The translations under genes and the position numbers were made by a program. From assembly GCF_001296025.1 (NCBI RefSeq), contig NZ_LJHV01000008.1:310001-374000 (forward strand): DNA of 64,000 bases, given 5' to 3'. The DNA is from Porphyrobacter sp. AAP60 (GTDB lineage Bacteria > Pseudomonadota > Alphaproteobacteria > Sphingomonadales > Sphingomonadaceae). Position 1 is the stretch's first letter, and each line of letters begins with the position of its first letter. A model generated the notes under the pieces. The model had not been told where the DNA came from and did not search any database. It saw only the letters and a list, made by a program, of their open reading frames with translations. Below are positions 1 through 64,000 of this stretch, piece after piece.

Positions 1-290
1 TTGGGCTTGAGGATTTCCTGCGTCTGCACCCGCGATGTCGCCGTGTTTCCGGTGACTTCGATCATGCAGGGCACGCATTGGAAACTCACCGCCTGCAATC
101 CGCCCATCGCCCCGTTCCAGAAGGCGACAATCGCGTCTTTCCCCTTGGTCTTGTGGCCCATCAGATCCCAGTCGGCATCGTCCGCCCACACGCTGCCCCA
201 GGTATCGGCGTCGAACCGCACCACCCCATCGGCATAGGTGCCGTTCAATTCGGTGATCGCGACGCGATCTTCCAGCGGTCCTGTAAACAT
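1..290 (-). CDS. NTF2/SnoaL-like protein (partial, runs off left edge)
   Basis: The minus strand is open from an ATG at 288-290 to the window edge and gives about 96 residues beginning MFTGPLEDRVAITELNGTYA. The pattern of an N-terminal helix, an acidic/aromatic stretch (FDADTWGSVWADDADWDLMG) and a GKDAIVAFWNGAM segment is typical of the NTF2-like SnoaL fold: small cone-shaped enzymes or binding proteins, often isomerases, cyclases or dehydratases in catabolic clusters. The C-terminus is outside the window. It diverges from the SDR gene at 413. Substrate unknown; two further NTF2-like proteins lie within 10 kb. Confidence 0.7.
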   Translation of the reverse strand, partial: MFTGPLEDRVAITELNGTYADGVVRFDADTWGSVWADDADWDLMGHKTKGKDAIVAFWNGAMGGLQAVSFQCVPCMIEVTGNTATSRVQTQEILKP

Positions 291-412
291 GTTCGCGCTC
301 TCCCACTCTGTTGCACCGGCTATCCGCCGCACCGCGCGCGCAAACAATGGACACTTTTGGGAAGGGTGGGGCAGCAGTGATGCGTGGTAGTCCCGCCAGC
401 CAGAGGAGAGAC

Positions 413-1225
413 ATGATGGGACAATTGCAGGGCAAGACCGCGGTGGTGCTGGGGGCGGCATCGCAAGGCAATATGGGGCAGGTCATCGCCCGCCTGTTCG
501 CAAGCGAAGGCGCAAAGGTAATGGTGGCAGGCCGCAAGGAAGCCCAGCTCGCCGCGCTGGCCGAGGATATCGGCGGAGCCTATGCGCTGTGCGACATCAC
601 CAGCCGATCCCAGGTCAACGCCATGGCTGACAAGGCCCGCGACACCTTCGGACGGGTCGATATCGCGATCAACACCACCGGCTGGGGGCTGCTCGCCAGC
701 CTTGAGGAAATCACCGAGGAACAGCTCGACCAGATTGTGGCGCTGCAGTTCAAGGGCGTGCACCATTTCCTGCAGGCCTTCGTTCGGGTGATGAGCGCGC
801 AGCAGCCGACCGGCGGATCGCTGATTTCGCTGTCTTCTGCCACCACCAAGGCGATCATCACTAACCACGCCGCCTATATCGGCACCAAGCGCGGCAGCGA
901 GGCGTTGATCGAGTGTGTCGCCAATGATTACGGGCACTTGGGGATCAAGGCCAATACCGTCTCGCCCGCCTTCACCGATAGCCCGATGACGCATGACAGC
1001 TTTGCCGTGCCCGGCCTGACCGACGCATTCCTGCCGCGTTACCCGATGGGGCGTTTGAATACGGTCGAGGATGTCGCCCATGCCTGCCTGTGGCTCAGCA
1101 CCGATCAGGCCTATGTCACCGGGGCGAATATCCAGCCCAATGGCGGGGTGATCATGCGCGGCAATCCGCAGGCGGGCGATGTGGCGGCAGCCGTGGGCGC
1201 GGCGATGGCGAAGTTGCAGGGGTAA
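413..1225 (+). CDS. short-chain dehydrogenase/reductase (SDR)
   Basis: 270-residue SDR. The N-terminus has a dinucleotide-binding loop GAASQGNMG (residues 14-22) that deviates from the usual TGxxxGxG spacing. NTTG at 87-90 replaces the usual NNAG. The catalytic set is Ser about 141 with Tyr155-x3-Lys159 (YIGTK). The end GANIQPNGGV matches the SDR C-terminal segment. ATGs at 413 and 416 both follow an AGGAG at 404-408; 416 has the better spacing, so the true protein may be one residue shorter. It likely oxidises or reduces a hydroxyl/keto group with NAD(P); substrate unknown. It is transcribed away from the partial SnoaL-like gene. Confidence 0.85.
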   Translation: MMGQLQGKTAVVLGAASQGNMGQVIARLFASEGAKVMVAGRKEAQLAALAEDIGGAYALCDITSRSQVNAMADKARDTFGRVDIAINTTGWGLLASLEEITEEQLDQIVALQFKGVHHFLQAFVRVMSAQQPTGGSLISLSSATTKAIITNHAAYIGTKRGSEALIECVANDYGHLGIKANTVSPAFTDSPMTHDSFAVPGLTDAFLPRYPMGRLNTVEDVAHACLWLSTDQAYVTGANIQPNGGVIMRGNPQAGDVAAAVGAAMAKLQG

Positions 1226-1238
1226 GCGCAAACGGGAA

Positions 1239-1254
1239 TGTTTCACGTGAAACA
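1239..1254. other. parS centromere-like site (perfect 16-mer)
   Basis: TGTTTCACGTGAAACA at 1239-1254 is the perfectly palindromic form of the bacterial parS consensus bound by ParB. Here it is embedded in a longer perfect palindrome of 28 bp (1233-1260). It lies in the short gap between the SDR gene stop (1225) and the convergent SDR gene end (1324), outside any credible gene. By established knowledge chromosomal parS sites cluster near oriC and nucleate ParB spreading; binding here is inferred. The long palindrome could also act as a terminator for either flanking gene. Confidence 0.85.
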
Positions 1255-1323
1255 TTCCCGCCGCCCGGATCAAGCCGGGGTCAAGGCAGGGTCAAGACGG
1301 CACCTAGCCCGGCCTAACCCGCA

Positions 1324-2100
1324 TCAATATTGCGCCGTTCCGCCGTCAACGCTGATCTGCTGGCCGGTGATCCCGGCGCCTGCCTCGCTAGCCAGCAGGA
1401 CTGCCACAGCCGCCACTTCCTCGACCGTATTGGGCCGCTTGATCGCCGAATCGGCAGCGAACATCGCGATCATCTCGTCCAGTTCCATGCCCATCGCCTT
1501 GGCAGTAGCGGGGCCGTTGTTCTTGATGATGTCAGTGATGACGATGCCGGGGCAGATCGCGTTGACGGTGACGCCCGACACGCCGACTTCGCGGGCGAGG
1601 CTTTTGGTCATACCGTTCACCGCATGCTTGGCGGCGGAATAGGCAGTCAGCACCGCCTTGCCGTGCTTGCCCTCCATCGACGAGATGTTGATCACCCGCC
1701 CGTCACCTTTTTCGATCATCGTCGGAAGCGCACGGCGCGTGGCCCAGAAGGTGGAATAGACGTTCCACTTCATCGCTTCGTCAAAGGCGTGATCGGACAG
1801 GTTCACCAGCGGCTGCAAATCGCCCGCTCCGCCCGCATTGTTCACGAGGATGTCGATCGTGCCGAAATGGGCGATGGTCTGGTCGATGAAGCCTTCGAGA
1901 TCGGCCTGCTCCATCACGTCGCCTGCGATGAAGATGGCGCGGTCGCCTGCCTTGAGTTCCTCCAGCACTTTCGCGCCCTTGTCCGCATTGCGGGCGAACA
2001 GTGCGACCGTGCCGCCCTCGGCCAGAAACGCCTCGGCAATCCCGCGCCCCATGCCCGCCGTGCCGCCGGTAATCGCGGCGATTTTTCCTGCCAGTTTCAT
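1324..2100 (-). CDS. SDR family oxidoreductase (3-hydroxybutyrate-dehydrogenase-like)
   Basis: 258-residue classical SDR. It has TGGTAGMGRG (11-20) for cofactor binding, NNAG (87-90), SS (140-141), Tyr154-x3-Lys158 (YSAAK) and a C-terminal ITGQQISVDGG. An Asn at 113 (WNVYS) completes the catalytic tetrad. Start chosen at the ATG complementary to 2098-2100 because GAGGAACGGG lies just upstream; a longer open frame to 2457 runs through a repeat and the opposite gene. The overall pattern resembles 3-hydroxyacyl or 3-hydroxybutyrate dehydrogenases, but the substrate cannot be assigned. Divergent from the flavoprotein at 2288. Confidence 0.85.
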   Translation of the reverse strand: MKLAGKIAAITGGTAGMGRGIAEAFLAEGGTVALFARNADKGAKVLEELKAGDRAIFIAGDVMEQADLEGFIDQTIAHFGTIDILVNNAGGAGDLQPLVNLSDHAFDEAMKWNVYSTFWATRRALPTMIEKGDGRVINISSMEGKHGKAVLTAYSAAKHAVNGMTKSLAREVGVSGVTVNAICPGIVITDIIKNNGPATAKAMGMELDEMIAMFAADSAIKRPNTVEEVAAVAVLLASEAGAGITGQQISVDGGTAQY

Positions 2101-2110
2101 TCCCGTTCCT

Positions 2111-2218
2111 CTCGTCATTGCGAGGAGCCGCAGGCGACGCGGCAATCCATGGCCTGCCGTCGCTTTCTTGCGCAACCTCGGTCCATGGATTGCTTCGCCT
2201 TCGGCTCGCAATGACGAG
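2111..2218. repeat. dispersed inverted-repeat element, family A (copy 1)
   Basis: 108-bp element bounded by a 14-bp perfect inverted repeat, CTCGTCATTGCGAG (2111-2124) and its complement (2205-2218). It holds an inner inverted pair GCAATCCATGG (2142-2152) and CCATGGATTGC (2183-2193). It lies in the divergent gap between the SDR and flavoprotein genes. A second copy with the same ends and inner motif is at 4854-4974. The structure is that of a small non-coding palindromic element (REP/MITE-like); no coding capacity is apparent. Confidence 0.8.
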
Positions 2219-2287
2219 TAGGGGAGACACGGACGAAGCGCACCTTGCCAAAATGAGCAATTGCCGCAGGCTCCCTCGCAGGCGTCT

Positions 2288-3922
2288 ATGGCTGCCATGC
2301 AGGAAACCGACGTCATCATCCTCGGCACCGGCGCGGCGGGCATGGCGGCTGCGCTCGCGGCGCATGAAACCGGCGCGGAGGTGCTGCTGGTGGAACAGCA
2401 CGACCGCATCGGCGGCACCTCGGCGATTTCGGGCGGGGTGATCTGGGTGGCGGACAACCCGCGGATGCGCGCCGCCGGAATGGACGATACACCCGAAGAC
2501 GCGCTCGCCTATTTCCGCAGTCTGGATCACGGCGATCTGGTGGATGAAACGCTAGAGGCTTTCGTTGATCGCGGGCCCGAAGCGCTGGCTTTCCTTGAAA
2601 GCATCGACGCGCTGAAAGTGGCGGTGCTGCCGGGCTATCCCGATTACTATCTCGACCGCCCCGGCGCGAAACCCGAAGGCAGCCGCGCGCTCGACCATGA
2701 TCTGTTCGCGCTGGCGGAACTGGGCGATTGGGCCGCGAAAATCTACGCCATCGAAGAACCCAAGCCGCTGATGCTGCGCGAAACCCCGCTGGGCGGTGCT
2801 GCGTCGCTGCCGCCTCCGCACGTGCTGGGGCAGCGCATGGAGCTGCGGCAATGCGGTTTCGGTCAGGCGATGGTGGCGCGACTGCTGAAGGCGTGTCTGA
2901 CGCGCGGGATTGAGCCTATGCTGGGCGTGACGACCAAGCGCCTGCTGCGCGAGGGGGCACGGATCACCGGCATCGAAGCGGAACGCGGCAGCCAGCCGCT
3001 GACGTTGCACGCGCGGCGCGGGGTAGTGATCGCCACCGGCGGGTTCGAATGGGATGCAGAACTGCGCCAGACCTTCCTGCGCGGCCCCGTCACCGCTCCC
3101 GCCAGCCCGCCCACGGCCAGCGGCGGCGGGTTGAAGCTGGCCATGCAAGCAGGCGCGAAGCTGGGCAATATGACCAGCGCGTGGTGGGCGCCCACGCTGG
3201 TCACCCCCGATGCGCCATGGGCCAGCGGCGAGCAACGCGCCCAGATCATTCTGATCGAACGCACCGTGCCGCATTCGATCATGGTCAACCGCTCCGGCCA
3301 ACGCTTCTGCAATGAAGCGGCCAACTATTCGGCATTGGGCGGCGTGTTCCACCAGTTCGATCCGGCGAGCTACGATTATCGCAACCTGCCCGCTTATCTG
3401 ATCTTCGATGCGCAATATGCGGCGCGCTATCCGCTCGGCACGCGCCAGCCGGGGCAGCCGATCCCCGATTGGGTGATGCGCGCCGATACGCTGGAAGGGC
3501 TGGCGCAGCAGATCGGATTGGAAGGCGCGGTGCTGGCTGAAACCGTGGCGCGCTTCAATTCCCATGCCGATGCAGGCCATGACCCCGATTTCGGGCGCGG
3601 CACATCCGCCTATGATCACTTCTACGGCGACCGCAGCCGGGAAGGCACGGCGGTGACGCTGGGCACAATCCGCGAAGCGCCGTTTTACGCGGTGGAGATT
3701 CACTCCGGCTTGCTCGGCACCAATGGCGGGCCGCGCACCGATGGGCGGGCGCGCATTCTGGACCATGATGGGGCAGTCATCCCCGGCCTGCTGGGCGCGG
3801 GCAATGCCATCGCCTGCCCCACCGGCGGGATTTACGCAGGTGCAGGCGGCACGCTCGGCCCGGCGCTGACCTTCGGCTATATCGCCGGGCGGACGGCGGC
3901 CCGCGCCAATGCATCATCCTGA
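2288..3922 (+). CDS. FAD-dependent oxidoreductase, 3-ketosteroid dehydrogenase / fumarate reductase flavoprotein-like
   Basis: About 544-residue FAD_binding_2 family protein. The N-terminal DVIILGTGAAGMAAALAA is the GxGxxG FAD-binding beta-alpha-beta, followed by VEQHDRIGGTSAISGG, where FAD-dependent dehydrogenases of the KstD type have GG(S/T)xxxSGG. The C-terminus carries GLLGAGNAIAC and GIYAGAGGTLGPALTFGY; this Tyr/Gly-rich segment matches the substrate/flavin region of ketosteroid delta-1-dehydrogenases. It likely introduces a double bond next to a carbonyl. The start is uncertain: ATG 2288 and 2297 and a TTG at 2261 are all in frame with weak ribosome binding sites. Followed 21 bp later by the AhpD-like gene. 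Confidence 0.8.
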   Translation: MAAMQETDVIILGTGAAGMAAALAAHETGAEVLLVEQHDRIGGTSAISGGVIWVADNPRMRAAGMDDTPEDALAYFRSLDHGDLVDETLEAFVDRGPEALAFLESIDALKVAVLPGYPDYYLDRPGAKPEGSRALDHDLFALAELGDWAAKIYAIEEPKPLMLRETPLGGAASLPPPHVLGQRMELRQCGFGQAMVARLLKACLTRGIEPMLGVTTKRLLREGARITGIEAERGSQPLTLHARRGVVIATGGFEWDAELRQTFLRGPVTAPASPPTASGGGLKLAMQAGAKLGNMTSAWWAPTLVTPDAPWASGEQRAQIILIERTVPHSIMVNRSGQRFCNEAANYSALGGVFHQFDPASYDYRNLPAYLIFDAQYAARYPLGTRQPGQPIPDWVMRADTLEGLAQQIGLEGAVLAETVARFNSHADAGHDPDFGRGTSAYDHFYGDRSREGTAVTLGTIREAPFYAVEIHSGLLGTNGGPRTDGRARILDHDGAVIPGLLGAGNAIACPTGGIYAGAGGTLGPALTFGYIAGRTAARANASS

Positions 3923-3943
3923 CCCTTCAAGGAGAAAACGCCC

Positions 3944-4477
3944 ATGTCCACCACCCCCCGCGTATCATCGGCCATTGCGGGCGAGCCCGCGCATTTCGGC
4001 TCGGTTCTGGCGCACCAGCCCGATATCGCCGCGAGTTTCGCCGCGCTTTACGGGCGGTTCTGGGGATCGGACGTGGTGCCTGCACGGATCAAGGAGGTGG
4101 CACGGATGCGCAACGCCCGCGTCACCGAATGCGGGTTCTGCCGCAATGTCCGCTTCGACAAGGCCGTGGCGCAGGGCCTGGGCGAGGATGTGGTTGACGA
4201 TATCACCGATGGTTACGAGGCATCAGCGCGGCTGACCGATACCGAAAAGGCGGTGCTGAAATTCACCGATGCGCTGATCCACGATCCCGAATTGCTGACC
4301 GGCGACGCGCGGGCGGCGCTGCAACGCCACCTGACGCCTGCACAGATTGCCGAGCTGGGTCTGGGGGTGACGCTGTTCCTCGCGCTGGCCAAGGCGCTGA
4401 TCACGATGGGGCTGGAACCGGAGGAAATGACCCGCACCGTGCTGCCCACGCCCGCCGTGCTGGAGGCAGCAGAGTGA
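3944..4477 (+). CDS. carboxymuconolactone decarboxylase / AhpD-like protein
   Basis: 177-residue all-helical protein with the AhpD/CMD hallmark Cys63-x2-Cys66 in ECGFCRN, preceded by the helix RIKEVARMRNARV typical of the family. Members are peroxidase-reductase partners or, in catabolic clusters, decarboxylases of gamma-lactones. A redox-active Cys pair favours the AhpD-type role. AAGGAG lies about 10 bp before the ATG at 3944. The stop overlaps the next gene's GTG start, so the two are probably co-translated with the flavoprotein as one operon. Confidence 0.8.
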   Translation: MSTTPRVSSAIAGEPAHFGSVLAHQPDIAASFAALYGRFWGSDVVPARIKEVARMRNARVTECGFCRNVRFDKAVAQGLGEDVVDDITDGYEASARLTDTEKAVLKFTDALIHDPELLTGDARAALQRHLTPAQIAELGLGVTLFLALAKALITMGLEPEEMTRTVLPTPAVLEAAE

Positions 4478-4845
4478 GCGGCCCCGTCCACGCAGCGCTC
4501 GCCAGCGATCCGGTGCTGGCCGAACATTACGCCGCGTTTCGCAAGCGGGCAGAAAGCGCGCTCGATGCGCGGTTCGTGGCACTGATCCGGCAAGCGATTG
4601 CAGCGGTGCACGCGATGGAGGCTGCGGCGATCGATGACGCTGCGCTTGATGAAGGCACCCGCACAGCGCTCGCCTATGCGCGGCGCATCCCGTTCGAACA
4701 CACCGCGATCACCGATGCCGAGGCAGCGCAAGTGATCGCCCATCTGGGCGAGCCGAAATTCGTCGCCTTTTCGGTGGTGGCCGCGCTGGCCGATGCCGAA
4801 TGCCGCGCAGCGCTGGTTGATCTGCCGGGGCTGGCGGGGGGTTAG
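4474..4845 (+). CDS. hypothetical helical protein, CMD/AhpD-like partner
   Basis: 123-residue protein starting at a GTG that overlaps the preceding stop by four bases, implying translational coupling. It is predicted almost entirely helical and Ala-rich, without Cys-x2-Cys. The arrangement DEGTRTALAYARRIPFEHTAI...VIAHLGEPKFVAFSVVAALADAECR resembles the second half of CMD-domain proteins, so it may be a non-catalytic subunit of the AhpD-like protein. That relation is inferred from context and helix pattern only. It ends just before a family A repeat. Confidence 0.6.
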   Translation: MSGPVHAALASDPVLAEHYAAFRKRAESALDARFVALIRQAIAAVHAMEAAAIDDAALDEGTRTALAYARRIPFEHTAITDAEAAQVIAHLGEPKFVAFSVVAALADAECRAALVDLPGLAGG

Positions 4846-4853
4846 CCCTTGCA

Positions 4854-4974
4854 CTCGTCATTGCGAGGCCGAAGGCCGCGGCAATCCATGGACAATTGGT
4901 TCCGGCCGGAAGGACTGGTCATGGATTGGTTGGCCCTTGGCCAGCTTCGCTGCCGCTTTGCTCGCAATGACGAA
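4854..4974. repeat. dispersed inverted-repeat element, family A (copy 2)
   Basis: 121-bp element with left end CTCGTCATTGCGAG (4854-4867) and right end CTCGCAATGACGA (4961-4973). The inner GCAATCCATGG (4881-4891) is shared with copy 1. It occupies the gap between convergent genes ending at 4845 and 5021, where it may act as a bidirectional terminator. No coding potential. Confidence 0.8.
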
Positions 4975-5020
4975 GTGAGAGCCTTCAAAAACTTCCGCGC
5001 CAGACCGTCGACAAAAGTCC

Positions 5021-6613
5021 CTAATTCACCGCCCGGTCTTTCCCCACCCAGTACGGCGCGCGCAGTTCGCGGCGCAGGATCTTGCCTGACGGATTGCGCG
5101 GAAGGGCGGGGATGAAATCGATCGACTTGGGGCATTTGTAACCGGCGATCTGCTGGCGCGCGTGGGCGATCAGTTCGGCTTCGCCCAGCTCCTCGCCCGG
5201 TTTCACCACCACGCAGGCCTTCACCGCCTCGCCCCATTTCGCGTCCGGCACGCCGATCACGGCCACATCCGCCACCTTGGGGTGCGAATAGAGCGCGTTT
5301 TCGACCTCGGCGGGATAGACGTTCTCTCCGCCGGAAATGATCATGTCCTTCACCCGGTCGTGGATATAGAGATAGCCGTCCTCATCCAGATAACCCGCGT
5401 CGCCGGTGCGCAGCCAGCCTTGGGCATCGATGGTGGCGGCGGTGGCATCGGGGTTGTTCCAGTACCCGCGCATGTTCTTGGATGACCGCGTGGCGATTTC
5501 GCCCACCGTGCCGGCGGGAACTTCGCAGCCACCCTCGTCGATAATCTTCAATTCCACGCCCGCCAGCGGCTTGCCCACGCTGCGCATCCGCGGGCTGCCT
5601 TCGGGCACGTGATCTTCGGGATCGAGCGCGACGATGGTGCCGCTGGTCTCGGTCATCCCGTACATCTGCACGAACCCGCAGCCCATCACCCGCATCGCTT
5701 CGCGCATCAGTTCGAGCGGAATCGGCGAAGCGCCGTAGGTGACGTATTTCAAGCGGCTGAAATCGACCTCGCCCACCTTGGGGTGGTTGAGCAGGATCTG
5801 GATCGCGGCGGGCACCAGAAAGATTTTCGAGATGTTGAAGTTCTGGATCAGATCGAGCGCTTTGGCCGGATCATATTCGGGCAGGACGATGGCATTGCTG
5901 CCCGCCACCATTGTGCCGATCCCGGTGCCGGTGCCGCTGATGTGGAAACACGGCATGGCCAGCAGCGTGACATCGCCGGGGACCGGTTCCTGCCAGGTGC
6001 GCATTTCCTCGCCCGATGTCTTGGCATCGCGGCTGGACAGGATCGATCCGTGGGTCATCACTGCGCCCTTGGGCTTGCCGGTCGTGCCCGATGTGTAGAG
6101 TTGCAGCGCATCATCCTCTGACCGCACGCGGTGCGCGGGCGCGCTCGCGGGGAAGCCGTCGCGCCAGATGCGGTAATTGGTGCCGGGATAATCGGGCGCG
6201 TCGATACCGATGACCTGTTCCAGCGCCGCACAATCGCCGCGGATGCTCGCCAGCACTTCGGCAAAGCCTTCGCCCAGAAACACCACGCGGGCCTGCGAAT
6301 TGCCGAGAATGTAGGCGACTTCGGGCGGGGCGAGCCGCCAGTTGACCGGTGTCATCACCGCGCCGATCCGCGCCGCGCCCACCAATGCTTCGAAATAGAG
6401 CGGATGGTTCTTGCCGAGAAACGCCACCCTCTCGCCCGGCTTCACGCCGAGCGCGACAAGCCCGTTTGCGACCCGGTTTGCGCCTTCATCCAGTGCGGCG
6501 AAGCTGATGTCCTCGCCATCATAGGTGAAGGCAATGGTGTCCCCCTGCGCGCGCGCATGTTCGCGCACGACGTCGCAGAAGGATTCGGCGGCGACAGCGA
6601 TGTTTTCTCCCAT
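5021..6613 (-). CDS. acyl-CoA synthetase / AMP-dependent ligase
   Basis: 530-residue ANL superfamily enzyme that activates a carboxylic acid to an acyl-adenylate and then an acyl-CoA. Motifs in order: P-loop YTSGTTGKPKGAVMTH, MYGMTETSG, GWLRTGDAGYLDEDGYLYI, DRVKDMIISGGENVYPAEVE, and the C-terminal catalytic lysine motif in GKILRREL. Start chosen at the ATG complementary to 6611-6613 (MGENIAVAAE); the frame continues 14 codons upstream without better signals. The family includes medium/long-chain and aromatic acid ligases; specificity is not readable. It presumably activates the acid made by the neighbouring oxidative enzymes. Confidence 0.9.
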   Translation of the reverse strand: MGENIAVAAESFCDVVREHARAQGDTIAFTYDGEDISFAALDEGANRVANGLVALGVKPGERVAFLGKNHPLYFEALVGAARIGAVMTPVNWRLAPPEVAYILGNSQARVVFLGEGFAEVLASIRGDCAALEQVIGIDAPDYPGTNYRIWRDGFPASAPAHRVRSEDDALQLYTSGTTGKPKGAVMTHGSILSSRDAKTSGEEMRTWQEPVPGDVTLLAMPCFHISGTGTGIGTMVAGSNAIVLPEYDPAKALDLIQNFNISKIFLVPAAIQILLNHPKVGEVDFSRLKYVTYGASPIPLELMREAMRVMGCGFVQMYGMTETSGTIVALDPEDHVPEGSPRMRSVGKPLAGVELKIIDEGGCEVPAGTVGEIATRSSKNMRGYWNNPDATAATIDAQGWLRTGDAGYLDEDGYLYIHDRVKDMIISGGENVYPAEVENALYSHPKVADVAVIGVPDAKWGEAVKACVVVKPGEELGEAELIAHARQQIAGYKCPKSIDFIPALPRNPSGKILRRELRAPYWVGKDRAVN

Positions 6614-6698
6614 GCGCCGGGGAATAGACCCTGCGCGAAGGCCTGTCATTGGCACAATTCATAGCGGCGCGGATGCCGGCGGGCGTTAGGTTGGGGGG

Positions 6699-7103
6699 AT
6701 GGATATTCCCGCAGGCTTTGAACCCGCCACCTTCACCCCCGGCTTTCTCGATCACGGCGGGCCTTATTATCTGGGCGCGGCGCTGGACGGGGTGCGGGTG
6801 GTCGGCTTGGCTGTCTGTCCGCACCACATCAACTATCAAGACGCAGCCCACGGCGGAGTGATCTCGACCTTCGCCGATGTCGCCCTGAGCCATGCGGTTT
6901 ACGATGCCGAGCGCCCCCGGCTGACGCCTTCGACCGTGACGCTGACGGTCAATTACCTCAGCGCCGCCAGATTGGACGATTGGCTGGAAGCGCGCGCGCG
7001 GATCGACCGGCTGGGCGGGCGCACGGCCTATTGTTCGGGCGGCATCTGGCGCGGCGAGGAGCAGGTCGCGACGATGAGCGGGGTTTTTGCTTTCAAGCGC
7101 TAA
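6699..7103 (+). CDS. PaaI-family hotdog thioesterase
   Basis: 134-residue single hotdog domain. The helix-starting segment AAHGGVISTFADVALSHAVY carries the family HGG motif with the acidic residue on the central helix, and STVTLTVNYLSAARLDDWLEARARI follows as the core strands. Such enzymes hydrolyse short acyl- or aryl-CoA esters. Start is ATG 6699, preceded by GGGGGG. It diverges from the acyl-CoA synthetase with 85 bp between starts, so the two may share a control region: a plausible activate/release pair. Confidence 0.85.
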   Translation: MDIPAGFEPATFTPGFLDHGGPYYLGAALDGVRVVGLAVCPHHINYQDAAHGGVISTFADVALSHAVYDAERPRLTPSTVTLTVNYLSAARLDDWLEARARIDRLGGRTAYCSGGIWRGEEQVATMSGVFAFKR

Positions 7104-7126
7104 CGTCCCCCTCCCGCTAATCCCGC

Positions 7127-7221
7127 TTCGTCACCCTGAACTTGTTTCAGGTTCCATCCCTCCACACGCACCGCCGTTTTGGGGCGCGCGATGGATGCTG
7201 AAACAAGTTCAGCATGACGAA
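7127..7221. repeat. dispersed inverted-repeat element, family B (copy 1)
   Basis: 95-bp element with 24-bp ends matching at 22 positions in inverted orientation (7127-7150 and 7198-7221). The core CTGAACTTGTTTCAG is on the left and CTGAAACAAGTTCAG on the right. It sits between convergent genes (thioesterase stop 7103, SnoaL-like stop 7240), where a strong hairpin could terminate both. A second copy is at 18583-18676. Confidence 0.8.
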
Positions 7222-7239
7222 CAAAGGGCAAATGCGGCC

Positions 7240-7779
7240 CTAGCCCAGCCACCGCGCCACCACCGCCGTCGAAGGATCGCGGACGTCGTGGTATCCCGCC
7301 GCGCCTTCCGGCGTGTCGCTGAGATCAACGCCCTCTGCGATCCGGAACTCGCGCCAGTCGTAAAGGCCCGTGCGCATGGCTATGCGCCATTCCCCATTCC
7401 GCTTTTCGAAGCGGTCGACATAGCGGCCCGCGACGATGGCGGAGTAGATCACGCCCTTGTCTGGAAACACCGCCGCCAAGGGGTATCCCGGCGGGATGGT
7501 GTGCATTGCGGTCATATAGGTTTCGGTGTGGCAGACGCTGTCACTTGCGAAGCCGAATTGCACCTGCCCCAACTGGTGCTGGGTGGCGAGGCATGGGTCG
7601 ATCACGGCGCGCGCCTGTTCCACAAACCCGCGCCAATCGCCCTCGATCACGCCGAATTTGAACACCGCGTCATCGTGAAACAGGTGCTCCATCATCCCCC
7701 ACCGCCGCCGGTCGATCGCGTGGGCATAGGCGGCGAGGATATCGCGGATGGCTTCGCGGTCTTCTATCGTGCCTGTCAT
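7240..7779 (-). CDS. NTF2/SnoaL-like protein (SnoaL_4 type)
   Basis: 179-residue NTF2-like protein. The N-terminal IEDREAIRDILAAYAHAIDRRRWGMMEHLFHDDAVF is the typical helix pair with a Tyr/His/Asp lining, and FEKRNGEWRIAMRTGLYDW gives the closing strands. Family members include dehydratases, isomerases and ring-hydroxylating dioxygenase beta-like proteins. Its ATG (7777-7779) overlaps the stop of the MDR reductase by four bases, so the two are translationally coupled and probably act on one substrate. Confidence 0.8.
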   Translation of the reverse strand: MTGTIEDREAIRDILAAYAHAIDRRRWGMMEHLFHDDAVFKFGVIEGDWRGFVEQARAVIDPCLATQHQLGQVQFGFASDSVCHTETYMTAMHTIPPGYPLAAVFPDKGVIYSAIVAGRYVDRFEKRNGEWRIAMRTGLYDWREFRIAEGVDLSDTPEGAAGYHDVRDPSTAVVARWLG

Positions 7780-8777
7780 TGCTCCAGCTCCACAATCACC
7801 TTGCCGATATTGGCGCCGGTAAAAAGCTTGGCATAGGCGGTCAGCGTGTTTTCCAGCCCCTGCGTCACGTCATAGGGCATCACCAGATCGCCCGCCTCGA
7901 CCCATTCACGCAGGCGGCGGGTCAGGCTCGGGCCTTCGTGCATGAAATCGGGCGAGAAGAACCCCTCGATCCGCAATCGCCGCATCAGCACCTGATCGAA
8001 CTTTTTCGGCGCGGTGCGGGTGCCAGCGGTGTAATCGGCCAGCAATCCGCACACCGCGATCCGGCCATAGTGGTTCATGCGGGTGAGCACCGCGTCGAGC
8101 AACGGCCCGCCGACATTGTCGAAATAGACATCGAATCCGCCAGCCTTGTCGAGCTGCGCGCCGACATCAGCAGCCTTGTAATCGACCGCGCCTGCGATCC
8201 CCAGTTCCTGCGTCAGGTAAGCGCACTTGGCCGCGCCGCCCGCGATGCCCCACGCCTCGCAGCCGAGCAGTTTGGCGATCTGCACCGCCAGAATGCCGGT
8301 TGCGCCCGCGGCGGCGGAGACCAGCACCCGCTCGCCCGGCCGGGCAGCGCCGGTCTGTTCCACGCCCCACAGCGCCGTCCACCCGTTCATCCCCAGCGGA
8401 CCGAACCATGCGCGGCGATCCTCCACCGTTGGATCAAGCAGCAACGCGCCAGACATCACCGCATCGACCGTGCTGACATCGCTCCACTGCCCGAAGGCGC
8501 GCACCAGATCGCCGGGCGCAAAGCCATCGGCCCGGCTTTCCAGCACCTCACCCAGCACCAGCCCTGTCATCGGCCCGCCCACCGGAAGCGGCGGCTGATA
8601 GCCATCCTCGCGGCTCGTCAGCCACATGCGCGTGCCTGCGTCCATCGAAAGGTGCGTGTTGCGGATACGGATTTCGCCCATCGCCAACGGGGCGAGCGGT
8701 GCGTCCGCCAGCTCCAGCGCATGGGCGAAATCGGTGCCTTCGGGGCGACGGGCAATGCGCCAATAGCGGTTCGTCAT
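7776..8777 (-). CDS. NADP-dependent MDR oxidoreductase (zinc-free, curcumin/prostaglandin-reductase type)
   Basis: 333-residue medium-chain dehydrogenase/reductase. The Rossmann motif is AAAGATGILAVQIAKLLGC, with NVGGPLLDAVL and YGRIAVCGLLADY further on, as in NADPH-dependent 2-alkenal/curcumin reductases. No zinc-binding Cys/His set is visible. These enzymes reduce the C=C of alpha,beta-unsaturated carbonyls. Start taken at the ATG complementary to 8775-8777 (MTNRYWRIA); seven upstream codons are open but lack support. First gene of a two-gene unit with the SnoaL-like gene. Confidence 0.85.
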   Translation of the reverse strand: MTNRYWRIARRPEGTDFAHALELADAPLAPLAMGEIRIRNTHLSMDAGTRMWLTSREDGYQPPLPVGGPMTGLVLGEVLESRADGFAPGDLVRAFGQWSDVSTVDAVMSGALLLDPTVEDRRAWFGPLGMNGWTALWGVEQTGAARPGERVLVSAAAGATGILAVQIAKLLGCEAWGIAGGAAKCAYLTQELGIAGAVDYKAADVGAQLDKAGGFDVYFDNVGGPLLDAVLTRMNHYGRIAVCGLLADYTAGTRTAPKKFDQVLMRRLRIEGFFSPDFMHEGPSLTRRLREWVEAGDLVMPYDVTQGLENTLTAYAKLFTGANIGKVIVELEQ

Positions 8778-8923
8778 GCCCGGCACTGTCCGGCGCACGC
8801 AACGCTACGGCAACCCCGCCTTTTCGCTAGGGGTGTCTGGCCCTGCGGCTATCACTTTGGCGCGGTGCGTAGGGACGATGCCCTTCCTAGTCTTCCGGTC
8901 AATCAGGATAGGGAGAGACACAA

Positions 8924-9871
8924 ATGGCACTCGTCACAGTAATTGGCGCAAGCGGCAGGCAGGGCCTCGCTCAGGTGCGCCAGGCGCTCGCGGCAGGGTA
9001 TGATGTGCGCGCAATCTCGCGCCGCCCGGACGCGCTGGAAGGCGCGCCGGTCGAAGGGGTGGAGCGTGTCGAAGTGCGGCCGATGGACCTGTACGACACC
9101 GCGACATTTCAGGACGCGCTCGAAGGCAGCGATTACATCTTCTACACCCACCCGCTTCAAGCCCGCGCAGACCGCGCCTACCTGATCGGCGAGGTCGGCA
9201 AGGTCGCCGCCCATATCGGGGTCAAGCGTGTCGTCTGGAACACATCGAGCTGGATTCCCGACAAGCCCGGCGATCCCTTCACCTATGGCGAGAACACCAA
9301 GGGCATCAACGCGCTGTGGCGCAGCGGCGCGCCGGGGACGGTCTTCGGTTCCGTGCTGTTCATGGATAACCTGCTGACCAACTGGGCGCGGCCCTTTATC
9401 GTGGGCGAAGGGCGTTATGTGTACCCGCACAACCCCGATCTTCAGGCCAACTGGATCAGCCTTGATGACGTAGCGCGCTTCATGCTCGCCAGCCTCGAAC
9501 GGCCCGACATGGAAGGCGCGTGGCTGAATATCGGCGGGCCGGAGCGGCTGGTCGGCAAGCAGGTGACGCAGTACTTGTCTGACGCGCTGGGCAAGGAGAT
9601 CAAATATGATCCCTGCACGCCGGAAGAATTCGGCCGCTATCTGGTCGAAGCCGCAGGCGACACCATGCCGCCCGAAATGCGCGATGATTTCGCCAAGGGG
9701 ATTCAGGCGTTCTACGAATACAACAACGAAGCCCCGACCAGGCCCTTCGCGGTCGATATGGACCACGTTTATGAACGCTTCCCCGAACTGGAGGGCAAGC
9801 TGGAAAACCTTGGCGACTGGACCAAGCGGCAGGAATGGGGCGAAAGCAATTACCGGCCCGCTTTCGGGTAA
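8924..9871 (+). CDS. NmrA-like NAD(P)-binding protein (atypical SDR)
   Basis: 315-residue protein with the N-terminal MALVTVIGASGRQGLAQVRQ (GxxGxxG). YIFYTHPLQARADRAYLIGEVGKVAAHIGVKRVVWNTSSW is the NmrA/atypical SDR core, and the sugar-epimerase-like C-terminus includes GGPERLVGKQVTQYLSDALGKEI. It lacks the YxxxK pair, as usual for NmrA relatives, which act as redox sensors or as reductases. GGGAGA lies 8 bp before the ATG. It is divergent from the MDR reductase gene. Confidence 0.8.
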   Translation: MALVTVIGASGRQGLAQVRQALAAGYDVRAISRRPDALEGAPVEGVERVEVRPMDLYDTATFQDALEGSDYIFYTHPLQARADRAYLIGEVGKVAAHIGVKRVVWNTSSWIPDKPGDPFTYGENTKGINALWRSGAPGTVFGSVLFMDNLLTNWARPFIVGEGRYVYPHNPDLQANWISLDDVARFMLASLERPDMEGAWLNIGGPERLVGKQVTQYLSDALGKEIKYDPCTPEEFGRYLVEAAGDTMPPEMRDDFAKGIQAFYEYNNEAPTRPFAVDMDHVYERFPELEGKLENLGDWTKRQEWGESNYRPAFG

Positions 9872-9885
9872 TCCGCACTCGTGTT

Positions 9886-9914
9886 CGTCGCCCCGTGTCT
9901 GACACGGGGTGACG
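9886..9914. repeat. short GC-rich inverted repeat, family D (terminator-like)
   Basis: CGTCGCCCCGTGTC (9886-9899) and GACACGGGGTGACG (9901-9914) form a 14-bp stem with one G-T mismatch and almost no loop. It lies between the convergent NmrA-like (stop 9871) and SnoaL-like (stop 9959) genes. Sequence of this kind is scattered between genes in sphingomonads. It probably acts as a bidirectional terminator, though no T-run follows. Confidence 0.65.
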
Positions 9915-9958
9915 ACGGCGGGTCAAGGTCTCAAGCGGCCCGAAAGCTGGCTTCGGCC

Positions 9959-10345
9959 TCACGCACGCGCGGCGATTTCGGCGGCGTCGAAATAGTGGAT
10001 GCGAAGCTCGCGCAGCAGCCCGTCCTCGAAACAACCCGCCTCGCAGATCGTCTGGGTGAAGGGCGCGCTGCCATCCTTGGGATGCATGGTCAGGCGGATC
10101 ACCATCACCGCCCATGTCTCGCCCCCGGTGCAGTCTAGCATTTCGAGACTGGTATCGGCCCAGGTGCCATACATCGCGGCAGCGCAGCGTTGCAGCGCAT
10201 CCTTGCCCCGCCATTCACCCGCAAAGGGCAGCGAATTGGCTTCGTAAAGCACGAAATCGGGGTGGATCAGCGCCTCGACCGCATCCCAATCGCGGGTGCC
10301 GGCGGTGGCATAGACCTTCGCCAGAAGTTCTCTGGGCGTGCTCAC
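9959..10345 (-). CDS. NTF2/SnoaL-like protein (nuclear transport factor 2 family)
   Basis: 128-residue SnoaL-like protein, VSTPRELLAKVYATAGTRDWDAVEALIHPDFVLYEA, followed by PFAGEWRGKDALQRCAAAMYG and the strand EDGLLRELRIHYFDAAEI. It starts at a GTG complementary to 10343-10345 that overlaps the lipoyl-protein stop by four bases, so it is translationally coupled to the 2-oxoacid dehydrogenase genes. The coupling suggests it handles the same substrate or product. Third NTF2-like protein in 10 kb. Confidence 0.8.
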   Translation of the reverse strand: MSTPRELLAKVYATAGTRDWDAVEALIHPDFVLYEANSLPFAGEWRGKDALQRCAAAMYGTWADTSLEMLDCTGGETWAVMVIRLTMHPKDGSAPFTQTICEAGCFEDGLLRELRIHYFDAAEIAARA

Positions 10346-10575
10346 TCTTCGATGGTGCCGATCAAATCGCCGACCTTGTAGACCGCGCCTTCCTCGCCCG
10401 TCGGGTGGATGATCCCGCTGGCCTGGGCTTCGATCTCGGTTGTGCTCTTGTCGGTTTCGACGGTGTAGATGATCTCGCCCTTCTCGACGCGCTCGCCCTC
10501 GCCGAACATCCATTCGACGAGAGTCATTTCAACCGCGCTCATGCCGAGCTTGGGGATGCGGATTTCCGATGCCAT
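10342..10575 (-). CDS. free-standing lipoyl (biotinyl/lipoyl) carrier domain
   Basis: 77 residues that are almost exactly one lipoyl domain: IRIPKLGMSAVEMTLVEW, then VETDKSTTEIEA with the modified Lys43, then an end GDLIGTIEE. The ATG lies directly behind the E1-beta stop. In canonical 2-oxoacid dehydrogenases this domain is the N-terminus of a large E2 acyltransferase; here the protein stops after the domain, with no peripheral-subunit-binding or catalytic E2 part. It presumably accepts an acyl group from E1 on a lipoamide arm. Confidence 0.9.
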   Translation of the reverse strand: MASEIRIPKLGMSAVEMTLVEWMFGEGERVEKGEIIYTVETDKSTTEIEAQASGIIHPTGEEGAVYKVGDLIGTIEE

Positions 10576-11562
10576 TTAGTGCTTACCTACCGATGCTTTG
10601 ATCTGGGCGATCATGTCAGACTTCTGCGGAATCCAGGCCTGCTCAAGATGCGAGGCAAATGGCACCGCCGAGAACGTCCCGCCGATGCGCCGGACGGGGC
10701 CCTTCAGGCTGTCCCAGCACTTTTCCTGGATATTGGCGGCGATTTCCGCGCCGGTGCCGAAGGGGCGCACCGCTTCGTGCAGGGTAATCGCACGGCCGGT
10801 CTTGCGAACGGAGGCCAGCACGGTTGCCTCGTCGTAAGGCGCGATGGTGCGCAGGTCGATCACCTCGACGCTGATGCCCTCTTTTTCCAATTCGCCCGCC
10901 ACTTCGAGCGCATCGAGCACGGTGCGGCCATAGGTGATGATCGAGATATCGCTGCCCTCGCGCGCCACAGCCGCCTTGCCGAGCGGCACGCGGTAGCCCG
11001 GGCCAGGGTCTTCGGCTTTGAGGCCGTAACACAGGATGTTCTCGATGAAGATCACCGGGTCGTTCGCGTCGATGCTCGCGCGCATCAGTCCGCGCGCATC
11101 GGCGGGGTTCGAAGGCGTCACCACATGAATCCCCGCAACATGCGCGAACCACGCCTCCAGCATGTCCGAATGCTGCCCGCCGAAGCCGACGCCAACGCCG
11201 GTGGTGGTGCGGATCACCATCGGGCACGGGGTCTGCCCGCCCGACATGAAGCGCAGCTTGGCCGCGTGGTTGACGATCTGGTCCATGCACACGCCGACGA
11301 AGTTCATCAGCATGATCTCGGCAATCGGACGCTGTCCGGCGAGCGCCGCACCGACCGCCGCGCCGATGATCGCGGTTTCGGAAATAGGCGTCGCGCGGAT
11401 GCGGTGCTCGCCGTATTTCTCGGTCAGGCCGGATGTGACCTTGAACACGCCCCCGCCCTGCTTGGCGGAGACATCCTCGCCAAGGCAGAACACGCCGGCA
11501 TCTTCAGCCATCGCCTCGTCGATGGCGAGGTTCAGCGCCTGGGTCATGGTGATCTGGGCCAT
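10576..11562 (-). CDS. 2-oxoacid dehydrogenase E1 component, beta subunit
   Basis: 328-residue transketolase-like beta subunit. The sequence MTQALNLAIDEAMAEDAGVFCLGEDV has the conserved Glu that activates thiamine diphosphate, followed by HRIRATPISETAIIGAAVGAALAGQRPIAEIM. IITYGRTVLDALEVAGELEKEGISVEVIDLRTIAPYD is the C-terminal domain core. It forms an alpha2beta2 heterotetramer with the upstream alpha subunit. Its ATG (11560-11562) overlaps the alpha stop (ATGA). The acetoin- or pyruvate-type subclass cannot be decided. Confidence 0.9.
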   Translation of the reverse strand: MAQITMTQALNLAIDEAMAEDAGVFCLGEDVSAKQGGGVFKVTSGLTEKYGEHRIRATPISETAIIGAAVGAALAGQRPIAEIMLMNFVGVCMDQIVNHAAKLRFMSGGQTPCPMVIRTTTGVGVGFGGQHSDMLEAWFAHVAGIHVVTPSNPADARGLMRASIDANDPVIFIENILCYGLKAEDPGPGYRVPLGKAAVAREGSDISIITYGRTVLDALEVAGELEKEGISVEVIDLRTIAPYDEATVLASVRKTGRAITLHEAVRPFGTGAEIAANIQEKCWDSLKGPVRRIGGTFSAVPFASHLEQAWIPQKSDMIAQIKASVGKH

Positions 11563-12530
11563 CAGGCGGTCTCCTCCAGCACGTCTTTGTAGATTTCATC
11601 GGTGTCCGGCAGCGGCGCATCAAGTGCGTGCTGCACCGCTGCATCGATCTGGGCATTGATATCGGCCACGATGGCGTCGAGTTCTTCCTCGGTGAACTGG
11701 TGATCCAGCATCACCTGCCGCAGCTTGGGCAGCGGGTCTTCGGCCTTCATTTCGGCGATGTGTTCAGGCGGCATGTAGCTGAAGTCGGCGCCGAAGAAGT
11801 GGCCCATCATGCGGTAACACATGGCCTCCACCAGCGTCGGCCCTTCGCCCGCCCGCGCCCGCGCAACGGCCTCCTGCATCGCAGGGTAAATCTGGTGGAC
11901 GTCATTGCCGTCAACCGTCACGCCCTTCATCCCGTAGCCCGCGGCGCGGCTGGCAATGTTGGGGCTGTCGGTATGGTCGGCGTAAGATGTGTGTTCGCCG
12001 TAACGGTTGTTCTGGCACAGGAAGATCACGGGCAGCTTGTAGAGCTGGGCCATGTTCATCGCTTCGTGGAAGCCGCCGATATTGGCCGCGCCGTCGCCGA
12101 AGCTGACCACCGTGACCCTGCCATCGCCGTTGTTCTGGCTCGCCATCGCAAGCCCGTTGGCAATCGGCAGGCCGCTGCCGACCACGCCTGTCGTCACCAT
12201 GATGCCGGTTTCCGGATCGGTGATGTGCATGGTGCCGCCCTTGCCCTTGCAGGTGCCGGTCGCCTTGCCGAGGCATTCGCCCCACCACTTTTCCATCGGA
12301 ATGCCCTTGGCGGTCTGTTCGCCCTGCCCGCGATAGGTGCAGACGACGTAATCGTCCTTTTCCAAGGCCGCCATCGCGGCTGCCGAGACCAGCTCCTGCC
12401 CGCGCACGCAGTAATACATCACCGCCACCTTGCCGCCCATCAGCAGCTCGCGGAACTTCTCGTCCGTGCGGTTAACCTTCATCGTGCGGGTGTAGATGTC
12501 GAGCAGCTTGTCGCGGTCGATTTGCGCCAT
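11562..12530 (-). CDS. 2-oxoacid dehydrogenase E1 component, alpha subunit
   Basis: 322-residue E1-alpha. It has the thiamine diphosphate motif FGDGAANIGGFHEAMNMAQL ending at the Asn of CQNNRYGEHTSY, preceded by GKGGTMHITDPETGIMVTTGVVGSGLPIANGLA. It decarboxylates a 2-oxoacid and passes the acyl unit to lipoamide. ATG 12530 has an AGGTG six bases upstream; the frame is open three codons further to a GTG. First gene of the E1-alpha, E1-beta, lipoyl, SnoaL operon. Confidence 0.9.
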   Translation of the reverse strand: MAQIDRDKLLDIYTRTMKVNRTDEKFRELLMGGKVAVMYYCVRGQELVSAAAMAALEKDDYVVCTYRGQGEQTAKGIPMEKWWGECLGKATGTCKGKGGTMHITDPETGIMVTTGVVGSGLPIANGLAMASQNNGDGRVTVVSFGDGAANIGGFHEAMNMAQLYKLPVIFLCQNNRYGEHTSYADHTDSPNIASRAAGYGMKGVTVDGNDVHQIYPAMQEAVARARAGEGPTLVEAMCYRMMGHFFGADFSYMPPEHIAEMKAEDPLPKLRQVMLDHQFTEEELDAIVADINAQIDAAVQHALDAPLPDTDEIYKDVLEETA

Positions 12531-12571
12531 GTGTGTCACCTCATTGATCCTGTCCGGATCGCTTCATTGTT

Positions 12572-12636
12572 CCGTTCGTGTCGAGCGTAGTCGAGACACC
12601 TCGAGCTAGCCTCTCGACTACGCTCGAGGCGAACGG
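12572..12636. repeat. dispersed inverted-repeat element, family C (copy 1)
   Basis: 65-bp element. Left arm CCGTTCGTGTCGAGCGTAG runs from 12572. The right arm, ending at 12636 with GCTCGAGGCGAACGG, is its complement with two mismatches over 25 bp. It lies between two minus-strand genes (SDR below, E1-alpha above), just upstream of E1-alpha. A second, slightly longer copy is at 28167-28237 between etfB and etfA. Confidence 0.8.
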
Positions 12637-12646
12637 AGGTTGGTGT

Positions 12647-13411
12647 TTAGAACTGCACTCTTTGCGTGAACCCGCCATCGACGACGATATTCGCGCCGGT
12701 CATGTAAGGCACCGCCGGGCTGGCGACGAATACGATCGCTTTCGCCACCTCCACCGGCTCGCCAAAGCGGCCCGTGGGCATCTTGGCGAGGGTGGCGTCG
12801 TAGAGCGGCTTCATATGCTCCTCGATCACTTCCCAGTTGCCGCCCTTGTAATAGACCGCGCCGGGGCTGACCGTGTTCACCCGGATGCCCTGCGCCGCGA
12901 GCGCCTGCGACAATTGCGAGGCATAGGTGATCAGCGCCGCCTTCAGCGCGTTGAACGGGTTGGGCGCGATGAAGGTTTCGAGCGCGGCGGTGGATGAGAG
13001 CATCACGATGGAGCCGGTTTCCGATGCCTCGAGATAAGGCGTCAAGGTCTCGACCGCATAGGCCGCGCCCTTGATGTCCATATCAAGGCAGGCCTGCCAG
13101 TCCCCCGCCCCGCCGGTGCCCGAAGCGCTGGCGGTGTGGACGAAGATATCGCAGCCGCCCAGTTCCTGCGCGGCCTTTTCCAGCCACGCCTGATAGGCAT
13201 CGGTGCCGGATGCCATGTCGAACACTTCGGCAAACACCTTGCCCGGCCCGGCGGCGTCGATTTCGGCCTTGGCGGCTTCGATCTTGTCTTCCTTGCGGCT
13301 GAAAAAGGCGACATCCGCGCCCTCGGCGGCGAACAGCTTCAATGATTGCAGGCCAAGGCCATGCGCCCCGCCGTTCATGATGACCTTCTTGCCCTTGAGT
13401 CCCAGATCCAT
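12647..13411 (-). CDS. SDR-like protein with Phe in place of the catalytic Tyr
   Basis: 254-residue SDR fold: NGGAHGLGL (13-21) as cofactor loop, SS at 139-140, and C-terminal YMTGANIVVDGGF. The expected Tyr-x3-Lys is Phe153-Asn-Ala-Leu-Lys157 (codon TTC, complement of 12953-12955). The proton-donating Tyr is therefore absent, while Ser and Lys remain. It may bind NAD(P) without normal carbonyl chemistry, or use another residue. GGGAGAGGT precedes ATG 13411. Divergent from rlmJ. Confidence 0.85.
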   Translation of the reverse strand: MDLGLKGKKVIMNGGAHGLGLQSLKLFAAEGADVAFFSRKEDKIEAAKAEIDAAGPGKVFAEVFDMASGTDAYQAWLEKAAQELGGCDIFVHTASASGTGGAGDWQACLDMDIKGAAYAVETLTPYLEASETGSIVMLSSTAALETFIAPNPFNALKAALITYASQLSQALAAQGIRVNTVSPGAVYYKGGNWEVIEEHMKPLYDATLAKMPTGRFGEPVEVAKAIVFVASPAVPYMTGANIVVDGGFTQRVQF

Positions 13412-13616
13412 AGCGCACCTCTCCCTGGTCGCGGTTGTGATCACAGGGGATAGCCGAGTGGGGGGGCGGGGCGTATCGTCAATTTTGGGGGTGGCTGCCT
13501 ATGCCGCCTGACAGAGCCGAGGTGTGCGCGCCGCACAGGCTTGCAGACAGGGCGGCCTCGGGACGATAGGGACGCACAACGGCAAGACGGACAATCGCAA
13601 GGTTCACGCATCCCCC

Positions 13617-14459
13617 ATGAATTACCGCCACTCCTTCCATGCCGGCAACAGCGCCGATGTGGTCAAGCACGCCCTGCTGATCGCGCTGGTACAGGCGTTG
13701 CAGCAAAAGCCTTCCGCGCTGACGCTGATCGACACCCATGCCGGCTGCGGGCTCTACGATCTCCAGAGCGACGCGGCGCAGCGCACGGGCGAGGCTGCGG
13801 GCGGCGTGATGCGCGCCTTTGCCGATGCAAATCCGTTGCTGGATGACTACCGCGCCGCCGTTCAGGCGGTGAATACGGGCGCAGCCATGCCCGCGGGCCT
13901 GCGTCTCTATCCCGGCAGCCCGCACATTCTGGCAGGGCTGCTGCGCCCGCAGGATGCGCTGATCCTCAATGAAAAGCATCCCGAAGACGCCAACCTGCTG
14001 CGCGCCGCGATGCGCGGCACCCCGGCGGCAGTGCACGAACGCGATGCCTACGAGCTGTGGCTGGCGATGCTGCCGACGCGCAGCCCGCGCGGTGTGGTGG
14101 TGGTCGACCCACCCTACGAGCAGACCGACGAGCGCGCCCGCATCACCGCCACGCTCGCTACCGCGCACCGCAAGTGGGCGCATGGCGTGACGGTCATCTG
14201 GTATCCGCTGAAGGACCGCGCGGCACATCTGCGCTGGAAGGACAAGCTGCGCCAGACCGGCATCGCGAAGTTCCTGACGGTGGAGCACTGGCTCTATGAC
14301 ACCGACCAGCCCGGGCTGTATAATGGCGCCGGGCTGTTCATCGTCAATCCGCCCTACGCCTTCACGCAAAGTCTGCCGCTGCTGCTGGAAGCCCTGCGCG
14401 CTGCATTGGCGCCCGAGGGGCACAGCGGTACAATCACGGCAGAATGGTTGCGCGCATAA
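13617..14459 (+). CDS. rlmJ: 23S rRNA (adenine(2030)-N6)-methyltransferase RlmJ
   Basis: 280-residue RlmJ. The diagnostic N-terminus is MNYRHSFHAGNSADVVKHALL, followed by TLIDTHAGCGLYDL (SAM-binding loop) and VVVVDPPYEQ, the catalytic DPPY of N6-adenine methyltransferases. It methylates A2030 of 23S rRNA (E. coli numbering). The start at ATG 13617 matches the family N-terminus; the longer frame from 13524 is not conserved-looking. Single gene, divergent from the SDR-like gene. Confidence 0.93.
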   Translation: MNYRHSFHAGNSADVVKHALLIALVQALQQKPSALTLIDTHAGCGLYDLQSDAAQRTGEAAGGVMRAFADANPLLDDYRAAVQAVNTGAAMPAGLRLYPGSPHILAGLLRPQDALILNEKHPEDANLLRAAMRGTPAAVHERDAYELWLAMLPTRSPRGVVVVDPPYEQTDERARITATLATAHRKWAHGVTVIWYPLKDRAAHLRWKDKLRQTGIAKFLTVEHWLYDTDQPGLYNGAGLFIVNPPYAFTQSLPLLLEALRAALAPEGHSGTITAEWLRA

Positions 14460-14510
14460 GGCCGCATCTGCGTGGGCCGGTGCCATCGGGTGTGGGGGTG
14501 TCTCGGGCGA

Positions 14511-14585
14511 TGGTGCTGCTGGGGAGGATTGAACTCCCGACCTCGTCATTACCAATGACGCGCTCTACCACTGAGCTACAGCAGC
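14511..14585 (-). tRNA. tRNA-Thr (anticodon GGT)
   Basis: Reading the complement from 14585: acceptor GCTGCTG pairs with CAGCAGC, followed by encoded CCA (14511-14513). D-arm GCTC...GAGC, anticodon stem CGTCA/TGACG around loop TTGGTAA (anticodon GGT), and T-arm GGGAG-TTCAATC-CTCCC. All four arms pair fully. It lies 51 bp past the rlmJ stop on the opposite strand. Confidence 0.95.
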
Positions 14586-14672
14586 CCGGATCAGGCGGGC
14601 GCTATTGTCGCGCTTCCGCCACTTGTCAAGCCGGGCTTGATGCCAATCACAGTTAAGGCCAAGGCGTTGCTC

Positions 14673-14846
14673 ATGAATGAAGTCTCCCGCAAGAATATGT
14701 CCCCGGCCCAGGCAAGGGAAGACCGGCTGGCGGCCAAACTGCGCGAAAACCTGCGGCGCAGGAAGGCGCAGGCCCGGGCGACTGCCGATATTGGTAGCGA
14801 TTCGGAAACGACGCAGCCCCTTCCCTTTCCGCCCGGCGAGGGCTAA
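14673..14846 (+). CDS. small conserved basic protein (function unknown)
   Basis: 57-residue protein MNEVSRKNMSPAQAREDRLAAKLRENLRRRKAQARA... with an acidic/Pro-rich tail ending FPPGEG. The RLAAxLRENLRRRKAQARA pattern recurs, as I recall, in short alphaproteobacterial proteins without known function. The strongly basic amphipathic helix could bind nucleic acid or membrane. ATG 14673 is preferred; the frame also opens at 14640 and 14637. It lies between tRNA-Thr and gpmA and its start is close to the tRNA on the other strand. Confidence 0.6.
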   Translation: MNEVSRKNMSPAQAREDRLAAKLRENLRRRKAQARATADIGSDSETTQPLPFPPGEG

Positions 14847-14901
14847 CGCCGCGCGCTCTTGCTGGATACGCAACCGAGCCCAACAAACGCCCGGAGACAC
14901 A

Positions 14902-15588
14902 ATGCCCAAGCTTATCCTTGTCCGCCACGGCCAGAGCCAGTGGAACCTCGAAAACCGCTTCACCGGCTGGTGGGATGTCGATCTGACCCCGCAAGGCGTG
15001 GCCGAAGCGACAGCGGCAGGCGTGCTGCTGAAAGACAAGGGCGTGCTGCCCACCCGCGCTTTTACCTCGCTCCAGACGCGCGCGATCAAGACGCTGCATC
15101 TGGCGCTGGAATCGGCAGGGCGGCTGTGGATTCCCGAGATCAAGGACTGGCGGCTGAATGAACGCCACTATGGCGGGCTGACGGGCCTCGACAAGCAGGA
15201 AACCCGCGACAAGCATGGTGACGAACAGGTGCTGATCTGGCGCCGCAGTTTCGATGTGCCGCCGCCGGTGATCGAAGCGGGCAGTGCTTTCGATCTCGCG
15301 GCAGACCCGCGTTATGAAGGGATCGCGGTACCGCAGGCCGAAAGCCTGAAGCTGACGATCGAGCGGGTGCTGCCCTATTGGGAAAGCACCATCCTGCCGG
15401 TGCTGGCCAGCGGCGAGACGGTGATCATCTCCGCCCACGGCAATTCCCTGCGCGCACTGGTCAAGCACCTGTCGGGCATTTCGGATGCGGACATCACCGA
15501 TCTCGAGATTCCCACCGGCCAGCCGATCATCTATGATTTCGATGCGGCAATGGTGCCGGGGGCGCGTTATTATCTGAAGGACGCATGA
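14902..15588 (+). CDS. gpmA: 2,3-bisphosphoglycerate-dependent phosphoglycerate mutase
   Basis: 228 residues. N-terminal [23 protein letters not shown] contains the phosphorylated His of [29 protein letters not shown] and the second His in [11 protein letters not shown] complete the active site. Interconverts 3- and 2-phosphoglycerate in glycolysis/gluconeogenesis. CGGAG lies 8 bp before ATG 14902. Its stop overlaps the purE start, making an unusual glycolysis-purine coupling. Confidence 0.95.
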
Positions 15589-16079
15589 TGGAAGCCACGG
15601 GGGGACGCGTTGCCATCGTCATGGGCAGCCAGTCGGACTGGCCGACCATGAAAGCCGCCGCCGAAGTGCTGGACGAGCTGGAAGTGCCTTACGAAGCGCG
15701 CATTACCTCGGCCCACCGCACGCCTGACCGGATGGTGGCTTTCGCCAAGGGCGCGGAGGGCGAAGGCTTCGATGTCATCATCGCCGGCGCGGGCGGCGCG
15801 GCGCACTTGCCCGGCATGATCGCCAGCATGACCCACCTGCCGGTGCTGGGCGTGCCGGTGCAGTCCAAGGCTTTGAGCGGCATGGATAGCCTGCTGTCGA
15901 TCGTGCAGATGCCGGGCGGGGTGCCGGTCGGCACGCTGGCGATCGGTGAGGCAGGCGCGAAGAACGCCGGGCTGCTGGCCGCAGCGATCCTCGCGCTGGG
16001 GGACAAGGATTTGTCCGAACGCCTGCAGGATTGGCGCGCTGCCAAAAGCGCTGCCGTGGCAGAGGCTCCGCAAGACTGA
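15585..16079 (+). CDS. purE: N5-carboxyaminoimidazole ribonucleotide mutase
   Basis: 164 residues with [42 protein letters not shown] (SGSDSD-like phosphate site and SAHRTP), [25 protein letters not shown] and [17 protein letters not shown]. Class I PurE converts N5-CAIR to CAIR in purine synthesis. Either ATG (15585 or 15588) could start; both overlap the gpmA stop. Followed immediately by purK, its upstream pathway partner. Confidence 0.95.
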
Positions 16080-17146
16080 TGCTGCCCGCAGGCTCCACCA
16101 TCGGGATTTTGGGCGGCGGCCAGCTTGGCCGGATGATGGCCGTGGCCGCCTTGCAGCTGGGCTACAGGGTGATCGGCTTTGCGCCTGAAGGCGACAATGT
16201 CGCAGCCGAAGCCTGCTCCGCCTTCATCACCGCCGATTGGGACGACAGCGCTGCGCTGTCGGAATTGGCGGCGCGCTGCGATGTGGTGTCATGGGAGTTT
16301 GAAAACGTGCCGCTGGCCACGGTCGCCGCCCTGCCGCAGGCGCTGCTTGCCTGCCCCTTGCGCGCGTTAGAGGTTGCGCAGGACCGTTTTCACGAGAAAC
16401 AATTCGTCGCAGACCTTGGCGGCGTGCCCGCGCCCTATGCCAGGGTTGAAAGCGGGGAGGACTTTGACGCCGCAATCATCCGCATCGGCACGCCCGGCAT
16501 CCTCAAGACCGCGCGCGATGGCTATGACGGCAAGGGCCAGTGGCGGGTCGGCTCGGCGCTCGAAGCTGGCGGCGTGCGCTTTCCCGGCGCGCCTTGCGTG
16601 TATGAAGGCTTCGTCACTTACGAGACTGAATTTTCAGTGATTCTGGTGCGCGGCAAGGACGGGGCGATCAGGTTCTGGGATTCCACCGCCAACCTTCACG
16701 AAGGCGGGATGCTGGCCCGCTCGATCCTGCCCGCAGGCGCTCTGGTCGAGGCGCAAGTGCCCGCCGCGCGCGAGCTTGCGGCCCGCACTGCCGATGCGCT
16801 GGGCTATGTCGGGGTGCTGACGCTGGAGTTCTTCGCCACCCGCAACGGCCCCGTTTTCAACGAGATGGCCCCGCGGGTGCACAATTCCGGCCACTGGACG
16901 ATCGAAGGCGCGGCCACCAGCCAGTTCGAAAACCATATTCGCGCCATTGCCGGTCTGCCGCTGGGCGGCACCAAGACCCGCTTTGCCGCGATCGAGATGC
17001 GCAATATCGTGGGCGATGCGTCCTTGACCGCGCACCAGATCCTGTCCGAGCCGGGCGAGCCGCACCTGCACCTTTACGGCAAGCGCGAAGTGCGCGAGGG
17101 GCGCAAGATGGGCCACGTCACCCGTGTGAGCCACGCCATTCGATGA
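16079..17146 (+). CDS. purK: 5-(carboxyamino)imidazole ribonucleotide synthase
   Basis: 355-residue ATP-grasp enzyme. STIGILGGGQLGRMMAVAA is the nucleotide-binding start and ILKTARDGYDGKGQWRV the ATP-grasp lysine loop. TLEFFATRNGPVFNEMAPRVHNSGHWTIEGAATSQFENHIRAI holds the Mg-binding Glu/Asn. Makes N5-CAIR from AIR, bicarbonate and ATP, feeding PurE. The ATG overlaps the purE stop (TGATG), so purEK are translationally coupled. Confidence 0.95.
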   Translation: MLPAGSTIGILGGGQLGRMMAVAALQLGYRVIGFAPEGDNVAAEACSAFITADWDDSAALSELAARCDVVSWEFENVPLATVAALPQALLACPLRALEVAQDRFHEKQFVADLGGVPAPYARVESGEDFDAAIIRIGTPGILKTARDGYDGKGQWRVGSALEAGGVRFPGAPCVYEGFVTYETEFSVILVRGKDGAIRFWDSTANLHEGGMLARSILPAGALVEAQVPAARELAARTADALGYVGVLTLEFFATRNGPVFNEMAPRVHNSGHWTIEGAATSQFENHIRAIAGLPLGGTKTRFAAIEMRNIVGDASLTAHQILSEPGEPHLHLYGKREVREGRKMGHVTRVSHAIR

Positions 17147-17156
17147 GCATGGGCCG

Positions 17157-17660
17157 ATGACACCCGAAATCGTTCTGATCTACGCCCGCGCCGCCAATGG
17201 CGCGATCGGCTATGACGGCGATCTGCCGTGGCGGCTGCCTGCCGACCTCAGGCATTTCAAGGCGCTCACCACCGGCAAGCCGATGATCATGGGCCGCAAG
17301 ACCTTTGAAAGCCTGCCCGGCCTGCTGCCCGGCCGCCGCCATATCGTGCTGTCGCGCCGCGATGATTTTGCGGCCGCGGGCGCGGAAATGGCCGGATCGG
17401 TCAAGGATGCACTGGCGCTGGCGGCCAAGGACAATGATAGCGGCGAAATCGCGGTGATTGGCGGGGCGGCGATCTATGACGTGTTCATGCCGCTCGCCCA
17501 CCGGATCGAACTCACGCAAATCCACGCCGACTATCAGGGCGATACCTTCATGGCTGAACCGGGCCGCGATTGGGTGCTGGAAGGGCGCGAGGATCACGCG
17601 GCAGAAGCTGCGCATCCGGCGTTCTCGTTCCTGACGTATCGCAGGGCGGTCGCGGTCTGA
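17157..17660 (+). CDS. folA: dihydrofolate reductase
   Basis: 167-residue chromosomal-type DHFR. IVLIYARAANGAIGYDGDLPWRLPADLRHFKALTTGKPMIMGRKTFESLP has the Met20-loop region, catalytic Asp (LPADLRHFK) and NADPH-binding GRKT; later IAVIGGAAIYDVFMPLAHRIELTQI. Reduces dihydrofolate to tetrahydrofolate. ATG 17157 lies 11 bp after purK; the stop overlaps ribF. Confidence 0.94.
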   Translation: MTPEIVLIYARAANGAIGYDGDLPWRLPADLRHFKALTTGKPMIMGRKTFESLPGLLPGRRHIVLSRRDDFAAAGAEMAGSVKDALALAAKDNDSGEIAVIGGAAIYDVFMPLAHRIELTQIHADYQGDTFMAEPGRDWVLEGREDHAAEAAHPAFSFLTYRRAVAV

Positions 17661-18595
17661 TGCGCTGGCTCGATCACCGCGATCCTGTGCCTGATGCGCT
17701 GCGGGGTGCCATCATCGCACTCGGCAATTTCGACGGCTTTCATCGCGGCCATCAGGCGGTTGCGGGCGAGGCGATCCGCTGGGCGCAGGCCGAGGGCTGC
17801 CCTTCGATCATCGCCACCTTCGATCCGCATCCGGTGCGTTTTTTCAAACCCGATGTTCCGCCTTTCCGGCTCACCACGCTGGAGCAGAGGCAGGAATTGT
17901 ATCTGGCCGCAGGCGCAACCGCGATGCTGGTGTTCCACTTCGATGCCGATCTGGCCGGCACCAGCGCCGAAGATTTCATCCGCGCCATCCTGATCGAACG
18001 CTTCGGCGCGCATGGCGTTGTGACCGGCGGCGATTTCACCTTCGGCAAGGGCGCCAAGGGGAACGTCGACCTGCTGCGGACGCTGGGCGGCGAACTGGGC
18101 CTGCAATCACGGGTGGTCGAACCAGTCGCCGACGGGGGCGAGGTGGTGTCCTCCAGCCGCATCCGCCAGGCCTTGCGTGACGGCGATCCGCAGCTAGCGG
18201 CGCAATGGCTCACCCGCCCCTTCGCGATTCGCGGCATTGTCGAACACGGCGACAAGCGCGGGCGCACCATCGGCTATCCCACCGCGAACCTCGCCATCGA
18301 CAGCTATCTGCGCCCGAAATACGGCATCTATGCCGTGAAGGGGCGCATCCTTGCGACGGGCGAAGTGCTGCAAGGTGCGGCCAATATCGGCATCCGCCCG
18401 CAGTTCGAACCGCCCAAGGAATTGCTCGAACCGTTCTTCTTCGACTTCTCCGGCGATCTCTACGGGCAGGAGATCGAAGTCGCCTTTCACCACTTCCTGC
18501 GCGGAGAGGCGAAGTTTGACGGGCTCGATGCGCTGATCGAACAGATGGACAAGGATTGCGCCGAAGCCCGCCGCCTTCTCTCTTCGTCATCCTGA
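17660..18595 (+). CDS. ribF: bifunctional riboflavin kinase / FAD synthetase
   Basis: 311 residues. The N-terminal adenylyltransferase has IALGNFDGFHRGHQAVA (nucleotidyl transferase HxGH-type) and TFDPHPVRFF; the linker SSSRIRQAL carries the SSxxR motif. The C-terminal flavokinase has GRTIGYPTANLAI, KYGIYAVKG and GQEIEVAFHHFLRGEAKFDGLDALIEQMDKD. Makes FMN and FAD, which suits the nearby ETF. ATG overlaps the folA stop. The last codons (Ser-Ser-Ser-stop) lie inside family B repeat copy 2. Confidence 0.95.
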   Translation: MRWLDHRDPVPDALRGAIIALGNFDGFHRGHQAVAGEAIRWAQAEGCPSIIATFDPHPVRFFKPDVPPFRLTTLEQRQELYLAAGATAMLVFHFDADLAGTSAEDFIRAILIERFGAHGVVTGGDFTFGKGAKGNVDLLRTLGGELGLQSRVVEPVADGGEVVSSSRIRQALRDGDPQLAAQWLTRPFAIRGIVEHGDKRGRTIGYPTANLAIDSYLRPKYGIYAVKGRILATGEVLQGAANIGIRPQFEPPKELLEPFFFDFSGDLYGQEIEVAFHHFLRGEAKFDGLDALIEQMDKDCAEARRLLSSSS

Positions 18596-18676
18596 ACTCG
18601 TTTCAGGATCCATTTGGCCCCAATAACCGCCGCTTGAAGCCGAGGAATGGATGCTGAAACAAGTTCAGCATGACGA
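18583..18676. repeat. dispersed inverted-repeat element, family B (copy 2)
   Basis: 94-bp element. Left end TTCGTCATCCTGAACTCG starts at 18583; the right end CTGAAACAAGTTCAGCATGA ends about 18676. It closely matches copy 1 at 7127-7221. The left end overlaps the last four codons of ribF, so the element supplies that gene's stop codon. It fills most of the ribF-ileS gap. Confidence 0.8.
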
Positions 18677-18740
18677 GAAAGGGACGTTGTGCGCGCAAAC
18701 ACTTTATCGCAGGCTCCAATTGCCCTAACGGCGCGAGCCT

Positions 18741-21700
18741 ATGTCTGACGAAACCAAGCGCGATTACCGGGACACCGTCTTCCTGCCGAAGACCGATTTC
18801 CCCATGAAGGCCGGCCTCCCACAGAAGGAGCCGGGCATTGCCGCGCGCTGGGAGCAGATCGGGCTGTATAACGCCCTGCGCGATGCGCGGCGCGGGCGCG
18901 AGAAGTTCATCCTCCACGATGGCCCGCCCTATGCCAATGGCGACATGCATATCGGCCATGCGCTCAACCATATCCTGAAAGACATGGTCTGCCGCACCCA
19001 GAACCTACTGGGCCGTGATGCGCCTTACGTGCCGGGCTGGGACTGCCACGGCCTGCCGATCGAATGGAAGGTCGAGGAACAATACCGCAAGAAGAAGCTG
19101 AACAAGGACGAAGTCCCCGCGGCGGAGTTCCGCGCCGAATGCCGCGCTTACGCCCAAAATTGGGTGGATGTGCAGCGCGAGCAGCTCAAACGGCTGGGCA
19201 TCATGGGTGATTGGAGCAATCCCTACCTGACCATGGATCCGCAGGCCGAAGGCACGATTGTCGCCGAACTGCTGAAGTTTGCCGAGGCCGGAAACCTCTA
19301 TCGCGGATCCAAGCCGGTGATGTGGTCCCCGGTCGAAAAGACCGCGCTGGCCGAGGCGGAGGTCGAATACGAGGACATCACCTCGACCCAGATCGACGTG
19401 GCCTTCGAGATCGTGGAATCGCCGATCCCCGAGCTGGTCGGCGCGCACGCGGTGATCTGGACGACGACGCCGTGGACGATCCCGGTCAACCAGGCTTTGG
19501 CCTATGGGCCGGAGGTTGAGTATTGCACTGTCGGCTTCGGTGTTGGGACAGTTGGATGGGGCCCACAACAACGACCCAGTGACTATCCTGTCCTAAACAA
19601 TTTGATGGGCGCCCGCTTCCTCGTGGCCCGTCCTTTAATCCATGAACTTGCCAAGAGACTGTCTACTTATTTGACAAGCCTATTGGCTGAGAGTGGTGCA
19701 GGGACAATCACACTCGCACCGCACATTGAGATGTCTTTCAAAGGCGCAGACCTTGCCGGCACCCTCGCCCGCCACCCGATGCACCATCTCGGCGGGTTTT
19801 ACGCCGCGCCGCGCCCGCTGCTCCCCGGCGACTTCGTCACCACCGACAGCGGCACCGGCCTCGTCCACATGGCGCCCGATCACGGCGAGGACGACTTCGA
19901 CCTGTGCAAATCGGCAGGCATCAACCCCGTCTTCGCGGTGATGGACGACGGCCGCTACCGCGACGACTGGCAATGGCTGGGCGGTGCGGATGAGCGGCGC
20001 ATGAGCGTCATCAACCCCAAGTTCAACGCGCCCGACGGGCCGATCTGTTCGGACCTGCGCGAAACCGGCGCGCTGCTCGCGGCGAGCGCGGACTACGCGC
20101 ACTCCTACCCCCACTCGTGGCGCTCCAAGGCCAAGGTGATCTTCCGCTGCACCCCGCAGTGGTTTGTGCCGATGGACCGGGTGATGGAGTGGATCGAGCC
20201 CAAGACCCGTGCGGAAAAGGGCTGGGAAAACGAGGGCGGCGCAATCGACCCGACCGAGGAAACCCTCTGCGCCTCGCCCACCCTGCGCGAGCGTGCGGTG
20301 GAGGAAATCCAGCGCGTGGAATTCATCCCCGAAAAGGGCCGCAACCGCATCGGCGCGATGGTCGAGGGGCGGCCCGACTGGGTGCTCTCCCGCCAGCGCG
20401 CATGGGGCGTGCCGATCACGCTGTTCGTGCGGCCCGATGGCACCTATCTGCAAGACGCCGAGGTAAACCACCGCATTGTCGCCGCTGTCATGCAGGAAGG
20501 CGTCGATGCCTGGGACGAGGCGCGCAAGGCGGAATATCTCGGCGCGGCGCACAACCCCGATGACTGGGAAATGGTCACCGACATTCTCGACGTGTGGTTC
20601 GATAGCGGCTGCACCCATGCCTTCGTGCTCGAATCCGGGCGCTGGCCGGACCTGACATGGCCCGCCAACCTCTACCTCGAAGGCAGCGACCAGCATCGCG
20701 GCTGGTTCCAGTCCTCGCTGCTGCAATCCTGCGCCACGCGGGGCCGCGCGCCATACGATCAGGTGCTGACCCACGGCTTCACGATGGATGCCAAGGGCAA
20801 GAAGATGTCCAAGAGCCTCGGCAATACCATCAGTCCGGTCACGGTGATGGAGCAGACCGGCGCGGACATCATCCGGTTGTGGGCGCTTTCGGTCGACTTC
20901 ACCGAGGATCACCGCATCGGTGACGAGATCCTCAAGGGCGTCGGCGACCAGTATCGCAAGCTGCGCAACACCTTCCGCTACCTATTGGGCGCGCTCGACG
21001 GGTTTGTGGGCGACATGAGCGACGGCGGGGCACTGCCGGAGCTGGAAGTCTATGTCCTCGCGCTGCTGAGCGAACTCGACGCGAAGCTGAAGGCGGCGGC
21101 GGAAAGCTACGACTTCAACCTCTACACCCGCCTGCTGGTCGATTTCTGCAATGAAGACCTCAGCGCCTTCTACTTCGATATCCGCAAGGATTCGCTCTAT
21201 TGCGACGGGCCGGATAGCGTGACGCGCAATGCCTATCGCACCGTGCTCGATCTCCTGTTCCACGCGCTGATCCGCTACGCCGCGCCGGTGCTGGTGTTCA
21301 CGGCGGAGGAAGTGTGGCTGACCCGCTATCCCGCAGATGGCGAGGCGGACGAGGACGGCCAGCGGGGCTCTGTCCACCTGCTCGAATGGCCCAGTGTTCT
21401 GGGTGTGCGCGCCGATGCCGCCAAGTGGGGAGCGCTGCGGGCGCTGCGGGATCAGGTCAACGAAGCCATCGAACCGCTGCGGCGCGACAAGACGATCCGC
21501 TCCAGCCTCGAAGCCGAAGTCGTGGTGCCAGCCAGCGCCGTGCCGGAAGGCGTGACAGACGCGGCTCTGGCCGAATTGTTCATCACCGCGACAGTGACGC
21601 GGGGGCAAGGCGAAGGCGTGACTGTAACCAAGACCACCCACCACAAATGCGGCCGCTGCTGGCGGCTGCTGCCCGACGTTGCCGAAGAGGCTGCGCTGTG

Positions 21701-21746
21701 CGGGCGCTGTGATGATGTGGTCGCCGTGCTGGATACAGCAGCATGA
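18741..21746 (+). CDS. ileS: isoleucine--tRNA ligase
   Basis: 1001-residue class I aminoacyl-tRNA synthetase. HIGH at residues 70-73 in ANGDMHIGHALNHILKDM, the editing (CP1) domain at about 210-430, WFDSGCTHAFVLES, KMSKS at about 688-692, an anticodon-binding domain, and a C-terminal zinc finger CGRCWRL...CGRC. Charges tRNA-Ile and hydrolyses misformed Val-tRNA. Residues about 259-335 are encoded by a distinctly less GC-rich stretch (separate entry). Its last base quartet overlaps lspA, the classic ileS-lspA coupling. Confidence 0.95.
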   Translation: MSDETKRDYRDTVFLPKTDFPMKAGLPQKEPGIAARWEQIGLYNALRDARRGREKFILHDGPPYANGDMHIGHALNHILKDMVCRTQNLLGRDAPYVPGWDCHGLPIEWKVEEQYRKKKLNKDEVPAAEFRAECRAYAQNWVDVQREQLKRLGIMGDWSNPYLTMDPQAEGTIVAELLKFAEAGNLYRGSKPVMWSPVEKTALAEAEVEYEDITSTQIDVAFEIVESPIPELVGAHAVIWTTTPWTIPVNQALAYGPEVEYCTVGFGVGTVGWGPQQRPSDYPVLNNLMGARFLVARPLIHELAKRLSTYLTSLLAESGAGTITLAPHIEMSFKGADLAGTLARHPMHHLGGFYAAPRPLLPGDFVTTDSGTGLVHMAPDHGEDDFDLCKSAGINPVFAVMDDGRYRDDWQWLGGADERRMSVINPKFNAPDGPICSDLRETGALLAASADYAHSYPHSWRSKAKVIFRCTPQWFVPMDRVMEWIEPKTRAEKGWENEGGAIDPTEETLCASPTLRERAVEEIQRVEFIPEKGRNRIGAMVEGRPDWVLSRQRAWGVPITLFVRPDGTYLQDAEVNHRIVAAVMQEGVDAWDEARKAEYLGAAHNPDDWEMVTDILDVWFDSGCTHAFVLESGRWPDLTWPANLYLEGSDQHRGWFQSSLLQSCATRGRAPYDQVLTHGFTMDAKGKKMSKSLGNTISPVTVMEQTGADIIRLWALSVDFTEDHRIGDEILKGVGDQYRKLRNTFRYLLGALDGFVGDMSDGGALPELEVYVLALLSELDAKLKAAAESYDFNLYTRLLVDFCNEDLSAFYFDIRKDSLYCDGPDSVTRNAYRTVLDLLFHALIRYAAPVLVFTAEEVWLTRYPADGEADEDGQRGSVHLLEWPSVLGVRADAAKWGALRALRDQVNEAIEPLRRDKTIRSSLEAEVVVPASAVPEGVTDAALAELFITATVTRGQGEGVTVTKTTHHKCGRCWRLLPDVAEEAALCGRCDDVVAVLDTAA
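19516..19746 (+). other. low-GC compositional patch inside ileS
   Basis: The segment encoding residues about 259-335 of IleRS uses AT-ending codons rarely seen in the rest of the gene. Counting 19561-19740 gives 91 G/C of 180 (about 51%), whereas flanking coding lines are visibly 65-75%. The reading frame is intact. The encoded stretch (VGFGVGTVGWGPQQRPSDYP...) lies in the editing-domain region, where other IleRS sequences vary in length. Local recombination with foreign ileS DNA, or a relaxed surface loop, are both possible. Confidence 0.65.
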
Positions 21747-22279
21747 GCGGTCTTCTCACCCGCAACCGCTTGATCGGCCTTGCGCTCGCCGCCTTCATTG
21801 CGGTGATCGATCAGGTGGTGAAGTGGTATGTTACCGGCCCGCTGGCACTCCGCCAGGTCGGCAATATCGATCTGCTGCCCTTTTTCGATCTCACCTATAC
21901 CGAAAACCGCGGAATATCGCTCGGCATGTTGCAGGCAACCAACATGGAAACCCGTTGGCTGCTGGTGCTGATGACGGGCGTGATCGCGGTGGTGGTGCTG
22001 GTGTGGATGATGCGTGAAAAGCGTTTGGGCGATATCACCGGCCTCGCGCTGATTCTGGGCGGGGCGATCGGCAATATCCGTGATCGCTATCTGTTCGGCT
22101 ATGTCATCGATTTTGCCGACTTCCATATCGGCGATTTCCGCCCGTTCCTGATCTTCAACATCGCCGATGCCGCGATTACCATCGGCGTCGTCATAATCCT
22201 TGCCCGCAGCCTGTTCGTGCGCGACAAGGACGCAACCGAAACCGGGGATGTGTCCCGTGGAGAGCCCAAAGATGCGTAA
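21743..22279 (+). CDS. lspA: lipoprotein signal peptidase (signal peptidase II)
   Basis: 178-residue inner-membrane aspartyl protease with four predicted helices. The two catalytic Asp motifs are GGAIGNIRDRYLFGYVIDF and FNIADAAITIGV; an N-terminal IDQVVKWYV and TENRGISLGML are also typical. Cleaves the signal peptide of lipid-modified prolipoproteins such as the DUF3035 protein next door. ATG overlaps the ileS stop; the stop overlaps the next gene by 8 bp. Confidence 0.95.
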   Translation: MSGLLTRNRLIGLALAAFIAVIDQVVKWYVTGPLALRQVGNIDLLPFFDLTYTENRGISLGMLQATNMETRWLLVLMTGVIAVVVLVWMMREKRLGDITGLALILGGAIGNIRDRYLFGYVIDFADFHIGDFRPFLIFNIADAAITIGVVIILARSLFVRDKDATETGDVSRGEPKDA

Positions 22280-22685
22280 GTTTGCACCCGTAATCCTGCT
22301 GGCCGGTGCCTCGGCAATGCTGGCTGCCTGTGGCGGCGGCGGCGGCGTGTTCAATCGTGAGCGTCCCGATGAATTCGCCGTGCAGCGGCAGGCGCCGCTG
22401 GTGGTGCCGCCCGATTTCAGCCTCACCCCGCCCGCCCCCGGCGCGCCGCGCCCGAACGAAGGTGCCGCATCGGAGCAAGCGCTTGAAGCCCTGTTCGGCG
22501 GCCCGGCAGCCCGCAGCCGGATCGAAGCGAGCGTGATCGACCGCGCCGGAAGTGCCGCGCCTGGCATCCGTAGCCAGGTGGGCGATACCGGCACCAACAC
22601 GGTCGCCAAGGGCCGCGTCACCCGCGACATCATCGCCGCGCCGGAAGGTGACGGCCAGTCGGCTTCAACGGTTATACCTTCTTGA
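22272..22685 (+). CDS. DUF3035 lipoprotein (BamF-like)
   Basis: 137-residue small lipoprotein. Signal peptide MRKFAPVILLAGASAMLAAC has a clear lipobox ending at Cys20. The family hallmark PDEFAVQRQAPLVVPPDFSLTPP follows. DUF3035 proteins have been associated with the alphaproteobacterial outer-membrane BAM complex as BamF; its role here is by family only. The start was moved to ATG 22272, 8 bp inside lspA, because the signal peptide begins there. The lspA-DUF3035 pair probably matures one by the other. Confidence 0.85.
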   Translation: MRKFAPVILLAGASAMLAACGGGGGVFNRERPDEFAVQRQAPLVVPPDFSLTPPAPGAPRPNEGAASEQALEALFGGPAARSRIEASVIDRAGSAAPGIRSQVGDTGTNTVAKGRVTRDIIAAPEGDGQSASTVIPS

Positions 22686-22689
22686 TTTG

Positions 22690-22741
22690 CGCGCGCCCCT
22701 CCGGGCGCGCGACTTCCTCGCTCATGCGACCTTGCGGTCGC
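22690..22741 (+). terminator. GC-rich hairpins after DUF3035 gene (repeat family E)
   Basis: Two stacked hairpins follow the stop at 22685. The first is a 9-bp stem with a CTCC loop (22690-22711); the second is GCGACC-TTGC-GGTCGC (22726-22741). TCCTCGCTCATGCGACCT (22715-22732) recurs with one change at 25028-25045 after the ompA-like gene, so this is a small shared 3'-end element. No T-run follows; termination is plausible but unproven. Confidence 0.5.
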
Positions 22742-22801
22742 TGCGCAACCGTTTCTTGCACTGATCTGAGGTGTCGGAGACGAAGGCTGTTGAGCTCTAC
22801 G

Positions 22802-24109
22802 CTAGTCCCCGCCCTCGGTAATCCCGCTCACCAGCAGCTTGTCGATCCGGCGGCCATCCATGTCGATGACTTCGAATCGCCAGCCCTGATCGGTGAAATG
22901 CTCACCTTCGGCCGGCAATTTCTTCAGCACCGACAGGGCATAACCTGCCGCTGTGCCGAATTCGCGATCCTCGCCATAATCCAGCCCCAGCCGGTCGGCC
23001 AGCGCATCGGCGGATAGTGATCCCGACACCAGCAAGGATCCGTCCTCGCGTTCCACCACCGAAGGCAGATCGCCATCATCGGAATCGCTGGCAAAATTGC
23101 CGACAATCGCAGTCAGCAGGTCGACCGGGGTAATGATCCCTTCGAAGTGGCCATATTCGTCGGTCACCGCCGCCATCGCCACTTCGGACGATTGCAGCAC
23201 CCGCAGCGCGTCCATCGCGTCAAGCTGATCGGGCACCACCTCGACGCGGCGCATCATCGCGCGGATGGAAACCGGCGTGCCCGCCACCAGCGCCGCCAGC
23301 ACATCGCGCACCTTGACCACGCCAAGGATCGAATCGGGCGAGCCTTCGCCCACCGGCAGCAAGGAATGCGAGCTGTCCTCGATCGTCTCGCGGATTTCAG
23401 CCAGATCGGCATCGGCCTCGATCCAGTCCACTTCGGTGCGCGGGGTCATCATTTCGCGCACGGGGCGCTCTGCCAGACGCACCACGCCGGTCAGGATCTG
23501 GCGCTGTTCATCCTCGATCACACCGGATCGGGTCGCTTCGGCAAAGATCATTTGCAGCTCTTCTGCGGTGACCGATGGCTCGCCCGTGCGGCGGATGCCG
23601 AACAGGCGGATGATCGCCGCCGAACTGGAATCGAGCAGCCACACCAGCGGTGCCGCCGCGCGCGACAGCAGCGACATCGGCAAGGCCATGATCATCGCCA
23701 GCGGCACCGCGTTGCGCAAGGCAAGCTGCTTGGGCACCAGTTCGCCCACCACAACACTGAGGTAGGTGGTCAGCGCGATGACAACGGCAAACCCCGCCTC
23801 GCTGGCATATTGTGCGGGCAAGCCCAGTGCCATCAGCCGCTCGCCGGTCGGCCCGCCCAGACTTGCCCCGGAATAGGCACCGGCAATAATCCCGATCAGG
23901 GTAATGCCGATCTGCACGGTCGAAAGGAACTTGCCCGGGTCAGCCGCCAGCCGGATCGCCATCCGCGCAGCGGCCGATCCGCCTTCCGCCTTTGCCTCAA
24001 GCGCACTGGTCTTGGCAGACACGATCGCCAGTTCGGACATGGCGAACACACCGTTTATCAGAACGAGTCCGACGATGATGAACAGGTCGGTTACAGGAAA
24101 TGGTGTCAC
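22802..24109 (-). CDS. HlyC/CorC-family (CNNM) membrane transporter-like protein
   Basis: 435 residues. The DUF21/CNNM membrane domain covers about 1-200 with MSELAIVSAKTSALEAKAEGGSAAARMAIRLA and a QIGITLIGIIAGAYSG helix. Two CBS domains follow (VREMMTPRTEVDWIEADADLAEI and VKVRDVLAALVAGTPVSIRAMMRRVEVVPD), then a C-terminal CorC_HlyC domain. Members are divalent-cation (Mg/Co) exporters or regulators; the old name hemolysin is misleading. Single gene, divergent from the OmpA-like gene. Confidence 0.88.
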   Translation of the reverse strand: MTPFPVTDLFIIVGLVLINGVFAMSELAIVSAKTSALEAKAEGGSAAARMAIRLAADPGKFLSTVQIGITLIGIIAGAYSGASLGGPTGERLMALGLPAQYASEAGFAVVIALTTYLSVVVGELVPKQLALRNAVPLAMIMALPMSLLSRAAAPLVWLLDSSSAAIIRLFGIRRTGEPSVTAEELQMIFAEATRSGVIEDEQRQILTGVVRLAERPVREMMTPRTEVDWIEADADLAEIRETIEDSSHSLLPVGEGSPDSILGVVKVRDVLAALVAGTPVSIRAMMRRVEVVPDQLDAMDALRVLQSSEVAMAAVTDEYGHFEGIITPVDLLTAIVGNFASDSDDGDLPSVVEREDGSLLVSGSLSADALADRLGLDYGEDREFGTAAGYALSVLKKLPAEGEHFTDQGWRFEVIDMDGRRIDKLLVSGITEGGD

Positions 24110-24302
24110 CCTTTTCCGCTAGCACAAACGCGCTATCTTGCCACCCAAACATCTATGGTAATGGAACATCCGTGAATGCGGCGACTTTGCGTTCATGCGA
24201 GGTGAAGGTGGCGAGGGCCATCAGCCCGTCGCACGCCCCGTTCACCCTGTCGCCGTTCAGGCGCCATGGCATGGTCGGCAATTGAAGATAGGGAGAATTA
24301 TC

Positions 24303-24998
24303 ATGACATTTTCACGGATTTTGCTGTCTGGAACAGCCGCGCTTGCGCTGCTTGGCACCAGCGCCTGCGTTACTGACCCGAACACGGGCGAAAAGAAGAT
24401 TTCGCGCACTGCGATCGGCACCGGCCTCGGCGGCACGCTCGGCTATCTGCTCGGCGGCGCGATCGGCGGCGATACCGGGCGCATCATCGGCGCGGGCATC
24501 GGCGGTTCGGCCGGCGCAGTGCTTGGCAAGCAGTATGACGACCAGATCAAGGAACTGAAGGAACAGACCGCCGGCAGCGGCGTGGATGTGGAAGAAGTGG
24601 GCGATCAGGATGCGATCCTTGTCCGCCTGCCTGATGGCGTCACCTTCGCCACCGGCTCGGCTTCGATCAACCCCGGCTTTCTCGACACGCTCAACAACGT
24701 TGCCGAAAGCCTGATCCGTTATCCGAACAGCCTGATCGACGTTTACGGGTTCACCGACACGACCGGTTCGCCCGCTGTAAACCAGCGCCTGTCGGAACAG
24801 CGCGCGCAGGCAGTGGCAGATTACCTTGCCGCACGCGGCGTAGCCCGGTCACGCATGGCGACGCAGGGTTTTGGCGAGCAGTATGATTATCTGCGCGTGA
24901 AGACCGGCGACAATGTCAACGAACCGATGAACCGCCGCGTTGAAATCAAGATCATCCCGGTCAGCCAGGACGATGTAAACGCCGCGCGCGGGAACTGA
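24303..24998 (+). CDS. OmpA-family outer-membrane protein with glycine-zipper segment
   Basis: 231 residues. Signal MTFSRILLSGTAALALLGTSAC (the lipobox is weak, with Thr at -3). A Gly-zipper stretch of about 40 residues (GTGLGGTLGYLLGGAIGGDT...) may insert in membrane. The OmpA-like peptidoglycan-binding domain (about 105-230) has FATGSASINPGFLDTLNNVA, YGFTDTTGSPAVNQRLSEQR and NRRVEIKI. It probably links outer membrane to cell wall. GGGAGA precedes ATG 24303. Confidence 0.88.
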   Translation: MTFSRILLSGTAALALLGTSACVTDPNTGEKKISRTAIGTGLGGTLGYLLGGAIGGDTGRIIGAGIGGSAGAVLGKQYDDQIKELKEQTAGSGVDVEEVGDQDAILVRLPDGVTFATGSASINPGFLDTLNNVAESLIRYPNSLIDVYGFTDTTGSPAVNQRLSEQRAQAVADYLAARGVARSRMATQGFGEQYDYLRVKTGDNVNEPMNRRVEIKIIPVSQDDVNAARGN

Positions 24999-25027
24999 TG
25001 ATTTCGGGGGCGCCCCCGCGCCCCCGA

Positions 25028-25105
25028 TCCTCGCTCACGCGACCTGTCGTTCGCATCGCTGCGGGCGCGCGGTCGCGCTTGCGGGCTGCCCGAATGGGCA
25101 GCCCG
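25028..25105. terminator. hairpin terminator between ompA-like and cysQ-like genes
   Basis: CGGGCTGCCC (25082-25091), loop GAAT, GGGCAGCCCG (25096-25105) form a perfect 10-bp stem followed by TTTGCGTTCT. Upstream, TCCTCGCTCACGCGACCT (25028-25045) repeats the family E sequence at 22715. Located between convergent genes ending at 24998 and 25137, it can serve both strands. Confidence 0.65.
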
Positions 25106-25136
25106 TTTGCGTTCTGCACCAGACACCAGGAACGGA

Positions 25137-25913
25137 TCAGCGCAGCGCCGCAGCCCGCTCCGCCAGCCGCGCCACCGCTGCAGCGTGGATCGCGGGCGAG
25201 CAGACCAGCACACCAAAATCCCGCGGATCATGCTTGTTGTAGGCCAGCGGCTGGCCGAATGCATCGCTGACCTCGGCGCCGGCCTCGCGCGCGATCAGGG
25301 CGGCAGCGGCGATGTCCCACTCGAACCCCCAGCGCAATGTCGCCACCAGATCGGCGCGGTTATCGGCGACCATCGCGATTCGCAGCGCAATCGAATTGGG
25401 CTGTTCGACCGCGACCAGATCGGAATCGTCCTTGGGCAGACTGTGGGTCGGCACGCGCGCGCCGGGAAAAGTGCTGCGCATGCTGGCGCGGATCGGCAGA
25501 CCGTTGAGGGTCGCGCCCTGCCCGGCCACCGCCACCCATTCCTCCCCCCGCGCAGGCGCGGCAAGCATCCCGATCAGCGGTCGCCCTCCGCTGACCAGCG
25601 CGACCGACACCGCCCATCCGCTGCGTCCCGCAACGAAATCGCGGGTGCCATCGACCGGATCGACCAGCCAGATCAACCCGCTGGCGGTGCGCGTCTTGTC
25701 ATCTGCGGTTTCTTCGGAAAGCCAAGCGGCTGACGGCAGCAACCGCGCCAGCTCGCGTTTGAGGAAGCGGTCAACCTCCAGATCGGCTTCGCACACCGGG
25801 TTGCCGGGGGTCTTGTCCCAGCTATGCAGATCATGCCCGGCACCCGGCCAGCGCGAATGGGCGATCCGGCCCGCCTCGCGGACGATTGTAAGAAGGCGAT
25901 CACGGTCTATCAT
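25137..25913 (-). CDS. cysQ: 3'(2'),5'-bisphosphate nucleotidase CysQ-like (inositol monophosphatase family)
   Basis: 258 residues with the three metal motifs of the FIG superfamily: WLSEETADD (motif A, Glu-Glu), IWLVDPVDGTRDFV (motif B, DPxDGT) and WDIAAAALIAREAGAEVSD (motif C). The CysQ type dephosphorylates 3'-phosphoadenosine 5'-phosphate in sulfur assimilation; an inositol phosphatase cannot be excluded. ATG 25911-25913 chosen, with a TTG three codons upstream. Paralogue in the capsule region at 48280. Confidence 0.82.
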   Translation of the reverse strand: MIDRDRLLTIVREAGRIAHSRWPGAGHDLHSWDKTPGNPVCEADLEVDRFLKRELARLLPSAAWLSEETADDKTRTASGLIWLVDPVDGTRDFVAGRSGWAVSVALVSGGRPLIGMLAAPARGEEWVAVAGQGATLNGLPIRASMRSTFPGARVPTHSLPKDDSDLVAVEQPNSIALRIAMVADNRADLVATLRWGFEWDIAAAALIAREAGAEVSDAFGQPLAYNKHDPRDFGVLVCSPAIHAAAVARLAERAAALR

Positions 25914-26039
25914 TTTTGGCAATCATCAAAGCCAAGCTGTTGCGCCAGCACACAGCACTTTTCAAGAGGGACGATCCGTGCTTAGGCCCCCCGCAAACAA
26001 ACCTCTCCCCAGGATTTGAGAAGAAGGGATCGATACGCC

Positions 26040-27239
26040 ATGAACGTCCATGAATATCAGGCCAAGGAACTGCTTGCCGAGCACGGGCTCGCCATCCCCG
26101 CCGGTCACGCCGCCTTGAGCGTCGAAGAAGCGGTGGAAGCTGCCAAGAAACTGCCCGGGCCGCTTTATGTGGTGAAGGCGCAGATCCACGCTGGCGGGCG
26201 CGGCAAGGGCAAGTTCAAGGAACTGCCGGCTGATGCCAAGGGCGGCGTGCGTCTTGCCAAGAGCCTTGAGGAAGTGGAAGCCCACGCCAAGGAAATGCTC
26301 GGCAACACGCTGGTCACCATCCAGACTGGCGATGCGGGCAAGCAGGTTAACCGCCTCTACATCACCGACGGTGTTGATATCGCCAAGGAATACTATCTCT
26401 CGCTGCTGGTTGACCGTGCCACCGGACGCGTCGCCTTTGTCGTTTCGACCGAGGGCGGGATGGATATCGAAACCGTGGCGCATGACACGCCTGAACTGAT
26501 CACCAGCTTCAGCGTCGATCCCGCACAGGGCTTCCAGCCGCACCATGGCCGCGCCGTGGCCTTCGCGCTGAAGCTGACCGGCGATCTCAACAAGCAGGCG
26601 CAGAAGCTGGCCAAGCAGTTGTATGATGCCTTCCTCGCCACCGATTGCGAGATGCTGGAAATCAACCCGCTGGTCGAAAGCGAAGACGGCAAGCTGCTGG
26701 TGCTCGATGCCAAGATGAGCTTCGATGGCAACGCGCTGTATCGCCACCCCGCGATCGAAGCCCTGCGCGACGTGACCGAGGAAGATCCGGCGGAAGTCGA
26801 AGCATCGGAATATGACCTCGCCTACATCAAGCTTGATGGGAACATCGGCTGCATGGTCAACGGCGCAGGCCTTGCCATGGCGACGATGGACATCATCAAG
26901 CTGAACGGCGCTTTCCCGGCCAACTTCCTCGACGTGGGCGGCGGTGCGACCACCGAAAAGGTCACGGCTGCGTTCAAGATCATCCTGAAAGACCCGGCGG
27001 TGGAAGGCATCCTCGTCAACATCTTCGGCGGGATCATGAAGTGCGACGTGATTGCCAACGGCATCGTGCAGGCCGCCAAGGATGTGAACCTGCAGGTTCC
27101 GCTGGTCGTGCGTCTGGAAGGCACCAATGTGGCCGAAGGCAAGGCGATCCTGAACAATTCGGGCCTCGCCATCGTCAGCGCCGATAATCTGGGCGATGCA
27201 GCGCAGAAGATCGTGGCGGAAGTGAAGAAGGCCGCCTGA
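26040..27239 (+). CDS. sucC: succinate--CoA ligase (ADP-forming), beta subunit
   Basis: 399-residue ATP-grasp subunit: [69 protein letters not shown], and [37 protein letters not shown]. Makes succinate, ATP and CoA in the TCA cycle with SucD. No sucD is in the window; etfBA follow instead. AAGGG lies about 12 bp before the ATG. Confidence 0.95.
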
Positions 27240-27328
27240 TCAAGCCGGCCTTCTTCGGCATATTCATCCCGGGCGGGGCTGATCGCGTATCAATCTCGCC
27301 CGGCCTTATCGCGGCCCGCCTCGCTTGA

Positions 27329-27342
27329 CGTTTACGTAAACG
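27329..27342. promoter_or_regulatory. palindromic operator-like site upstream of etfB
   Basis: CGTTTACGTAAACG is a perfect 14-bp palindrome, flanked by CTTGA on the left and CAAG on the right. It is 64 bp before the etfB start and 90 bp after sucC. The (T)TTACGTAAA core resembles sites reported for MerR-family regulators of branched-chain amino-acid and fatty-acid oxidation, which would suit ETF genes. The regulator identity is inference. Confidence 0.5.
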
Positions 27343-27405
27343 CAAGTTAGGCGGGCGGCCAAGGGCTCAAGCGGCCCATGATTCTTTGAGAGGAAGGAAC
27401 GCCCC

Positions 27406-28152
27406 ATGAAAATCCTCGTCCCCGTCAAGCGGGTGATCGATTACAACGTCAAGCCGCGGGTCAAGGCCGATGGCACGGGCGTTGACCTTGCCAACGTCAA
27501 GATGAGCATGAACCCGTTCGACGAGATCGCGGTGGAAGAAGCCATCCGTCTCAAGGAAAAGGGCGCAGCCACCGAAATCGTCGCCATCAGCGTCGGCCCG
27601 GCCAAGGCGCAGGAAACCCTGCGCACCGCGCTTGCCATGGGCGCTGACCGTGCGATCCTTGTCGAGACCGATGAAGATGCGGAGCCGCTGGCAGTGGCCA
27701 AGATCCTCAAGGCCATCGCCGATGAAGAAGCCCCCGGCCTCATCATCCTTGGCAAGCAGTCGATTTCGGACGATTCGAACCAGACTGGCCAGATGCTCGC
27801 TGCGCTGATGGGCCGTCCGCAGGGCACCTTTGCCAACACCGTTGAAGTCGAAGGCGATCACGTCACCGTGAAGCGCGAAGTCGATGGCGGCTTGCAGACC
27901 GTGAAGCTCGCGATGCCCGCAATCGTCACCACCGACCTGCGCCTGAACGAGCCGCGCTATGCCAGCTTGCCCAATATCATGAAGGCCAAGCAGAAGCCGC
28001 TCGCCGCCAAGACCGCTGCCGATTACGGCGTCGATCTGACCCCGCGTCTCAAGACCCTCAAAGTCGCCGAGCCGCCGGTGCGTCAGGCAGGCGAAAAGGT
28101 CGCCGACGTTGCTGCGCTGGTCGAGAAGGTCAAGGCGCTCGGCATCGCTTGA
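27406..28152 (+). CDS. etfB: electron transfer flavoprotein, beta subunit
   Basis: 248 residues: [53 protein letters not shown], then the ETF-beta signature in [24 protein letters not shown] and [42 protein letters not shown]. It binds AMP and, with EtfA, relays electrons from acyl-CoA dehydrogenases to ETF-quinone oxidoreductase. AGGAAGG precedes the ATG. Confidence 0.95.
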
Positions 28153-28166
28153 AGATTAACCCCGCC

Positions 28167-28237
28167 CCCGTTCGTGTCGAGCGGAGGGCGCAGCCCGTAG
28201 TCGAGACAGGCTTCTCGACTTCGCTCGAAGCGAACGG
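28167..28237. repeat. dispersed inverted-repeat element, family C (copy 2)
   Basis: 71-bp element between etfB and etfA. Left arm CCCGTTCGTGTCGAGCGGAG; right arm TTCTCGACTTCGCTCGAAG followed by CGAACGGG. Compared with copy 1 the left arm carries an extra short GC-rich insert (GGGCGCAGCCCG). Its hairpin inside the operon could process or stabilise the etfB-etfA transcript. Confidence 0.78.
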
Positions 28238-28260
28238 GTTTCAATTGAGAGGTAAGTTCA

Positions 28261-29190
28261 ATGAAGACTCTGGTTCTCGTCGAACATGATAACACTGCGG
28301 TGCATGATGCGACCCTCGCGGTCGTCACCGCCGCCGCTAAGCTGGGCGAAGTGCACCTGCTGGTAGCCGGCCACAATTGCGGCAGCGTTGCCGAAGCGGC
28401 GGCCAAAATCGCTGGCGTGGGCAAGGTCCACGTTGCCGATGACGCCGCCTATGCCAACGGCCTTGCCGAAAACGTCGCCCCGCTCGCAGCGGAGCTGATG
28501 GGCGATCACGATGCATTCCTCGCCGCCGCCACCACGCAGGGCAAGAACGTCGCCCCGCGCGTTGCGGCGCACCTCGATGTGATGCAGGTCAGCGAAATCC
28601 TGTCGGTTGAAGGCCCCAAGACCTTCACCCGCCCGATCTACGCCGGCAATGCCATCGCCACGGTCGAATCGACTGATGCTAAGCTGGTGATCACCGTGCG
28701 CGGAACCGCGTTTGAAAAGGCTGCGACCGAAGGCGGTTCGGGCACCATCGAAGCCATCGGCGGCACGGGCGATGCCGGCACCTCCAGCTTCGTCAGCTCA
28801 GAAATCGCCAAGAGCGAGCGTCCCGAACTCACCAGCGCCAAGATCATCGTCTCGGGTGGCCGTGCGCTGAAGGATGCGGAAACTTTCGAAGCGACCATCA
28901 CGCCGCTGGCGGACAAGCTCGGCGCGGCGATCGGGGCGAGCCGTGCGGCAGTCGATGCGGGCTATGTGCCGAACGACTATCAGGTCGGCCAGACCGGCAA
29001 GATCGTGGCACCGGAAGTCTACTTCGCCATCGGCATCTCGGGCGCGATCCAGCATTTGGCGGGCATGAAGGATTCCAAGGTCATCATCGCCATCAACAAG
29101 GATGAGGACGCCCCGATCTTCCAGGTCGCGGATATCGGCCTTGTCGCGGATCTCTACACCGCCGTGCCGGAACTGACGAACGCGCTGTAA
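28261..29190 (+). CDS. etfA: electron transfer flavoprotein, alpha subunit
   Basis: 309 residues. The C-terminal FAD domain is clear: [101 protein letters not shown] (ETF-alpha signature). Binds FAD and docks to dehydrogenases. AGAGGTAAG precedes the ATG. Transcription probably ends at the hairpin at 29224. Confidence 0.95.
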
Positions 29191-29223
29191 GCGGTTCATC
29201 GCAAAAGACTTTAATTCGAAACG

Positions 29224-29260
29224 AACCTCCGGCAGTCTCGCATGACTGCCGGAGGTTTCT
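29224..29260 (+). terminator. etfA terminator hairpin overlapping the next gene's ribosome binding site
   Basis: AACCTCCGGCAGTC (29224-29237), loop TCGCAT, GACTGCCGGAGGTT (29244-29257): a perfect 14-bp stem followed by TCTTTATG. It has the form of an intrinsic terminator 34 bp past the etfA stop. The GGAGG at 29251-29255 in its 3' arm is also the ribosome binding site of the gene starting at 29263, so readthrough mRNA would hide that site. Confidence 0.75.
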
Positions 29261-29262
29261 TT

Positions 29263-30138
29263 ATGCGTCGCACCATCCTTGCCCTTGCCGCCCTCGCCAT
29301 CACCGCCACGCCGGCATTCGGAGCGGAGCCTGTCGTCGTTCAGCCAAGCAGCGCTTGGAACCTCGATTACGCCGACGACAAGTGCATGCTCACCCGCCTG
29401 TTTGGCGACGGCGACAGCACGCACTTCCTCGCTTTCCAACAATATTGGCCCGCGCGCGAAGCCGGAGTGACGGTTGCAGGACCGTCCTTCAGCCGCTTCC
29501 GCAGCCTCGCGCGCACCGAAGTGCGATTTTTCGATGGCCACCAGCCGTTCCGAACCACCCCTTTCACAGGTTCGGTCGGAGGTTTTGGTACCGGGGTTAT
29601 ATTTTCGAACCTGCGGCCCGGTAGCGGTGAGCCGGAGGCCAACAAATTGGGAGAAACCGGCCAGCCGGGGCTGCCGCAGTTGGACGTGAATTTCGGCCAG
29701 CAAATGCAGTTTGTCGAGTTGCAGCAAGGCGGGCGCACGGTTCGGCTTCAAACCGGCGCGATGGACGAAGCATTCAAGGCGCTCAACCAGTGCACGCTTG
29801 ATCTTCTCGGCGAATGGGGCCTCGATCCCGAGCGCCACTTGACTGCGCAAAGCAAGGCGCGCTGGCTCAACGAGGAGGCGCTGGTTCGCAAGATCCTCTC
29901 CAGCTACCCACGTGATGCACTCGCCCAGGGTGAACAGGCCATCATGCGCATGCGGGTGATAGTCACCGCTGAAGGGGCGGTTGAAAGCTGCACGCTGATC
30001 AAGGCCACCAACACCATCCGGCTGGAATCGTCCGTCTGCGACGTGATGCAGCGCGCCCGTTTCGAACCAGCCCGTGATGCCAATGGCCAGCCGTTCCGCT
30101 CACTGTTTGCGACGTCTGTCACCTACCGGATCGGGTAG
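29263..30138 (+). CDS. secreted protein with TonB C-terminal domain
   Basis: 291 residues. Signal peptide MRRTILALAALAITATPAFGAEP. The central 200 residues are not recognised; the C-terminus (about 230-291), MRMRVIVTAEGAVESCTLIKATNTIRLESSVCDVMQRARFEPARDANGQPFRS, matches the TonB_C fold. With a cleavable signal and no transmembrane anchor it is a periplasmic TonB-C-like protein, not a classical energy transducer. The start is fixed by the signal peptide and the GGAGG inside the preceding hairpin. Confidence 0.75.
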   Translation: MRRTILALAALAITATPAFGAEPVVVQPSSAWNLDYADDKCMLTRLFGDGDSTHFLAFQQYWPAREAGVTVAGPSFSRFRSLARTEVRFFDGHQPFRTTPFTGSVGGFGTGVIFSNLRPGSGEPEANKLGETGQPGLPQLDVNFGQQMQFVELQQGGRTVRLQTGAMDEAFKALNQCTLDLLGEWGLDPERHLTAQSKARWLNEEALVRKILSSYPRDALAQGEQAIMRMRVIVTAEGAVESCTLIKATNTIRLESSVCDVMQRARFEPARDANGQPFRSLFATSVTYRIG

Positions 30139-30191
30139 GTCTGGCACGCACCTTCACAGCGCCCCCCTGGCGAATGGCAGCCACATTGCCG

Positions 30192-30680
30192 TCAGCCCGT
30201 GCTATTGCTCTCAAGGTCGCCTGAAAGACCGCGACATGCAGCGGGTGTCGCCGGAACATCGGGCACGCGGCCAACCGCGACCCACACGCCGTAAATACAT
30301 TCATTGTATCCCCGCGCCTCCAGCTGCCGTCCGAAAACCCAGTGCGCGCCGAAGGGGAGCACGATCACGAAAGGCAGCACACATGCCGTCAGCACCAGCA
30401 GGCGCTTGATCGCATCGCTGCGCGCCCCATCGACGTTGGGCCCGTGATGGCGACCGATATACAGGGCGAGGGCCAGCGCGAGCAGCGCGATGGCGATAGG
30501 CAGGGCCACCCAGCCTCCATCATCCCACACAATGATCGCGGCTCGCCTCACATAGGCATCGGCAAATTCATAAATCGAGACAGCGGAGTAGCCCAACAGC
30601 ACCACCCCCCAGATGCCGAATCCCCAGCCCAGAAGGCGGCCGGAATGCTGAGTGCCGCTAGCTTCAGACTTGCTGCCCAC
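30192..30680 (-). CDS. small polytopic membrane protein, candidate immunity protein
   Basis: 162 residues with three predicted membrane helices (about 16-36, 57-75 and 90-112) and a polar C-terminus GRQLEARGYNECIYGVWVAVGRVPD. The GYxxC-type end recalls DUF1240-like proteins, from memory only. It starts at a GTG (30678-30680) 9 bp after the stop of the pore-forming-toxin-like gene on the same strand, so they form a two-gene unit. Position and topology fit an immunity protein protecting the inner membrane; no experimental family is identified. Confidence 0.6.
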   Translation of the reverse strand: MGSKSEASGTQHSGRLLGWGFGIWGVVLLGYSAVSIYEFADAYVRRAAIIVWDDGGWVALPIAIALLALALALYIGRHHGPNVDGARSDAIKRLLVLTACVLPFVIVLPFGAHWVFGRQLEARGYNECIYGVWVAVGRVPDVPATPAACRGLSGDLESNSTG

Positions 30681-30689
30681 GCTGATCGC

Positions 30690-31724
30690 CTATCGCATCC
30701 ACGGCAGGCGCGGGAGGCGCGGAACGCTCGGTAGGCTGGGGAGGCTCGGAAAGCTGGGGAGGCTCGGAAGACTTGGGAGTGTCGGAAGGCTCGGAAGGCT
30801 CGGGAGGCTCGGGAGGCTCGGGAGGCTCGGAAAGCTCGGGGTGCTAGGGCGGCGCGGCAGGCTTGGCGTGCTGGGCCAGTTCGGCAGCACGGGGAAATAC
30901 CTGTCGATCTCGCGCAGGAAGCGGCGGCGCGCGCTTTCAGCGGCCAGATCGACCAGTTCGTCGAGCACTTCGGCCGCGCTCCGGATCGCGAACAACCTCG
31001 CATCGTCGCGAATTTCACGCAGCTTCGCGTTTACCGCGGCAATCTTGTCGTCGAGGAACCTCTGGAGCTTCTGGGTCCAGCCAAACTTGTTGTCGAGGTA
31101 ATCCAGCGCCAGCGCCACGCCCACGCCAACAGCCACCGCAACGATCAGCGGGCCGAGGGCAAAGGCGCCGACTGCCGTGCCCACCACCGCTGCGCCGGCG
31201 ATCGCCCCGACCGCTGCCGATGCCCCGATCTTGGCAATATCGGTCGCGGTCTGGCCGATGAACTGCCCCAGCGTCACGCTGTCGTTGAGAACATAATCGG
31301 TGATATTCCACGCGGTGACGAGAATGATCGAAAGAACGCCGCCCTTGCGCACGGCCTGCCGCACGCCCTTTTCGCCAATCCCAAGACTGACGACTTTCGC
31401 ATTGGTGACACCATAACGCGTTCCCGTCAGGACTTTGCGCAGGCCAGCGTGGCCTTTGAAAATGACGTGCATCTTGCCGTTATAGGACTTGAAGGCGACT
31501 TGGCCGAGCGGGGTGCCGAGGTCTCTGGCGAGCCGCGTCAAGGTCAGCACATCACCCGCAGTGGCAAAATAGGTTGCCAGATAACGCGAGCCGCCACGGA
31601 CGTAATCGTTCCAGAACCGGTTCGCTTCGGCTTGGTTCATGGCACCGCTATCGACCCGCGCTGTCAGCCACAGCCGCACCATCGATGCCTCGTCGAGAAC
31701 GTAAACTTCCTGATTCTCGGCCAC
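30690..31724 (-). CDS. colicin/pore-forming-effector-like protein with Ser-Leu-Pro repeat tail
   Basis: 344 residues from the preferred GTG start (complement of 31722-31724, preceded by GGGGGG); TTG codons upstream at 31754 and 31745 are alternatives. Layout: soluble head (1-120); a region with IILVTAWNITDYVLND (133-148); a long hydrophobic hairpin (about 166-210) ending in LDYLDNKFGWTQKL; an amphipathic, charged helical segment (215-275); and a tail of SLP/TLP/SFP repeats (285-344). The hydrophobic hairpin followed by DNKFG resembles, as I recall, pore-forming bacteriocins and type VI effectors. No secretion-system gene lies nearby. Confidence 0.6.
   Translation of the reverse strand: MAENQEVYVLDEASMVRLWLTARVDSGAMNQAEANRFWNDYVRGGSRYLATYFATAGDVLTLTRLARDLGTPLGQVAFKSYNGKMHVIFKGHAGLRKVLTGTRYGVTNAKVVSLGIGEKGVRQAVRKGGVLSIILVTAWNITDYVLNDSVTLGQFIGQTATDIAKIGASAAVGAIAGAAVVGTAVGAFALGPLIVAVAVGVGVALALDYLDNKFGWTQKLQRFLDDKIAAVNAKLREIRDDARLFAIRSAAEVLDELVDLAAESARRRFLREIDRYFPVLPNWPSTPSLPRRPSTPSFPSLPSLPSLPSLPSLPTLPSLPSLPSFPSLPSLPSVPRLPRLPWMR
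30693..30872 (-). repeat. 9-bp tandem repeat array encoding (Ser-Leu-Pro)n
   Basis: On the plus strand the unit is GGAGGCTCG with variants (GGAAGCTCG, GGAAGGCTC) repeated about 17 times near-perfectly. On the coding strand it reads AGC-CTC-CCG (Ser-Leu-Pro). Because units are 9 bp, gain or loss keeps frame. The array forms the C-terminal about 60 residues of the toxin-like protein. Confidence 0.8.
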
Positions 31725-31828
31725 GCCAGCCCCCCGCAGTCCCAATCGATTCAATCGATATCACATATTCGGCTGATCCTGAACGCAGAACCGGCGACCC
31801 TGCGAATACACGGCAGGGCTGGCCCGGC

Positions 31829-33136
31829 TCACATCACCACCGTTGTGATAAAGTGCAGCGTCATGCCCACCAGGCCGCCCACCAGCGTGCCGTTGATGCG
31901 GATAAACTGCAGATCGCGGCCCACCGCGCCTTCCACACGATCGGTGATCGTGGTCGCGTCCCAGCGCTTGACCGTTTCCGACACCAGCCGCACGATCTGG
32001 TCGCCATAGCGGGTGGCAACGCCCACCATGGTGCGGCGGGCAAAGCGGTTGATCTGGTGTTGCAGCCGCTCGTCCGCTTGCAAAGCCCCACCGAGTTCAG
32101 CCAGCATGTTGCGCATTTCCTCGCCCATGCTGCTTTCGGGATCGCGGGCGCGGGTGATCAGGGAACGGCGGATGCGTTCCCACACGCCTGTCCACCACAC
32201 CGCCACCGCCGGGTTGGCGATCAGATCGCGCTTCATATCCTCCACCTTGGCGCGGGTTTCGGGATCGTGCTGCAAATCCTGCCCCAGCTTCTGCAAGCCT
32301 TCCTCGATCTTGCCGCGCAGGGGGTGATCCGGATTCACCAACACTTCGGCGAGCAATTTGTAGAGCCCGTCGAGCACGCTGGAAGAAATGGTCTTGTCGA
32401 TCCCCGCCCAGCGCAGCACCCCAGCGACGCGCTGGTGGATGATATCGCGGATCGTCTCCTCGTTATCTTCCAGCGTCAGACCCGCCCAGCGCACAAATCC
32501 ATCGATCAGCGGCTGGTGGCGCTTGTCCGCCATGGTGGTTTCGATCATGCGCCCGGCCAGCGGGGCAATATCGAGCTTTGCCAACTGCCCTGCCAAACCG
32601 CTGCGCACCTGATTGCCGAGCCGGTCGGGATCGAGCGATTCGAGCACTTCGGCCAGCAATTCCGCCGCGCCGCTGGTAATGCGCGAGCGGTGATCGATGC
32701 CGCCCTGATCCGCGCCGCGTTCCGGCGAGGCCGCCAGAAATTCGCCCGCCGCCTTGGCCACGTTCATTCCCGCCATGCGCCGCGCCACCACGGCGGGGGT
32801 GAGGAAGTTTTCGCGCAGGAATTGCGCCATCGTCTCCGCGATCCGGTCTTTGTTCTCCGGAATGATCGCGGTGTGCGGGATCGGCAGGCCCAGCGGATGG
32901 CGGAACAGCGCCGTCACCGCGAACCAGTCTGCCAGCCCGCCCACCATGGCCGCCTCGGCAAAGGAATTGACGTAGCCCCACGCCGGGTGCCCTGTCACCG
33001 CCAGCGCATGGGTGGCAAAGAACATCACCGCCATGGCTGCCAGCATACCGGTCGCCGTCCAGCGCATCCGGCGCGCACGATCGGTGGTGAGCGGTTGCCC
33101 GCCCAACGTCAGAGGCCTCAGGGAAGGTGTCGCCAT
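31829..33136 (-). CDS. DUF445 family membrane protein
   Basis: 435 residues. N-terminal helix LAAMAVMFFATHAL, then the DUF445 signature NSFAEAAMVGGLADWFAVTALFRHPLGLPIPHTAIIPENKDRIAETMAQFLRENFL, a long helical cytoplasmic or periplasmic middle, and a C-terminal helix ending VGGLVGMTLHFITTVVM. Family function is unknown (YjiN-like). It neighbours the RND operon on the same strand but 63 bp away, so co-transcription is possible. Confidence 0.85.
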   Translation of the reverse strand: MATPSLRPLTLGGQPLTTDRARRMRWTATGMLAAMAVMFFATHALAVTGHPAWGYVNSFAEAAMVGGLADWFAVTALFRHPLGLPIPHTAIIPENKDRIAETMAQFLRENFLTPAVVARRMAGMNVAKAAGEFLAASPERGADQGGIDHRSRITSGAAELLAEVLESLDPDRLGNQVRSGLAGQLAKLDIAPLAGRMIETTMADKRHQPLIDGFVRWAGLTLEDNEETIRDIIHQRVAGVLRWAGIDKTISSSVLDGLYKLLAEVLVNPDHPLRGKIEEGLQKLGQDLQHDPETRAKVEDMKRDLIANPAVAVWWTGVWERIRRSLITRARDPESSMGEEMRNMLAELGGALQADERLQHQINRFARRTMVGVATRYGDQIVRLVSETVKRWDATTITDRVEGAVGRDLQFIRINGTLVGGLVGMTLHFITTVVM

Positions 33137-33199
33137 GGCTTGCCTCTAGCGCGGATCGGGCGTGCCAGTCACGCTATAACCGGCCACGCCCTTGACCCG

Positions 33200-36100
33200 T
33201 CACTCGGCCGGCTCGTGCCCGGGCGGCAGACGCCGCGCCGGAATGGGTGAAGCATTGCCGGGCAGACCGGGGAAAGGCAGATCAGGCTCACCTTCCCCAT
33301 GCGGGCGCGTATCATCGCCCGGTTTATAGGTCAGCAGCCGGTTCCGCAGCCACGGGCCAACGCGCTTTTCAAAGCTGTCTGCCAGGCTGAAACCGGCTGG
33401 CACGATCAGCAGCGTCAGCAAGGTGGACAGCACCAGCCCGCCGATCACTACGATCCCCATCGGCTGGCGCCACGCGCCGTCACCCGTCAGCGACAGTGCC
33501 ACCGGCACCATCCCTGCAGTCATCGCCACGGTTGTCATGACAATCGGCTGGGCACGCTTGTGGCCCGCATCCATGATCGCTTCGATCTGGGGCACGCCCT
33601 TGTTCATTTCCTCGATCGCGAAGTCGATCAGCAGGATCGAATTCTTCGACACGATGCCCAGCAGCAGCAGGATGCCGATATAGACCGGCATGGATTGCGG
33701 CTGGCCCAGCAGCCAGATCAGCACCACCCCGCCCAACGGCGCGAGCGCGAGCGAGGTCATGTTGACCAGCGGGCTCATCAACCGCTTGTAGAGCAGCACC
33801 AGCACCGCAAACACCAGCAGCACGCCCGAGATGATCGCGATGATCAGGTTGGTGATCAGTTCGGCCTGCCATTGTTCTTCACCCACGACATCGCGGATCA
33901 CACCGGTGGGCAGTTCCTGAAGCACCGGCAGCGCGTCGATCTGCGCCTGCGCATCGCCCTTCAGCACGCCTGCGGCAAGGTCAGCCCCCACCAGCACGCG
34001 GCGGTTCTGGTTGTAACGCTGGATCGCGGTCGGGCCGGAACCGAAGCTGATGTCCGCCACCCGGCTCAAGGGCACCGATCCGCCATTGGCGGTAGGCACC
34101 GGCAGGTTTTCGATGGTGCGGAAATCGGTACGCGCCTGTTCGGACAGGCGCACCACAATCGGGATCTGGCGATCCGAGAGCGAGAACCTTGCGGCGTTCT
34201 GTTCGATCTCGCCCAGCGTGGCGATGCGGATCGTTTGCGAAAGGGCAGCCGTTGTCACGCCCAGTTCGGCAGCGATCTGGGTGCGCGGGGTGATGATGAT
34301 TTCGGGGCGGTTGAGATCGGCGCTGATCCGCGGCGCAACCAGCGACCTGAGCCCCTTCATCTGTTCGACAAGCTGGGTTGCGGTCTGATCCAGCAGCACC
34401 GGATCGGAACCGGCCAGCATCACAGTCATATCGCGGCCCGAACCGAAACCGCCGCTTTGCGACTGGAACCGCACGCGGGCATCGGGGACTTGTGCCAGCA
34501 CCGGCGCCAGTTCACGCTCGAATTCGATCGAGGTGCGCGCGCGATCATCCTTCAGCTTGACGAAGATCGACGAGGTTTCCCCCTGGCGGATGCGTTCCAG
34601 CAGCCGTTCGACTTCCGGCTCCTGCCGCAGCCGCGCGGCGACGCCGTTTACGATCCGCTTGGTATCGGCCAGCGTGGTGCCGGGCACCATCTCGATTTCG
34701 ACACGGCTGTTTTCGTCGTCGATGCTAGGCTGGAACTGCGCCGGGGCCTGCCCGAACAGCAGGATCGTCATCAGGAACGAAAACCAGCCGGCGCCCAGCA
34801 TCCAGATGCGGTGATCGTAGAACCGTGCTGTCATCCAGCGCATGCTGCGCGCAAACCGGCTGGAACCACCGGCAGGCAGTTCGATCAGGCGGAAGGTGAA
34901 ATAGCCTGCAAGGAACGAAAGCACCGACGTGGTGAGCACGATCACGACTTCGAACACCTTGGCGACCAGCTTGTACACAAATGTGTTGCTGTCCGCAGAA
35001 ACGGATGCGGCGATCTGCTTGTGCACATCCAGCCCGATCAACCCCTTCCACAGGCCGGTAACAGAGCCGCTGAAGACCTCGAACAGCACCAGTGCGGGCA
35101 CGACCAGCAGCGTAATCACCACCAGCAGCAGGCCCAGCACATAGCCGAAACGGTTACGCGGCCCTTCCAGCCCGGCGCGCCGCGCGATCATTTTGCCCTT
35201 GTCGAGCGTCCACGCCAGCACGCGCATGTAGGATTGCACCATCGGCCCATCGCCATGTTCGGCAAGACCCTTGGCCTTCAGGAAATAGGCCGCCATCAAC
35301 GGCGTGATCATGCGCGCCACAGCCAGCGACATCAGCACCGCGACCACCACGGTCAGGCCGAAGTTCTGGAAGAACTGGCCCGATACGCCCGGCATCAGGC
35401 CCACCGGCAGAAACACTGCAACGATGCAGAACGATGTCGCCACCACCGGCAGGCCGATTTCGTCTGCGGCATCGATGCTCGCCTGATAGGCCGATTTGCC
35501 CATCCGCATGTGGCGCACGATGTTCTCGATCTCCACGATCGCATCGTCCACCAGCACCCCTGCCACCAGCGCCAGCGCCAGCAGCGACAGGAAGTTGAGG
35601 TTGAACCCCAGCAGATCCATGAACCAGAAGGTCGGGATGGCAGACAGCGGGATGGCGACCGCGCTGATGAAGGTCGCGCGCCAATCGCGCAGGAACAGGA
35701 ACACCACCACCACGGCCAGCACCGCGCCTTCAACCAGTGCCCACAACGACGACAGGTATTGATCGCGGGTATAGGTGGTGCTGGTCGAAAGCTTGATGAA
35801 CTTCACGCCTTCGTTTTCGGCCTCGATCTTGTCCATCTCCACCAGCGCGGCATCATAGACGGCAAGGTCGGAAGCCCCGCGCGCGCGGTTCATCAGGAAG
35901 TTGACCACTTCCTTGCCATTGACCTCGCTGATCGAGGTGCGTTCGGAATAGCCATCGCGCACCTTGGCGACATCGGCCAGTTTCACAGTGCGCCCGCCGC
36001 CAAGCTGGATCTGGGTCTGCGACAGGGCGAAGGCGGTGTCGGAATTGCCCAGCACCCGCAATGATTGGCGCGTGCCGCCGATTTCCGCGAGGCCGCCGGC

Positions 36101-36751
36101 TGCATCAAGGTTCGATTGGCGCAGCACCGCGTTGATCTGCGAGGCAGTGACCCCCAGCGATTGCATCCGCGCCGGATCGAGGATCACCTCGATCTCGCGA
36201 TCGACCCCGCCAAACCGCTGGACTTCGGCCATGCCTTCGATCTTCAGCAGCCGCTTGGCGACCGTATCATCGATGAACCAGCTGAGCTGTTCGATCGTCA
36301 TGTCGTCGGCTTCGACGGCGGTGTAGCCGATCGGTTCGCCCACCACGTTGACCTTCTGCACCCGCGGTTCGAGAATCCCGTCGGGCAGGCTGCCGCGCAC
36401 ACTGTCGATCGCGGTCTCGACCTCGTTGACCGCTTCGATCAGGTTGGTGCCGATTTCGAATTCGACGAAGGTGTTCGAACTGCCCTCGCGCGCGGTCGAC
36501 TGGATCGAATTGACCCCGTTGATCGAACGCAGCGCGCTTTCCACCCGCTGGGTGATCTGGTTTTCGATCTCGGTCGGCGAAGCGCCCGGCTGCGCGATGT
36601 TGACCACCACCGCCGGAAAATCGACATCGGGGTTGTTGGTAACGTCCAGCCGCATGAAGCTGACGATCCCGGCAAACAGCAGGCCGGTGAACAGCACCAG
36701 CGGAATCACCGGGTTGCGGATCGACCAGGCCGAGATGTCGCGGAGAGCCAT
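33200..36751 (-). CDS. RND efflux permease (HAE1/AcrB-like) with extra membrane insert
   Basis: 1183 residues, longer than the usual 1030-1060. N-terminal helix at 13-33, porter domains, and the proton-relay Asp pair in GVLVDDAIVEIENIVRHM (about 398-415). A Thr-rich GPTA-type motif is seen in SFGSGPTAIQRYNQN. Between the helix ending near 495 and FYDHRIWMLGAGWFSFLMTILLF (TM7, about 644-667) lies an insert with two strongly hydrophobic segments (about 535-560 and 597-622). It exports drugs or solvents with the adaptor encoded just upstream. The C-terminus is Pro-rich. Confidence 0.9.
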   Translation of the reverse strand: MALRDISAWSIRNPVIPLVLFTGLLFAGIVSFMRLDVTNNPDVDFPAVVVNIAQPGASPTEIENQITQRVESALRSINGVNSIQSTAREGSSNTFVEFEIGTNLIEAVNEVETAIDSVRGSLPDGILEPRVQKVNVVGEPIGYTAVEADDMTIEQLSWFIDDTVAKRLLKIEGMAEVQRFGGVDREIEVILDPARMQSLGVTASQINAVLRQSNLDAAGGLAEIGGTRQSLRVLGNSDTAFALSQTQIQLGGGRTVKLADVAKVRDGYSERTSISEVNGKEVVNFLMNRARGASDLAVYDAALVEMDKIEAENEGVKFIKLSTSTTYTRDQYLSSLWALVEGAVLAVVVVFLFLRDWRATFISAVAIPLSAIPTFWFMDLLGFNLNFLSLLALALVAGVLVDDAIVEIENIVRHMRMGKSAYQASIDAADEIGLPVVATSFCIVAVFLPVGLMPGVSGQFFQNFGLTVVVAVLMSLAVARMITPLMAAYFLKAKGLAEHGDGPMVQSYMRVLAWTLDKGKMIARRAGLEGPRNRFGYVLGLLLVVITLLVVPALVLFEVFSGSVTGLWKGLIGLDVHKQIAASVSADSNTFVYKLVAKVFEVVIVLTTSVLSFLAGYFTFRLIELPAGGSSRFARSMRWMTARFYDHRIWMLGAGWFSFLMTILLFGQAPAQFQPSIDDENSRVEIEMVPGTTLADTKRIVNGVAARLRQEPEVERLLERIRQGETSSIFVKLKDDRARTSIEFERELAPVLAQVPDARVRFQSQSGGFGSGRDMTVMLAGSDPVLLDQTATQLVEQMKGLRSLVAPRISADLNRPEIIITPRTQIAAELGVTTAALSQTIRIATLGEIEQNAARFSLSDRQIPIVVRLSEQARTDFRTIENLPVPTANGGSVPLSRVADISFGSGPTAIQRYNQNRRVLVGADLAAGVLKGDAQAQIDALPVLQELPTGVIRDVVGEEQWQAELITNLIIAIISGVLLVFAVLVLLYKRLMSPLVNMTSLALAPLGGVVLIWLLGQPQSMPVYIGILLLLGIVSKNSILLIDFAIEEMNKGVPQIEAIMDAGHKRAQPIVMTTVAMTAGMVPVALSLTGDGAWRQPMGIVVIGGLVLSTLLTLLIVPAGFSLADSFEKRVGPWLRNRLLTYKPGDDTRPHGEGEPDLPFPGLPGNASPIPARRLPPGHEPAE

Positions 36752-36829
36752 AATTTATCTGCCTGTGCTTCGCGGGACTTGGATCTGAACCCCGTCAGTT
36801 ACGCGGAACAGCCGCGCCGGGATGGATGG

Positions 36830-38020
36830 TTACTGCTTGAGCGGCTGCGGATTGACCGTTTCGCCCGGGTTGAGGAACCCGCCGGCGCGCAGCACGACCT
36901 GTTCGGTACCCGAAAGGCCCGAGGTGATGGCAATGCCGCTTTCCGTCACTGCGCCGGTTTTGACCGCGCGGCGCACGGCCTTGTTATCCTTGTCGATCAC
37001 ATAGACAAAGCTGCCTTCGTCATCGGCCAGCACCGCGCTTTCGGGCAGGATCGTTGCGGTAAAGGTGCCGCTGTTGATCCGCGCCGTGGCAAAACCGCCG
37101 GGCCGCAATTCAGGCGTGAACGACAGCGCGATCCGCGCCGTGCCCTGCCGGGTGGCCTGATCGATCACCGGCGCAAGCTGCCAGATCTGTCCGGAAAAGC
37201 TCTTTTCCGATCCGGTCGGCGTGACTGTCGCCATCGTGCCGATCGACAGCTTGGCAAGCTGTTCTTCGGAAAGCTGGGCGAGCATTTCCATCTCGCCGCC
37301 GCTGGCAATGGTGAACAGCGCGGGTGAACCGGCGCCCACGGTCTGGCCGGGCTCGACATTGCGGGCCAGCACGTAACCGCTCGCCGGGGCATAGATGTTG
37401 AGCCGCTGGTTGCGGGCGCGCTGTTCGGCCAGCTGCGCCTGGGCAACCTTGACGCGTGCGGCGGCGGCATCGCGGGTCGCGGTCAAGCGGTCGACATCGG
37501 CCTTGGATACAAACCCGCGCTCAACCAGCTGCAAGGCACGGTCAAGATTGGCCTGCGCCAGATTGGCATCGGCGCGGGCAACCTCGATCTGCGCCGATTG
37601 CGCTTCGGCCTGCTGCACCTGCACCGAACGATCGACCACCGCGAGCACCTGCCCGCGCTGCACCCAGTCGCCTGCATCCACAGTAACGCGCAGCACCTGA
37701 CCGCCTTCTCCAACCACACCGACCGGCATCGGGCGCCGTGCGGCAAGCGTGCCGGGTGCTTCGATCTCGCCCGAAACGGAGGTTTTGCCCGGGGTGACAA
37801 CGGTGACGGTTGCTGCCTGCGAATTGTCATCACCGACAGCGGCGGGCTCTCCGCCTGCCAGCGCGAACCACGCCGCAATCGCCAGCAGCAACCCGAATAC
37901 GCCCAGGCCGCCAATGATCAGCCAGCGCGGAACCGCAGGCGCAGCCAGAGTGCGCGAACCGCTGAAATCGGTGCTGACGCCATCCGCCGCTTCGGCCCTG
38001 ATCGTTGTTTCGTAATTCAT
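36830..38020 (-). CDS. RND efflux periplasmic adaptor (MFP) subunit
   Basis: 396 residues. The N-terminal inner-membrane anchor is WLIIGGLGVFGLLLAIAAWFALAG (about 30-53). Lipoyl/barrel halves flank an alpha hairpin rich in Ala/Gln (QAEAQSAQIEVARADANLAQANLDRALQL). GYVLARNVEPGQTVGAGSPLF-like and GFVSKADVDR motifs are typical of MexA/HlyD adaptors. Start chosen at ATG 38018-38020, which has AGGGA six bases upstream; ATG 38026 is in frame. First gene of the operon with the permease; no outer-membrane factor gene is in the window. Confidence 0.88.
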   Translation of the reverse strand: MNYETTIRAEAADGVSTDFSGSRTLAAPAVPRWLIIGGLGVFGLLLAIAAWFALAGGEPAAVGDDNSQAATVTVVTPGKTSVSGEIEAPGTLAARRPMPVGVVGEGGQVLRVTVDAGDWVQRGQVLAVVDRSVQVQQAEAQSAQIEVARADANLAQANLDRALQLVERGFVSKADVDRLTATRDAAAARVKVAQAQLAEQRARNQRLNIYAPASGYVLARNVEPGQTVGAGSPALFTIASGGEMEMLAQLSEEQLAKLSIGTMATVTPTGSEKSFSGQIWQLAPVIDQATRQGTARIALSFTPELRPGGFATARINSGTFTATILPESAVLADDEGSFVYVIDKDNKAVRRAVKTGAVTESGIAITSGLSGTEQVVLRAGGFLNPGETVNPQPLKQ

Positions 38021-38074
38021 CGCCATTCCCTCACTCGGACCGGCCGCGCGCAACGGACACTCCGGCCTCGAAGT

Positions 38075-38124
38075 GTATTACTCGGATAAGTCACCAACTG
38101 CAACGCCTGATAGAATGTCAGGCG
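38075..38124 (-). promoter_or_regulatory. RND operon promoter with adjacent palindromic operator
   Basis: Reading the minus strand, TTGCAG (complement of 38098-38103), a 17-bp spacer and TAATAC (complement of 38075-38080) make a good sigma-70-type promoter about 55 bp before the adaptor start. Directly upstream, CGCCTGA-N7-TCAGGCG (38104-38124) is a 21-bp interrupted palindrome abutting the -35 box. Its form suits a TetR- or MarR-type regulator. Assignment is from sequence pattern only. Confidence 0.5.
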
Positions 38125-38215
38125 CGATGCTGCAATGCACCCATCGACAGGTGACTTTCCGCCTAGACGAAGGGCGCAGCCCTACGGTTCCGAGCGAGGG
38201 AGCGACGTGTAGGAA

Positions 38216-38482
38216 TTAACGCACTTTGCCGCGCTGGAACAGGTTGACGATCCCCAGCAATACAACTGCGCCAAGCAAGGCAACCAGAAGCCCGGTGATC
38301 GAGAATTCCTGCACGCTTCCGCTGATCCCCAGCAGGGGGCCAGCAATCCAGTTGCCGATAACCGATCCGATGCAGCCGACGATAATGTTCAACACGATCC
38401 CCATCGAGGCATCGCGGTTCATCACCTTACTTGCCAGCCAGCCGGCGATCCCGCCGACGATCAGTGCTACTATCCATCCCAT
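38216..38482 (-). CDS. GlsB/YeaQ/YmgE-family stress-response membrane protein
   Basis: 88 residues forming three Gly-rich hydrophobic helices: MGWIVALIVGGIAGWLASKVM, GIVLNIIVGCIGSVIGNWIAGPLLG and GLLVALLGAVVLLGIVNLFQRG. The GWLASKVM and NIIVGCIGSVIGNW motifs are the family signature (transglycosylase-associated protein). Small inner-membrane protein induced under stress in relatives; exact role unknown. Single gene. Confidence 0.88.
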   Translation of the reverse strand: MGWIVALIVGGIAGWLASKVMNRDASMGIVLNIIVGCIGSVIGNWIAGPLLGISGSVQEFSITGLLVALLGAVVLLGIVNLFQRGKVR

Positions 38483-38558
38483 AATCTATCTCCGTAACGG
38501 GACGGCACATGCAAAAAATCCCCGCGCCGCCCGGGCCGGATGGTGCCGCGAATAGCCG

Positions 38559-38595
38559 AAAGCCCGCAACGCCTTGATGGCGAAGCGGGCTTTTT
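38559..38595 (-). terminator. terminator after sciP
   Basis: AAAGCCCGC (38559-38567) pairs with GCGGGCTTT (38585-38593), enclosing an inner CGCC-TTGAT-GGCG hairpin. The plus strand has a five-T run after the right arm, and the minus strand reads TTTCGGC after the stem. It lies 27 bp past the sciP stop on the minus strand; it may also block plus-strand transcripts. Confidence 0.7.
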
Positions 38596-38621
38596 GCAGG
38601 ATGAACGGAAAATCGGGCGGG

Positions 38622-38921
38622 TCAGTACTTCAGCTGGCGCTCGTAAAGGTCGCGGTAATGCTGGATCTTGGTGACGCGCAATCCGTGCATCCCCGAACGA
38701 TCGACCGCACGCTGCCACGAGGCGAATTCCTCCAGCGTCAGACCATAGCGGGCCAACGCCTCGTCAAGCGTCAGCAGGCCGCCATTGACGGCAGCCACAA
38801 CCTCGGCCTTGCGCCGGACGACCCAGCGCTTGGTTTCGGGGGCTGGCAGATCCGCAATAGTCAGCGGCTCGCCAAGCGGGCCGATAACCTGTGCGGGACG
38901 GATATCCTGATTCTCGATCAT
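38622..38921 (-). CDS. sciP: SciP-type CtrA inhibitor (DUF1153)
   Basis: 99 residues. VIGPLGEPLTIADLPAPETKRWVVRRKAEVVAAVNGGLLTLDEALARYGLTLEEFASWQRAVDRSGMHGLRVTKIQHYR aligns by eye with the helix-turn-helix protein SciP of Caulobacter, which blocks CtrA-activated transcription in the cell cycle. The ATG overlaps the stop of the upstream gene by four bases. The terminator at 38559 follows. Likely governs flagellar or cell-cycle genes elsewhere. Confidence 0.9.
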   Translation of the reverse strand: MIENQDIRPAQVIGPLGEPLTIADLPAPETKRWVVRRKAEVVAAVNGGLLTLDEALARYGLTLEEFASWQRAVDRSGMHGLRVTKIQHYRDLYERQLKY

Positions 38922-39334
38922 TTCATTTCTCTCGCATCGCCCGGTGCTGCGCCCGCATTCTGGTCTGCTGCATCACCCGGACGGTTTGCTTCGCTTGAAG
39001 CGAACGTGACACCGAAGACTTTAGATTGCCCTAAAGCATCAGGGTTAATGTCCGGTTCGCTTTCATCAATCAGTGCGAAATAGCTGGCGGCGGCATCGCC
39101 GAAGCTGGCAGACGCGACTTCGATCTGCGCTTGCGATTCGTTGCGCATCAGCAGCCGCAAATCACGCGCGGCATTCAATCTTGCGGTGATTTCGCTCCAT
39201 TCCACGGCCCGTAGGGCATCGCCGGCCCGCCGCGGGCCACGCGCTTCGAAGCGCCCGGCGGCACTTTCTCCATGACGGAAACCGCCCGCAAGAGCGCGTG
39301 ACGAGGCGGAAACAGGATTCGCTTTTTCGAACAT
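38918..39334 (-). CDS. hypothetical protein translationally coupled to sciP
   Basis: 138 residues, no signal peptide or membrane helix. The middle, [47 protein letters not shown], looks helical; the ends are low-complexity and acidic. It is the first gene of the two-gene unit with sciP (ATGA overlap). Function unknown; the coupling suggests a cell-cycle or motility link. It diverges from mnmA. Confidence 0.65.
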
Positions 39335-39479
39335 GACGCCGAGTCATAAGGCGCGCTCGTCAAGATCAGGTAAAACTGCCATTTACCCAAGCTTAGGAAA
39401 AGTGCTGTCCCGTTGGTCAGCCTTTCATTGGCGGCACTGGCGAAACCGGGCGGCAATCGCTATAGGCACAAGCATTCCC

Positions 39480-40667
39480 ATGACCATGCCCACTCTTCTT
39501 GACGCCGGCCCACTGGCCGCGCTCTCCTCCGGACCTGCGCTCGATGCCGCCGCGCTGTTCGATCTGCCGCGTGCCGCAGCCGAATGCCGCATCGTCGTGG
39601 CGATGAGCGGCGGGGTGGACAGTTCAGTGGTGGCCGCGCTGGCCCATGCCAGCGGCGCGGAAGTGATCGGCATCACGTTGCAGCTGTATGATTATGGCGC
39701 AGCCACGGGGCGCAAGGGCGCGTGCTGCGCGGGCGACGATATTCGGGATGCCCGCGCCGTGGCCGACAGGCTGGGCATCGCGCATTATGTGTTCGACCAT
39801 GAAAGCGCTTTTCGCGAAGATGTGGTCGAACAGTTTGCCGACGAATATCTCGCCGGGCGCACGCCGGTGCCCTGCATTCGCTGCAATATGGGGCCGAAAT
39901 TTACCGATCTGTTCCGCATGGCGCGCGAACTGGGCGCGGATTGCCTTGCAACCGGGCATTATGTGCGCCGCGTTATGACCCCTGATGGCCCGCAACTTCA
40001 CCGCGCCTTCGATCCGGCACGTGACCAGTCCTATTTTCTTTATGGCACCACCGAGGCGCAGCTCGATTATCTGCGCTTTCCGCTGGGCGGGATGCCCAAG
40101 CCGCAGGTGCGTGAGCTTGCCGAAGCAGCGGGGCTGAGGAACGCCGCCAAGCCGGATTCGCAGGACATCTGCTTTGTGCCCGATGGCAATTACGCCAAGA
40201 TCGTCACCAAGGTGCGGCCCGAAGGCGCGGCGCCAGGCAATATCGTCCACGCTGCCACCGGCGCGGTGCTGGGTGAGCACAAAGGCATCGTCCACTTCAC
40301 CGTCGGTCAGCGCAAAGGGCTGGAGATCGGCGGCCAGCCGGAACCGCTCTATGTCATCGGGCTTGATGCGGCATCACGCGAAGTGCGCGTCGGCCCCAAG
40401 CGGATGCTGGCAGTGAGCGCGGCGCGGGTGACCGAGACCAACCGCATCGGCCCGCTGGGCGATGAGCCGCTTACTGCCAAGGTGCGCAGCATGGCCAAAC
40501 CGGTGCCGGTGACACTGGAAGGCACACCGGGAGATGGCGCGGCGGTCACGATCCGCTTTGCACAGCCCGAATATGGTGTCGCCCCCGGGCAGGCGGCGGT
40601 GATCTATGCCGGGGATAGGGTGATCGGCGGCGGATGGGTCGATTCGACCGAAAAAATGCCGGGTTAG
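39480..40667 (+). CDS. mnmA: tRNA-specific 2-thiouridylase MnmA
   Basis: 395 residues. PP-loop [15 protein letters not shown]; catalytic Cys in [13 protein letters not shown] and Cys in [29 protein letters not shown] and the C-terminal beta-barrel. Thiolates uridine 34 of Glu, Gln and Lys tRNAs. Start taken at ATG 39480 (39486 is also possible); the extended N-terminus [28 protein letters not shown] precedes the PP-loop. No strong ribosome binding site is seen. Confidence 0.93.
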
Positions 40668-40734
40668 ACCCCCGCCAGGTCGCGCCAGACCCCGCTTAGA
40701 CCCCTGCTTGCCTGCGCTTGACCCTGATGGGAGC

Positions 40735-40776
40735 AATGTTTCACGTGGAAGCGAAGCTCTACGAAGTAGAAACATT
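40735..40776. other. interrupted parS-like site
   Basis: AATGTTTCACGTG (40735-40747) and AAACATT (40770-40776) would join into AATGTTTCACGTGAAACATT, the core of the palindrome around the site at 1239, if the 22 bp between them were removed. The insert is two small palindromic blocks, GAAGCGAAGCT then CTACGAAGTAG. Read uncut, TGTTTCACGTGGAA still matches 14 bases of a 16-base parS variant, so it may bind ParB weakly. Intergenic, between mnmA and the next gene. Confidence 0.65.
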
Positions 40777-40784
40777 CGGGTGCT

Positions 40785-41135
40785 TTACCCCTCCCACTGC
40801 TCCAGCACGCAGCCGTAACCCTTGCGATAGGTGGCCGTCGCCCCGGCAACCAGGGGGAAGCGCGCAGTGACGCTTTTCGTCTCGGCATCCTCGACCAGCG
40901 TCACAGCTTCCATCCCGGCCAGCTTGTCCTTGGCGCAATCATCAAGGCTGCGCCCGGCGACAAAGCGGCACGAACACCCCACCCTTGCCGAATAGGCCGA
41001 AGCAATGCTGCCATAGCCGTTGATCGGCTCGCGGAAGGCCCACACGGCTGTGCCCAGCCCCAGCACGATGATTGCCAGCAGCCACAAGCCCCAGCGCGGG
41101 CGGCCGGTGGTTGCAGGAGAGTGCGATTTTGCCAT
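40785..41135 (-). CDS. membrane-anchored protein with Cys cluster, unknown function
   Basis: 116 residues. One N-terminal membrane helix (GLWLLAIIVLGLGTAVWAF, about 16-34). A periplasmic part has VGCSCRFVAGRSLDDCAKDKLAGMEAV, i.e. Cys-Ser-Cys plus another Cys, and later YGCVLEQW. The Cys set could form disulfides or bind metal. Start ATG 41135 preferred (six codons downstream of another in-frame ATG). It diverges from the serine hydrolase gene by 48 bp and may be functionally paired with it. Confidence 0.65.
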   Translation of the reverse strand: MAKSHSPATTGRPRWGLWLLAIIVLGLGTAVWAFREPINGYGSIASAYSARVGCSCRFVAGRSLDDCAKDKLAGMEAVTLVEDAETKSVTARFPLVAGATATYRKGYGCVLEQWEG

Positions 41136-41183
41136 TGCCAAGCCCCATTGCAAAACCCGACTGCATCGGGAATTGAGGGCGCG

Positions 41184-42329
41184 ATGACCCTCAGACCCGC
41201 CGTCCTTAACCGCGCCATTGTGCTCGCGCCAGCCCTGTTCCTGATCGCCGGCTGCGGTGCTGCGCCGCCTGTCGAAGCGCCGCTGTCACAGGAGGCTTTG
41301 GCCGCCGTTACCGACAAGGCCGGTGCGCCAAAGGATCAGCTTGCGCGGCAGATCGATGATCTGTTCACGATCAAGGGCCTCGGCGAAACCCGCGCCGTGG
41401 TGGTGATGGCCGATGGCGAAATCGCCGCCGAACGTTACGGGCCGGGCTATAACAAGGACACGCGCTTCATCAGCTGGTCGATGGCCAAAACGGTCACCGC
41501 CGTGCTGATCGGGATGCTGGTGGCCGATGGCAAGCTGAGCCTTGATGCGCCCGCGCCGGTGCCCCTGTGGCAGCGCCCCGGCGATCCGCGTGCCGAGATA
41601 ACCCTGCGCCACCTGCTCCAGATGCGCAGCGGTCTGCGGCACACCGAAGCAGGCGATCCGCCTTATGAAAGCAGCGAAGTGCGGATGCTGTTCCTCGACG
41701 GGCGCGACAACATGGCGCGCTGGGCCGAAGAACAGCCGCTTGAAGCAGAGCCGGGCAAGGTGTTCGAATATTCGTCAAACACCACGGTGATCCTCGCCGA
41801 TATCGCCGCCCGCGCGCTGACCGATAGCGCGGCACCCGAAGCCCGGCGCAAGGCTGTGGCGGAATACCTGCAGGAACGGTTGCTCGGCCCGCTCGGCATG
41901 GAATCGATGGTGCTGGAATTCGATGCGAGCGGCACGCTGATCGGCGGCAGCCTGATGCACGCGACCGCGCGTGACTGGGCCAAGCTGGGCGAAATGCTGC
42001 GCCGCAAGGGCCGCAGTCCGGGCGGCGAACAGCTGGTGCCGCAGCGCTGGGTTGAAGCAATGGTCACGCCGAGCCCCGCCAGCCCGCATTATGGCCTGCA
42101 AACCTGGCTCAACCGCCCGATCCCCGGCACCGAACCTGCGCAGCACCCGCTGTTCCCCGACCGTGCGCCCGATAATCTGTTCAGCCTGATCGGGCACATG
42201 GGGCAATATGTGCTGGTTTCACCCGGTCAGCGGGTCACGCTGGTGCGGCTCGGCCATTCGGACAGCAAGGAACGGCCGCCGATGTTGCAGCAGGTAGCGG
42301 ATATTCTCGAACTCTACCCTCAGAGGTAG
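41184..42329 (+). CDS. serine hydrolase, class C beta-lactamase / DD-peptidase-related lipoprotein
   Basis: 381 residues. Signal peptide with a lipobox-like LIAGC (Cys24). Active-site motif Ser99-Met-Ala-Lys102 (SWSMAKT), YSSN at about 195 as the YxN motif, and GHMGQ near the C-terminus in place of KTG. Likely an esterase or peptidase of the beta-lactamase-related family anchored in the envelope. ATG 41184 fixed by the signal peptide. Its stop region overlaps the end of the convergent PhzF-like gene by 10 bp. Confidence 0.85.
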   Translation: MTLRPAVLNRAIVLAPALFLIAGCGAAPPVEAPLSQEALAAVTDKAGAPKDQLARQIDDLFTIKGLGETRAVVVMADGEIAAERYGPGYNKDTRFISWSMAKTVTAVLIGMLVADGKLSLDAPAPVPLWQRPGDPRAEITLRHLLQMRSGLRHTEAGDPPYESSEVRMLFLDGRDNMARWAEEQPLEAEPGKVFEYSSNTTVILADIAARALTDSAAPEARRKAVAEYLQERLLGPLGMESMVLEFDASGTLIGGSLMHATARDWAKLGEMLRRKGRSPGGEQLVPQRWVEAMVTPSPASPHYGLQTWLNRPIPGTEPAQHPLFPDRAPDNLFSLIGHMGQYVLVSPGQRVTLVRLGHSDSKERPPMLQQVADILELYPQR

Positions 42330-43135
42330 AAGCTGCCCTCGACGACCGTGACGCACGGCCCGCCGAGCCATGCTTTTTCGCCCCGTTCGTCTTTGGCCAG
42401 CCGCAGCGTCAGATCGCCGCCCCGCGTGCTGGCCTGATGCGCGGTAAAGCTGCCGCGCCCCAGCCGTTTGGCCCAATAAGGCGTCAGCACCGCGTGGGCC
42501 GATCCGGTGACGCTATCCTCGTCCACCCCGCCGCCGGGGACGAACACCCGGCTGACAATATCGGTGCGATCCCCCGGCGCGGTAATGATGAACTGGTCTT
42601 TGCCCAGCCGCTCCAGCCCACGGATATCGGGCGCAAGGCCGCGCACCGCCGCCTCGTTTTCATAGAGATAGATGTTGTAGCCCAGTTCCGAACGCGCAAT
42701 GTCCAGCGGCGCGGCCCCCAGCAGCCGGATCGCTTCCGCCTGATTGGCGGCGCTATCGGGCTGCGTGGCGATCGCGGGCAGCGCGAGTTCATAGGCATCG
42801 CCCAGGCTCGCCACCTCCAGCACGCCGGACTTACGGGTACGGAAGGTGATCCGCTCACCGCCGTCCCGCGCAAGCAGCACGTGCCCGCTCGCCAGCGTCG
42901 CATGACCGCACAGGGCGATTTCATAAGTCGGCGTGCACCAGCGCAGCTCCCATTCCGCCTCTCCGGTGGTGTCGCGCACCACGAAGGCGGTTTCGGCGAA
43001 CAGGTTTTCGGCCGCGATGGCGACCAGCACATCATCGGGCAGCCATTCGTCCAGCACCATCACAGCCGCCTGATTGCCGCCAAAGGGCCGGGCGCTGAAG
43101 GCATCGACATGCCAATAGGGGATTTTCTGGGTCAT
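42320..43135 (-). CDS. PhzF-family isomerase/epimerase-like protein
   Basis: 271 residues with the PhzF two-domain fold: YWHVDAFSARPFGGNQAAVMVLDEWLPDD, NLFAETAFVV (catalytic Glu position) and LRWCTPTYEIALCGHATLASGHVLL. The C-terminus has SRVFVPGGGVDEDSVTGSAHAVLTPYWAKRLG. PhzF proteins isomerise or epimerise amino-acid-like substrates; no phenazine genes are present, so the substrate is unknown. ATG complementary to 43133-43135; pdxH lies 8 bp upstream on the same strand. Confidence 0.85.
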   Translation of the reverse strand: MTQKIPYWHVDAFSARPFGGNQAAVMVLDEWLPDDVLVAIAAENLFAETAFVVRDTTGEAEWELRWCTPTYEIALCGHATLASGHVLLARDGGERITFRTRKSGVLEVASLGDAYELALPAIATQPDSAANQAEAIRLLGAAPLDIARSELGYNIYLYENEAAVRGLAPDIRGLERLGKDQFIITAPGDRTDIVSRVFVPGGGVDEDSVTGSAHAVLTPYWAKRLGRGSFTAHQASTRGGDLTLRLAKDERGEKAWLGGPCVTVVEGSFYL

Positions 43136-43143
43136 TCCGGGCC

Positions 43144-43800
43144 TCACGGGTAGAGCAGTGTATCGGACCACGCCGCATCAGCAGCATCGCGGATAAATTC
43201 GCGCCGGTCATGCAACCGGTTGTCGCGATCGATCCAGAACTCGATCCGGCGCGGGCTGAGGGTGAAGCCGGTCCAGTGCGGCGGACGCGGCACCTTGCCT
43301 TCTTCCTCGTGCGCAGCCCACAATTCCTGCACCCGGTCGAGGTATGTCTGGCGTTCCGGCAAGGGGCGCGACTGGTCACTCGCTGCGCTGCCGACCTGGC
43401 TTTTATACGGGCGCGAATGGAAATAGGCGTCGGCAGCTTCGGGGCTGACTTCGGTCAGCGGGCCTTCGATGCGAATCTGGCGACGCAGGCTTTTCCAGTG
43501 AAACAGCAGCGCCGCCTGCATATTGGCGCGGATGTGCTGACCTTTCCGGCTTTCGGCATTGGTGAAGAATGTGAAGCCGCCGCCTGCGATCTGATCCTTG
43601 CCATGCCCCTTCAGCAGCACCATCCGAACCGAGGGCGCGGCATCGGGGGTGGCGGTGGCCAGCGCCATCGCATTGGGATCATTGATCTCCCCCACCTGCG
43701 CGGCCGCAAACCACTCCTCGAACAGGTCGAAGGGGTCAGCGCCTGCGGGCAGCACCGAGTCGGCCAGCTGGGCATCATCGAGGGGGGCGGCTTCGTTCAT
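43144..43800 (-). CDS. pdxH: pyridoxamine/pyridoxine 5'-phosphate oxidase
   Basis: 218 residues: DPFDLFEEWFAAAQVGEINDPNAMALATATPDAAPSVRMVLLKGH, GGFTFFTNAESRKGQHIRANMQAALLFHWKSLRRQIRIEG (FMN-binding), YFHSRPYKSQVGSAASDQSRPL, and C-terminal PRRIEFWIDRDNRLHDRREF (substrate). It makes pyridoxal phosphate with FMN and O2. Start at MNEAAPLDD; the frame extends 27 codons upstream without support. Upstream of the PhzF-like gene in one unit. Confidence 0.94.
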   Translation of the reverse strand: MNEAAPLDDAQLADSVLPAGADPFDLFEEWFAAAQVGEINDPNAMALATATPDAAPSVRMVLLKGHGKDQIAGGGFTFFTNAESRKGQHIRANMQAALLFHWKSLRRQIRIEGPLTEVSPEAADAYFHSRPYKSQVGSAASDQSRPLPERQTYLDRVQELWAAHEEEGKVPRPPHWTGFTLSPRRIEFWIDRDNRLHDRREFIRDAADAAWSDTLLYP

Positions 43801-43938
43801 GGTGGGTGTCCTTGCTGAACCAGCGCCGGACATAGACACGCTTGCCGCCTGCGCAAAGTGCATCGCTCGCAATTTCGTCATGCACTTGCACCCAGCCCAC
43901 GCTTGCGCATGGCGACTGTCTCACCTAGCTAATACGCC

Positions 43939-44922
43939 ATGCGCGATCCCTACATCACCCTTGGCGTTGCCCGCACTGCATCCGAAGCGGATATCAAGAG
44001 CGCTTATCGCAAGCTCGCCAAGGAACTGCACCCCGATCGCAACAAGGATAATCCCAAGGCATCGGAGAAGTTTTCCGATGCTACCCGCGCCTATGATCTG
44101 CTGTCGGACAAGGCCAAGCGCGCCCAGTATGATCGCGGCGAGATCGATGGTGAGGGCAACCCCGCCAATCCTTTTGCCGGGATGGGCGGGCGACCTGGCT
44201 ATGGCCGCGGCGGGACTTATGGTGCTGGCCCGGGCGGGGCTCAGGGTAACGGCGATTTTGGCGGGTTCGGCGGCGACGAGGTCGATCTTGGCGATCTGTT
44301 CGAAGGATTGTTCGGCGGCAAGGCGCGCCAGCAGGCCGGTGCCAAGCGCGGCTTCGGTCGCCAGCCGCCGCCGCCGCCGCGGCGCGGTGCCGATATCCAG
44401 TACCGTCTCGCCGTGCCATTCGTCGATGCCGCCGCCGGGCGCGACCAGCGGATCACGCTGGCCGATGGCAAGGCGATCAACCTGAAACTGCCGGCCGGGG
44501 TCGAAGACGGCACGATGATGCGCCTGAAGGACAAGGGCCACCCCGGCACCGGCGGGCACGGCGACGGAATCGTTATGGTCGAAGTCGGCACGCACCCGTT
44601 CTTCCGGCGCGATGGCGACAATATCCGAATGGACCTGCCGATCACCCTCGACGAAGCCGTGCGCGGCGCGAAGGTCAAATGCCCCACGGTCGATGGTGCG
44701 GTAATGCTGACAATCAAGCCGGGCAGCAGCAGTGGCACCGTATTGCGGCTTGGCGGCAAGGGCTGGACGCGCAAACACGGCAAGACCGCCGAAGGCAAGC
44801 CCGAACGGGGCGATCAGCTGGTGACGCTGGAAATCCAGCTGCCGGCCGATCTTGCGCCGCTCGAGGAACGGCTCGAAGGCTGGGTCGATATGGCGCGGCC
44901 GCGGGAGAAGTTCGGCCAATAG
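43939..44922 (+). CDS. DnaJ-like co-chaperone (CbpA type, no zinc finger)
   Basis: 327 residues. J domain with His31-Pro-Asp33 ([28 protein letters not shown]). A Gly/Phe-rich linker (about 70-115) and a Pro run before the C-terminal substrate domain ([25 protein letters not shown]...[20 protein letters not shown]). It lacks the Cys-rich zinc module, so it is class B. Stimulates a DnaK ATPase. Starts 138 bp from divergent pdxH and is followed 15 bp later by the YihY-like gene. Confidence 0.9.
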
Positions 44923-44937
44923 CCGGGCACATTTGTG

Positions 44938-45819
44938 ATGCTTGCCCGGCTTGCCAGCAATTCCTCGCTCAGACACGCCGGACGCGTGGTTCGCCGCGTT
45001 GCAGTCGGCACGTTCAACGAAGGCTTTATCCACGCCGGCAATCTTGCCTACCTGTCGATGCTGGCGATCTTCCCGTTCTTCATTCTCGGCGCAGCGCTGT
45101 TCGATCTGATCGGCGGGCGGGAGAATGCCCAGACCATCGTCTTTTCAGTCGCCCGCGCAATGCCGGATTCGGTTGCTGCAGTAATTGTGCCCGTCGCCGA
45201 AAACGTCATCTACGCCCGGTCTGGCTGGTTGCTGTGGGCAGGCGCCGCGGTGGGCCTATGGACGGTGTCGAGCCTGATCGAGACGATCCGCGATATCCTG
45301 CGCCGCGCCTATGATACCAAGACCGGGCGCACCTTCTGGCAAAAGCGGCTGGTGTCGATCGGGCTGATCTTGGGCGCTGTCGTGTTGCTGATGCTGTCGC
45401 TGTTCGCACAAGTGCTGATCGGCGGCGCGCAGGAAGTGATTCAGGCGGTTGTGCCGCAGCTTGGCAACTGGATCGGCGCGCTGCGGTTGTCGCGCATCGT
45501 TCCCGGTCTGGGCCTTGCCGCATCGCTATGGGTGCTGTTCGTCACCTTGACCCCGCTGTCCTATCGCGGAAAACAGTGGCCCAAATGGCCCGGCGCTGTG
45601 TTCACCACGGTATGGTGGCTGGTGGTTGCCGCCGCACTGCCGGTGGTGTTGCGCAGCGTCTTTACCTATGATCTCACCTACGGCAGCCTTGCCGGAAGCA
45701 TGGTGACGCTGTTGTTTTTCTGGCTCGTTGGTCTTGGCGTCGTTATTGGCGCAGAACTGAACGCGGCGCTGGCGCACGAGGCGTCGGCTCCCGGCGAGCC
45801 CCGCGAGGAGAAGGCATAA
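44938..45819 (+). CDS. YihY/BrkB-family membrane protein
   Basis: 293 residues with six predicted helices. GTFNEGFIHAGNLAYLSMLAIFPFFILGAALF is the family signature, later YDTKTGRTFWQKRLVSIGLILGAVVLLMLSL and GKQWPKWPGAVFTTVWWLVVAAALP. Once annotated ribonuclease BN, the family is now seen as membrane proteins of unknown role. A GTG at 44935 is an alternative start. Its stop directly abuts the fabI ATG. Confidence 0.88.
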   Translation: MLARLASNSSLRHAGRVVRRVAVGTFNEGFIHAGNLAYLSMLAIFPFFILGAALFDLIGGRENAQTIVFSVARAMPDSVAAVIVPVAENVIYARSGWLLWAGAAVGLWTVSSLIETIRDILRRAYDTKTGRTFWQKRLVSIGLILGAVVLLMLSLFAQVLIGGAQEVIQAVVPQLGNWIGALRLSRIVPGLGLAASLWVLFVTLTPLSYRGKQWPKWPGAVFTTVWWLVVAAALPVVLRSVFTYDLTYGSLAGSMVTLLFFWLVGLGVVIGAELNAALAHEASAPGEPREEKA

Positions 45820-46626
45820 ATGGACGGATTGATGGCAGGCAAACGCGGCCTCATCATGGGGCTCGCCAATGACAAGTCCATTGCCTGGGGCATCGCCAAA
45901 AAGCTCGCGGAACACGGGGCGCAGCTGGCTTTCTCCTATCAGGGCGATGCGCTGGCCAAGCGCGTGATCCCGCTGGCCGAACAACTGGGCAGCGATTTCA
46001 CTTTTGAATGCGACGTTTCCAGCATGGAATCGCTCGATGCCGCTTTCGCTACGCTCAAGGAACGCTGGGACAGTCTTGATTTCGTGGTCCACGCGATCGG
46101 CTTTTCCGACAAGAACGAATTGCGCGGGCACTATGTCGATACCAGCCTCGACAATTTCCTGATGACGATGAACATCTCGGCCTATTCGCTGGTGGCGATC
46201 ACCCAGCGTGCCGCCGCGATGATGCCCGAAAGCGGCGGAGCGATCCTGACGCTGAGCTATTACGGCGCGGAAAAGGTCGTGCCGCATTACAACGTGATGG
46301 GCGTGGCCAAGGCAGCGCTGGAAACCAGCGTCAAATATCTCGCCAATGATCTCGGACCGCGCAACATCCGCGTCAACGCGATCAGCGCCGGGCCGATCAA
46401 GACACTGGCGGCAAGCGGAATCGGCGATTTCCGCTACATCCTCAAATGGAACGAATACAACGCCCCGCTAAGGAGAAACGTCACGATCGATGATGTCGGC
46501 GGATCGGCGCTTTATCTGCTGTCCGATCTGGCATCGGGCGTGACCGGCGAAACGCATCACGTCGACGCGGGCTACCATGTGGTCGGCATGAAGCAGGAAG
46601 ACGCGCCCGATATCGCTCTGGGTTGA
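45820..46626 (+). CDS. fabI: enoyl-[acyl-carrier-protein] reductase (NADH)
   Basis: 268 residues. FabI signature GLANDKSIAWGIAKKLAEHGAQLAFSYQ, HAIGFSDKNELRGHYVDTS, SYYGAEKVVPHYNVMGVAKAALE (Tyr-x6-Lys catalytic pair), RVNAISAGPIKTLAASGI and HVDAGYHVVGM. It catalyses the last step of the fatty-acid elongation cycle and is the triclosan target in relatives. ATG follows the YihY stop directly; probable operon with dnaJ-like and yihY-like genes. Confidence 0.95.
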   Translation: MDGLMAGKRGLIMGLANDKSIAWGIAKKLAEHGAQLAFSYQGDALAKRVIPLAEQLGSDFTFECDVSSMESLDAAFATLKERWDSLDFVVHAIGFSDKNELRGHYVDTSLDNFLMTMNISAYSLVAITQRAAAMMPESGGAILTLSYYGAEKVVPHYNVMGVAKAALETSVKYLANDLGPRNIRVNAISAGPIKTLAASGIGDFRYILKWNEYNAPLRRNVTIDDVGGSALYLLSDLASGVTGETHHVDAGYHVVGMKQEDAPDIALG

Positions 46627-46646
46627 TTGCGGGGCGGGGTCGCAGT

Positions 46647-48287
46647 TCAGCGCCACCCCAGCAGCAGTTTTGCCCGGCCCAACAGCTCGCGAAACAGGAT
46701 CCGGGGCGTACGGATGTGCGCCTCGCCCTTGTCGATCCGGCTTAGCAGCATTTCGGGCGAACAGGGCAGGCGCGTCACCGGGTCGAGGTAGCGCGGGTAC
46801 AGGATAAGCGTTGCAGCAACGATTTCGTCGAGCGATCGCCGCCGCGACCGGCGCTCCGGCACAGGGCCAAGATCGCGCGTCAGCCCCCAGCCGGCATAGA
46901 ACGGGACGCCGTGCGTCACCACTTCGCAGCCCCGCAGCAGGGCTTCGAAACCGGCCAGCGACGTGATCACATGCACCGCATCGACGCGGGCCAGCAATGC
47001 GGGCATCGAAGATGTGCGATCGATCGCGTTGGCGAATGCCAGCACCTTGTCATCCGGCACATGGCCCTTGCGGTGCCCGGCCTCGACATCGGGATGCGGT
47101 TTGAAGATGATCCATGCGTCCGGCTCCAGCGCGCGGGCATTTTGCAAAAGCGAAAAATTGTCGAGCCATGGGCCGCCGCACAGAACCGAGCGATCATCCT
47201 CCACCTGGCCCGCCACCAGCACAACGCGGCCACTTTCGCGGGGCTGGACGGGTGCAGCGTTACGATCCTGCCCGTATTTGCCGATCCCGCGCTGCACGAC
47301 CTCTGCGCGCAGGCGCGCGGCGCGGGCGCACATGGCCGTATCAATATCCGCATTTTGCAGGATATTTTCCAGCTCGCTGGGCCGGGAAGGGTCGAAGTGT
47401 GGGCCGAGGGCATCGACCGCAATCGACAGGGGCGGCACGCAATTCGCGCCAAGTCCGCTTGACCGGATCATACCGTCTTCGATTTCGCCAACGGCAATAC
47501 CCAGATCGGAAAGCTGCCCGACCGCGTGCTCGTCGGTTCGCGCAATCCACGCCAGCACGGTGTCGCCTGCCGCCAGTTCGCCCGGACGCAGGCTTGAGCG
47601 GTGCCGGATCGGGCCCGTGCCGTCCCACAGCAGCGGATCGGTGGTGACCCGTTTCCACCCGGCAACGCCAAAGATGGCAGCAAAGCGGCGGTTGGCTTCG
47701 ATAAGCTCGCGCCATGCAGCCAGTTGTTCGATGGTTGCAAGCGCGCTTGCGGGCTGACGCGTGAACGGGTCGACGTAACTCCAGCCGTCCAGCACCTCGG
47801 CCTGCACGGCACGCTCCAGCCCTCCGGCTTGCGCGAGGTCATGGTATCGCCCCTTGCCCACGATAATGAGATCGCACCCCGCGAGCGCGCCGACGAGCGC
47901 CCACTCGTCATCGGCATGGGCGATGATGCAGCGCGCGCGGGCACAAAGCGTCCAGGGATCGCTTGCAGCGGAAAAGGACGGCAAATCCTCCCTGCCTTCA
48001 CCACGCATCGCGGCACGGCCGATCAACCCTTCGGACTCGGCGGCGGCCAGCACCGCTTGGCGGCCCTGCGGCGTCGACGCACAGAGCAGGACATCGCGAT
48101 CATCGGGAAGATCGGCGTCGCCAAGCCAGAAAGTCCCGCCCACGCGTGCCCGCCGCAGGGCAGCCACAATGTCACCTGCCGCCTCTTCACCAAAACCGGC
48201 ACCGGCACCAGCACCGTCACGGGCGAGATCGGTGGATCTGCTGCGCGGAAAAGGGGGAATCCGCAGAAAAGGAATAACGTCAGGCAA
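46647..48287 (-). CDS. kpsC: KpsC-like capsule beta-Kdo transferase
   Basis: 546 residues from a TTG (complement of 48285-48287) that overlaps the phosphatase stop by 8 bp. N-terminal VIPFLRIPPFPRSR recalls KpsC. The C-terminal half (about 205-546) is a full transferase module: IEDGMIRSSGLGANCVPPLSI, HFDPSRPSELENIL, FKPHPD (395-400), ITSLAGFEALLRGCEVVTHGVPFYAGWGLTRD. The N-terminal module is short (about 200 residues) and shows only the end motif YVDPFTRQPASALATIEQLAAWRELIEANR. KpsC and KpsS build the poly-Kdo linker on the capsule lipid; KpsS is not in the window. Confidence 0.85.
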   Translation of the reverse strand: MPDVIPFLRIPPFPRSRSTDLARDGAGAGAGFGEEAAGDIVAALRRARVGGTFWLGDADLPDDRDVLLCASTPQGRQAVLAAAESEGLIGRAAMRGEGREDLPSFSAASDPWTLCARARCIIAHADDEWALVGALAGCDLIIVGKGRYHDLAQAGGLERAVQAEVLDGWSYVDPFTRQPASALATIEQLAAWRELIEANRRFAAIFGVAGWKRVTTDPLLWDGTGPIRHRSSLRPGELAAGDTVLAWIARTDEHAVGQLSDLGIAVGEIEDGMIRSSGLGANCVPPLSIAVDALGPHFDPSRPSELENILQNADIDTAMCARAARLRAEVVQRGIGKYGQDRNAAPVQPRESGRVVLVAGQVEDDRSVLCGGPWLDNFSLLQNARALEPDAWIIFKPHPDVEAGHRKGHVPDDKVLAFANAIDRTSSMPALLARVDAVHVITSLAGFEALLRGCEVVTHGVPFYAGWGLTRDLGPVPERRSRRRSLDEIVAATLILYPRYLDPVTRLPCSPEMLLSRIDKGEAHIRTPRILFRELLGRAKLLLGWR

Positions 48288-49146
48288 GGTGCGCCCCCGC
48301 CAGCACCATGCCGGCCGCGTCGAGACACTGCGCGACTTCGTCCCATCGGCGCTGACAGCTGGCGATGACAAGGCCCGCGTCCGGATCGCCGCAATGGTAG
48401 GCCATGCCATCCTGCCGCCGCGCAACCCCGCCAGCCTCTTCAAGGAATACGACGCCGGCCGCATGATCCCAGGCTATGGTGCGGGTGAACAGGGTCGCAT
48501 CATTGCCGCCCGCGGCAACCCGCGGATACTGGTCGGCGGCGCAGCGCGGACTGTCCACGACATCGAAGCGGCCGGCAAGCGCGGCGACAAGCGCATTGCG
48601 GCGCTCGGGCTGGGCAAACAGCCGGGTCACCGCGACTGTCGCCCGGTCGCCCTGCCATACGGGTGAACGGAAAGCCTGCCCATCGACCAAGGCTCCGCGT
48701 CCGCGATGCGCACTGCACATCCGGTCCGCGACGGGATCGTAGATCCATCCCGCAACCGGACACCCATGTTCGGCCAGGGCCACCAGCATTCCGAAGGGGG
48801 CAAGCCCTTTGGCGAAATTCCCGGTGCCATCGAGCGGGTCTATGATCCAGCAGGTTCCCTGGGAAAGCAGTTCCATCAATGCAGGCGCGAAGTGCACTGC
48901 CTCCTCCCCCACGACATGCGCGCCGGGGATCAGTGCGGCGAGCCGGTCATGCAGGATCTGCTCGCTCTCGCGGTCGGCTGCGGTAACCGCTTCGTCAGCA
49001 ACCTTGAAGTCGGCATCGATCGGCCGCCCCGGCGTAAAGCGGGGCAGGATCGCGACCCGAGCCGCTTCGCGCAGAGCTTCACCCACGGCCTTGTCGAGAC
49101 TTGCGTTCAAGCGTCTGGTTCCGATTGCCTGTTTGCAGGTTTGCAT
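48280..49146 (-). CDS. inositol-monophosphatase-family phosphatase in capsule locus
   Basis: 288 residues with FIG-superfamily motifs: VVGEEAVH (motif A), WIIDPLDGTGNFAKGL (motif B) and WDHAAGVVFLEEAGGVARRQDG (motif C). It differs from the CysQ-like paralogue at 25137. Candidates are a sugar phosphatase for capsule precursor supply, or a bisphosphate nucleotidase if the capsule is sulfated. ATG complementary to 49144-49146; divergent from kpsF across 203 bp and translationally coupled to kpsC. Confidence 0.8.
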   Translation of the reverse strand: MQTCKQAIGTRRLNASLDKAVGEALREAARVAILPRFTPGRPIDADFKVADEAVTAADRESEQILHDRLAALIPGAHVVGEEAVHFAPALMELLSQGTCWIIDPLDGTGNFAKGLAPFGMLVALAEHGCPVAGWIYDPVADRMCSAHRGRGALVDGQAFRSPVWQGDRATVAVTRLFAQPERRNALVAALAGRFDVVDSPRCAADQYPRVAAGGNDATLFTRTIAWDHAAGVVFLEEAGGVARRQDGMAYHCGDPDAGLVIASCQRRWDEVAQCLDAAGMVLAGAHLA

Positions 49147-49349
49147 GTTGGGCGCGCTGGGCCCGTCCGGTCAGCTCCGTTACGCCCCTGCACCCTCGCC
49201 TGCGCCGCTGCAACCCTTCCCCGCGCTTGCGACAGGGCGCACCTTATGTGCGGCAACGCGAAGTTTCTTTGCGTGTCATGTAGTTGTAACGCCATTCGCA
49301 ACCGTGCAATAGGCCCGACATTCGGCCAGGGCAATCGAAAGCGAAACCT
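49147..49349. promoter_or_regulatory. divergent control region between phosphatase/kpsC and kpsF
   Basis: 203-bp non-coding gap between outward-facing capsule genes. The right half (about 49255-49300) is less GC-rich (e.g. TTTCTTTGCGTGTCATGTAG) and probably holds the kpsF promoter. No clear -35/-10 pair or operator could be fixed by eye. Confidence 0.4.
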
Positions 49350-50396
49350 ATGGAAGCCAAGAAAACCGGTACAATCAGTGCTCCGGAAGTGACGCCCCTG
49401 GAAACCACCGTTTTGTTGTCGCATTCGGATAGCAAGGCGATCCTGGCGCGGGGCGCCGAAGTCGTGCGGACCGAGCGCGAGGCGCTTTCCATGCTCGAAG
49501 ATTCGCTCGATGAAAGCTTTGTCGAGGCATGTCGGACAATTCTTGGCGCCAAGGGTCGCGTCATCGTCACCGGCATGGGCAAGTCGGGCCAGATCGGACG
49601 GAAGGCTGCGGCCACCTTCTCGGCTACGGGAACGCCTTCGTTCTATGTCCATCCGGGCGAAGCGGCGCACGGCGACCTCGGGATGATGGTGCCCGGCGAT
49701 GTGCTGCTGGTGATTTCGAACTCAGGCAGCACGGCTGAACTGCAGGCGATCCTGTTCCGCGCCAAGGCGATCGAAGTGCCGGTGATCGGCATTGCCTCGC
49801 GCCGGCAATCGCCGGTTATGGGCAGCGCCAAGGTGAAGCTTTGCCTTCCCGCCGCAAGGGAAGCCTGCCGCTCCAACATCGCGCCGACCACGTCGACCAC
49901 GCTCCAGCTTGCCTTGTGCGATGCGCTGGCAATGGCCGTGATGGACCTCAGAGGCTTTACGCATGAAGGCATGAAGATGCTGCATCCGGGCGGCGCGATC
50001 GGCATGCGCCTGCTGCCCGTAAAGGATTTCATGCATTACGGGATTTCCATGCCGCTTGCTCCGGCAGAAGCCCCCATGCACGAGGTCATTTCTGTCATGA
50101 CCTCGCGCGGTTTCGGCATCGCAGGGATCGTCGACAAGGAAGGCTTTCTGCTCGGCGTAGTGACCGACGGCGACTTGCGCCGCCACTTCGATTCCCTGTC
50201 GAGCGTATCGGCCCGCGAAGTGATGACCGCGATGCCCAAGTGCCTCGATGGCGCGATGAGCGCAGAGGCCGCTCTCGAAGTGCTGAACGACCTGAAGATC
50301 ACAGCGGCGTTCATTGTCGAGACCGACGCGGAAGGCCGCCGCAAGCCGCAAGGCGTTGTGCACATCCACGATTTCGTTCGCATCGGACTCGGCTGA
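49350..50396 (+). CDS. kpsF: arabinose-5-phosphate isomerase KpsF/KdsD
   Basis: 348 residues. SIS domain about 60-190 with VTGMGKSGQIGRKAAATFSATGTPSFYVHPGEAAHGDLGM, ISNSGSTAEL and the TTSTTLQLALCDALA helix; two CBS domains in the C-terminal third (AEAPMHEVISVMTSRGFGIAGIVD..., VMTAMPKCLDGAMSAEAALEVL). Converts ribulose-5-phosphate to arabinose-5-phosphate, the first step to Kdo. Opens the plus-strand unit with kdsB. Confidence 0.92.
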   Translation: MEAKKTGTISAPEVTPLETTVLLSHSDSKAILARGAEVVRTEREALSMLEDSLDESFVEACRTILGAKGRVIVTGMGKSGQIGRKAAATFSATGTPSFYVHPGEAAHGDLGMMVPGDVLLVISNSGSTAELQAILFRAKAIEVPVIGIASRRQSPVMGSAKVKLCLPAAREACRSNIAPTTSTTLQLALCDALAMAVMDLRGFTHEGMKMLHPGGAIGMRLLPVKDFMHYGISMPLAPAEAPMHEVISVMTSRGFGIAGIVDKEGFLLGVVTDGDLRRHFDSLSSVSAREVMTAMPKCLDGAMSAEAALEVLNDLKITAAFIVETDAEGRRKPQGVVHIHDFVRIGLG

Positions 50397-50413
50397 CCGA
50401 TATAGGCAGACCC

Positions 50414-51223
50414 ATGCCGACCTCCAGTTTCGCCATCATCATCCCGGCCCGCTACGCGTCGACCCGGTATCCCGGAAAGCCGCTGGTCTCGCTCCGGGGA
50501 GCCGGGGGCGAAGCGAAGACGCTGATCCAGCGCAGCTGGGAATGTGCCGCTGCAGTCGAAGGCTGCTCTGGTGTGTGGGTGGCGACCGACGATGATCGCA
50601 TCGCCGATCACGTCGCCGGTTTCGGCGGCCAGGTTGTGATGACAGCCGAAAGCTGCGCCAATGGGACGGAGCGCTGCGCCGATGCGATTGCCCGCTTGGG
50701 CGATGTGGCGGACATCATCGTCAATCTTCAGGGCGATGCGCCGCTTTCTCCGAGCCACATCGTAAGCGATCTCGTCGCCCGGCTCGATTCCGAACCGGCG
50801 CTGACGATGGCCACCCCGGCGGTGCGGTGCTCGCGCTCGGTCTATGCCCACTTGGCCGAAGACGCCGCAAACGGACGCGTCGGCGGGACCACCGTGGTCG
50901 GCACCAGCAAGGATCGCGCGCTCTACTTCTCCAAGCGCCTCGTCCCCTACCTGCCCGAGAAGGATGCTCTGGCGGAGTTTCCGCCGATCAGCTTGCACCT
51001 TGGCCTCTATGCCTATCGCCCCGATGCGCTGCGGCTCTACAATGCCGCACCCGCCAGCCAGCTGGAACAGCTGGAAGGGCTGGAGCAATTGCGCTTCCTC
51101 GACCTTGGGCTCGCGGTAGGCCTCCTTCATCTCGACCCGCTGGCTTGGGACTCGATCGAGCTCAACAATCCCAGCGATGTTCCGGTGATCGAGCGCATTC
51201 TCGCCGAACGAGGCATCGCCTGA
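50414..51223 (+). CDS. kdsB: CMP-Kdo synthetase (3-deoxy-manno-octulosonate cytidylyltransferase, KdsB/KpsU)
   Basis: 269 residues: IIIPARYASTRYPGKPL (CTP-binding), VWVATDDDRIADHVAGFGGQVVMTAESCANGTERCADA, VNLQGDAPLSPSHIV, YFSKRLVPYLPEK, HLGLYAYRPDAL and EQLEGLEQLRFLDLGLAVGLL. Activates Kdo with CTP; in a kps locus it is the KpsU counterpart. Start ATG 50414 is 17 bp after kpsF. The usual Q-x-E-x-LEQLR end is present as LEQLEGLEQLR. Confidence 0.93.
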   Translation: MPTSSFAIIIPARYASTRYPGKPLVSLRGAGGEAKTLIQRSWECAAAVEGCSGVWVATDDDRIADHVAGFGGQVVMTAESCANGTERCADAIARLGDVADIIVNLQGDAPLSPSHIVSDLVARLDSEPALTMATPAVRCSRSVYAHLAEDAANGRVGGTTVVGTSKDRALYFSKRLVPYLPEKDALAEFPPISLHLGLYAYRPDALRLYNAAPASQLEQLEGLEQLRFLDLGLAVGLLHLDPLAWDSIELNNPSDVPVIERILAERGIA

Positions 51224-51253
51224 GGCGGTCTGGCGGGAAAATGGCTTCGTGAA

Positions 51254-52849
51254 ATGAACCTGCCGCGACCGCTGCTGCGTGCGCTGGTGCACCTCGAAGC
51301 GCTGGCAGCCCGTCCCGGGGACTATCTGCAAGGCGTCGGCTGGCGCATTCGCGGGCTCAAACTGCGTTCGCGCCACCGGTTCTCGGCCTTGATGGGGCAC
51401 ACCCGCCACGCCTACGACTTGTGGATGGCAAGCCGCGAAGTCCAGCGCATCCGCACAATCCCCGCCGATCCCGGTGTGCCGCCAATCGTCATCGTGATCG
51501 ATTGCCGCGCCAGCACCAGCGATCTGGCCCGAACCCTGGGCTCGATCGCCGAGACCCGTGCCGAGGCTGTGGATGTCGTGCTGCTTGGCCCTGTGACGTC
51601 CGAGGATTGCATTACCCTTCCCGACACCAAGGCACTGGGGCGCTGGCTCGGCGGGCGCCCAGCCTGCTGGCTGATCGCGGTCGAATGCGGCGACCTGCTC
51701 GCCCCGTGCGCGATCAGGGCCTATCGTGCAGCGCTGGAAGCAGAGCCGCATGGGCTGGTGTTCTACGCTGACGACGATCTTTGGCAGGAAGGACACAGGC
51801 AGTCCCCGCATCTCAAGCCGCTGTGGAACGCCGAATTGGCGCTGCATCACGATTTCGTGTCGCATTCCAGCCTGTTCCTGTGCGATGCCGCCATGGTCGG
51901 CCCGGACTGGCCGCGCGGCGCCTTGAATCTTGTCAGCCAGAAGTCTGTCCATGTGCCGCATGTGCTGCATCACCGCATGCGCAGGCCTGCCCCGGTGTTA
52001 CCGCCCGCACAATTGCCGGAAGCATCCCTGCCGCACGTGAGCCTGGTTATCCCCACGCGTGACCATGTCGCGCTGCTGCGCACCTGCATGGCCGGAGTGC
52101 GCGCAACCGATTACCCGTCCTTGGACATAACGGTCATCGACAACGGCTCCAGCGATCCCGAAACCCTCGATTATCTCGAGCAGCTGGAGCGTGAGGGCGT
52201 GACCATCGAACGGCAGCCCGGCCCGTTCAATTATGCACGGATGCACAATAATGCCGTGCCCCGCCTTGCGGGCCCGCTGATCTGTTTCCTCAATAACGAC
52301 ATCGAGATGATTGCGCCCGATTGGCTGTCGTTTCTCGCCGCCGCCGCGATGCGCGAAGAGGTTGGCGCGGCAGGTGCGCGGCTGCTTTACCCTGACCGCT
52401 CGGTGCAGCACGCAGGCATCGTCATCGGCGTCGGCGGCGGCGCGGGCCACGCCCACCGGCTGCAAAGCGACGGCGCAGAAGGCTATTTCCGCCGTGTCCA
52501 TCTGCCGCAATATGTCAGCGCGGTCACGGCCGCCTGTCTGGTGCTGCGCAAGGACCGGTTTGAAGCCGTCGGCGGGTTCAACGCTGGCGATTTTGCCGTG
52601 GCCTTCAATGATGTGGACCTGTGCCTCAAGCTGAACGAGCGCGGCTGGCAGAGCTTTTACGAACCACGCGCTTGCCTGATCCACCACGAATCCAAGTCCC
52701 GCGGGTTCGACCGCGATGGCCCGGGCAAAGCCCGCTTCGACGGCGAATTGGCGGCACTGAAGCGAATCTGGAAGACCGACCGATCGCTCGATCCGTTCCA
52801 TCATCCCGAGCTGAGTCAGTTCGGCGAGCAGTTCGTGGTGCGATTGTGA
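51254..52849 (+). CDS. family 2 glycosyltransferase
   Basis: 531 residues. A poorly conserved N-terminal domain (about 1-240) with the acidic AEPHGLVFYADDDLW; then the GT2 catalytic domain: HVSLVIPTRDHVALLRTCMAGVRATDYPSLDITVIDNGSSDPETLDYL, CFLNNDIEMIAPDWL (DxD-like NND), AGARLLYPDRSVQHAGIVIG and AFNDVDLCLKLNERGWQSFYEPRACLIHHESKSRGFD. Resembles rhamnosyl-type transferases that extend O-antigen or capsule chains. Sugar not assignable. Its stop overlaps the next gene. Confidence 0.88.
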   Translation: MNLPRPLLRALVHLEALAARPGDYLQGVGWRIRGLKLRSRHRFSALMGHTRHAYDLWMASREVQRIRTIPADPGVPPIVIVIDCRASTSDLARTLGSIAETRAEAVDVVLLGPVTSEDCITLPDTKALGRWLGGRPACWLIAVECGDLLAPCAIRAYRAALEAEPHGLVFYADDDLWQEGHRQSPHLKPLWNAELALHHDFVSHSSLFLCDAAMVGPDWPRGALNLVSQKSVHVPHVLHHRMRRPAPVLPPAQLPEASLPHVSLVIPTRDHVALLRTCMAGVRATDYPSLDITVIDNGSSDPETLDYLEQLEREGVTIERQPGPFNYARMHNNAVPRLAGPLICFLNNDIEMIAPDWLSFLAAAAMREEVGAAGARLLYPDRSVQHAGIVIGVGGGAGHAHRLQSDGAEGYFRRVHLPQYVSAVTAACLVLRKDRFEAVGGFNAGDFAVAFNDVDLCLKLNERGWQSFYEPRACLIHHESKSRGFDRDGPGKARFDGELAALKRIWKTDRSLDPFHHPELSQFGEQFVVRL

Positions 52850-53613
52850 GCGAGCGCCTCGCCCTGCCCGACGTCACACTATGCGCGGTTGCCAGTGTCA
52901 ATCTTGCAGCAAGCCTTGCCGCGATGAAGCGCTGCCTGGCCGTGGCGAACTTCGGCAAGGCGCTGCTGTTCACCGATGCGGAAATCCCCGATTTGCCGCA
53001 GGGGATCGAAAAGGTTGCGATACCCCGCGTCGGATCATCATCGGAATATTCCCGCTTCGTGCTGCGCGATCTGGCCGACTGGGTCGGGACCAGCCATTGC
53101 CTGATCGTGCAGTGGGACGGGTTCATCCTCAATCCATCGGCATGGGATGAGGCCTTCCTCGCCTGTGATTACATCGGCGCTCCCTGGCCGCAGTTTGGCG
53201 ACGGGCACGATGTCGGCAATGGCGGTTTTTCCCTGCGCAGCAAGCGCCTGATGCTCGCGGCGCGCGATCCGCAATTCGTGCATAGCGATGCGGCTGAGGA
53301 TCTCGTCATCGCCCGGATCAACCGGCCACTGCTCGAACAGGGCAAGGGCTTGCGCTTTGCCGACCGGGCCGCCGCCAGCGCCTTTGCGTTCGAACGGGAT
53401 CGCGATGTGGCAGCGCCCTTCGGCTTCCACGGAGTCTTCAATCTGCCCGAAGCTGTCGGCGTCGACGGGTTCTGGCACATTTATGCCTCGCTGGATGACA
53501 AGCGCACGGTATGGACCGATTTCTGGCCGCTGCTGCGCGCTGTGGCACGGGGCCCCAAAGGGATCAGGCGCGCGCTGAAACTGGCTTCGGACCGGATCGG
53601 CCTCTCCCGATGA
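52846..53613 (+). CDS. DUF5672-type glycosyltransferase-like protein
   Basis: 255 residues from a GTG overlapping the previous stop by four bases. LPDVTLCAVASVNLAASLAAMKRCLAVANFGKALLFTD, then YSRFVLRDLADWVGTSHCLIVQWDGFILNPSAWDEAFLACDYIGAPWP and VGNGGFSLRSKRLM, a GT-A-like pattern with QWDGF as the probable metal site. DUF5672 proteins occur in polysaccharide loci; the activity is inferred. Coupled on both sides to glycosyltransferase genes. Confidence 0.82.
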   Translation: MSERLALPDVTLCAVASVNLAASLAAMKRCLAVANFGKALLFTDAEIPDLPQGIEKVAIPRVGSSSEYSRFVLRDLADWVGTSHCLIVQWDGFILNPSAWDEAFLACDYIGAPWPQFGDGHDVGNGGFSLRSKRLMLAARDPQFVHSDAAEDLVIARINRPLLEQGKGLRFADRAAASAFAFERDRDVAAPFGFHGVFNLPEAVGVDGFWHIYASLDDKRTVWTDFWPLLRAVARGPKGIRRALKLASDRIGLSR

Positions 53614-54821
53614 GCCCCGTCCCGATGAGCGGTAACCGCCCCTATATTCTCGACGTCAGCCGGCTGATCTGGCGGTTGAACGGCGCCAGACTGCCGACCG
53701 GGATCGACCGGGTTTGCCTGGCCTATCTCACGGCCTTTGCCGATCGCTCGCTGGCTCTCGTCCAATGGAAATCGCTGCGTCTGGTGCTGCCCGCTGCGGA
53801 AAGCGATCAGCTGTTTGCCCTGTTGCAAGCGGAGCATGGCGCTGGCTTCAAGGCCCGCCTATGCGCCATCGTGCTGCGCGCGCTGATGCGCCGCCTTGCA
53901 GGAAAACCGCCAATTTCCGGCAAGATCCTGCTCAACGTCGGTCATACGGGCCTCAATGCGCCGGGCCTGACGGAATGGACACAGCGAAGCGGCGTTCGCC
54001 CGGTTTACCTGATCCACGACCTCATCCCGATCACGCACCCGCAATTCTGCCGCGAGGGAGAGGACGCCCGTCACCGGATGCGGATGCGGCAGGCCTTGCA
54101 CAGCGCGCATGGGATAATTGCCAACTCGCAGGCAACCCTGGATGACCTTGCGCAATTTGCAGATGGCGAGGGACTTCCCATGCCGGAATCCCTTGTCGCC
54201 CATTTGGGTGTTGAGCCGCTCGAGGCCCACCCGAATGACGGCATCCACCCCAAACCCTATTTTCTGGCCACCGGCACGATCGAAGCGCGCAAAAACCACG
54301 CGTTGCTATTGCGGCTGTGGCCGCGTTTGCGGGACATCATGGGCGCCGGGACACCCGATCTGGTTTTCATCGGCCAGCGCGGATGGCTGGCCGACGATGT
54401 CTTCGCCGAACTGGGGCGGGAACAGCCCCGGCACGGGCGCGTCATCGAGTTGGGCCGCTGCGACGACGCGGCGCTGGCCAGCTGGATCGCAGGATCGCGG
54501 GCGGTGCTGATGCCGAGCCACGCCGAAGGTTACGGGCTGCCGGTCATCGAAGCGCTGGCGCTGGGCGCGCCTGTCATCGCCAACAGTCTGGCGGTTTATC
54601 GCGAGATCGCGGGCAGCGCCCCCTTGCTGATCGATGTGGCCGACGAAGATGCCTGGCTCAAAGCGCTGGTTGAATACAGCGGCAATTCACCGCAGCGACA
54701 ACAGCGCGTCGCCGAGGCCGCAGGCCTTAGGCCGCTTGGCTGGCACGATCACATCGAAAAGGTGGAATTCTGGCTGAGCCACCGCCTTGGCCAGTGGCCG
54801 GTCGAAGGCACGCCGGTGTGA
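53610..54821 (+). CDS. family 4 (GT-B) glycosyltransferase
   Basis: 403 residues. N-terminal LDVSRLIWRLNGARLPTGIDRVCLAYL and VYLIHDLIPITHPQFCREGEDARHRMRMRQAL; C-terminal GT4 donor site PYFLATGTIEARKNHALLLRLWPRL and MPSHAEGYGLPVIEALALGAPVIANSLAVYREIAG (E-x7-E). Retaining mannosyl/rhamnosyl-type transferase. ATG overlaps the DUF5672 stop. Last gene of the plus-strand kpsF unit; converges on the beta-helix gene with a 21-bp gap. Confidence 0.88.
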   Translation: MSPVPMSGNRPYILDVSRLIWRLNGARLPTGIDRVCLAYLTAFADRSLALVQWKSLRLVLPAAESDQLFALLQAEHGAGFKARLCAIVLRALMRRLAGKPPISGKILLNVGHTGLNAPGLTEWTQRSGVRPVYLIHDLIPITHPQFCREGEDARHRMRMRQALHSAHGIIANSQATLDDLAQFADGEGLPMPESLVAHLGVEPLEAHPNDGIHPKPYFLATGTIEARKNHALLLRLWPRLRDIMGAGTPDLVFIGQRGWLADDVFAELGREQPRHGRVIELGRCDDAALASWIAGSRAVLMPSHAEGYGLPVIEALALGAPVIANSLAVYREIAGSAPLLIDVADEDAWLKALVEYSGNSPQRQQRVAEAAGLRPLGWHDHIEKVEFWLSHRLGQWPVEGTPV

Positions 54822-54842
54822 GCAATACCGGAGGTTCCGGCA

Positions 54843-56288
54843 TCACCGCGGGGCGTGTTGGCTCACCGCTTCACAGCCGCTCACGCGAAGGCCTTCCAGC
54901 GAAACCCGCTCAGGGGTGCGGTTGAGCAGGCCCAGGGGGCAGTCCCGGCCGCCGCGCACGGTCACATTTTCAAGCAAAACGCCCGTCGGATAGGCCTTGG
55001 CGTGCTGCGCCGGGTTGCCCATGTCCAACTCGACCCCCGCACGCCCTTGCCCCCAAGGGCTCTGCATCGCACCTGCGAAAAATATCCGGCCCGGCTCGTC
55101 GATGCGCACCCGCCGGATCAGCGTGTCCCTCACAGGTCCGGAGATCACAACGCCGGCAATGCCTGCACGGCTGAAAACGCTGTCGACAAGCGAGACTGCG
55201 TGTGTCTGGTATCCGACCTTGACGGCGTAGTTGAAACTATCCGTGATCTCGGCATTGCTGAGAGCGATATTGTCGACATTGCCCATGTCGATCCCTTCCC
55301 AGGTATCGGAGATTCTCGCGTTCTCGATCTGGATGTTGCTGCTGGATTGGCCGACCCCCATTCCGTCGGTTTGCCAGGGAATATCGCCTTCGACAAAGCG
55401 TGCACGGCACCCGTCGATGCGCAAGTCGTCGATCAGCACGTTGCTCGAACCCTCGATCGACAGGCAGGTCAACTGCTCCTGCGAGCGCGTTCCGTAAAAT
55501 CCGTTCTGCCGCGCGCCGCGATCGCCGGCCCGGCGGAACTCGCGGAGGGGAACGCTATTCCAGCCAATGTGCCGTGCCCTGTCCAGCAACAGCGGTGCAT
55601 CGCCGAGATAGGGGGCCCAGACCATGTCGTGCAGCCACAGACGTCTGATCGTGATATCGGCGGAATCCACGATGATCACGCCATAGCCCTTTCCTGCCCC
55701 GGTCACCTCGACATCTTCGAGAACAAGATCCCGAGCATTGCCGATCCAGATACCGGCCGCGTCGCTGCGAGCGCCGGATTCGGGGCTGGCCCCGCGATCA
55801 ACGGTGACATTGCGTAGCGAAACCTTGATGGGCGGCTCGCCCCGCTCGGGCCGGATCAGCAGGGTGCGGGTGTAGAGATAGGCATCAAGCCCGGCGGGAA
55901 CCGGATCGGGCATGGCCGGATCCCCGCAATCGGCAAGCGCTTGAGCGTCCTTTTCTACCGGACAATCGCCCCGCATCCATGGCCGCGTGTCGAACGCCGC
56001 AACATCCTGCCTCAGGCGGGCATTGGCGAGGCAGAAATCGGCGGCGCCCCGCAAAGTTCCGCGCACCCGGTAGGTGCGCCCTTCGCCATCCAGACAGCGG
56101 CCGGAGGCCTGCCGAAATGCCTTTTGCAGCGCCTGCGTATCGTCCGCGCGGTCATCGCCCACGGCGCCGAACGAAGCAAGCGTCAGCGATTGGTCGTCAG
56201 CTGCTGTCGCCGGGAAAGGCGACAGCAGCATGAGGCAAGCGAGCATCGGCCGGATCACGCCCCGCGCCGCATAAGGTATATTCTCCAT
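54843..56288 (-). CDS. secreted right-handed beta-helix protein (pectate-lyase-like fold)
   Basis: 481 residues. Signal peptide ending about PFPATAAD. FGAVGDDRADDTQALQKAFRQASGRCLDGEGRTYRV is the start motif of pectate-lyase-3 beta-helix proteins; repeated coils follow (VLIDDLRIDGC, IQIENARISDTW, IALSNAEITDSF, VSLVDSVFSRAG). Several Cys (RCLDG, DFCLA, GDCPV, ADCGD) may form disulfides. Likely a capsule lyase, hydrolase or epimerase in the periplasm or outside. Start ATG 56288; the gene lies 43 bp after kpsD on the same strand. Confidence 0.8.
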   Translation of the reverse strand: MENIPYAARGVIRPMLACLMLLSPFPATAADDQSLTLASFGAVGDDRADDTQALQKAFRQASGRCLDGEGRTYRVRGTLRGAADFCLANARLRQDVAAFDTRPWMRGDCPVEKDAQALADCGDPAMPDPVPAGLDAYLYTRTLLIRPERGEPPIKVSLRNVTVDRGASPESGARSDAAGIWIGNARDLVLEDVEVTGAGKGYGVIIVDSADITIRRLWLHDMVWAPYLGDAPLLLDRARHIGWNSVPLREFRRAGDRGARQNGFYGTRSQEQLTCLSIEGSSNVLIDDLRIDGCRARFVEGDIPWQTDGMGVGQSSSNIQIENARISDTWEGIDMGNVDNIALSNAEITDSFNYAVKVGYQTHAVSLVDSVFSRAGIAGVVISGPVRDTLIRRVRIDEPGRIFFAGAMQSPWGQGRAGVELDMGNPAQHAKAYPTGVLLENVTVRGGRDCPLGLLNRTPERVSLEGLRVSGCEAVSQHAPR

Positions 56289-56331
56289 CAAACCGACTTG
56301 CAGTAGCCTCACGAAACCCTGGCTGAACCGA

Positions 56332-57561
56332 TCAATTCCCCGGTGCAACGGCATTCGTGATGCCGATGAGCGAGAACGCGATCTGCGAAAGGATCGTCAC
56401 GAACCTCTGCAAGTCCACGCCGGGTGCGTTCGACACGTAAAGAACGTCGCGATTGTGCATCTGGAAGCTTTGCATCAGGAAAACCCCGCGCGGATCCGAA
56501 AGGTCGATGCGATAGATGACCGGCAGCGTCCCGTCAGGCATCAGGCGCGCACCGGAGACAACCGCCGGATCGAGCCGGCTGGGGTCTTCGAGCCGGAAGA
56601 CGAACACGCCCTTCACGTTTGCGCGGGTATCCTGCAGGCCGCTCACCCTGCCCATGGCCTGCGACAGCGTGATCCCCGTCGCTTCGAAATCCACTTCCGA
56701 TTGCATGCCCACCGCGCCGAGAGCGGTGAAGCTATAGGGCTGGTAGAGCGCAGTGACGACGTCGTCGGGCTGAAGGCGGATATTCTGCCGCGGATCGCGC
56801 ACGATGGTGTCCATCGGCATCGTCACGACCTGGTTGTCGCGGGTGATCTGGATCGAGGTCCGCTCCAGCCTTTCAGCCACGCCGCCCGCAACGGCAATCA
56901 CATCGAGCAGGCGTTCCCCGCGGGGGGTGAGCGGGACACGGCCGTTCGTTACCACCTTGCCGACGACGTTCACATTCGCGCTGGCGTTGCGCATCAGCCC
57001 CACACTGACCTGCGGCTGATTGGCAATACCCCTCAACCGGGCAGTGATGTCGTTCTCCAGTTGGCGCGGCGTGCGCCCGGCTGCGGGCAGGCGACCGATG
57101 AATGGCAGCGACACAAGGCCGTCGGCATCGACCATCTGCTGGGGAAGGTCAGTCTCCTTGGCGAGCGTCGTATCGGTCGCCGCGGCGGCGCCGGTGGGCT
57201 GGCCGAACATTCCGAACAGCGCCGCAGGCGGGGCCTCCCAGACCGACACGTCGAGCACGTCACCGGCACCGATCACGGTTCCGACCGGCGCGCCATCGCC
57301 AAACGCCTTGGCGAAAGACTCGCTCCGCGCAGTTGCAGACAGGCCCTGCGCGACCTCGGGGGAGAGATCGACGACGCGGATATCGGCTCCCGCAAAGTCC
57401 GCGCCCTGCGCATCGCGGATCGCCCCGGCCGGCGGGCCGCTGCTGCCCAGCGAGGTGCAGCCTGCCAGCGCCGTGGCGAGCAGCAACGCGGCAACGAAAC
57501 CCGACCTGCGGGTTCGTCTCGCCGCATGATGTGCGGATGCAGCCGGATTATCGAAGCTCAT
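56332..57561 (-). CDS. kpsD: KpsD/Wza-like polysaccharide export lipoprotein (OPX)
   Basis: About 409 residues. Signal with lipobox ATALAGC. Poly_export domain: IGAGDVLDVSVWEAPPAALFG, VDADGLVSLPFIGRLPAAGRTPRQLENDITARLRGIANQPQVSVGL; SLBB-like repeats NVNVVGKVVTNGRVPLTPRGERLLDVIAVAGGV and VTMPMDTIVRDPRQNIRLQPDDVVTAL. C-terminal hydrophobic end IAFSLIGITNAVAPGN. Outer-membrane/periplasmic channel of the capsule exporter with KpsE. Start: ATG 57561 has GGAA upstream; ATG 57576 also possible. Confidence 0.88.
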   Translation of the reverse strand: MSFDNPAASAHHAARRTRRSGFVAALLLATALAGCTSLGSSGPPAGAIRDAQGADFAGADIRVVDLSPEVAQGLSATARSESFAKAFGDGAPVGTVIGAGDVLDVSVWEAPPAALFGMFGQPTGAAAATDTTLAKETDLPQQMVDADGLVSLPFIGRLPAAGRTPRQLENDITARLRGIANQPQVSVGLMRNASANVNVVGKVVTNGRVPLTPRGERLLDVIAVAGGVAERLERTSIQITRDNQVVTMPMDTIVRDPRQNIRLQPDDVVTALYQPYSFTALGAVGMQSEVDFEATGITLSQAMGRVSGLQDTRANVKGVFVFRLEDPSRLDPAVVSGARLMPDGTLPVIYRIDLSDPRGVFLMQSFQMHNRDVLYVSNAPGVDLQRFVTILSQIAFSLIGITNAVAPGN

Positions 57562-57844
57562 GCGTGTTCCAGTCATGATTCACAACGTCTTGGCCCGGTC
57601 GTGTGATCGGGAGCTTGTGGAGGGTTCCTAAAAATATCTTAAGCCATTGCATCGCCGCAGAAAAGCGGTCGCACCGATAATCCTGCGGCACGCAAACATG
57701 CCGCAATCCGGAGCCGCCGACCATTCCGATAGCCCAGTGGGGTCTGTGTTTCCAGACATTCGATAGCGCGATCGGATGCGACAGGTCGTTGTCGCACACG
57801 GCGGGAAGGACAAGCGGCGGTCTTGGGCTGTACAAAGTGGGCAT
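57548..57844 (-). CDS. small ORF between acyltransferase and kpsD (doubtful)
   Basis: 98 codons on the minus strand, starting 3 bp after the acyltransferase stop and overlapping the kpsD start: MPTLYSPRPPLVLPAVCDND... No domain is recognised. The tight spacing to the upstream gene favours translation; the overlap with kpsD and odd composition (His/Trp/Cys-rich middle) argue against. It may be a remnant of a larger gene. If untranslated, this 270-bp stretch is a leader for kpsD. Confidence 0.3.
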   Translation of the reverse strand: MPTLYSPRPPLVLPAVCDNDLSHPIALSNVWKHRPHWAIGMVGGSGLRHVCVPQDYRCDRFSAAMQWLKIFLGTLHKLPITRPGQDVVNHDWNTHELR

Positions 57845-57847
57845 CGC

Positions 57848-58786
57848 TCAGTCCGGTTCGTCCTGCACCGCGGCCGCTCGCACATCGGATGCCGCCATCG
57901 CCTCGGCACGCTCGCGTTCCGCACGGTTGATCCTGTCGATAGCCGTATCCGCGAACGCCGTGTGGCCGGCGGGGAACTGTGCCTCGAGCATGAACTCGTT
58001 CGCGACCCACTGCACCGAGCGTTTCACGACCCGCGCGGGATTTCCGGCGATCACGCAATGCGTTTCCTCGAAGCGCTTGGTCACGACACTGCGCGTGCCG
58101 ACGATGCAGTCGCCCGGCAAGGTCACCGATTTGCCGATGAATGCCCCCTCGCCCACCCAGACGTGATCGCCGATGAAAATCCCGTCCGAGACATCAAGAT
58201 AGGCACCGCTTTTCTGATCGAAGACGAGATGCGGATATTCCCCCCCGCGCACGACGATATTGCTGGAAAACATGCAGTTGTCGCCAATCTCGAGAAGGTT
58301 GCCCGAATTCGGCAGGATGAAGCGGCCCTGGCTGGCGATCGAGAAGCCGTCACCGATCCTCAACCGCGCGCGCGAGCACAGCCAGCGCGCGCTGCCGATC
58401 TCGATCCTCAGGTTCTGCAGAAACGATCCGGTGCCGATCAATATCTCGTTGTCATTCCCGAAAACATGAAGGTTGAGCGTTTGCGGGTTTTCGGTTGCCC
58501 CGATTCTGATAAAATTGCCCTGTCCCCTGATCGTCCCGGTCAGAATGATGTTGCTGCCGACTTCGATGTGGTTGCCTTCAACGTCGCCCACGAGTTCGAC
58601 AATGCCCGGATGCGGGATCCCGGGCGATGCGGAATGGGCCTGCGCCGCCTCCGGATCGAGAGATGCGGCAATCGGCTTGGCCCGGACGGGCTGCCGACCA
58701 TCCGCAGCACGATCCCGATCCTCCGCCAGGGGATAACCCCCCTTAAAAACAGCCGAAATCGCATTCCACGTCGATCGTAAACCCAC
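57848..58786 (-). CDS. left-handed beta-helix acyltransferase (CysE/LacA/LpxA-like)
   Basis: 312 residues. Hexapeptide-repeat turns run through about 65-250: GNHIEVGSNIILTG, GNFIRIGATENP, NDNEILIGTGSFLQN, and the active-site-like region GDHVWVGEGAFIGKSVTLPGDCIVGTRSVVTKRF...VIAGNPARVVKR. Likely O-acetylates capsule sugars. The N-terminal 60 residues are polar and unconserved-looking. Starts at a GTG (complement of 58784-58786). Divergent from kpsE; heads the minus-strand unit acyltransferase-(small ORF)-kpsD-beta-helix. Confidence 0.82.
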   Translation of the reverse strand: MGLRSTWNAISAVFKGGYPLAEDRDRAADGRQPVRAKPIAASLDPEAAQAHSASPGIPHPGIVELVGDVEGNHIEVGSNIILTGTIRGQGNFIRIGATENPQTLNLHVFGNDNEILIGTGSFLQNLRIEIGSARWLCSRARLRIGDGFSIASQGRFILPNSGNLLEIGDNCMFSSNIVVRGGEYPHLVFDQKSGAYLDVSDGIFIGDHVWVGEGAFIGKSVTLPGDCIVGTRSVVTKRFEETHCVIAGNPARVVKRSVQWVANEFMLEAQFPAGHTAFADTAIDRINRAERERAEAMAASDVRAAAVQDEPD

Positions 58787-59003
58787 TCTTCTCTGATCCT
58801 CGTAATTCGGTCCTGCGACTTACATTGCTAACCAAACACTGTCGAGTTGCAGCGTTCGGCCTGTCGCGCAGATGAACCGCAAGGCCGCATTGCAAGGGAC
58901 TGGTGCCCGAGATTGGGTTTGCTTTCAGGGGCCTTTGAGGCCATGGGCATGATGTAATCACACGACCATCAGCATCAGGTGAGTTCAGAGGCCGTCACAC
59001 CCC
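58787..59003. promoter_or_regulatory. divergent intergenic region upstream of kpsE
   Basis: 217 bp between outward-facing capsule genes, locally less GC-rich (e.g. around 58800-58850 and 58950-58980). It should hold both promoters. No confident -35/-10 pair, operator or riboswitch was recognised. Confidence 0.4.
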
Positions 59004-60116
59004 ATGGCATTCAGGTTTTCCAATGGATTGAGGGGCCCGGCGTTCCTTTTCAATCTGCTCGTTGTCGCTCCCACACTCATCGCGGTCGTCTATTTCGGTC
59101 TGCTGGCCTCGGACGTCTACGTATCGGAGTCGAATTTCGTGGTGCGCAGCCCTGACAGGGGCGCGCCGACGGGGATCGGCGCCGCATTGGCCGGGGCCAC
59201 CGGCCTGGGGGGTGCCAGCGACGAATCCTTTTCTGCTAAGGCCTATGTCGAGTCCCGTGACGCCTTGCGCGCCATCAACAGGAATGATGCTTTCAAGGAA
59301 GCCTACAGCAAGGACAGCATCTGGTTCGGCGAACGCTTCGGTGCCTTCGGCGTCAACGATTCCTTCGAGGATCTCTACAAGCATTATCTGAACAAGGTAA
59401 AAATCGAAACCGAGGTGACATCGTCGATTTCGACGCTCACCGTCCGGGCCTACACAGCCAAAGATGCCCATGCTTTCAACGAGCGGATCCTGCGGATGGC
59501 GGAAGGCACCATCAACCGCATGAACGAACGCAGCAGGGAAGACCTGATCAAGTTTGCATTGGCCGAGGTCGAAGACGCCAAGGAGCAGTCGCGTCAGGCC
59601 GGAGCGGCGCTGGCCAGCTTCAGGAACCGCAATGGCGTGGTCGATCCCGAAATACAGGCCACCGCGACGCTCGAAATGATTTCCAAGCTCCAGGACCAAC
59701 TCATCACCGCGCGCACGCGGCTGCGGCAGCTGCGCCAGTTCACGCCGCAGAACCCGCAGATCCCCTCTATCGCGTCCCAGATCCAGACGCTCGAAGCGGA
59801 AATCAAGGCGCAGAACACGAGCCTTACCGGCAGCAACAAGTCACTCGCCGCCAATTCGGCGGAATACCAGCGGCTTTTCGTCGAGAACGAGTTCACCGAC
59901 AAGCAGTTGGCTGTAGCGCTCGCCTCGCTTCAGGAAGCACGCAACGATGCGCGCCGCCAGCAGGTCTATGTGCAGCGCATCGCGCAGCCCAACCTCCCCG
60001 ACTCACCGATAGAGCCGCGCCGCCTGCGCAGCATCCTGGCAACTTTCGCGCTGGGACTGGTCGCCTGGGGTATCGCATCGATGCTGGCGGCAGGCATTAA
60101 AGAACATGCGCAATAA
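59004..60116 (+). CDS. kpsE: KpsE-like capsule export inner-membrane protein (PCP family)
   Basis: 370 residues. Membrane helices at about 12-34 (FLFNLLVVAPTLIAVVYFGLLA) and 343-362 (LRSILATFALGLVAWGIASML), flanking a long periplasmic coiled coil (about 170-310, e.g. FALAEVEDAKEQSRQAGAALASFRNRNGVVDPE). SDVYVSESNFVVRSPDRG and PNLPDSPIEPRRLR are typical of KpsE/BexC. It links the ABC transporter to the KpsD-like channel. First gene of kpsE-kpsM-kpsT. Confidence 0.92.
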   Translation: MAFRFSNGLRGPAFLFNLLVVAPTLIAVVYFGLLASDVYVSESNFVVRSPDRGAPTGIGAALAGATGLGGASDESFSAKAYVESRDALRAINRNDAFKEAYSKDSIWFGERFGAFGVNDSFEDLYKHYLNKVKIETEVTSSISTLTVRAYTAKDAHAFNERILRMAEGTINRMNERSREDLIKFALAEVEDAKEQSRQAGAALASFRNRNGVVDPEIQATATLEMISKLQDQLITARTRLRQLRQFTPQNPQIPSIASQIQTLEAEIKAQNTSLTGSNKSLAANSAEYQRLFVENEFTDKQLAVALASLQEARNDARRQQVYVQRIAQPNLPDSPIEPRRLRSILATFALGLVAWGIASMLAAGIKEHAQ

Positions 60117-60130
60117 GTTGAGACACCAGC

Positions 60131-60946
60131 GTGGCGAATGATCTCGTCCCCATAGGTCAGGACCGTCGCGCCTTCGTCCGACAAGTCACGGTTCAAGGGC
60201 GTGTGATCTGGGCGCTTGTCCTGCGTGAAATCATGACACGCTATGGGCGCCAGAACATCGGCTTTCTGTGGCTCTTCGTCGAGCCCATGCTGTTCACGCT
60301 GGTCATCGCCGCGATCTGGACGGCGACCAAGACGATCCACGGATCGGACCTGCCGATCATTGCCTTTGCCCTGACCGGCTATTCGGCGCTGTTCCTGTGG
60401 CGCAACCTTCCCAATCGCTGCTTCGGGGCGCTTGAAAGCAACAAGTCCCTGCTGTTTCACCGGCAGGTTCAGATTCCCGATGTCTACTGGGCGCGCATTA
60501 TCCTCGAAGTCCTGGCGGGGACGACCAGCTTTGTCGTGCTGGGGATCGCCTTCTGGTCGGTCGAATTGCTGCTGCCCCCCGAAGACGCATTTCAGGTTCT
60601 TGGCGGCTGGCTTTTGCTGGCCTGGTTTGCTGTGGGTCTCGCCCTGGTGCTGGGGGGGCTGTCGGAAAAGTACGAAGTCATAGCCAAGCTTTGGCCGCCG
60701 ATGACCTATGCGCTTCTGCCGTTCTCGGGCACCGCCTTCATCGCCGACGCCCTGCCGCCGGATGCGCGCGAGATCGTGCTCTATCTGCCGATGCTGAACT
60801 GCGTGGAAATCATCCGGGAAGGCTGGTTCGGGAGCAAGATGACGGCCTATTACGACGTCGGCTATGTCATGGTGTTCAATCTTCTGCTGACATTCGCCGG
60901 CCTTGCGCTGGTCCGACAGGTGGGTAAGGGGTCGGATCAGGAATGA
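60131..60946 (+). CDS. kpsM: KpsM-like capsule ABC transporter permease
   Basis: 271 residues, six predicted helices, ABC2 family: VIWALVLREIMTRYGRQNIGFLWLFVEPMLFTLVI, GYSALFLWRNLPNRC and LPFSGTAFIADALPPDAREIVLYLPMLNCVEIIREGWFG. Exports the lipid-linked capsule chain across the inner membrane with KpsT. GTG start 14 bp after kpsE; its last bases overlap kpsT (ATGA). Confidence 0.93.
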   Translation: MANDLVPIGQDRRAFVRQVTVQGRVIWALVLREIMTRYGRQNIGFLWLFVEPMLFTLVIAAIWTATKTIHGSDLPIIAFALTGYSALFLWRNLPNRCFGALESNKSLLFHRQVQIPDVYWARIILEVLAGTTSFVVLGIAFWSVELLLPPEDAFQVLGGWLLLAWFAVGLALVLGGLSEKYEVIAKLWPPMTYALLPFSGTAFIADALPPDAREIVLYLPMLNCVEIIREGWFGSKMTAYYDVGYVMVFNLLLTFAGLALVRQVGKGSDQE

Positions 60947-61689
60947 TCGAAGTCATCGACCTTGTTAAAGTGTACCCGTCGAATGCGGGGCCGCGCACCA
61001 TCCTTGATGGCATCAACATGGTGGTGCGTCCGGCGGACAGGGTCGGGATACTCGGCCGCAACGGCGCGGGCAAATCGACCCTCGTGCGCATGATCGCCGG
61101 AGCCGAGGCGCCCACAAGCGGGATGGTCCGGCGCTCGATGAGCGTGTCCTGGCCACTCGCCTTCACCGGCGGCTTCCACGGGCGCCTTACCGGGCTGGAC
61201 AACCTGCGCTTTATCTGCCGCATCTATGGCTCGGATTTCAACGCGCAACTGCCTTTCATCGAAGAGTTCACCGAGCTCGGCTCGTACCTGAACGAGCCGG
61301 TGATGAGCTATTCGTCGGGTATGCGCGCGCGGCTGGCCTTCGCGGTCTCGATGACGATCGATTTCGACTGTTATCTCGTCGATGAGGTCATGGCAGTCGG
61401 TGACGAAAGCTTCCGCGAGCGTTGCCAGTACGAATTGTTCGAGAAGCGCAAGGACAAAACCTTGGTCATGGTCTCGCACAGCCGCGGCTACCTGCAGGCC
61501 AACTGCAACCGGTTCCTGCTGCTGCGCGATGGCAAGATCGTCGAATATGCCGACCCGGACGAGGCCTATTGGGATTACAAGCGCATGCTGCTTGGGCCAA
61601 AGGCGCTCGAACAACGGGCGCTGGCCAAGGCAAAGGCCAAGGACAAACCATTGCTGGAAGCGCAAACGCACGACAGCGACGACATGTGA
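60943..61689 (+). CDS. kpsT: KpsT-like capsule ABC transporter ATPase
   Basis: 248 residues. Walker A GRNGAGKST (38-46), signature YSSGMRARLAFAVSM, Walker B DCYLVDEVMAVGD, and switch His in VMVSHSRGYL. MIEVIDLVKVYPSNAGPRTILDGI and WPLAFTGGFHGRLTGLDNLRFICRIYG are typical of KpsT/BexA. The C-terminus is a Lys/Ala-rich extension (ALAKAKAKDKPLLE) beyond the usual about 220 residues. Drives capsule export. Confidence 0.94.
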   Translation: MIEVIDLVKVYPSNAGPRTILDGINMVVRPADRVGILGRNGAGKSTLVRMIAGAEAPTSGMVRRSMSVSWPLAFTGGFHGRLTGLDNLRFICRIYGSDFNAQLPFIEEFTELGSYLNEPVMSYSSGMRARLAFAVSMTIDFDCYLVDEVMAVGDESFRERCQYELFEKRKDKTLVMVSHSRGYLQANCNRFLLLRDGKIVEYADPDEAYWDYKRMLLGPKALEQRALAKAKAKDKPLLEAQTHDSDDM

Positions 61690-61737
61690 CGCGCGCCCGG
61701 GGGCGGACGATTGCCCCCGATCTGGCCCCGATCTGGA

Positions 61738-62871
61738 TCAGCCCATCAGATTGCGCGCTTTCAATTCCGCGTTGGCCTTGTCGAGCATGTCCTGCGGCAC
61801 AGGCTGGGTGCGGACCCAGGCGCAAAAACGCTCCAGGCCTTCCTCCAGCGAAATCTCTGGGCGCATACCCGTCGCCGCCTCGAGAGCTGACAGGTCGGCA
61901 TAGTTGTGGCGGATATCGCCGACGCGGTATTGTGCGCTGACGTGGGGGACGATGTCGGAATCCATGAAACGGGCCAGCAATGTCGCGACCTGCATGATCG
62001 ACGTGGGCTTCCCATAGCCCACATTCGCCAACGCGCCCTGCGTTGCCGGAGCTTCGACGAAGCCCAGCACCGCGCGGGCAACATCCTCGACATGAACAAA
62101 GTCGCGCGTTTCCTCGCCGTCCTCGAACACCGGCAACGACAGCCCGAGACGCAGGCGGGTGGAAAAGATCGAGAGAATGCCGGTGTAGGGATTCTGCAGC
62201 GACTGCCCCTCGCCATAGACATTCTGGAAGCGCAGCACCGCATGGGACAGACCCTGCGAGGTGGCTGCGATGCGGATCATCTCTTCCTGCGCCAGCTTGG
62301 TGGCGGCGTAAATGGATGCCGGCGACAGCTTGTCATCCTCGCGCGTAGCGGTTTCCACTACGTCCGCTCCGCAATCAGGGCATTTCGGCGTCCAGTCATG
62401 CGCGGCGAGCTGCGCGGGTAGCCGCGCTCCGGGATAGCACCGCTTCCCCGCCGGATCGCACGCGTTGCACAGGTAAGCACCTTCGCCATAAACGGATCGG
62501 CTGGATGCCAGCACGATATTGCGCACATCTGTTTGCGCATTGGCCAGGATATCCAGCAGCGTGGCTGTGCCCTGCACATTGACCCGGTAATACCTGTCGA
62601 TCTCGTACATCGACTGGCCGGTTCCGGTCTCGGCGGCGAGATGCACCACCGTGTCGACACCACGCAGCGCGCCTTCCATGTCCTCGCGCACTGTCACATC
62701 GCCCAGCACAAATTCCACACCGGGCGGCGGCGTGAAAGCGGGGTTCTCGCCGTGGATCTGCGGAGAGAGGTTGTCCAGCAGTCGCACCGAATGGCCCGCA
62801 GCGGCGGCGAGCCGGGTGAGATGCGTGCCGATAAAGCCGGCCCCGCCGGTGATCAGGATAGTCTTGGACAT
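61738..62871 (-). CDS. NAD-dependent nucleotide-sugar epimerase with zinc-ribbon insert (dTDP-rhamnose 4-epimerase-like)
   Basis: 377-residue extended SDR: TGGAGFIGTHLTRLA (8-22), VVHLAAETGTGQSMYE, ASSRSVYGEG, and Tyr188-x3-Lys192. An insert at about 133-170 carries Cys135-x2-Cys138, Cys145 and Cys164-x2-Cys167. The same insert occurs, as I recall, in dTDP-L-rhamnose 4-epimerases making dTDP-6-deoxy-L-talose. Probably supplies a capsule sugar. It converges on kpsT with a 48-bp gap; upstream is the GSCFA gene on the same strand. Confidence 0.82.
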   Translation of the reverse strand: MSKTILITGGAGFIGTHLTRLAAAAGHSVRLLDNLSPQIHGENPAFTPPPGVEFVLGDVTVREDMEGALRGVDTVVHLAAETGTGQSMYEIDRYYRVNVQGTATLLDILANAQTDVRNIVLASSRSVYGEGAYLCNACDPAGKRCYPGARLPAQLAAHDWTPKCPDCGADVVETATREDDKLSPASIYAATKLAQEEMIRIAATSQGLSHAVLRFQNVYGEGQSLQNPYTGILSIFSTRLRLGLSLPVFEDGEETRDFVHVEDVARAVLGFVEAPATQGALANVGYGKPTSIMQVATLLARFMDSDIVPHVSAQYRVGDIRHNYADLSALEAATGMRPEISLEEGLERFCAWVRTQPVPQDMLDKANAELKARNLMG

Positions 62872-62919
62872 GCAAAATATGCTTTCAATTTTCTGCTTGG
62901 GTTTGGCTGTGGGGTGCCT

Positions 62920-64000
62920 TCACGGATCGAGGCTTTCCTCTTCGCAGACGACTTTCTGTTCCTCGTCCAGCTCGGCCGAGTGATCAGCCGTTCCAGCATC
63001 GAAGTTAAGCTGCGAATAGTGTTTCAGAAACACGCTCATGACATGGGCGACCCCCTCGGACTTGACCGAGCGCGCGTCCGCAGGATCGAAGTAGCTCGCT
63101 TCGAAATAGGGGTTGGCCACGATTTCGAAACTGGGGAAGTAAAAGACGGACGGATCGTTTCTGCAGACCTCGTCCGCAACACTGCGCAGGATTGCCTTGC
63201 TCGCGGTGGTCGAGACAAGCACGTGACGGTTCTCGAAGGTGGCGACTAACGGCACCGGTGATACGGTGAGCAGCACTTTCACGCCCGGGTTCACGCCGCG
63301 AAGCTGCGTCAGAAACGCATTCAGATCCTCGAGCACTTCGCTGTGGGTGAAGTTTACCGGCTCATAAGACCCGGCATCAACCTCGGGGGAAACCGCCATC
63401 GGGCACAGCGGGAATACCGCCCCATCGACAGTCGAATGCCAAGCCTCGGTCAAGCCGAGCGTGAACACCAGCACATCCACCTCGGCAAAAAGTTTTCGCA
63501 CTGCTGCCAGGTGCTCCTGCCGTGATGCCGCGACCAGCTCAGGACTGGCGAACCCGTCCGGTTCGATCTCTGGCCGGAAGGGATCGACATAGCGCCCGTC
63601 CGGCCGGCGCCAGGTGTGATCCTCCGGCATCAAGCTCCCTTGGGCGCGTTCGAACAGCTGGCGCAGTTGGCGTGTGGTATAGACGTTGCCGTAACGCGCG
63701 GAATAGACACCATAGTTCCGGCGGGTGCGCTCGGCCGGATCGAGGCCATCGCCGCCTTCGGTGACGAGGTAATCATGACCGGAAGCCGCAAGCCGGCGGG
63801 CAATGTGCTGCGCAAAACAGCTTCCCGCGGTGCCGATCCGCGTGTCCGGCCCGATACGGAACCCCGGCTCGGCCACAGGGTCCAGAGCACCGTGGCCGGG
63901 TGCCAGTACCCCCCGCCGCCAGAACTGGTGATCGGGGAAAGAACGATAGGGGTTGTGGGATGGTCCGGTTCCGGCTGGCTTGCCTTCAAGCCCCAGCAGA
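62920..64000 (-). CDS. GSCFA-domain protein (partial, runs off right edge)
   Basis: The frame is open to the window end; at least 359 residues. The family tag is visible in DTRIGTAGSCFAQHIARRLAASGHDY, preceded by NPYRSFPDHQFWRRGVL, with YGNVYTTRQLRQLFERA, DVLVFTLGLTEAW and TVSPVPLVATFENRHVLVSTTASKAILR later. GSCFA proteins are SGNH-hydrolase-like enzymes found with polysaccharide genes; acetyl-ester or transfer chemistry is inferred. A GTG at 63876 lies inside the conserved region, so the real start is beyond 64000. Confidence 0.88.
   Translation of the reverse strand, partial: LLGLEGKPAGTGPSHNPYRSFPDHQFWRRGVLAPGHGALDPVAEPGFRIGPDTRIGTAGSCFAQHIARRLAASGHDYLVTEGGDGLDPAERTRRNYGVYSARYGNVYTTRQLRQLFERAQGSLMPEDHTWRRPDGRYVDPFRPEIEPDGFASPELVAASRQEHLAAVRKLFAEVDVLVFTLGLTEAWHSTVDGAVFPLCPMAVSPEVDAGSYEPVNFTHSEVLEDLNAFLTQLRGVNPGVKVLLTVSPVPLVATFENRHVLVSTTASKAILRSVADEVCRNDPSVFYFPSFEIVANPYFEASYFDPADARSVKSEGVAHVMSVFLKHYSQLNFDAGTADHSAELDEEQKVVCEEESLDP

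Follow-up and report, generated by a model that had tools for sequence, protein, structure and literature searches.

The interrupted parS site downstream of mnmA

The window, a 64-kb stretch of DNA (G000:C29:310001-374000 in genome coordinates), contains at 40735-40776 a parS palindrome that is interrupted by 22 bp and lies between the 3' ends of two convergent genes. The upstream neighbour is mnmA, which encodes a tRNA 2-thiouridylase (39333-40667, + strand; ORF as listed, named from Pfam, its true start possibly lying further in), and the convergent neighbour is an unnamed ORF of 122 aa (40785-41153, - strand) that matches no Pfam family. On the + strand, the left arm AATGTTTCACGTG (40735-40747) comprises one half-site together with the central CACGTG, and the right arm is AAACATT (40770-40776). 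They flank the 22-nt insert GAAGCGAAGCTCTACGAAGTAG (40748-40769, + strand), by which the 16-bp parS palindrome is broken. The insert holds two mini-hairpins of the + strand, designated P2 (AGC-GAA-GCT with a GNA loop, 40750-40758) and P3 (CTAC-GAA-GTAG, 40759-40769).

A sequence-only reading of this DNA had described the same split palindrome with two mini-palindromes in its insert and had claimed that removal of the insert recreates an intact site. These claims were borne out: without the intervening 22 bp the arms give the 16-bp palindrome TGTTTCACGTGAAACA, they read when joined like the uninterrupted parS at 1237-1256 of the same window (no strand assigned; perfect 16-mer at 1239-1254), and homologous uninterrupted parS sites are present in relatives. 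Three parS matches at up to 3 mismatches were found in the window against 0.10 expected per shuffled window, and the insert extended by the four bases that follow it, at up to 3 mismatches, had an expectation of 0.00 in shuffles. The same genome encodes ParA and, beside it, a ParB in which the N-terminal, HTH and C-terminal domains are all present (Pfam). parS is a centromere-like site in the available parts of two earlier reports (PMC7022226, PMC5098823); the arms described here are parS but split by 22 nt.

Another dispersed repeat, built from TTAGACCCC / CCAGACCCC units, was observed just after mnmA at 40662-40713 of the window; similar stretches are present at other places of the genome and in related genomes, some of them at polA. 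A parS-like sequence with 3 mismatches, GTTTTCACGAGAAACA, lies at 16386-16401.

A family of short inserts

A further copy of the 38-bp unit, differing at a single position, lies at G000:C29:71288, and the unit is also present in other genomes. Scanning named genomes with an exact degenerate pattern gave 17 matches, of which 14 belong to the family (12 in records of Porphyrobacter, Erythrobacter or Erythrobacteraceae and 2 in an uncultured alphaproteobacterium); the three others (L079, L086 and L093) look like chance matches. A covariance model was built from 21 aligned copies and used to search 114 Erythrobacter/Porphyrobacter genomes, under filters by which weak matches may be missed. It found 43 matches in 26 genomes, and 39 copies in 25 genomes were kept after each match had been read. 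Those dropped were two uninterrupted parS sites (G012 L134 and G096 L136), a doubtful match of 27 bits (G075 L135) and G082 L121; the irregular copy L119 of G016 was retained among the 39. The G082 match, of 28 bits, has an insert-like core GGAAGCGAAGCTGTGCAAAGCACAA with no recognisable parS arms and is either a chance match or a copy outside parS.

Bearer genomes contain one to three copies, and the 39 inserts measure 22 nt (17 copies), 24 nt (17), 25 nt (3), 23 nt (1) or 21 nt (1). Split sites are also found within the origin-proximal parS cluster. In a wider-family sample of 298 genomes the model matched in three, one of them from another genus (G153, L260), where a diverged 21-nt copy lies in frame in the parS of rsmG and has CCGC-AAA-GCGG as its second hairpin. 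The element is thus a dispersed family of 21-25 nt in parS that is confined almost entirely to the Erythrobacter/Porphyrobacter clade. Carriage on plasmids, phages or viral contigs was not observed, with no family match among PLSDB plasmids, none for one exact degenerate pattern among IMG/VR viral contigs, and phage records giving just partial matches of 29 bases (E 0.06) in 8 mycobacteriophage records.

Some copies are of interest on their own. The related genomes G096, G001 and G102 have in common a 25-nt insert with a longer second hairpin (L116, L118 and L133), which reads CTGACGCACGTCAG in two of them and CTGACGTACGGCAG in the third. In G118 (L128/L263) a split parS lies next to parAB, between parB and a convergent ORF, and is the third place of the origin cluster to be affected.

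One point of entry in parS

All 39 kept copies lie at TGTTTCACGTG^AAACA, directly after the eleventh base of the 16-bp parS, with 0-2 substitutions per arm. In 21 copies the 11-mer TGTTTCACGTG is unchanged, the others departing from it by one or two bases, and AAACA is exact in 30 of the 39. When the C-type insert was searched alone in 61 genomes at up to 3 mismatches, 8 matches were obtained, 6 inside parS arms and 2 chance-like, the latter both at 3 mismatches; reversed controls gave 5 matches. Similarity falls outside the 20-bp core. When 23 non-orthologous copies were compared in pairs, the identity per column was 0.23-0.37 over the 12 bases before the core; on the downstream side it was 0.35-0.42 for the five bases next to the core and 0.22-0.31 farther out. 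No target-site duplication is present at the polA and mnmE-mnmG junctions, where the 24-nt insert starts with GAAG and ends with CAC; inserts ending in G leave an ambiguity of 1 nt. A miniature inverted-repeat element (MITE) was rejected as a classification, these junctions displaying neither of the target-site duplication and terminal inverted repeat by which MITEs are recognised.

Filled and empty sites

Comparison between species shows that parS was already present at rsmG, mnmE-mnmG and polA when the insert entered. In rsmG the parS is part of the coding sequence and is translated as NVSRETF or a variant of it. Among 52 genomes, taken from 108 with a match and made up of 45 with RsmG at least 76% identical and 7 more distant ones, 50 have no insert and two (G030 and G099) carry an in-frame insert of 24 nt. 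Both bearers also lack one codon just upstream of the insert, and a common origin of their two inserts was not rejected on the rsmG gene tree (AU p 0.42). The mnmE-mnmG region was readable in 50 of the 52 genomes and holds a split parS in five (G073, G090, G102, G125 and G126); here an identical junction is filled in G102 and empty in G096, with 10 and 5 identical bases outside the 20-bp core. At polA, the sequences of G095 (Erythrobacter oryzae, from its identity with record L089) and G121 match over 571 and 547 bases at 89%, their lengths differing by the 24-nt insert. The filled and empty pairs found so far are all between species, and no insertion event within a species has been seen. At the mnmE-mnmG locus of G012 (L143), about 1 kb has entered beside three parS copies; judged by eye, this stretch contains what looks like a Fic-type gene with the motif HPFxEGNGR, and a small ORF lies upstream of it.

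At the locus of the window itself, 56 of 61 genomes matched and 30 were taken as mnmA loci. An uninterrupted parS lies 52-134 nt past the gene in five of them (G015, G016, G021, G024 and G030), a split parS in two (G000 and G003), and 23 have no parS-like site at up to 2 mismatches in the stretch examined. The sequence-only reading had proposed this alignment as a search for an intact parS, which is present in relatives; its idea would have failed had all relatives shared the split arrangement, and the five uninterrupted loci show that they do not.

Hairpin structure of the insert

In the first alignment, of 21 copies, 7 of the 15 paired positions had changed on both sides, and 90.9% of cells were able to pair compared with 83.7% in shuffles. 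The covariation score was 0.222 against 0.112 in shuffles, none of 500 reaching the observed value, in a test in which related rows can exceed shuffles without any structure. Further pair types were not above shuffles, 101 of 500 reaching the observed number. Three pairs of P3 are changed on both sides in some copies, giving the variants CTAC/GTAG, CTGC/GCAG, GTGCC/GGCAC and GTGGC/GCCAC, and P3 was recovered independently by RNAalifold, which pairs the 5' half (the P2 region) differently. In P2, the middle pair shows double changes from G-C to A-T or C-G, and the loop is GNA in 35 of the 39 copies. These substitution patterns argue strongly for maintenance of P3 by compensatory changes and more weakly for that of P2. 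For the copy in the window, the lowest-energy fold of the DNA is not the two-hairpin form (-6.2 versus -2.1 kcal/mol).

Distribution over the species tree

The tree of the mnmE-mnmG-rsmG region covered 49 genomes; it was made by a quick method that left 15 of 46 inner branches open, and the bearers G031 and G083 as well as three short rows are absent from it. On this tree the insert is spread patchily at several loci (mnmA, rsmG and polA). The bearers at a given locus are often not sisters, as at mnmA (G000 and G003), rsmG (G030 and G099), polA (G012, G015 and G095) and mnmE-mnmG (G073, G090 and G102). Other copies are common to near relatives, namely G125 and G126, G096 with G001 and G102, and G065 with G118. 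The patchy pattern could also be explained by old insertions followed by losses, or by horizontal transfer of short tracts.

In 61 genomes, inserts were borne by 15 of the 28 with at least 5 exact parS and by none of the 33 with fewer (P 5e-7), an association that is confounded by clade since the genomes with at least 5 exact parS are largely one clade. The RAYT domain (PF01797, Y1_Tnp) was searched in the 114 genomes and matched in 7; no match was found in G000 or G003, and among the 25 bearers only G012 had one, which was partial.

Dispersed parS over the chromosome

Many parS sites are dispersed over the chromosome in this clade. Exact sites number 52 in G000 and 52 in G003, and from 0 to 47 in the other genomes counted (61 genomes in all). 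In the complete chromosome of G003 (3,090,363 bp), 45 exact parS lie outside the origin cluster, and the sign of the GC skew, a noisy measure from 20 sampled stretches, changes near 0.95-1.09 Mb (origin) and 2.65-2.79 Mb (terminus). In this one complete chromosome examined the sites are depleted near the terminus, where a zone of 679 kb contains 1 exact parS; the probability of such a span over one site is 0.009, for a zone picked after the data had been seen, and that of the largest single gap between parS is 0.096. Among G003 sites at up to 1 mismatch, 7 of 8 are non-exact in the terminus zone versus 4 of 48 elsewhere (Fisher P 1e-5), and with the canonical variant TGTTCCACGTGAAACA counted as intact and the origin cluster excluded the proportions are 6 of 8 versus 3 of 47 (P 7e-5). 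A simple purpose-made gene predictor was applied around 18 dispersed parS: convergent genes flank 8 of them and co-directional genes 7, the other 3 fall within predicted ORFs, and none is flanked by divergent genes.

Consequences for ParB binding

Both arms are canonical in 20 of the 39 split sites, compared with 251 of 262 uninterrupted sites of the origin cluster in 45 genomes, a comparison that mixes origin and dispersed sites. For the origin-cluster count, seven outer genomes were omitted and a simple text rule served to skip split sites. The difference is marginal when only the origin cluster is considered, 6 of 8 split sites having canonical arms versus the same 251 of 262 (P 0.051). The lower canonical share of the split arms is consistent with a loss of constraint. 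The possibility of a recently inactivated parS, raised in the sequence-only reading, is partly supported by this comparison.

In 36 of the 39 copies the insert starts with GAA, which recreates the GTGGAA of the canonical half-site. The left arm and the insert start together read TGTTTCACGTGGAAgC, identical to canonical parS at 14 of 16 bases and at 15 of 16 in the ACC variants, and weak binding of ParB is therefore possible. Half-parS sites are bound by the ParB of Pseudomonas aeruginosa in the available part of PMC10419367. An altered ParB geometry, as had also been proposed for this site, or a constant spacer of two turns is unlikely because insert lengths vary from 21 to 25 nt.

Origin and spread of the insert

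Taken together, we consider it probable that a 22-nt two-hairpin element has been inserted into parS, and that it represents a dispersed element of very small size by which the invaded parS is weakened or inactivated. As parS is multiplied over the chromosome in this clade, many targets are available to it. How it moves is a more tentative matter. It may be a non-coding element of 21-25 nt that multiplies at one exact bond of parS by way of a folded single strand, its GAAnC start partly rebuilding a ParB half-site. Such an element would be copied from a parS-embedded copy into another parS, and donor and target might be brought together by the clustering of parS sites by ParB. The intermediate would likely be a folded single strand, either single-stranded DNA, given the GNA loops, or RNA. 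GNA or GNNA loops closed by at least two G-C pairs form extraordinarily stable DNA mini-hairpins, according to the available part of PMC4686876, and for this reason single-stranded DNA may be preferred over RNA. The resulting split site would be heading to decay, with ParB either bound weakly by the half-site that is left or no longer bound.

The same distribution might also result from ectopic gene conversion, in which an old split parS was copied onto others by recombination or template switching between identical arms; no dedicated mobility would then be needed, and the hairpins would be incidental or have a local role. This is an unlikely explanation but one that several observations suit. 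The kept copies are found only between parS arms, up to 52 parS repeats are present per genome, no transposase candidate was found (RAYT being the sole type sought), and the one-codon change that the rsmG bearers G030 and G099 share just upstream of the insert is what a conversion tract could leave. However, the shared arms measure just 13 and 7 bp, making up the 20-bp core beyond which similarity falls, and arms of this length are short for RecA recombination. The maintenance of hairpin pairs by double changes also speaks against it.

That the split site is a functional parS variant under selection, with special ParB binding through the half-site or the near-site TGTTTCACGTGGAAgC, appears improbable. 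The half-site recreated by the GAA start and the binding of half-sites by the P. aeruginosa protein (available part of PMC10419367) would agree with such a role. It is opposed by the variable length of the insert, by the canonical state of both arms in just 20 of 39 copies and by the patchy presence over the tree, and the half-site is not better kept than the rest, since substitutions per base are alike in the left and right arms (0.049 and 0.051).

A transcription terminator or an RNA hairpin between convergent genes is very improbable. The position between two gene ends and the RNA fold of the + strand of the window copy (-12 kcal/mol, z -3.2) would suit it, but copies also occur within the coding sequence of rsmG, a simple scan of 40600-40900 found no terminator-like site (a G+C-rich stem followed by a T run), and no Rfam family was matched, the best match having 8 bits against a cut-off of 50; an intrinsic terminator and a known Rfam RNA were rejected on these grounds. 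Finally, unrelated arms flanking 22 random bases by chance, for which nothing speaks except the shortness of the right arm, are ruled out by the 39 homologous copies and by the filled and empty pairs (polA).

Relation to known elements

The small dispersed repeats (SDRs) of cyanobacteria are about 20-27 nt long, dispersed, restricted to one clade and folded into hairpins with compensatory changes, and one of them, SDR5, occurs only within the HIP1 palindrome. They are said to have been described in Nostoc and relatives by Elhai et al. (2008, Genome Res). The two-hairpin inserts resemble them by a length of 21-25 nt, by 39 dispersed copies in 25 genomes, by compensatory changes in P3 and by filled and empty sites, here between species. 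Unlike SDRs, by description rather than by sequence comparison, they have alphaproteobacterial hosts, parS as target, few copies and in-frame copies in rsmG. By analogy, SDRs would be the nearest kind, the element working most like an SDR aimed at parS, and it is filed as a member of no known kind.

Rickettsia palindromic elements are inserted in frame in coding genes at varied places and are about 100 nt or longer. The insert is likewise palindromic and in frame in a gene but differs by its 21-25 nt and its single target sequence. Insertion sequences that target REP palindromes are gene-bearing transposons. Some insertion sequences enter REP palindromes specifically (PMC1525189, available part), and the insert shares this entry into a repeated palindrome but is too short to code.

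REP and REPIN sequences, as far as the available parts of PMC3116915 and PMC3733652 describe them, are similarly short, palindromic and dispersed with compensatory changes in their hairpins. Unlike them, the consensus hairpins have no GTAG or CGTC tag beside them (by eye), there are 1-3 copies rather than many, the target is fixed in another palindrome, and this genome has no RAYT match. A RAYT-driven REP was rejected for the lack of a match in G000 and G003 and the presence of the domain in just 7 of 114 genomes.

No report of inserts in parS was found among the top-ranked titles and abstract openings of the literature on parS of Sphingomonadales or Erythrobacter, dispersed parS, parS-targeting mobile elements and SDRs. 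In its available part, PMC4059872 mentions parS for plasmid clusters only.

Implications

The distribution of parS in G003 resembles that of Noc sites, and terminus-depleted parS may hint that ParB has a role across the nucleoid. In the usual picture parS is near oriC (PMC5098823, available part). The 52 chromosome-wide sites depart from it and raise the question whether ParB also acts along the whole nucleoid.

The split sites and their intact counterparts in relatives form a natural series of disrupted centromere sites from which it may be learned which of the many parS matter. If the element moves, it would be near the lower size limit of mobile elements, and its mechanism would be directly testable because its target is single, short and well understood. 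If the proposed spread through a folded single strand is true, the element would count as one of the smallest mobile elements with a specific insertion site and as a parasite of the bacterial centromere, in a clade whose parS sites extend over the whole chromosome.
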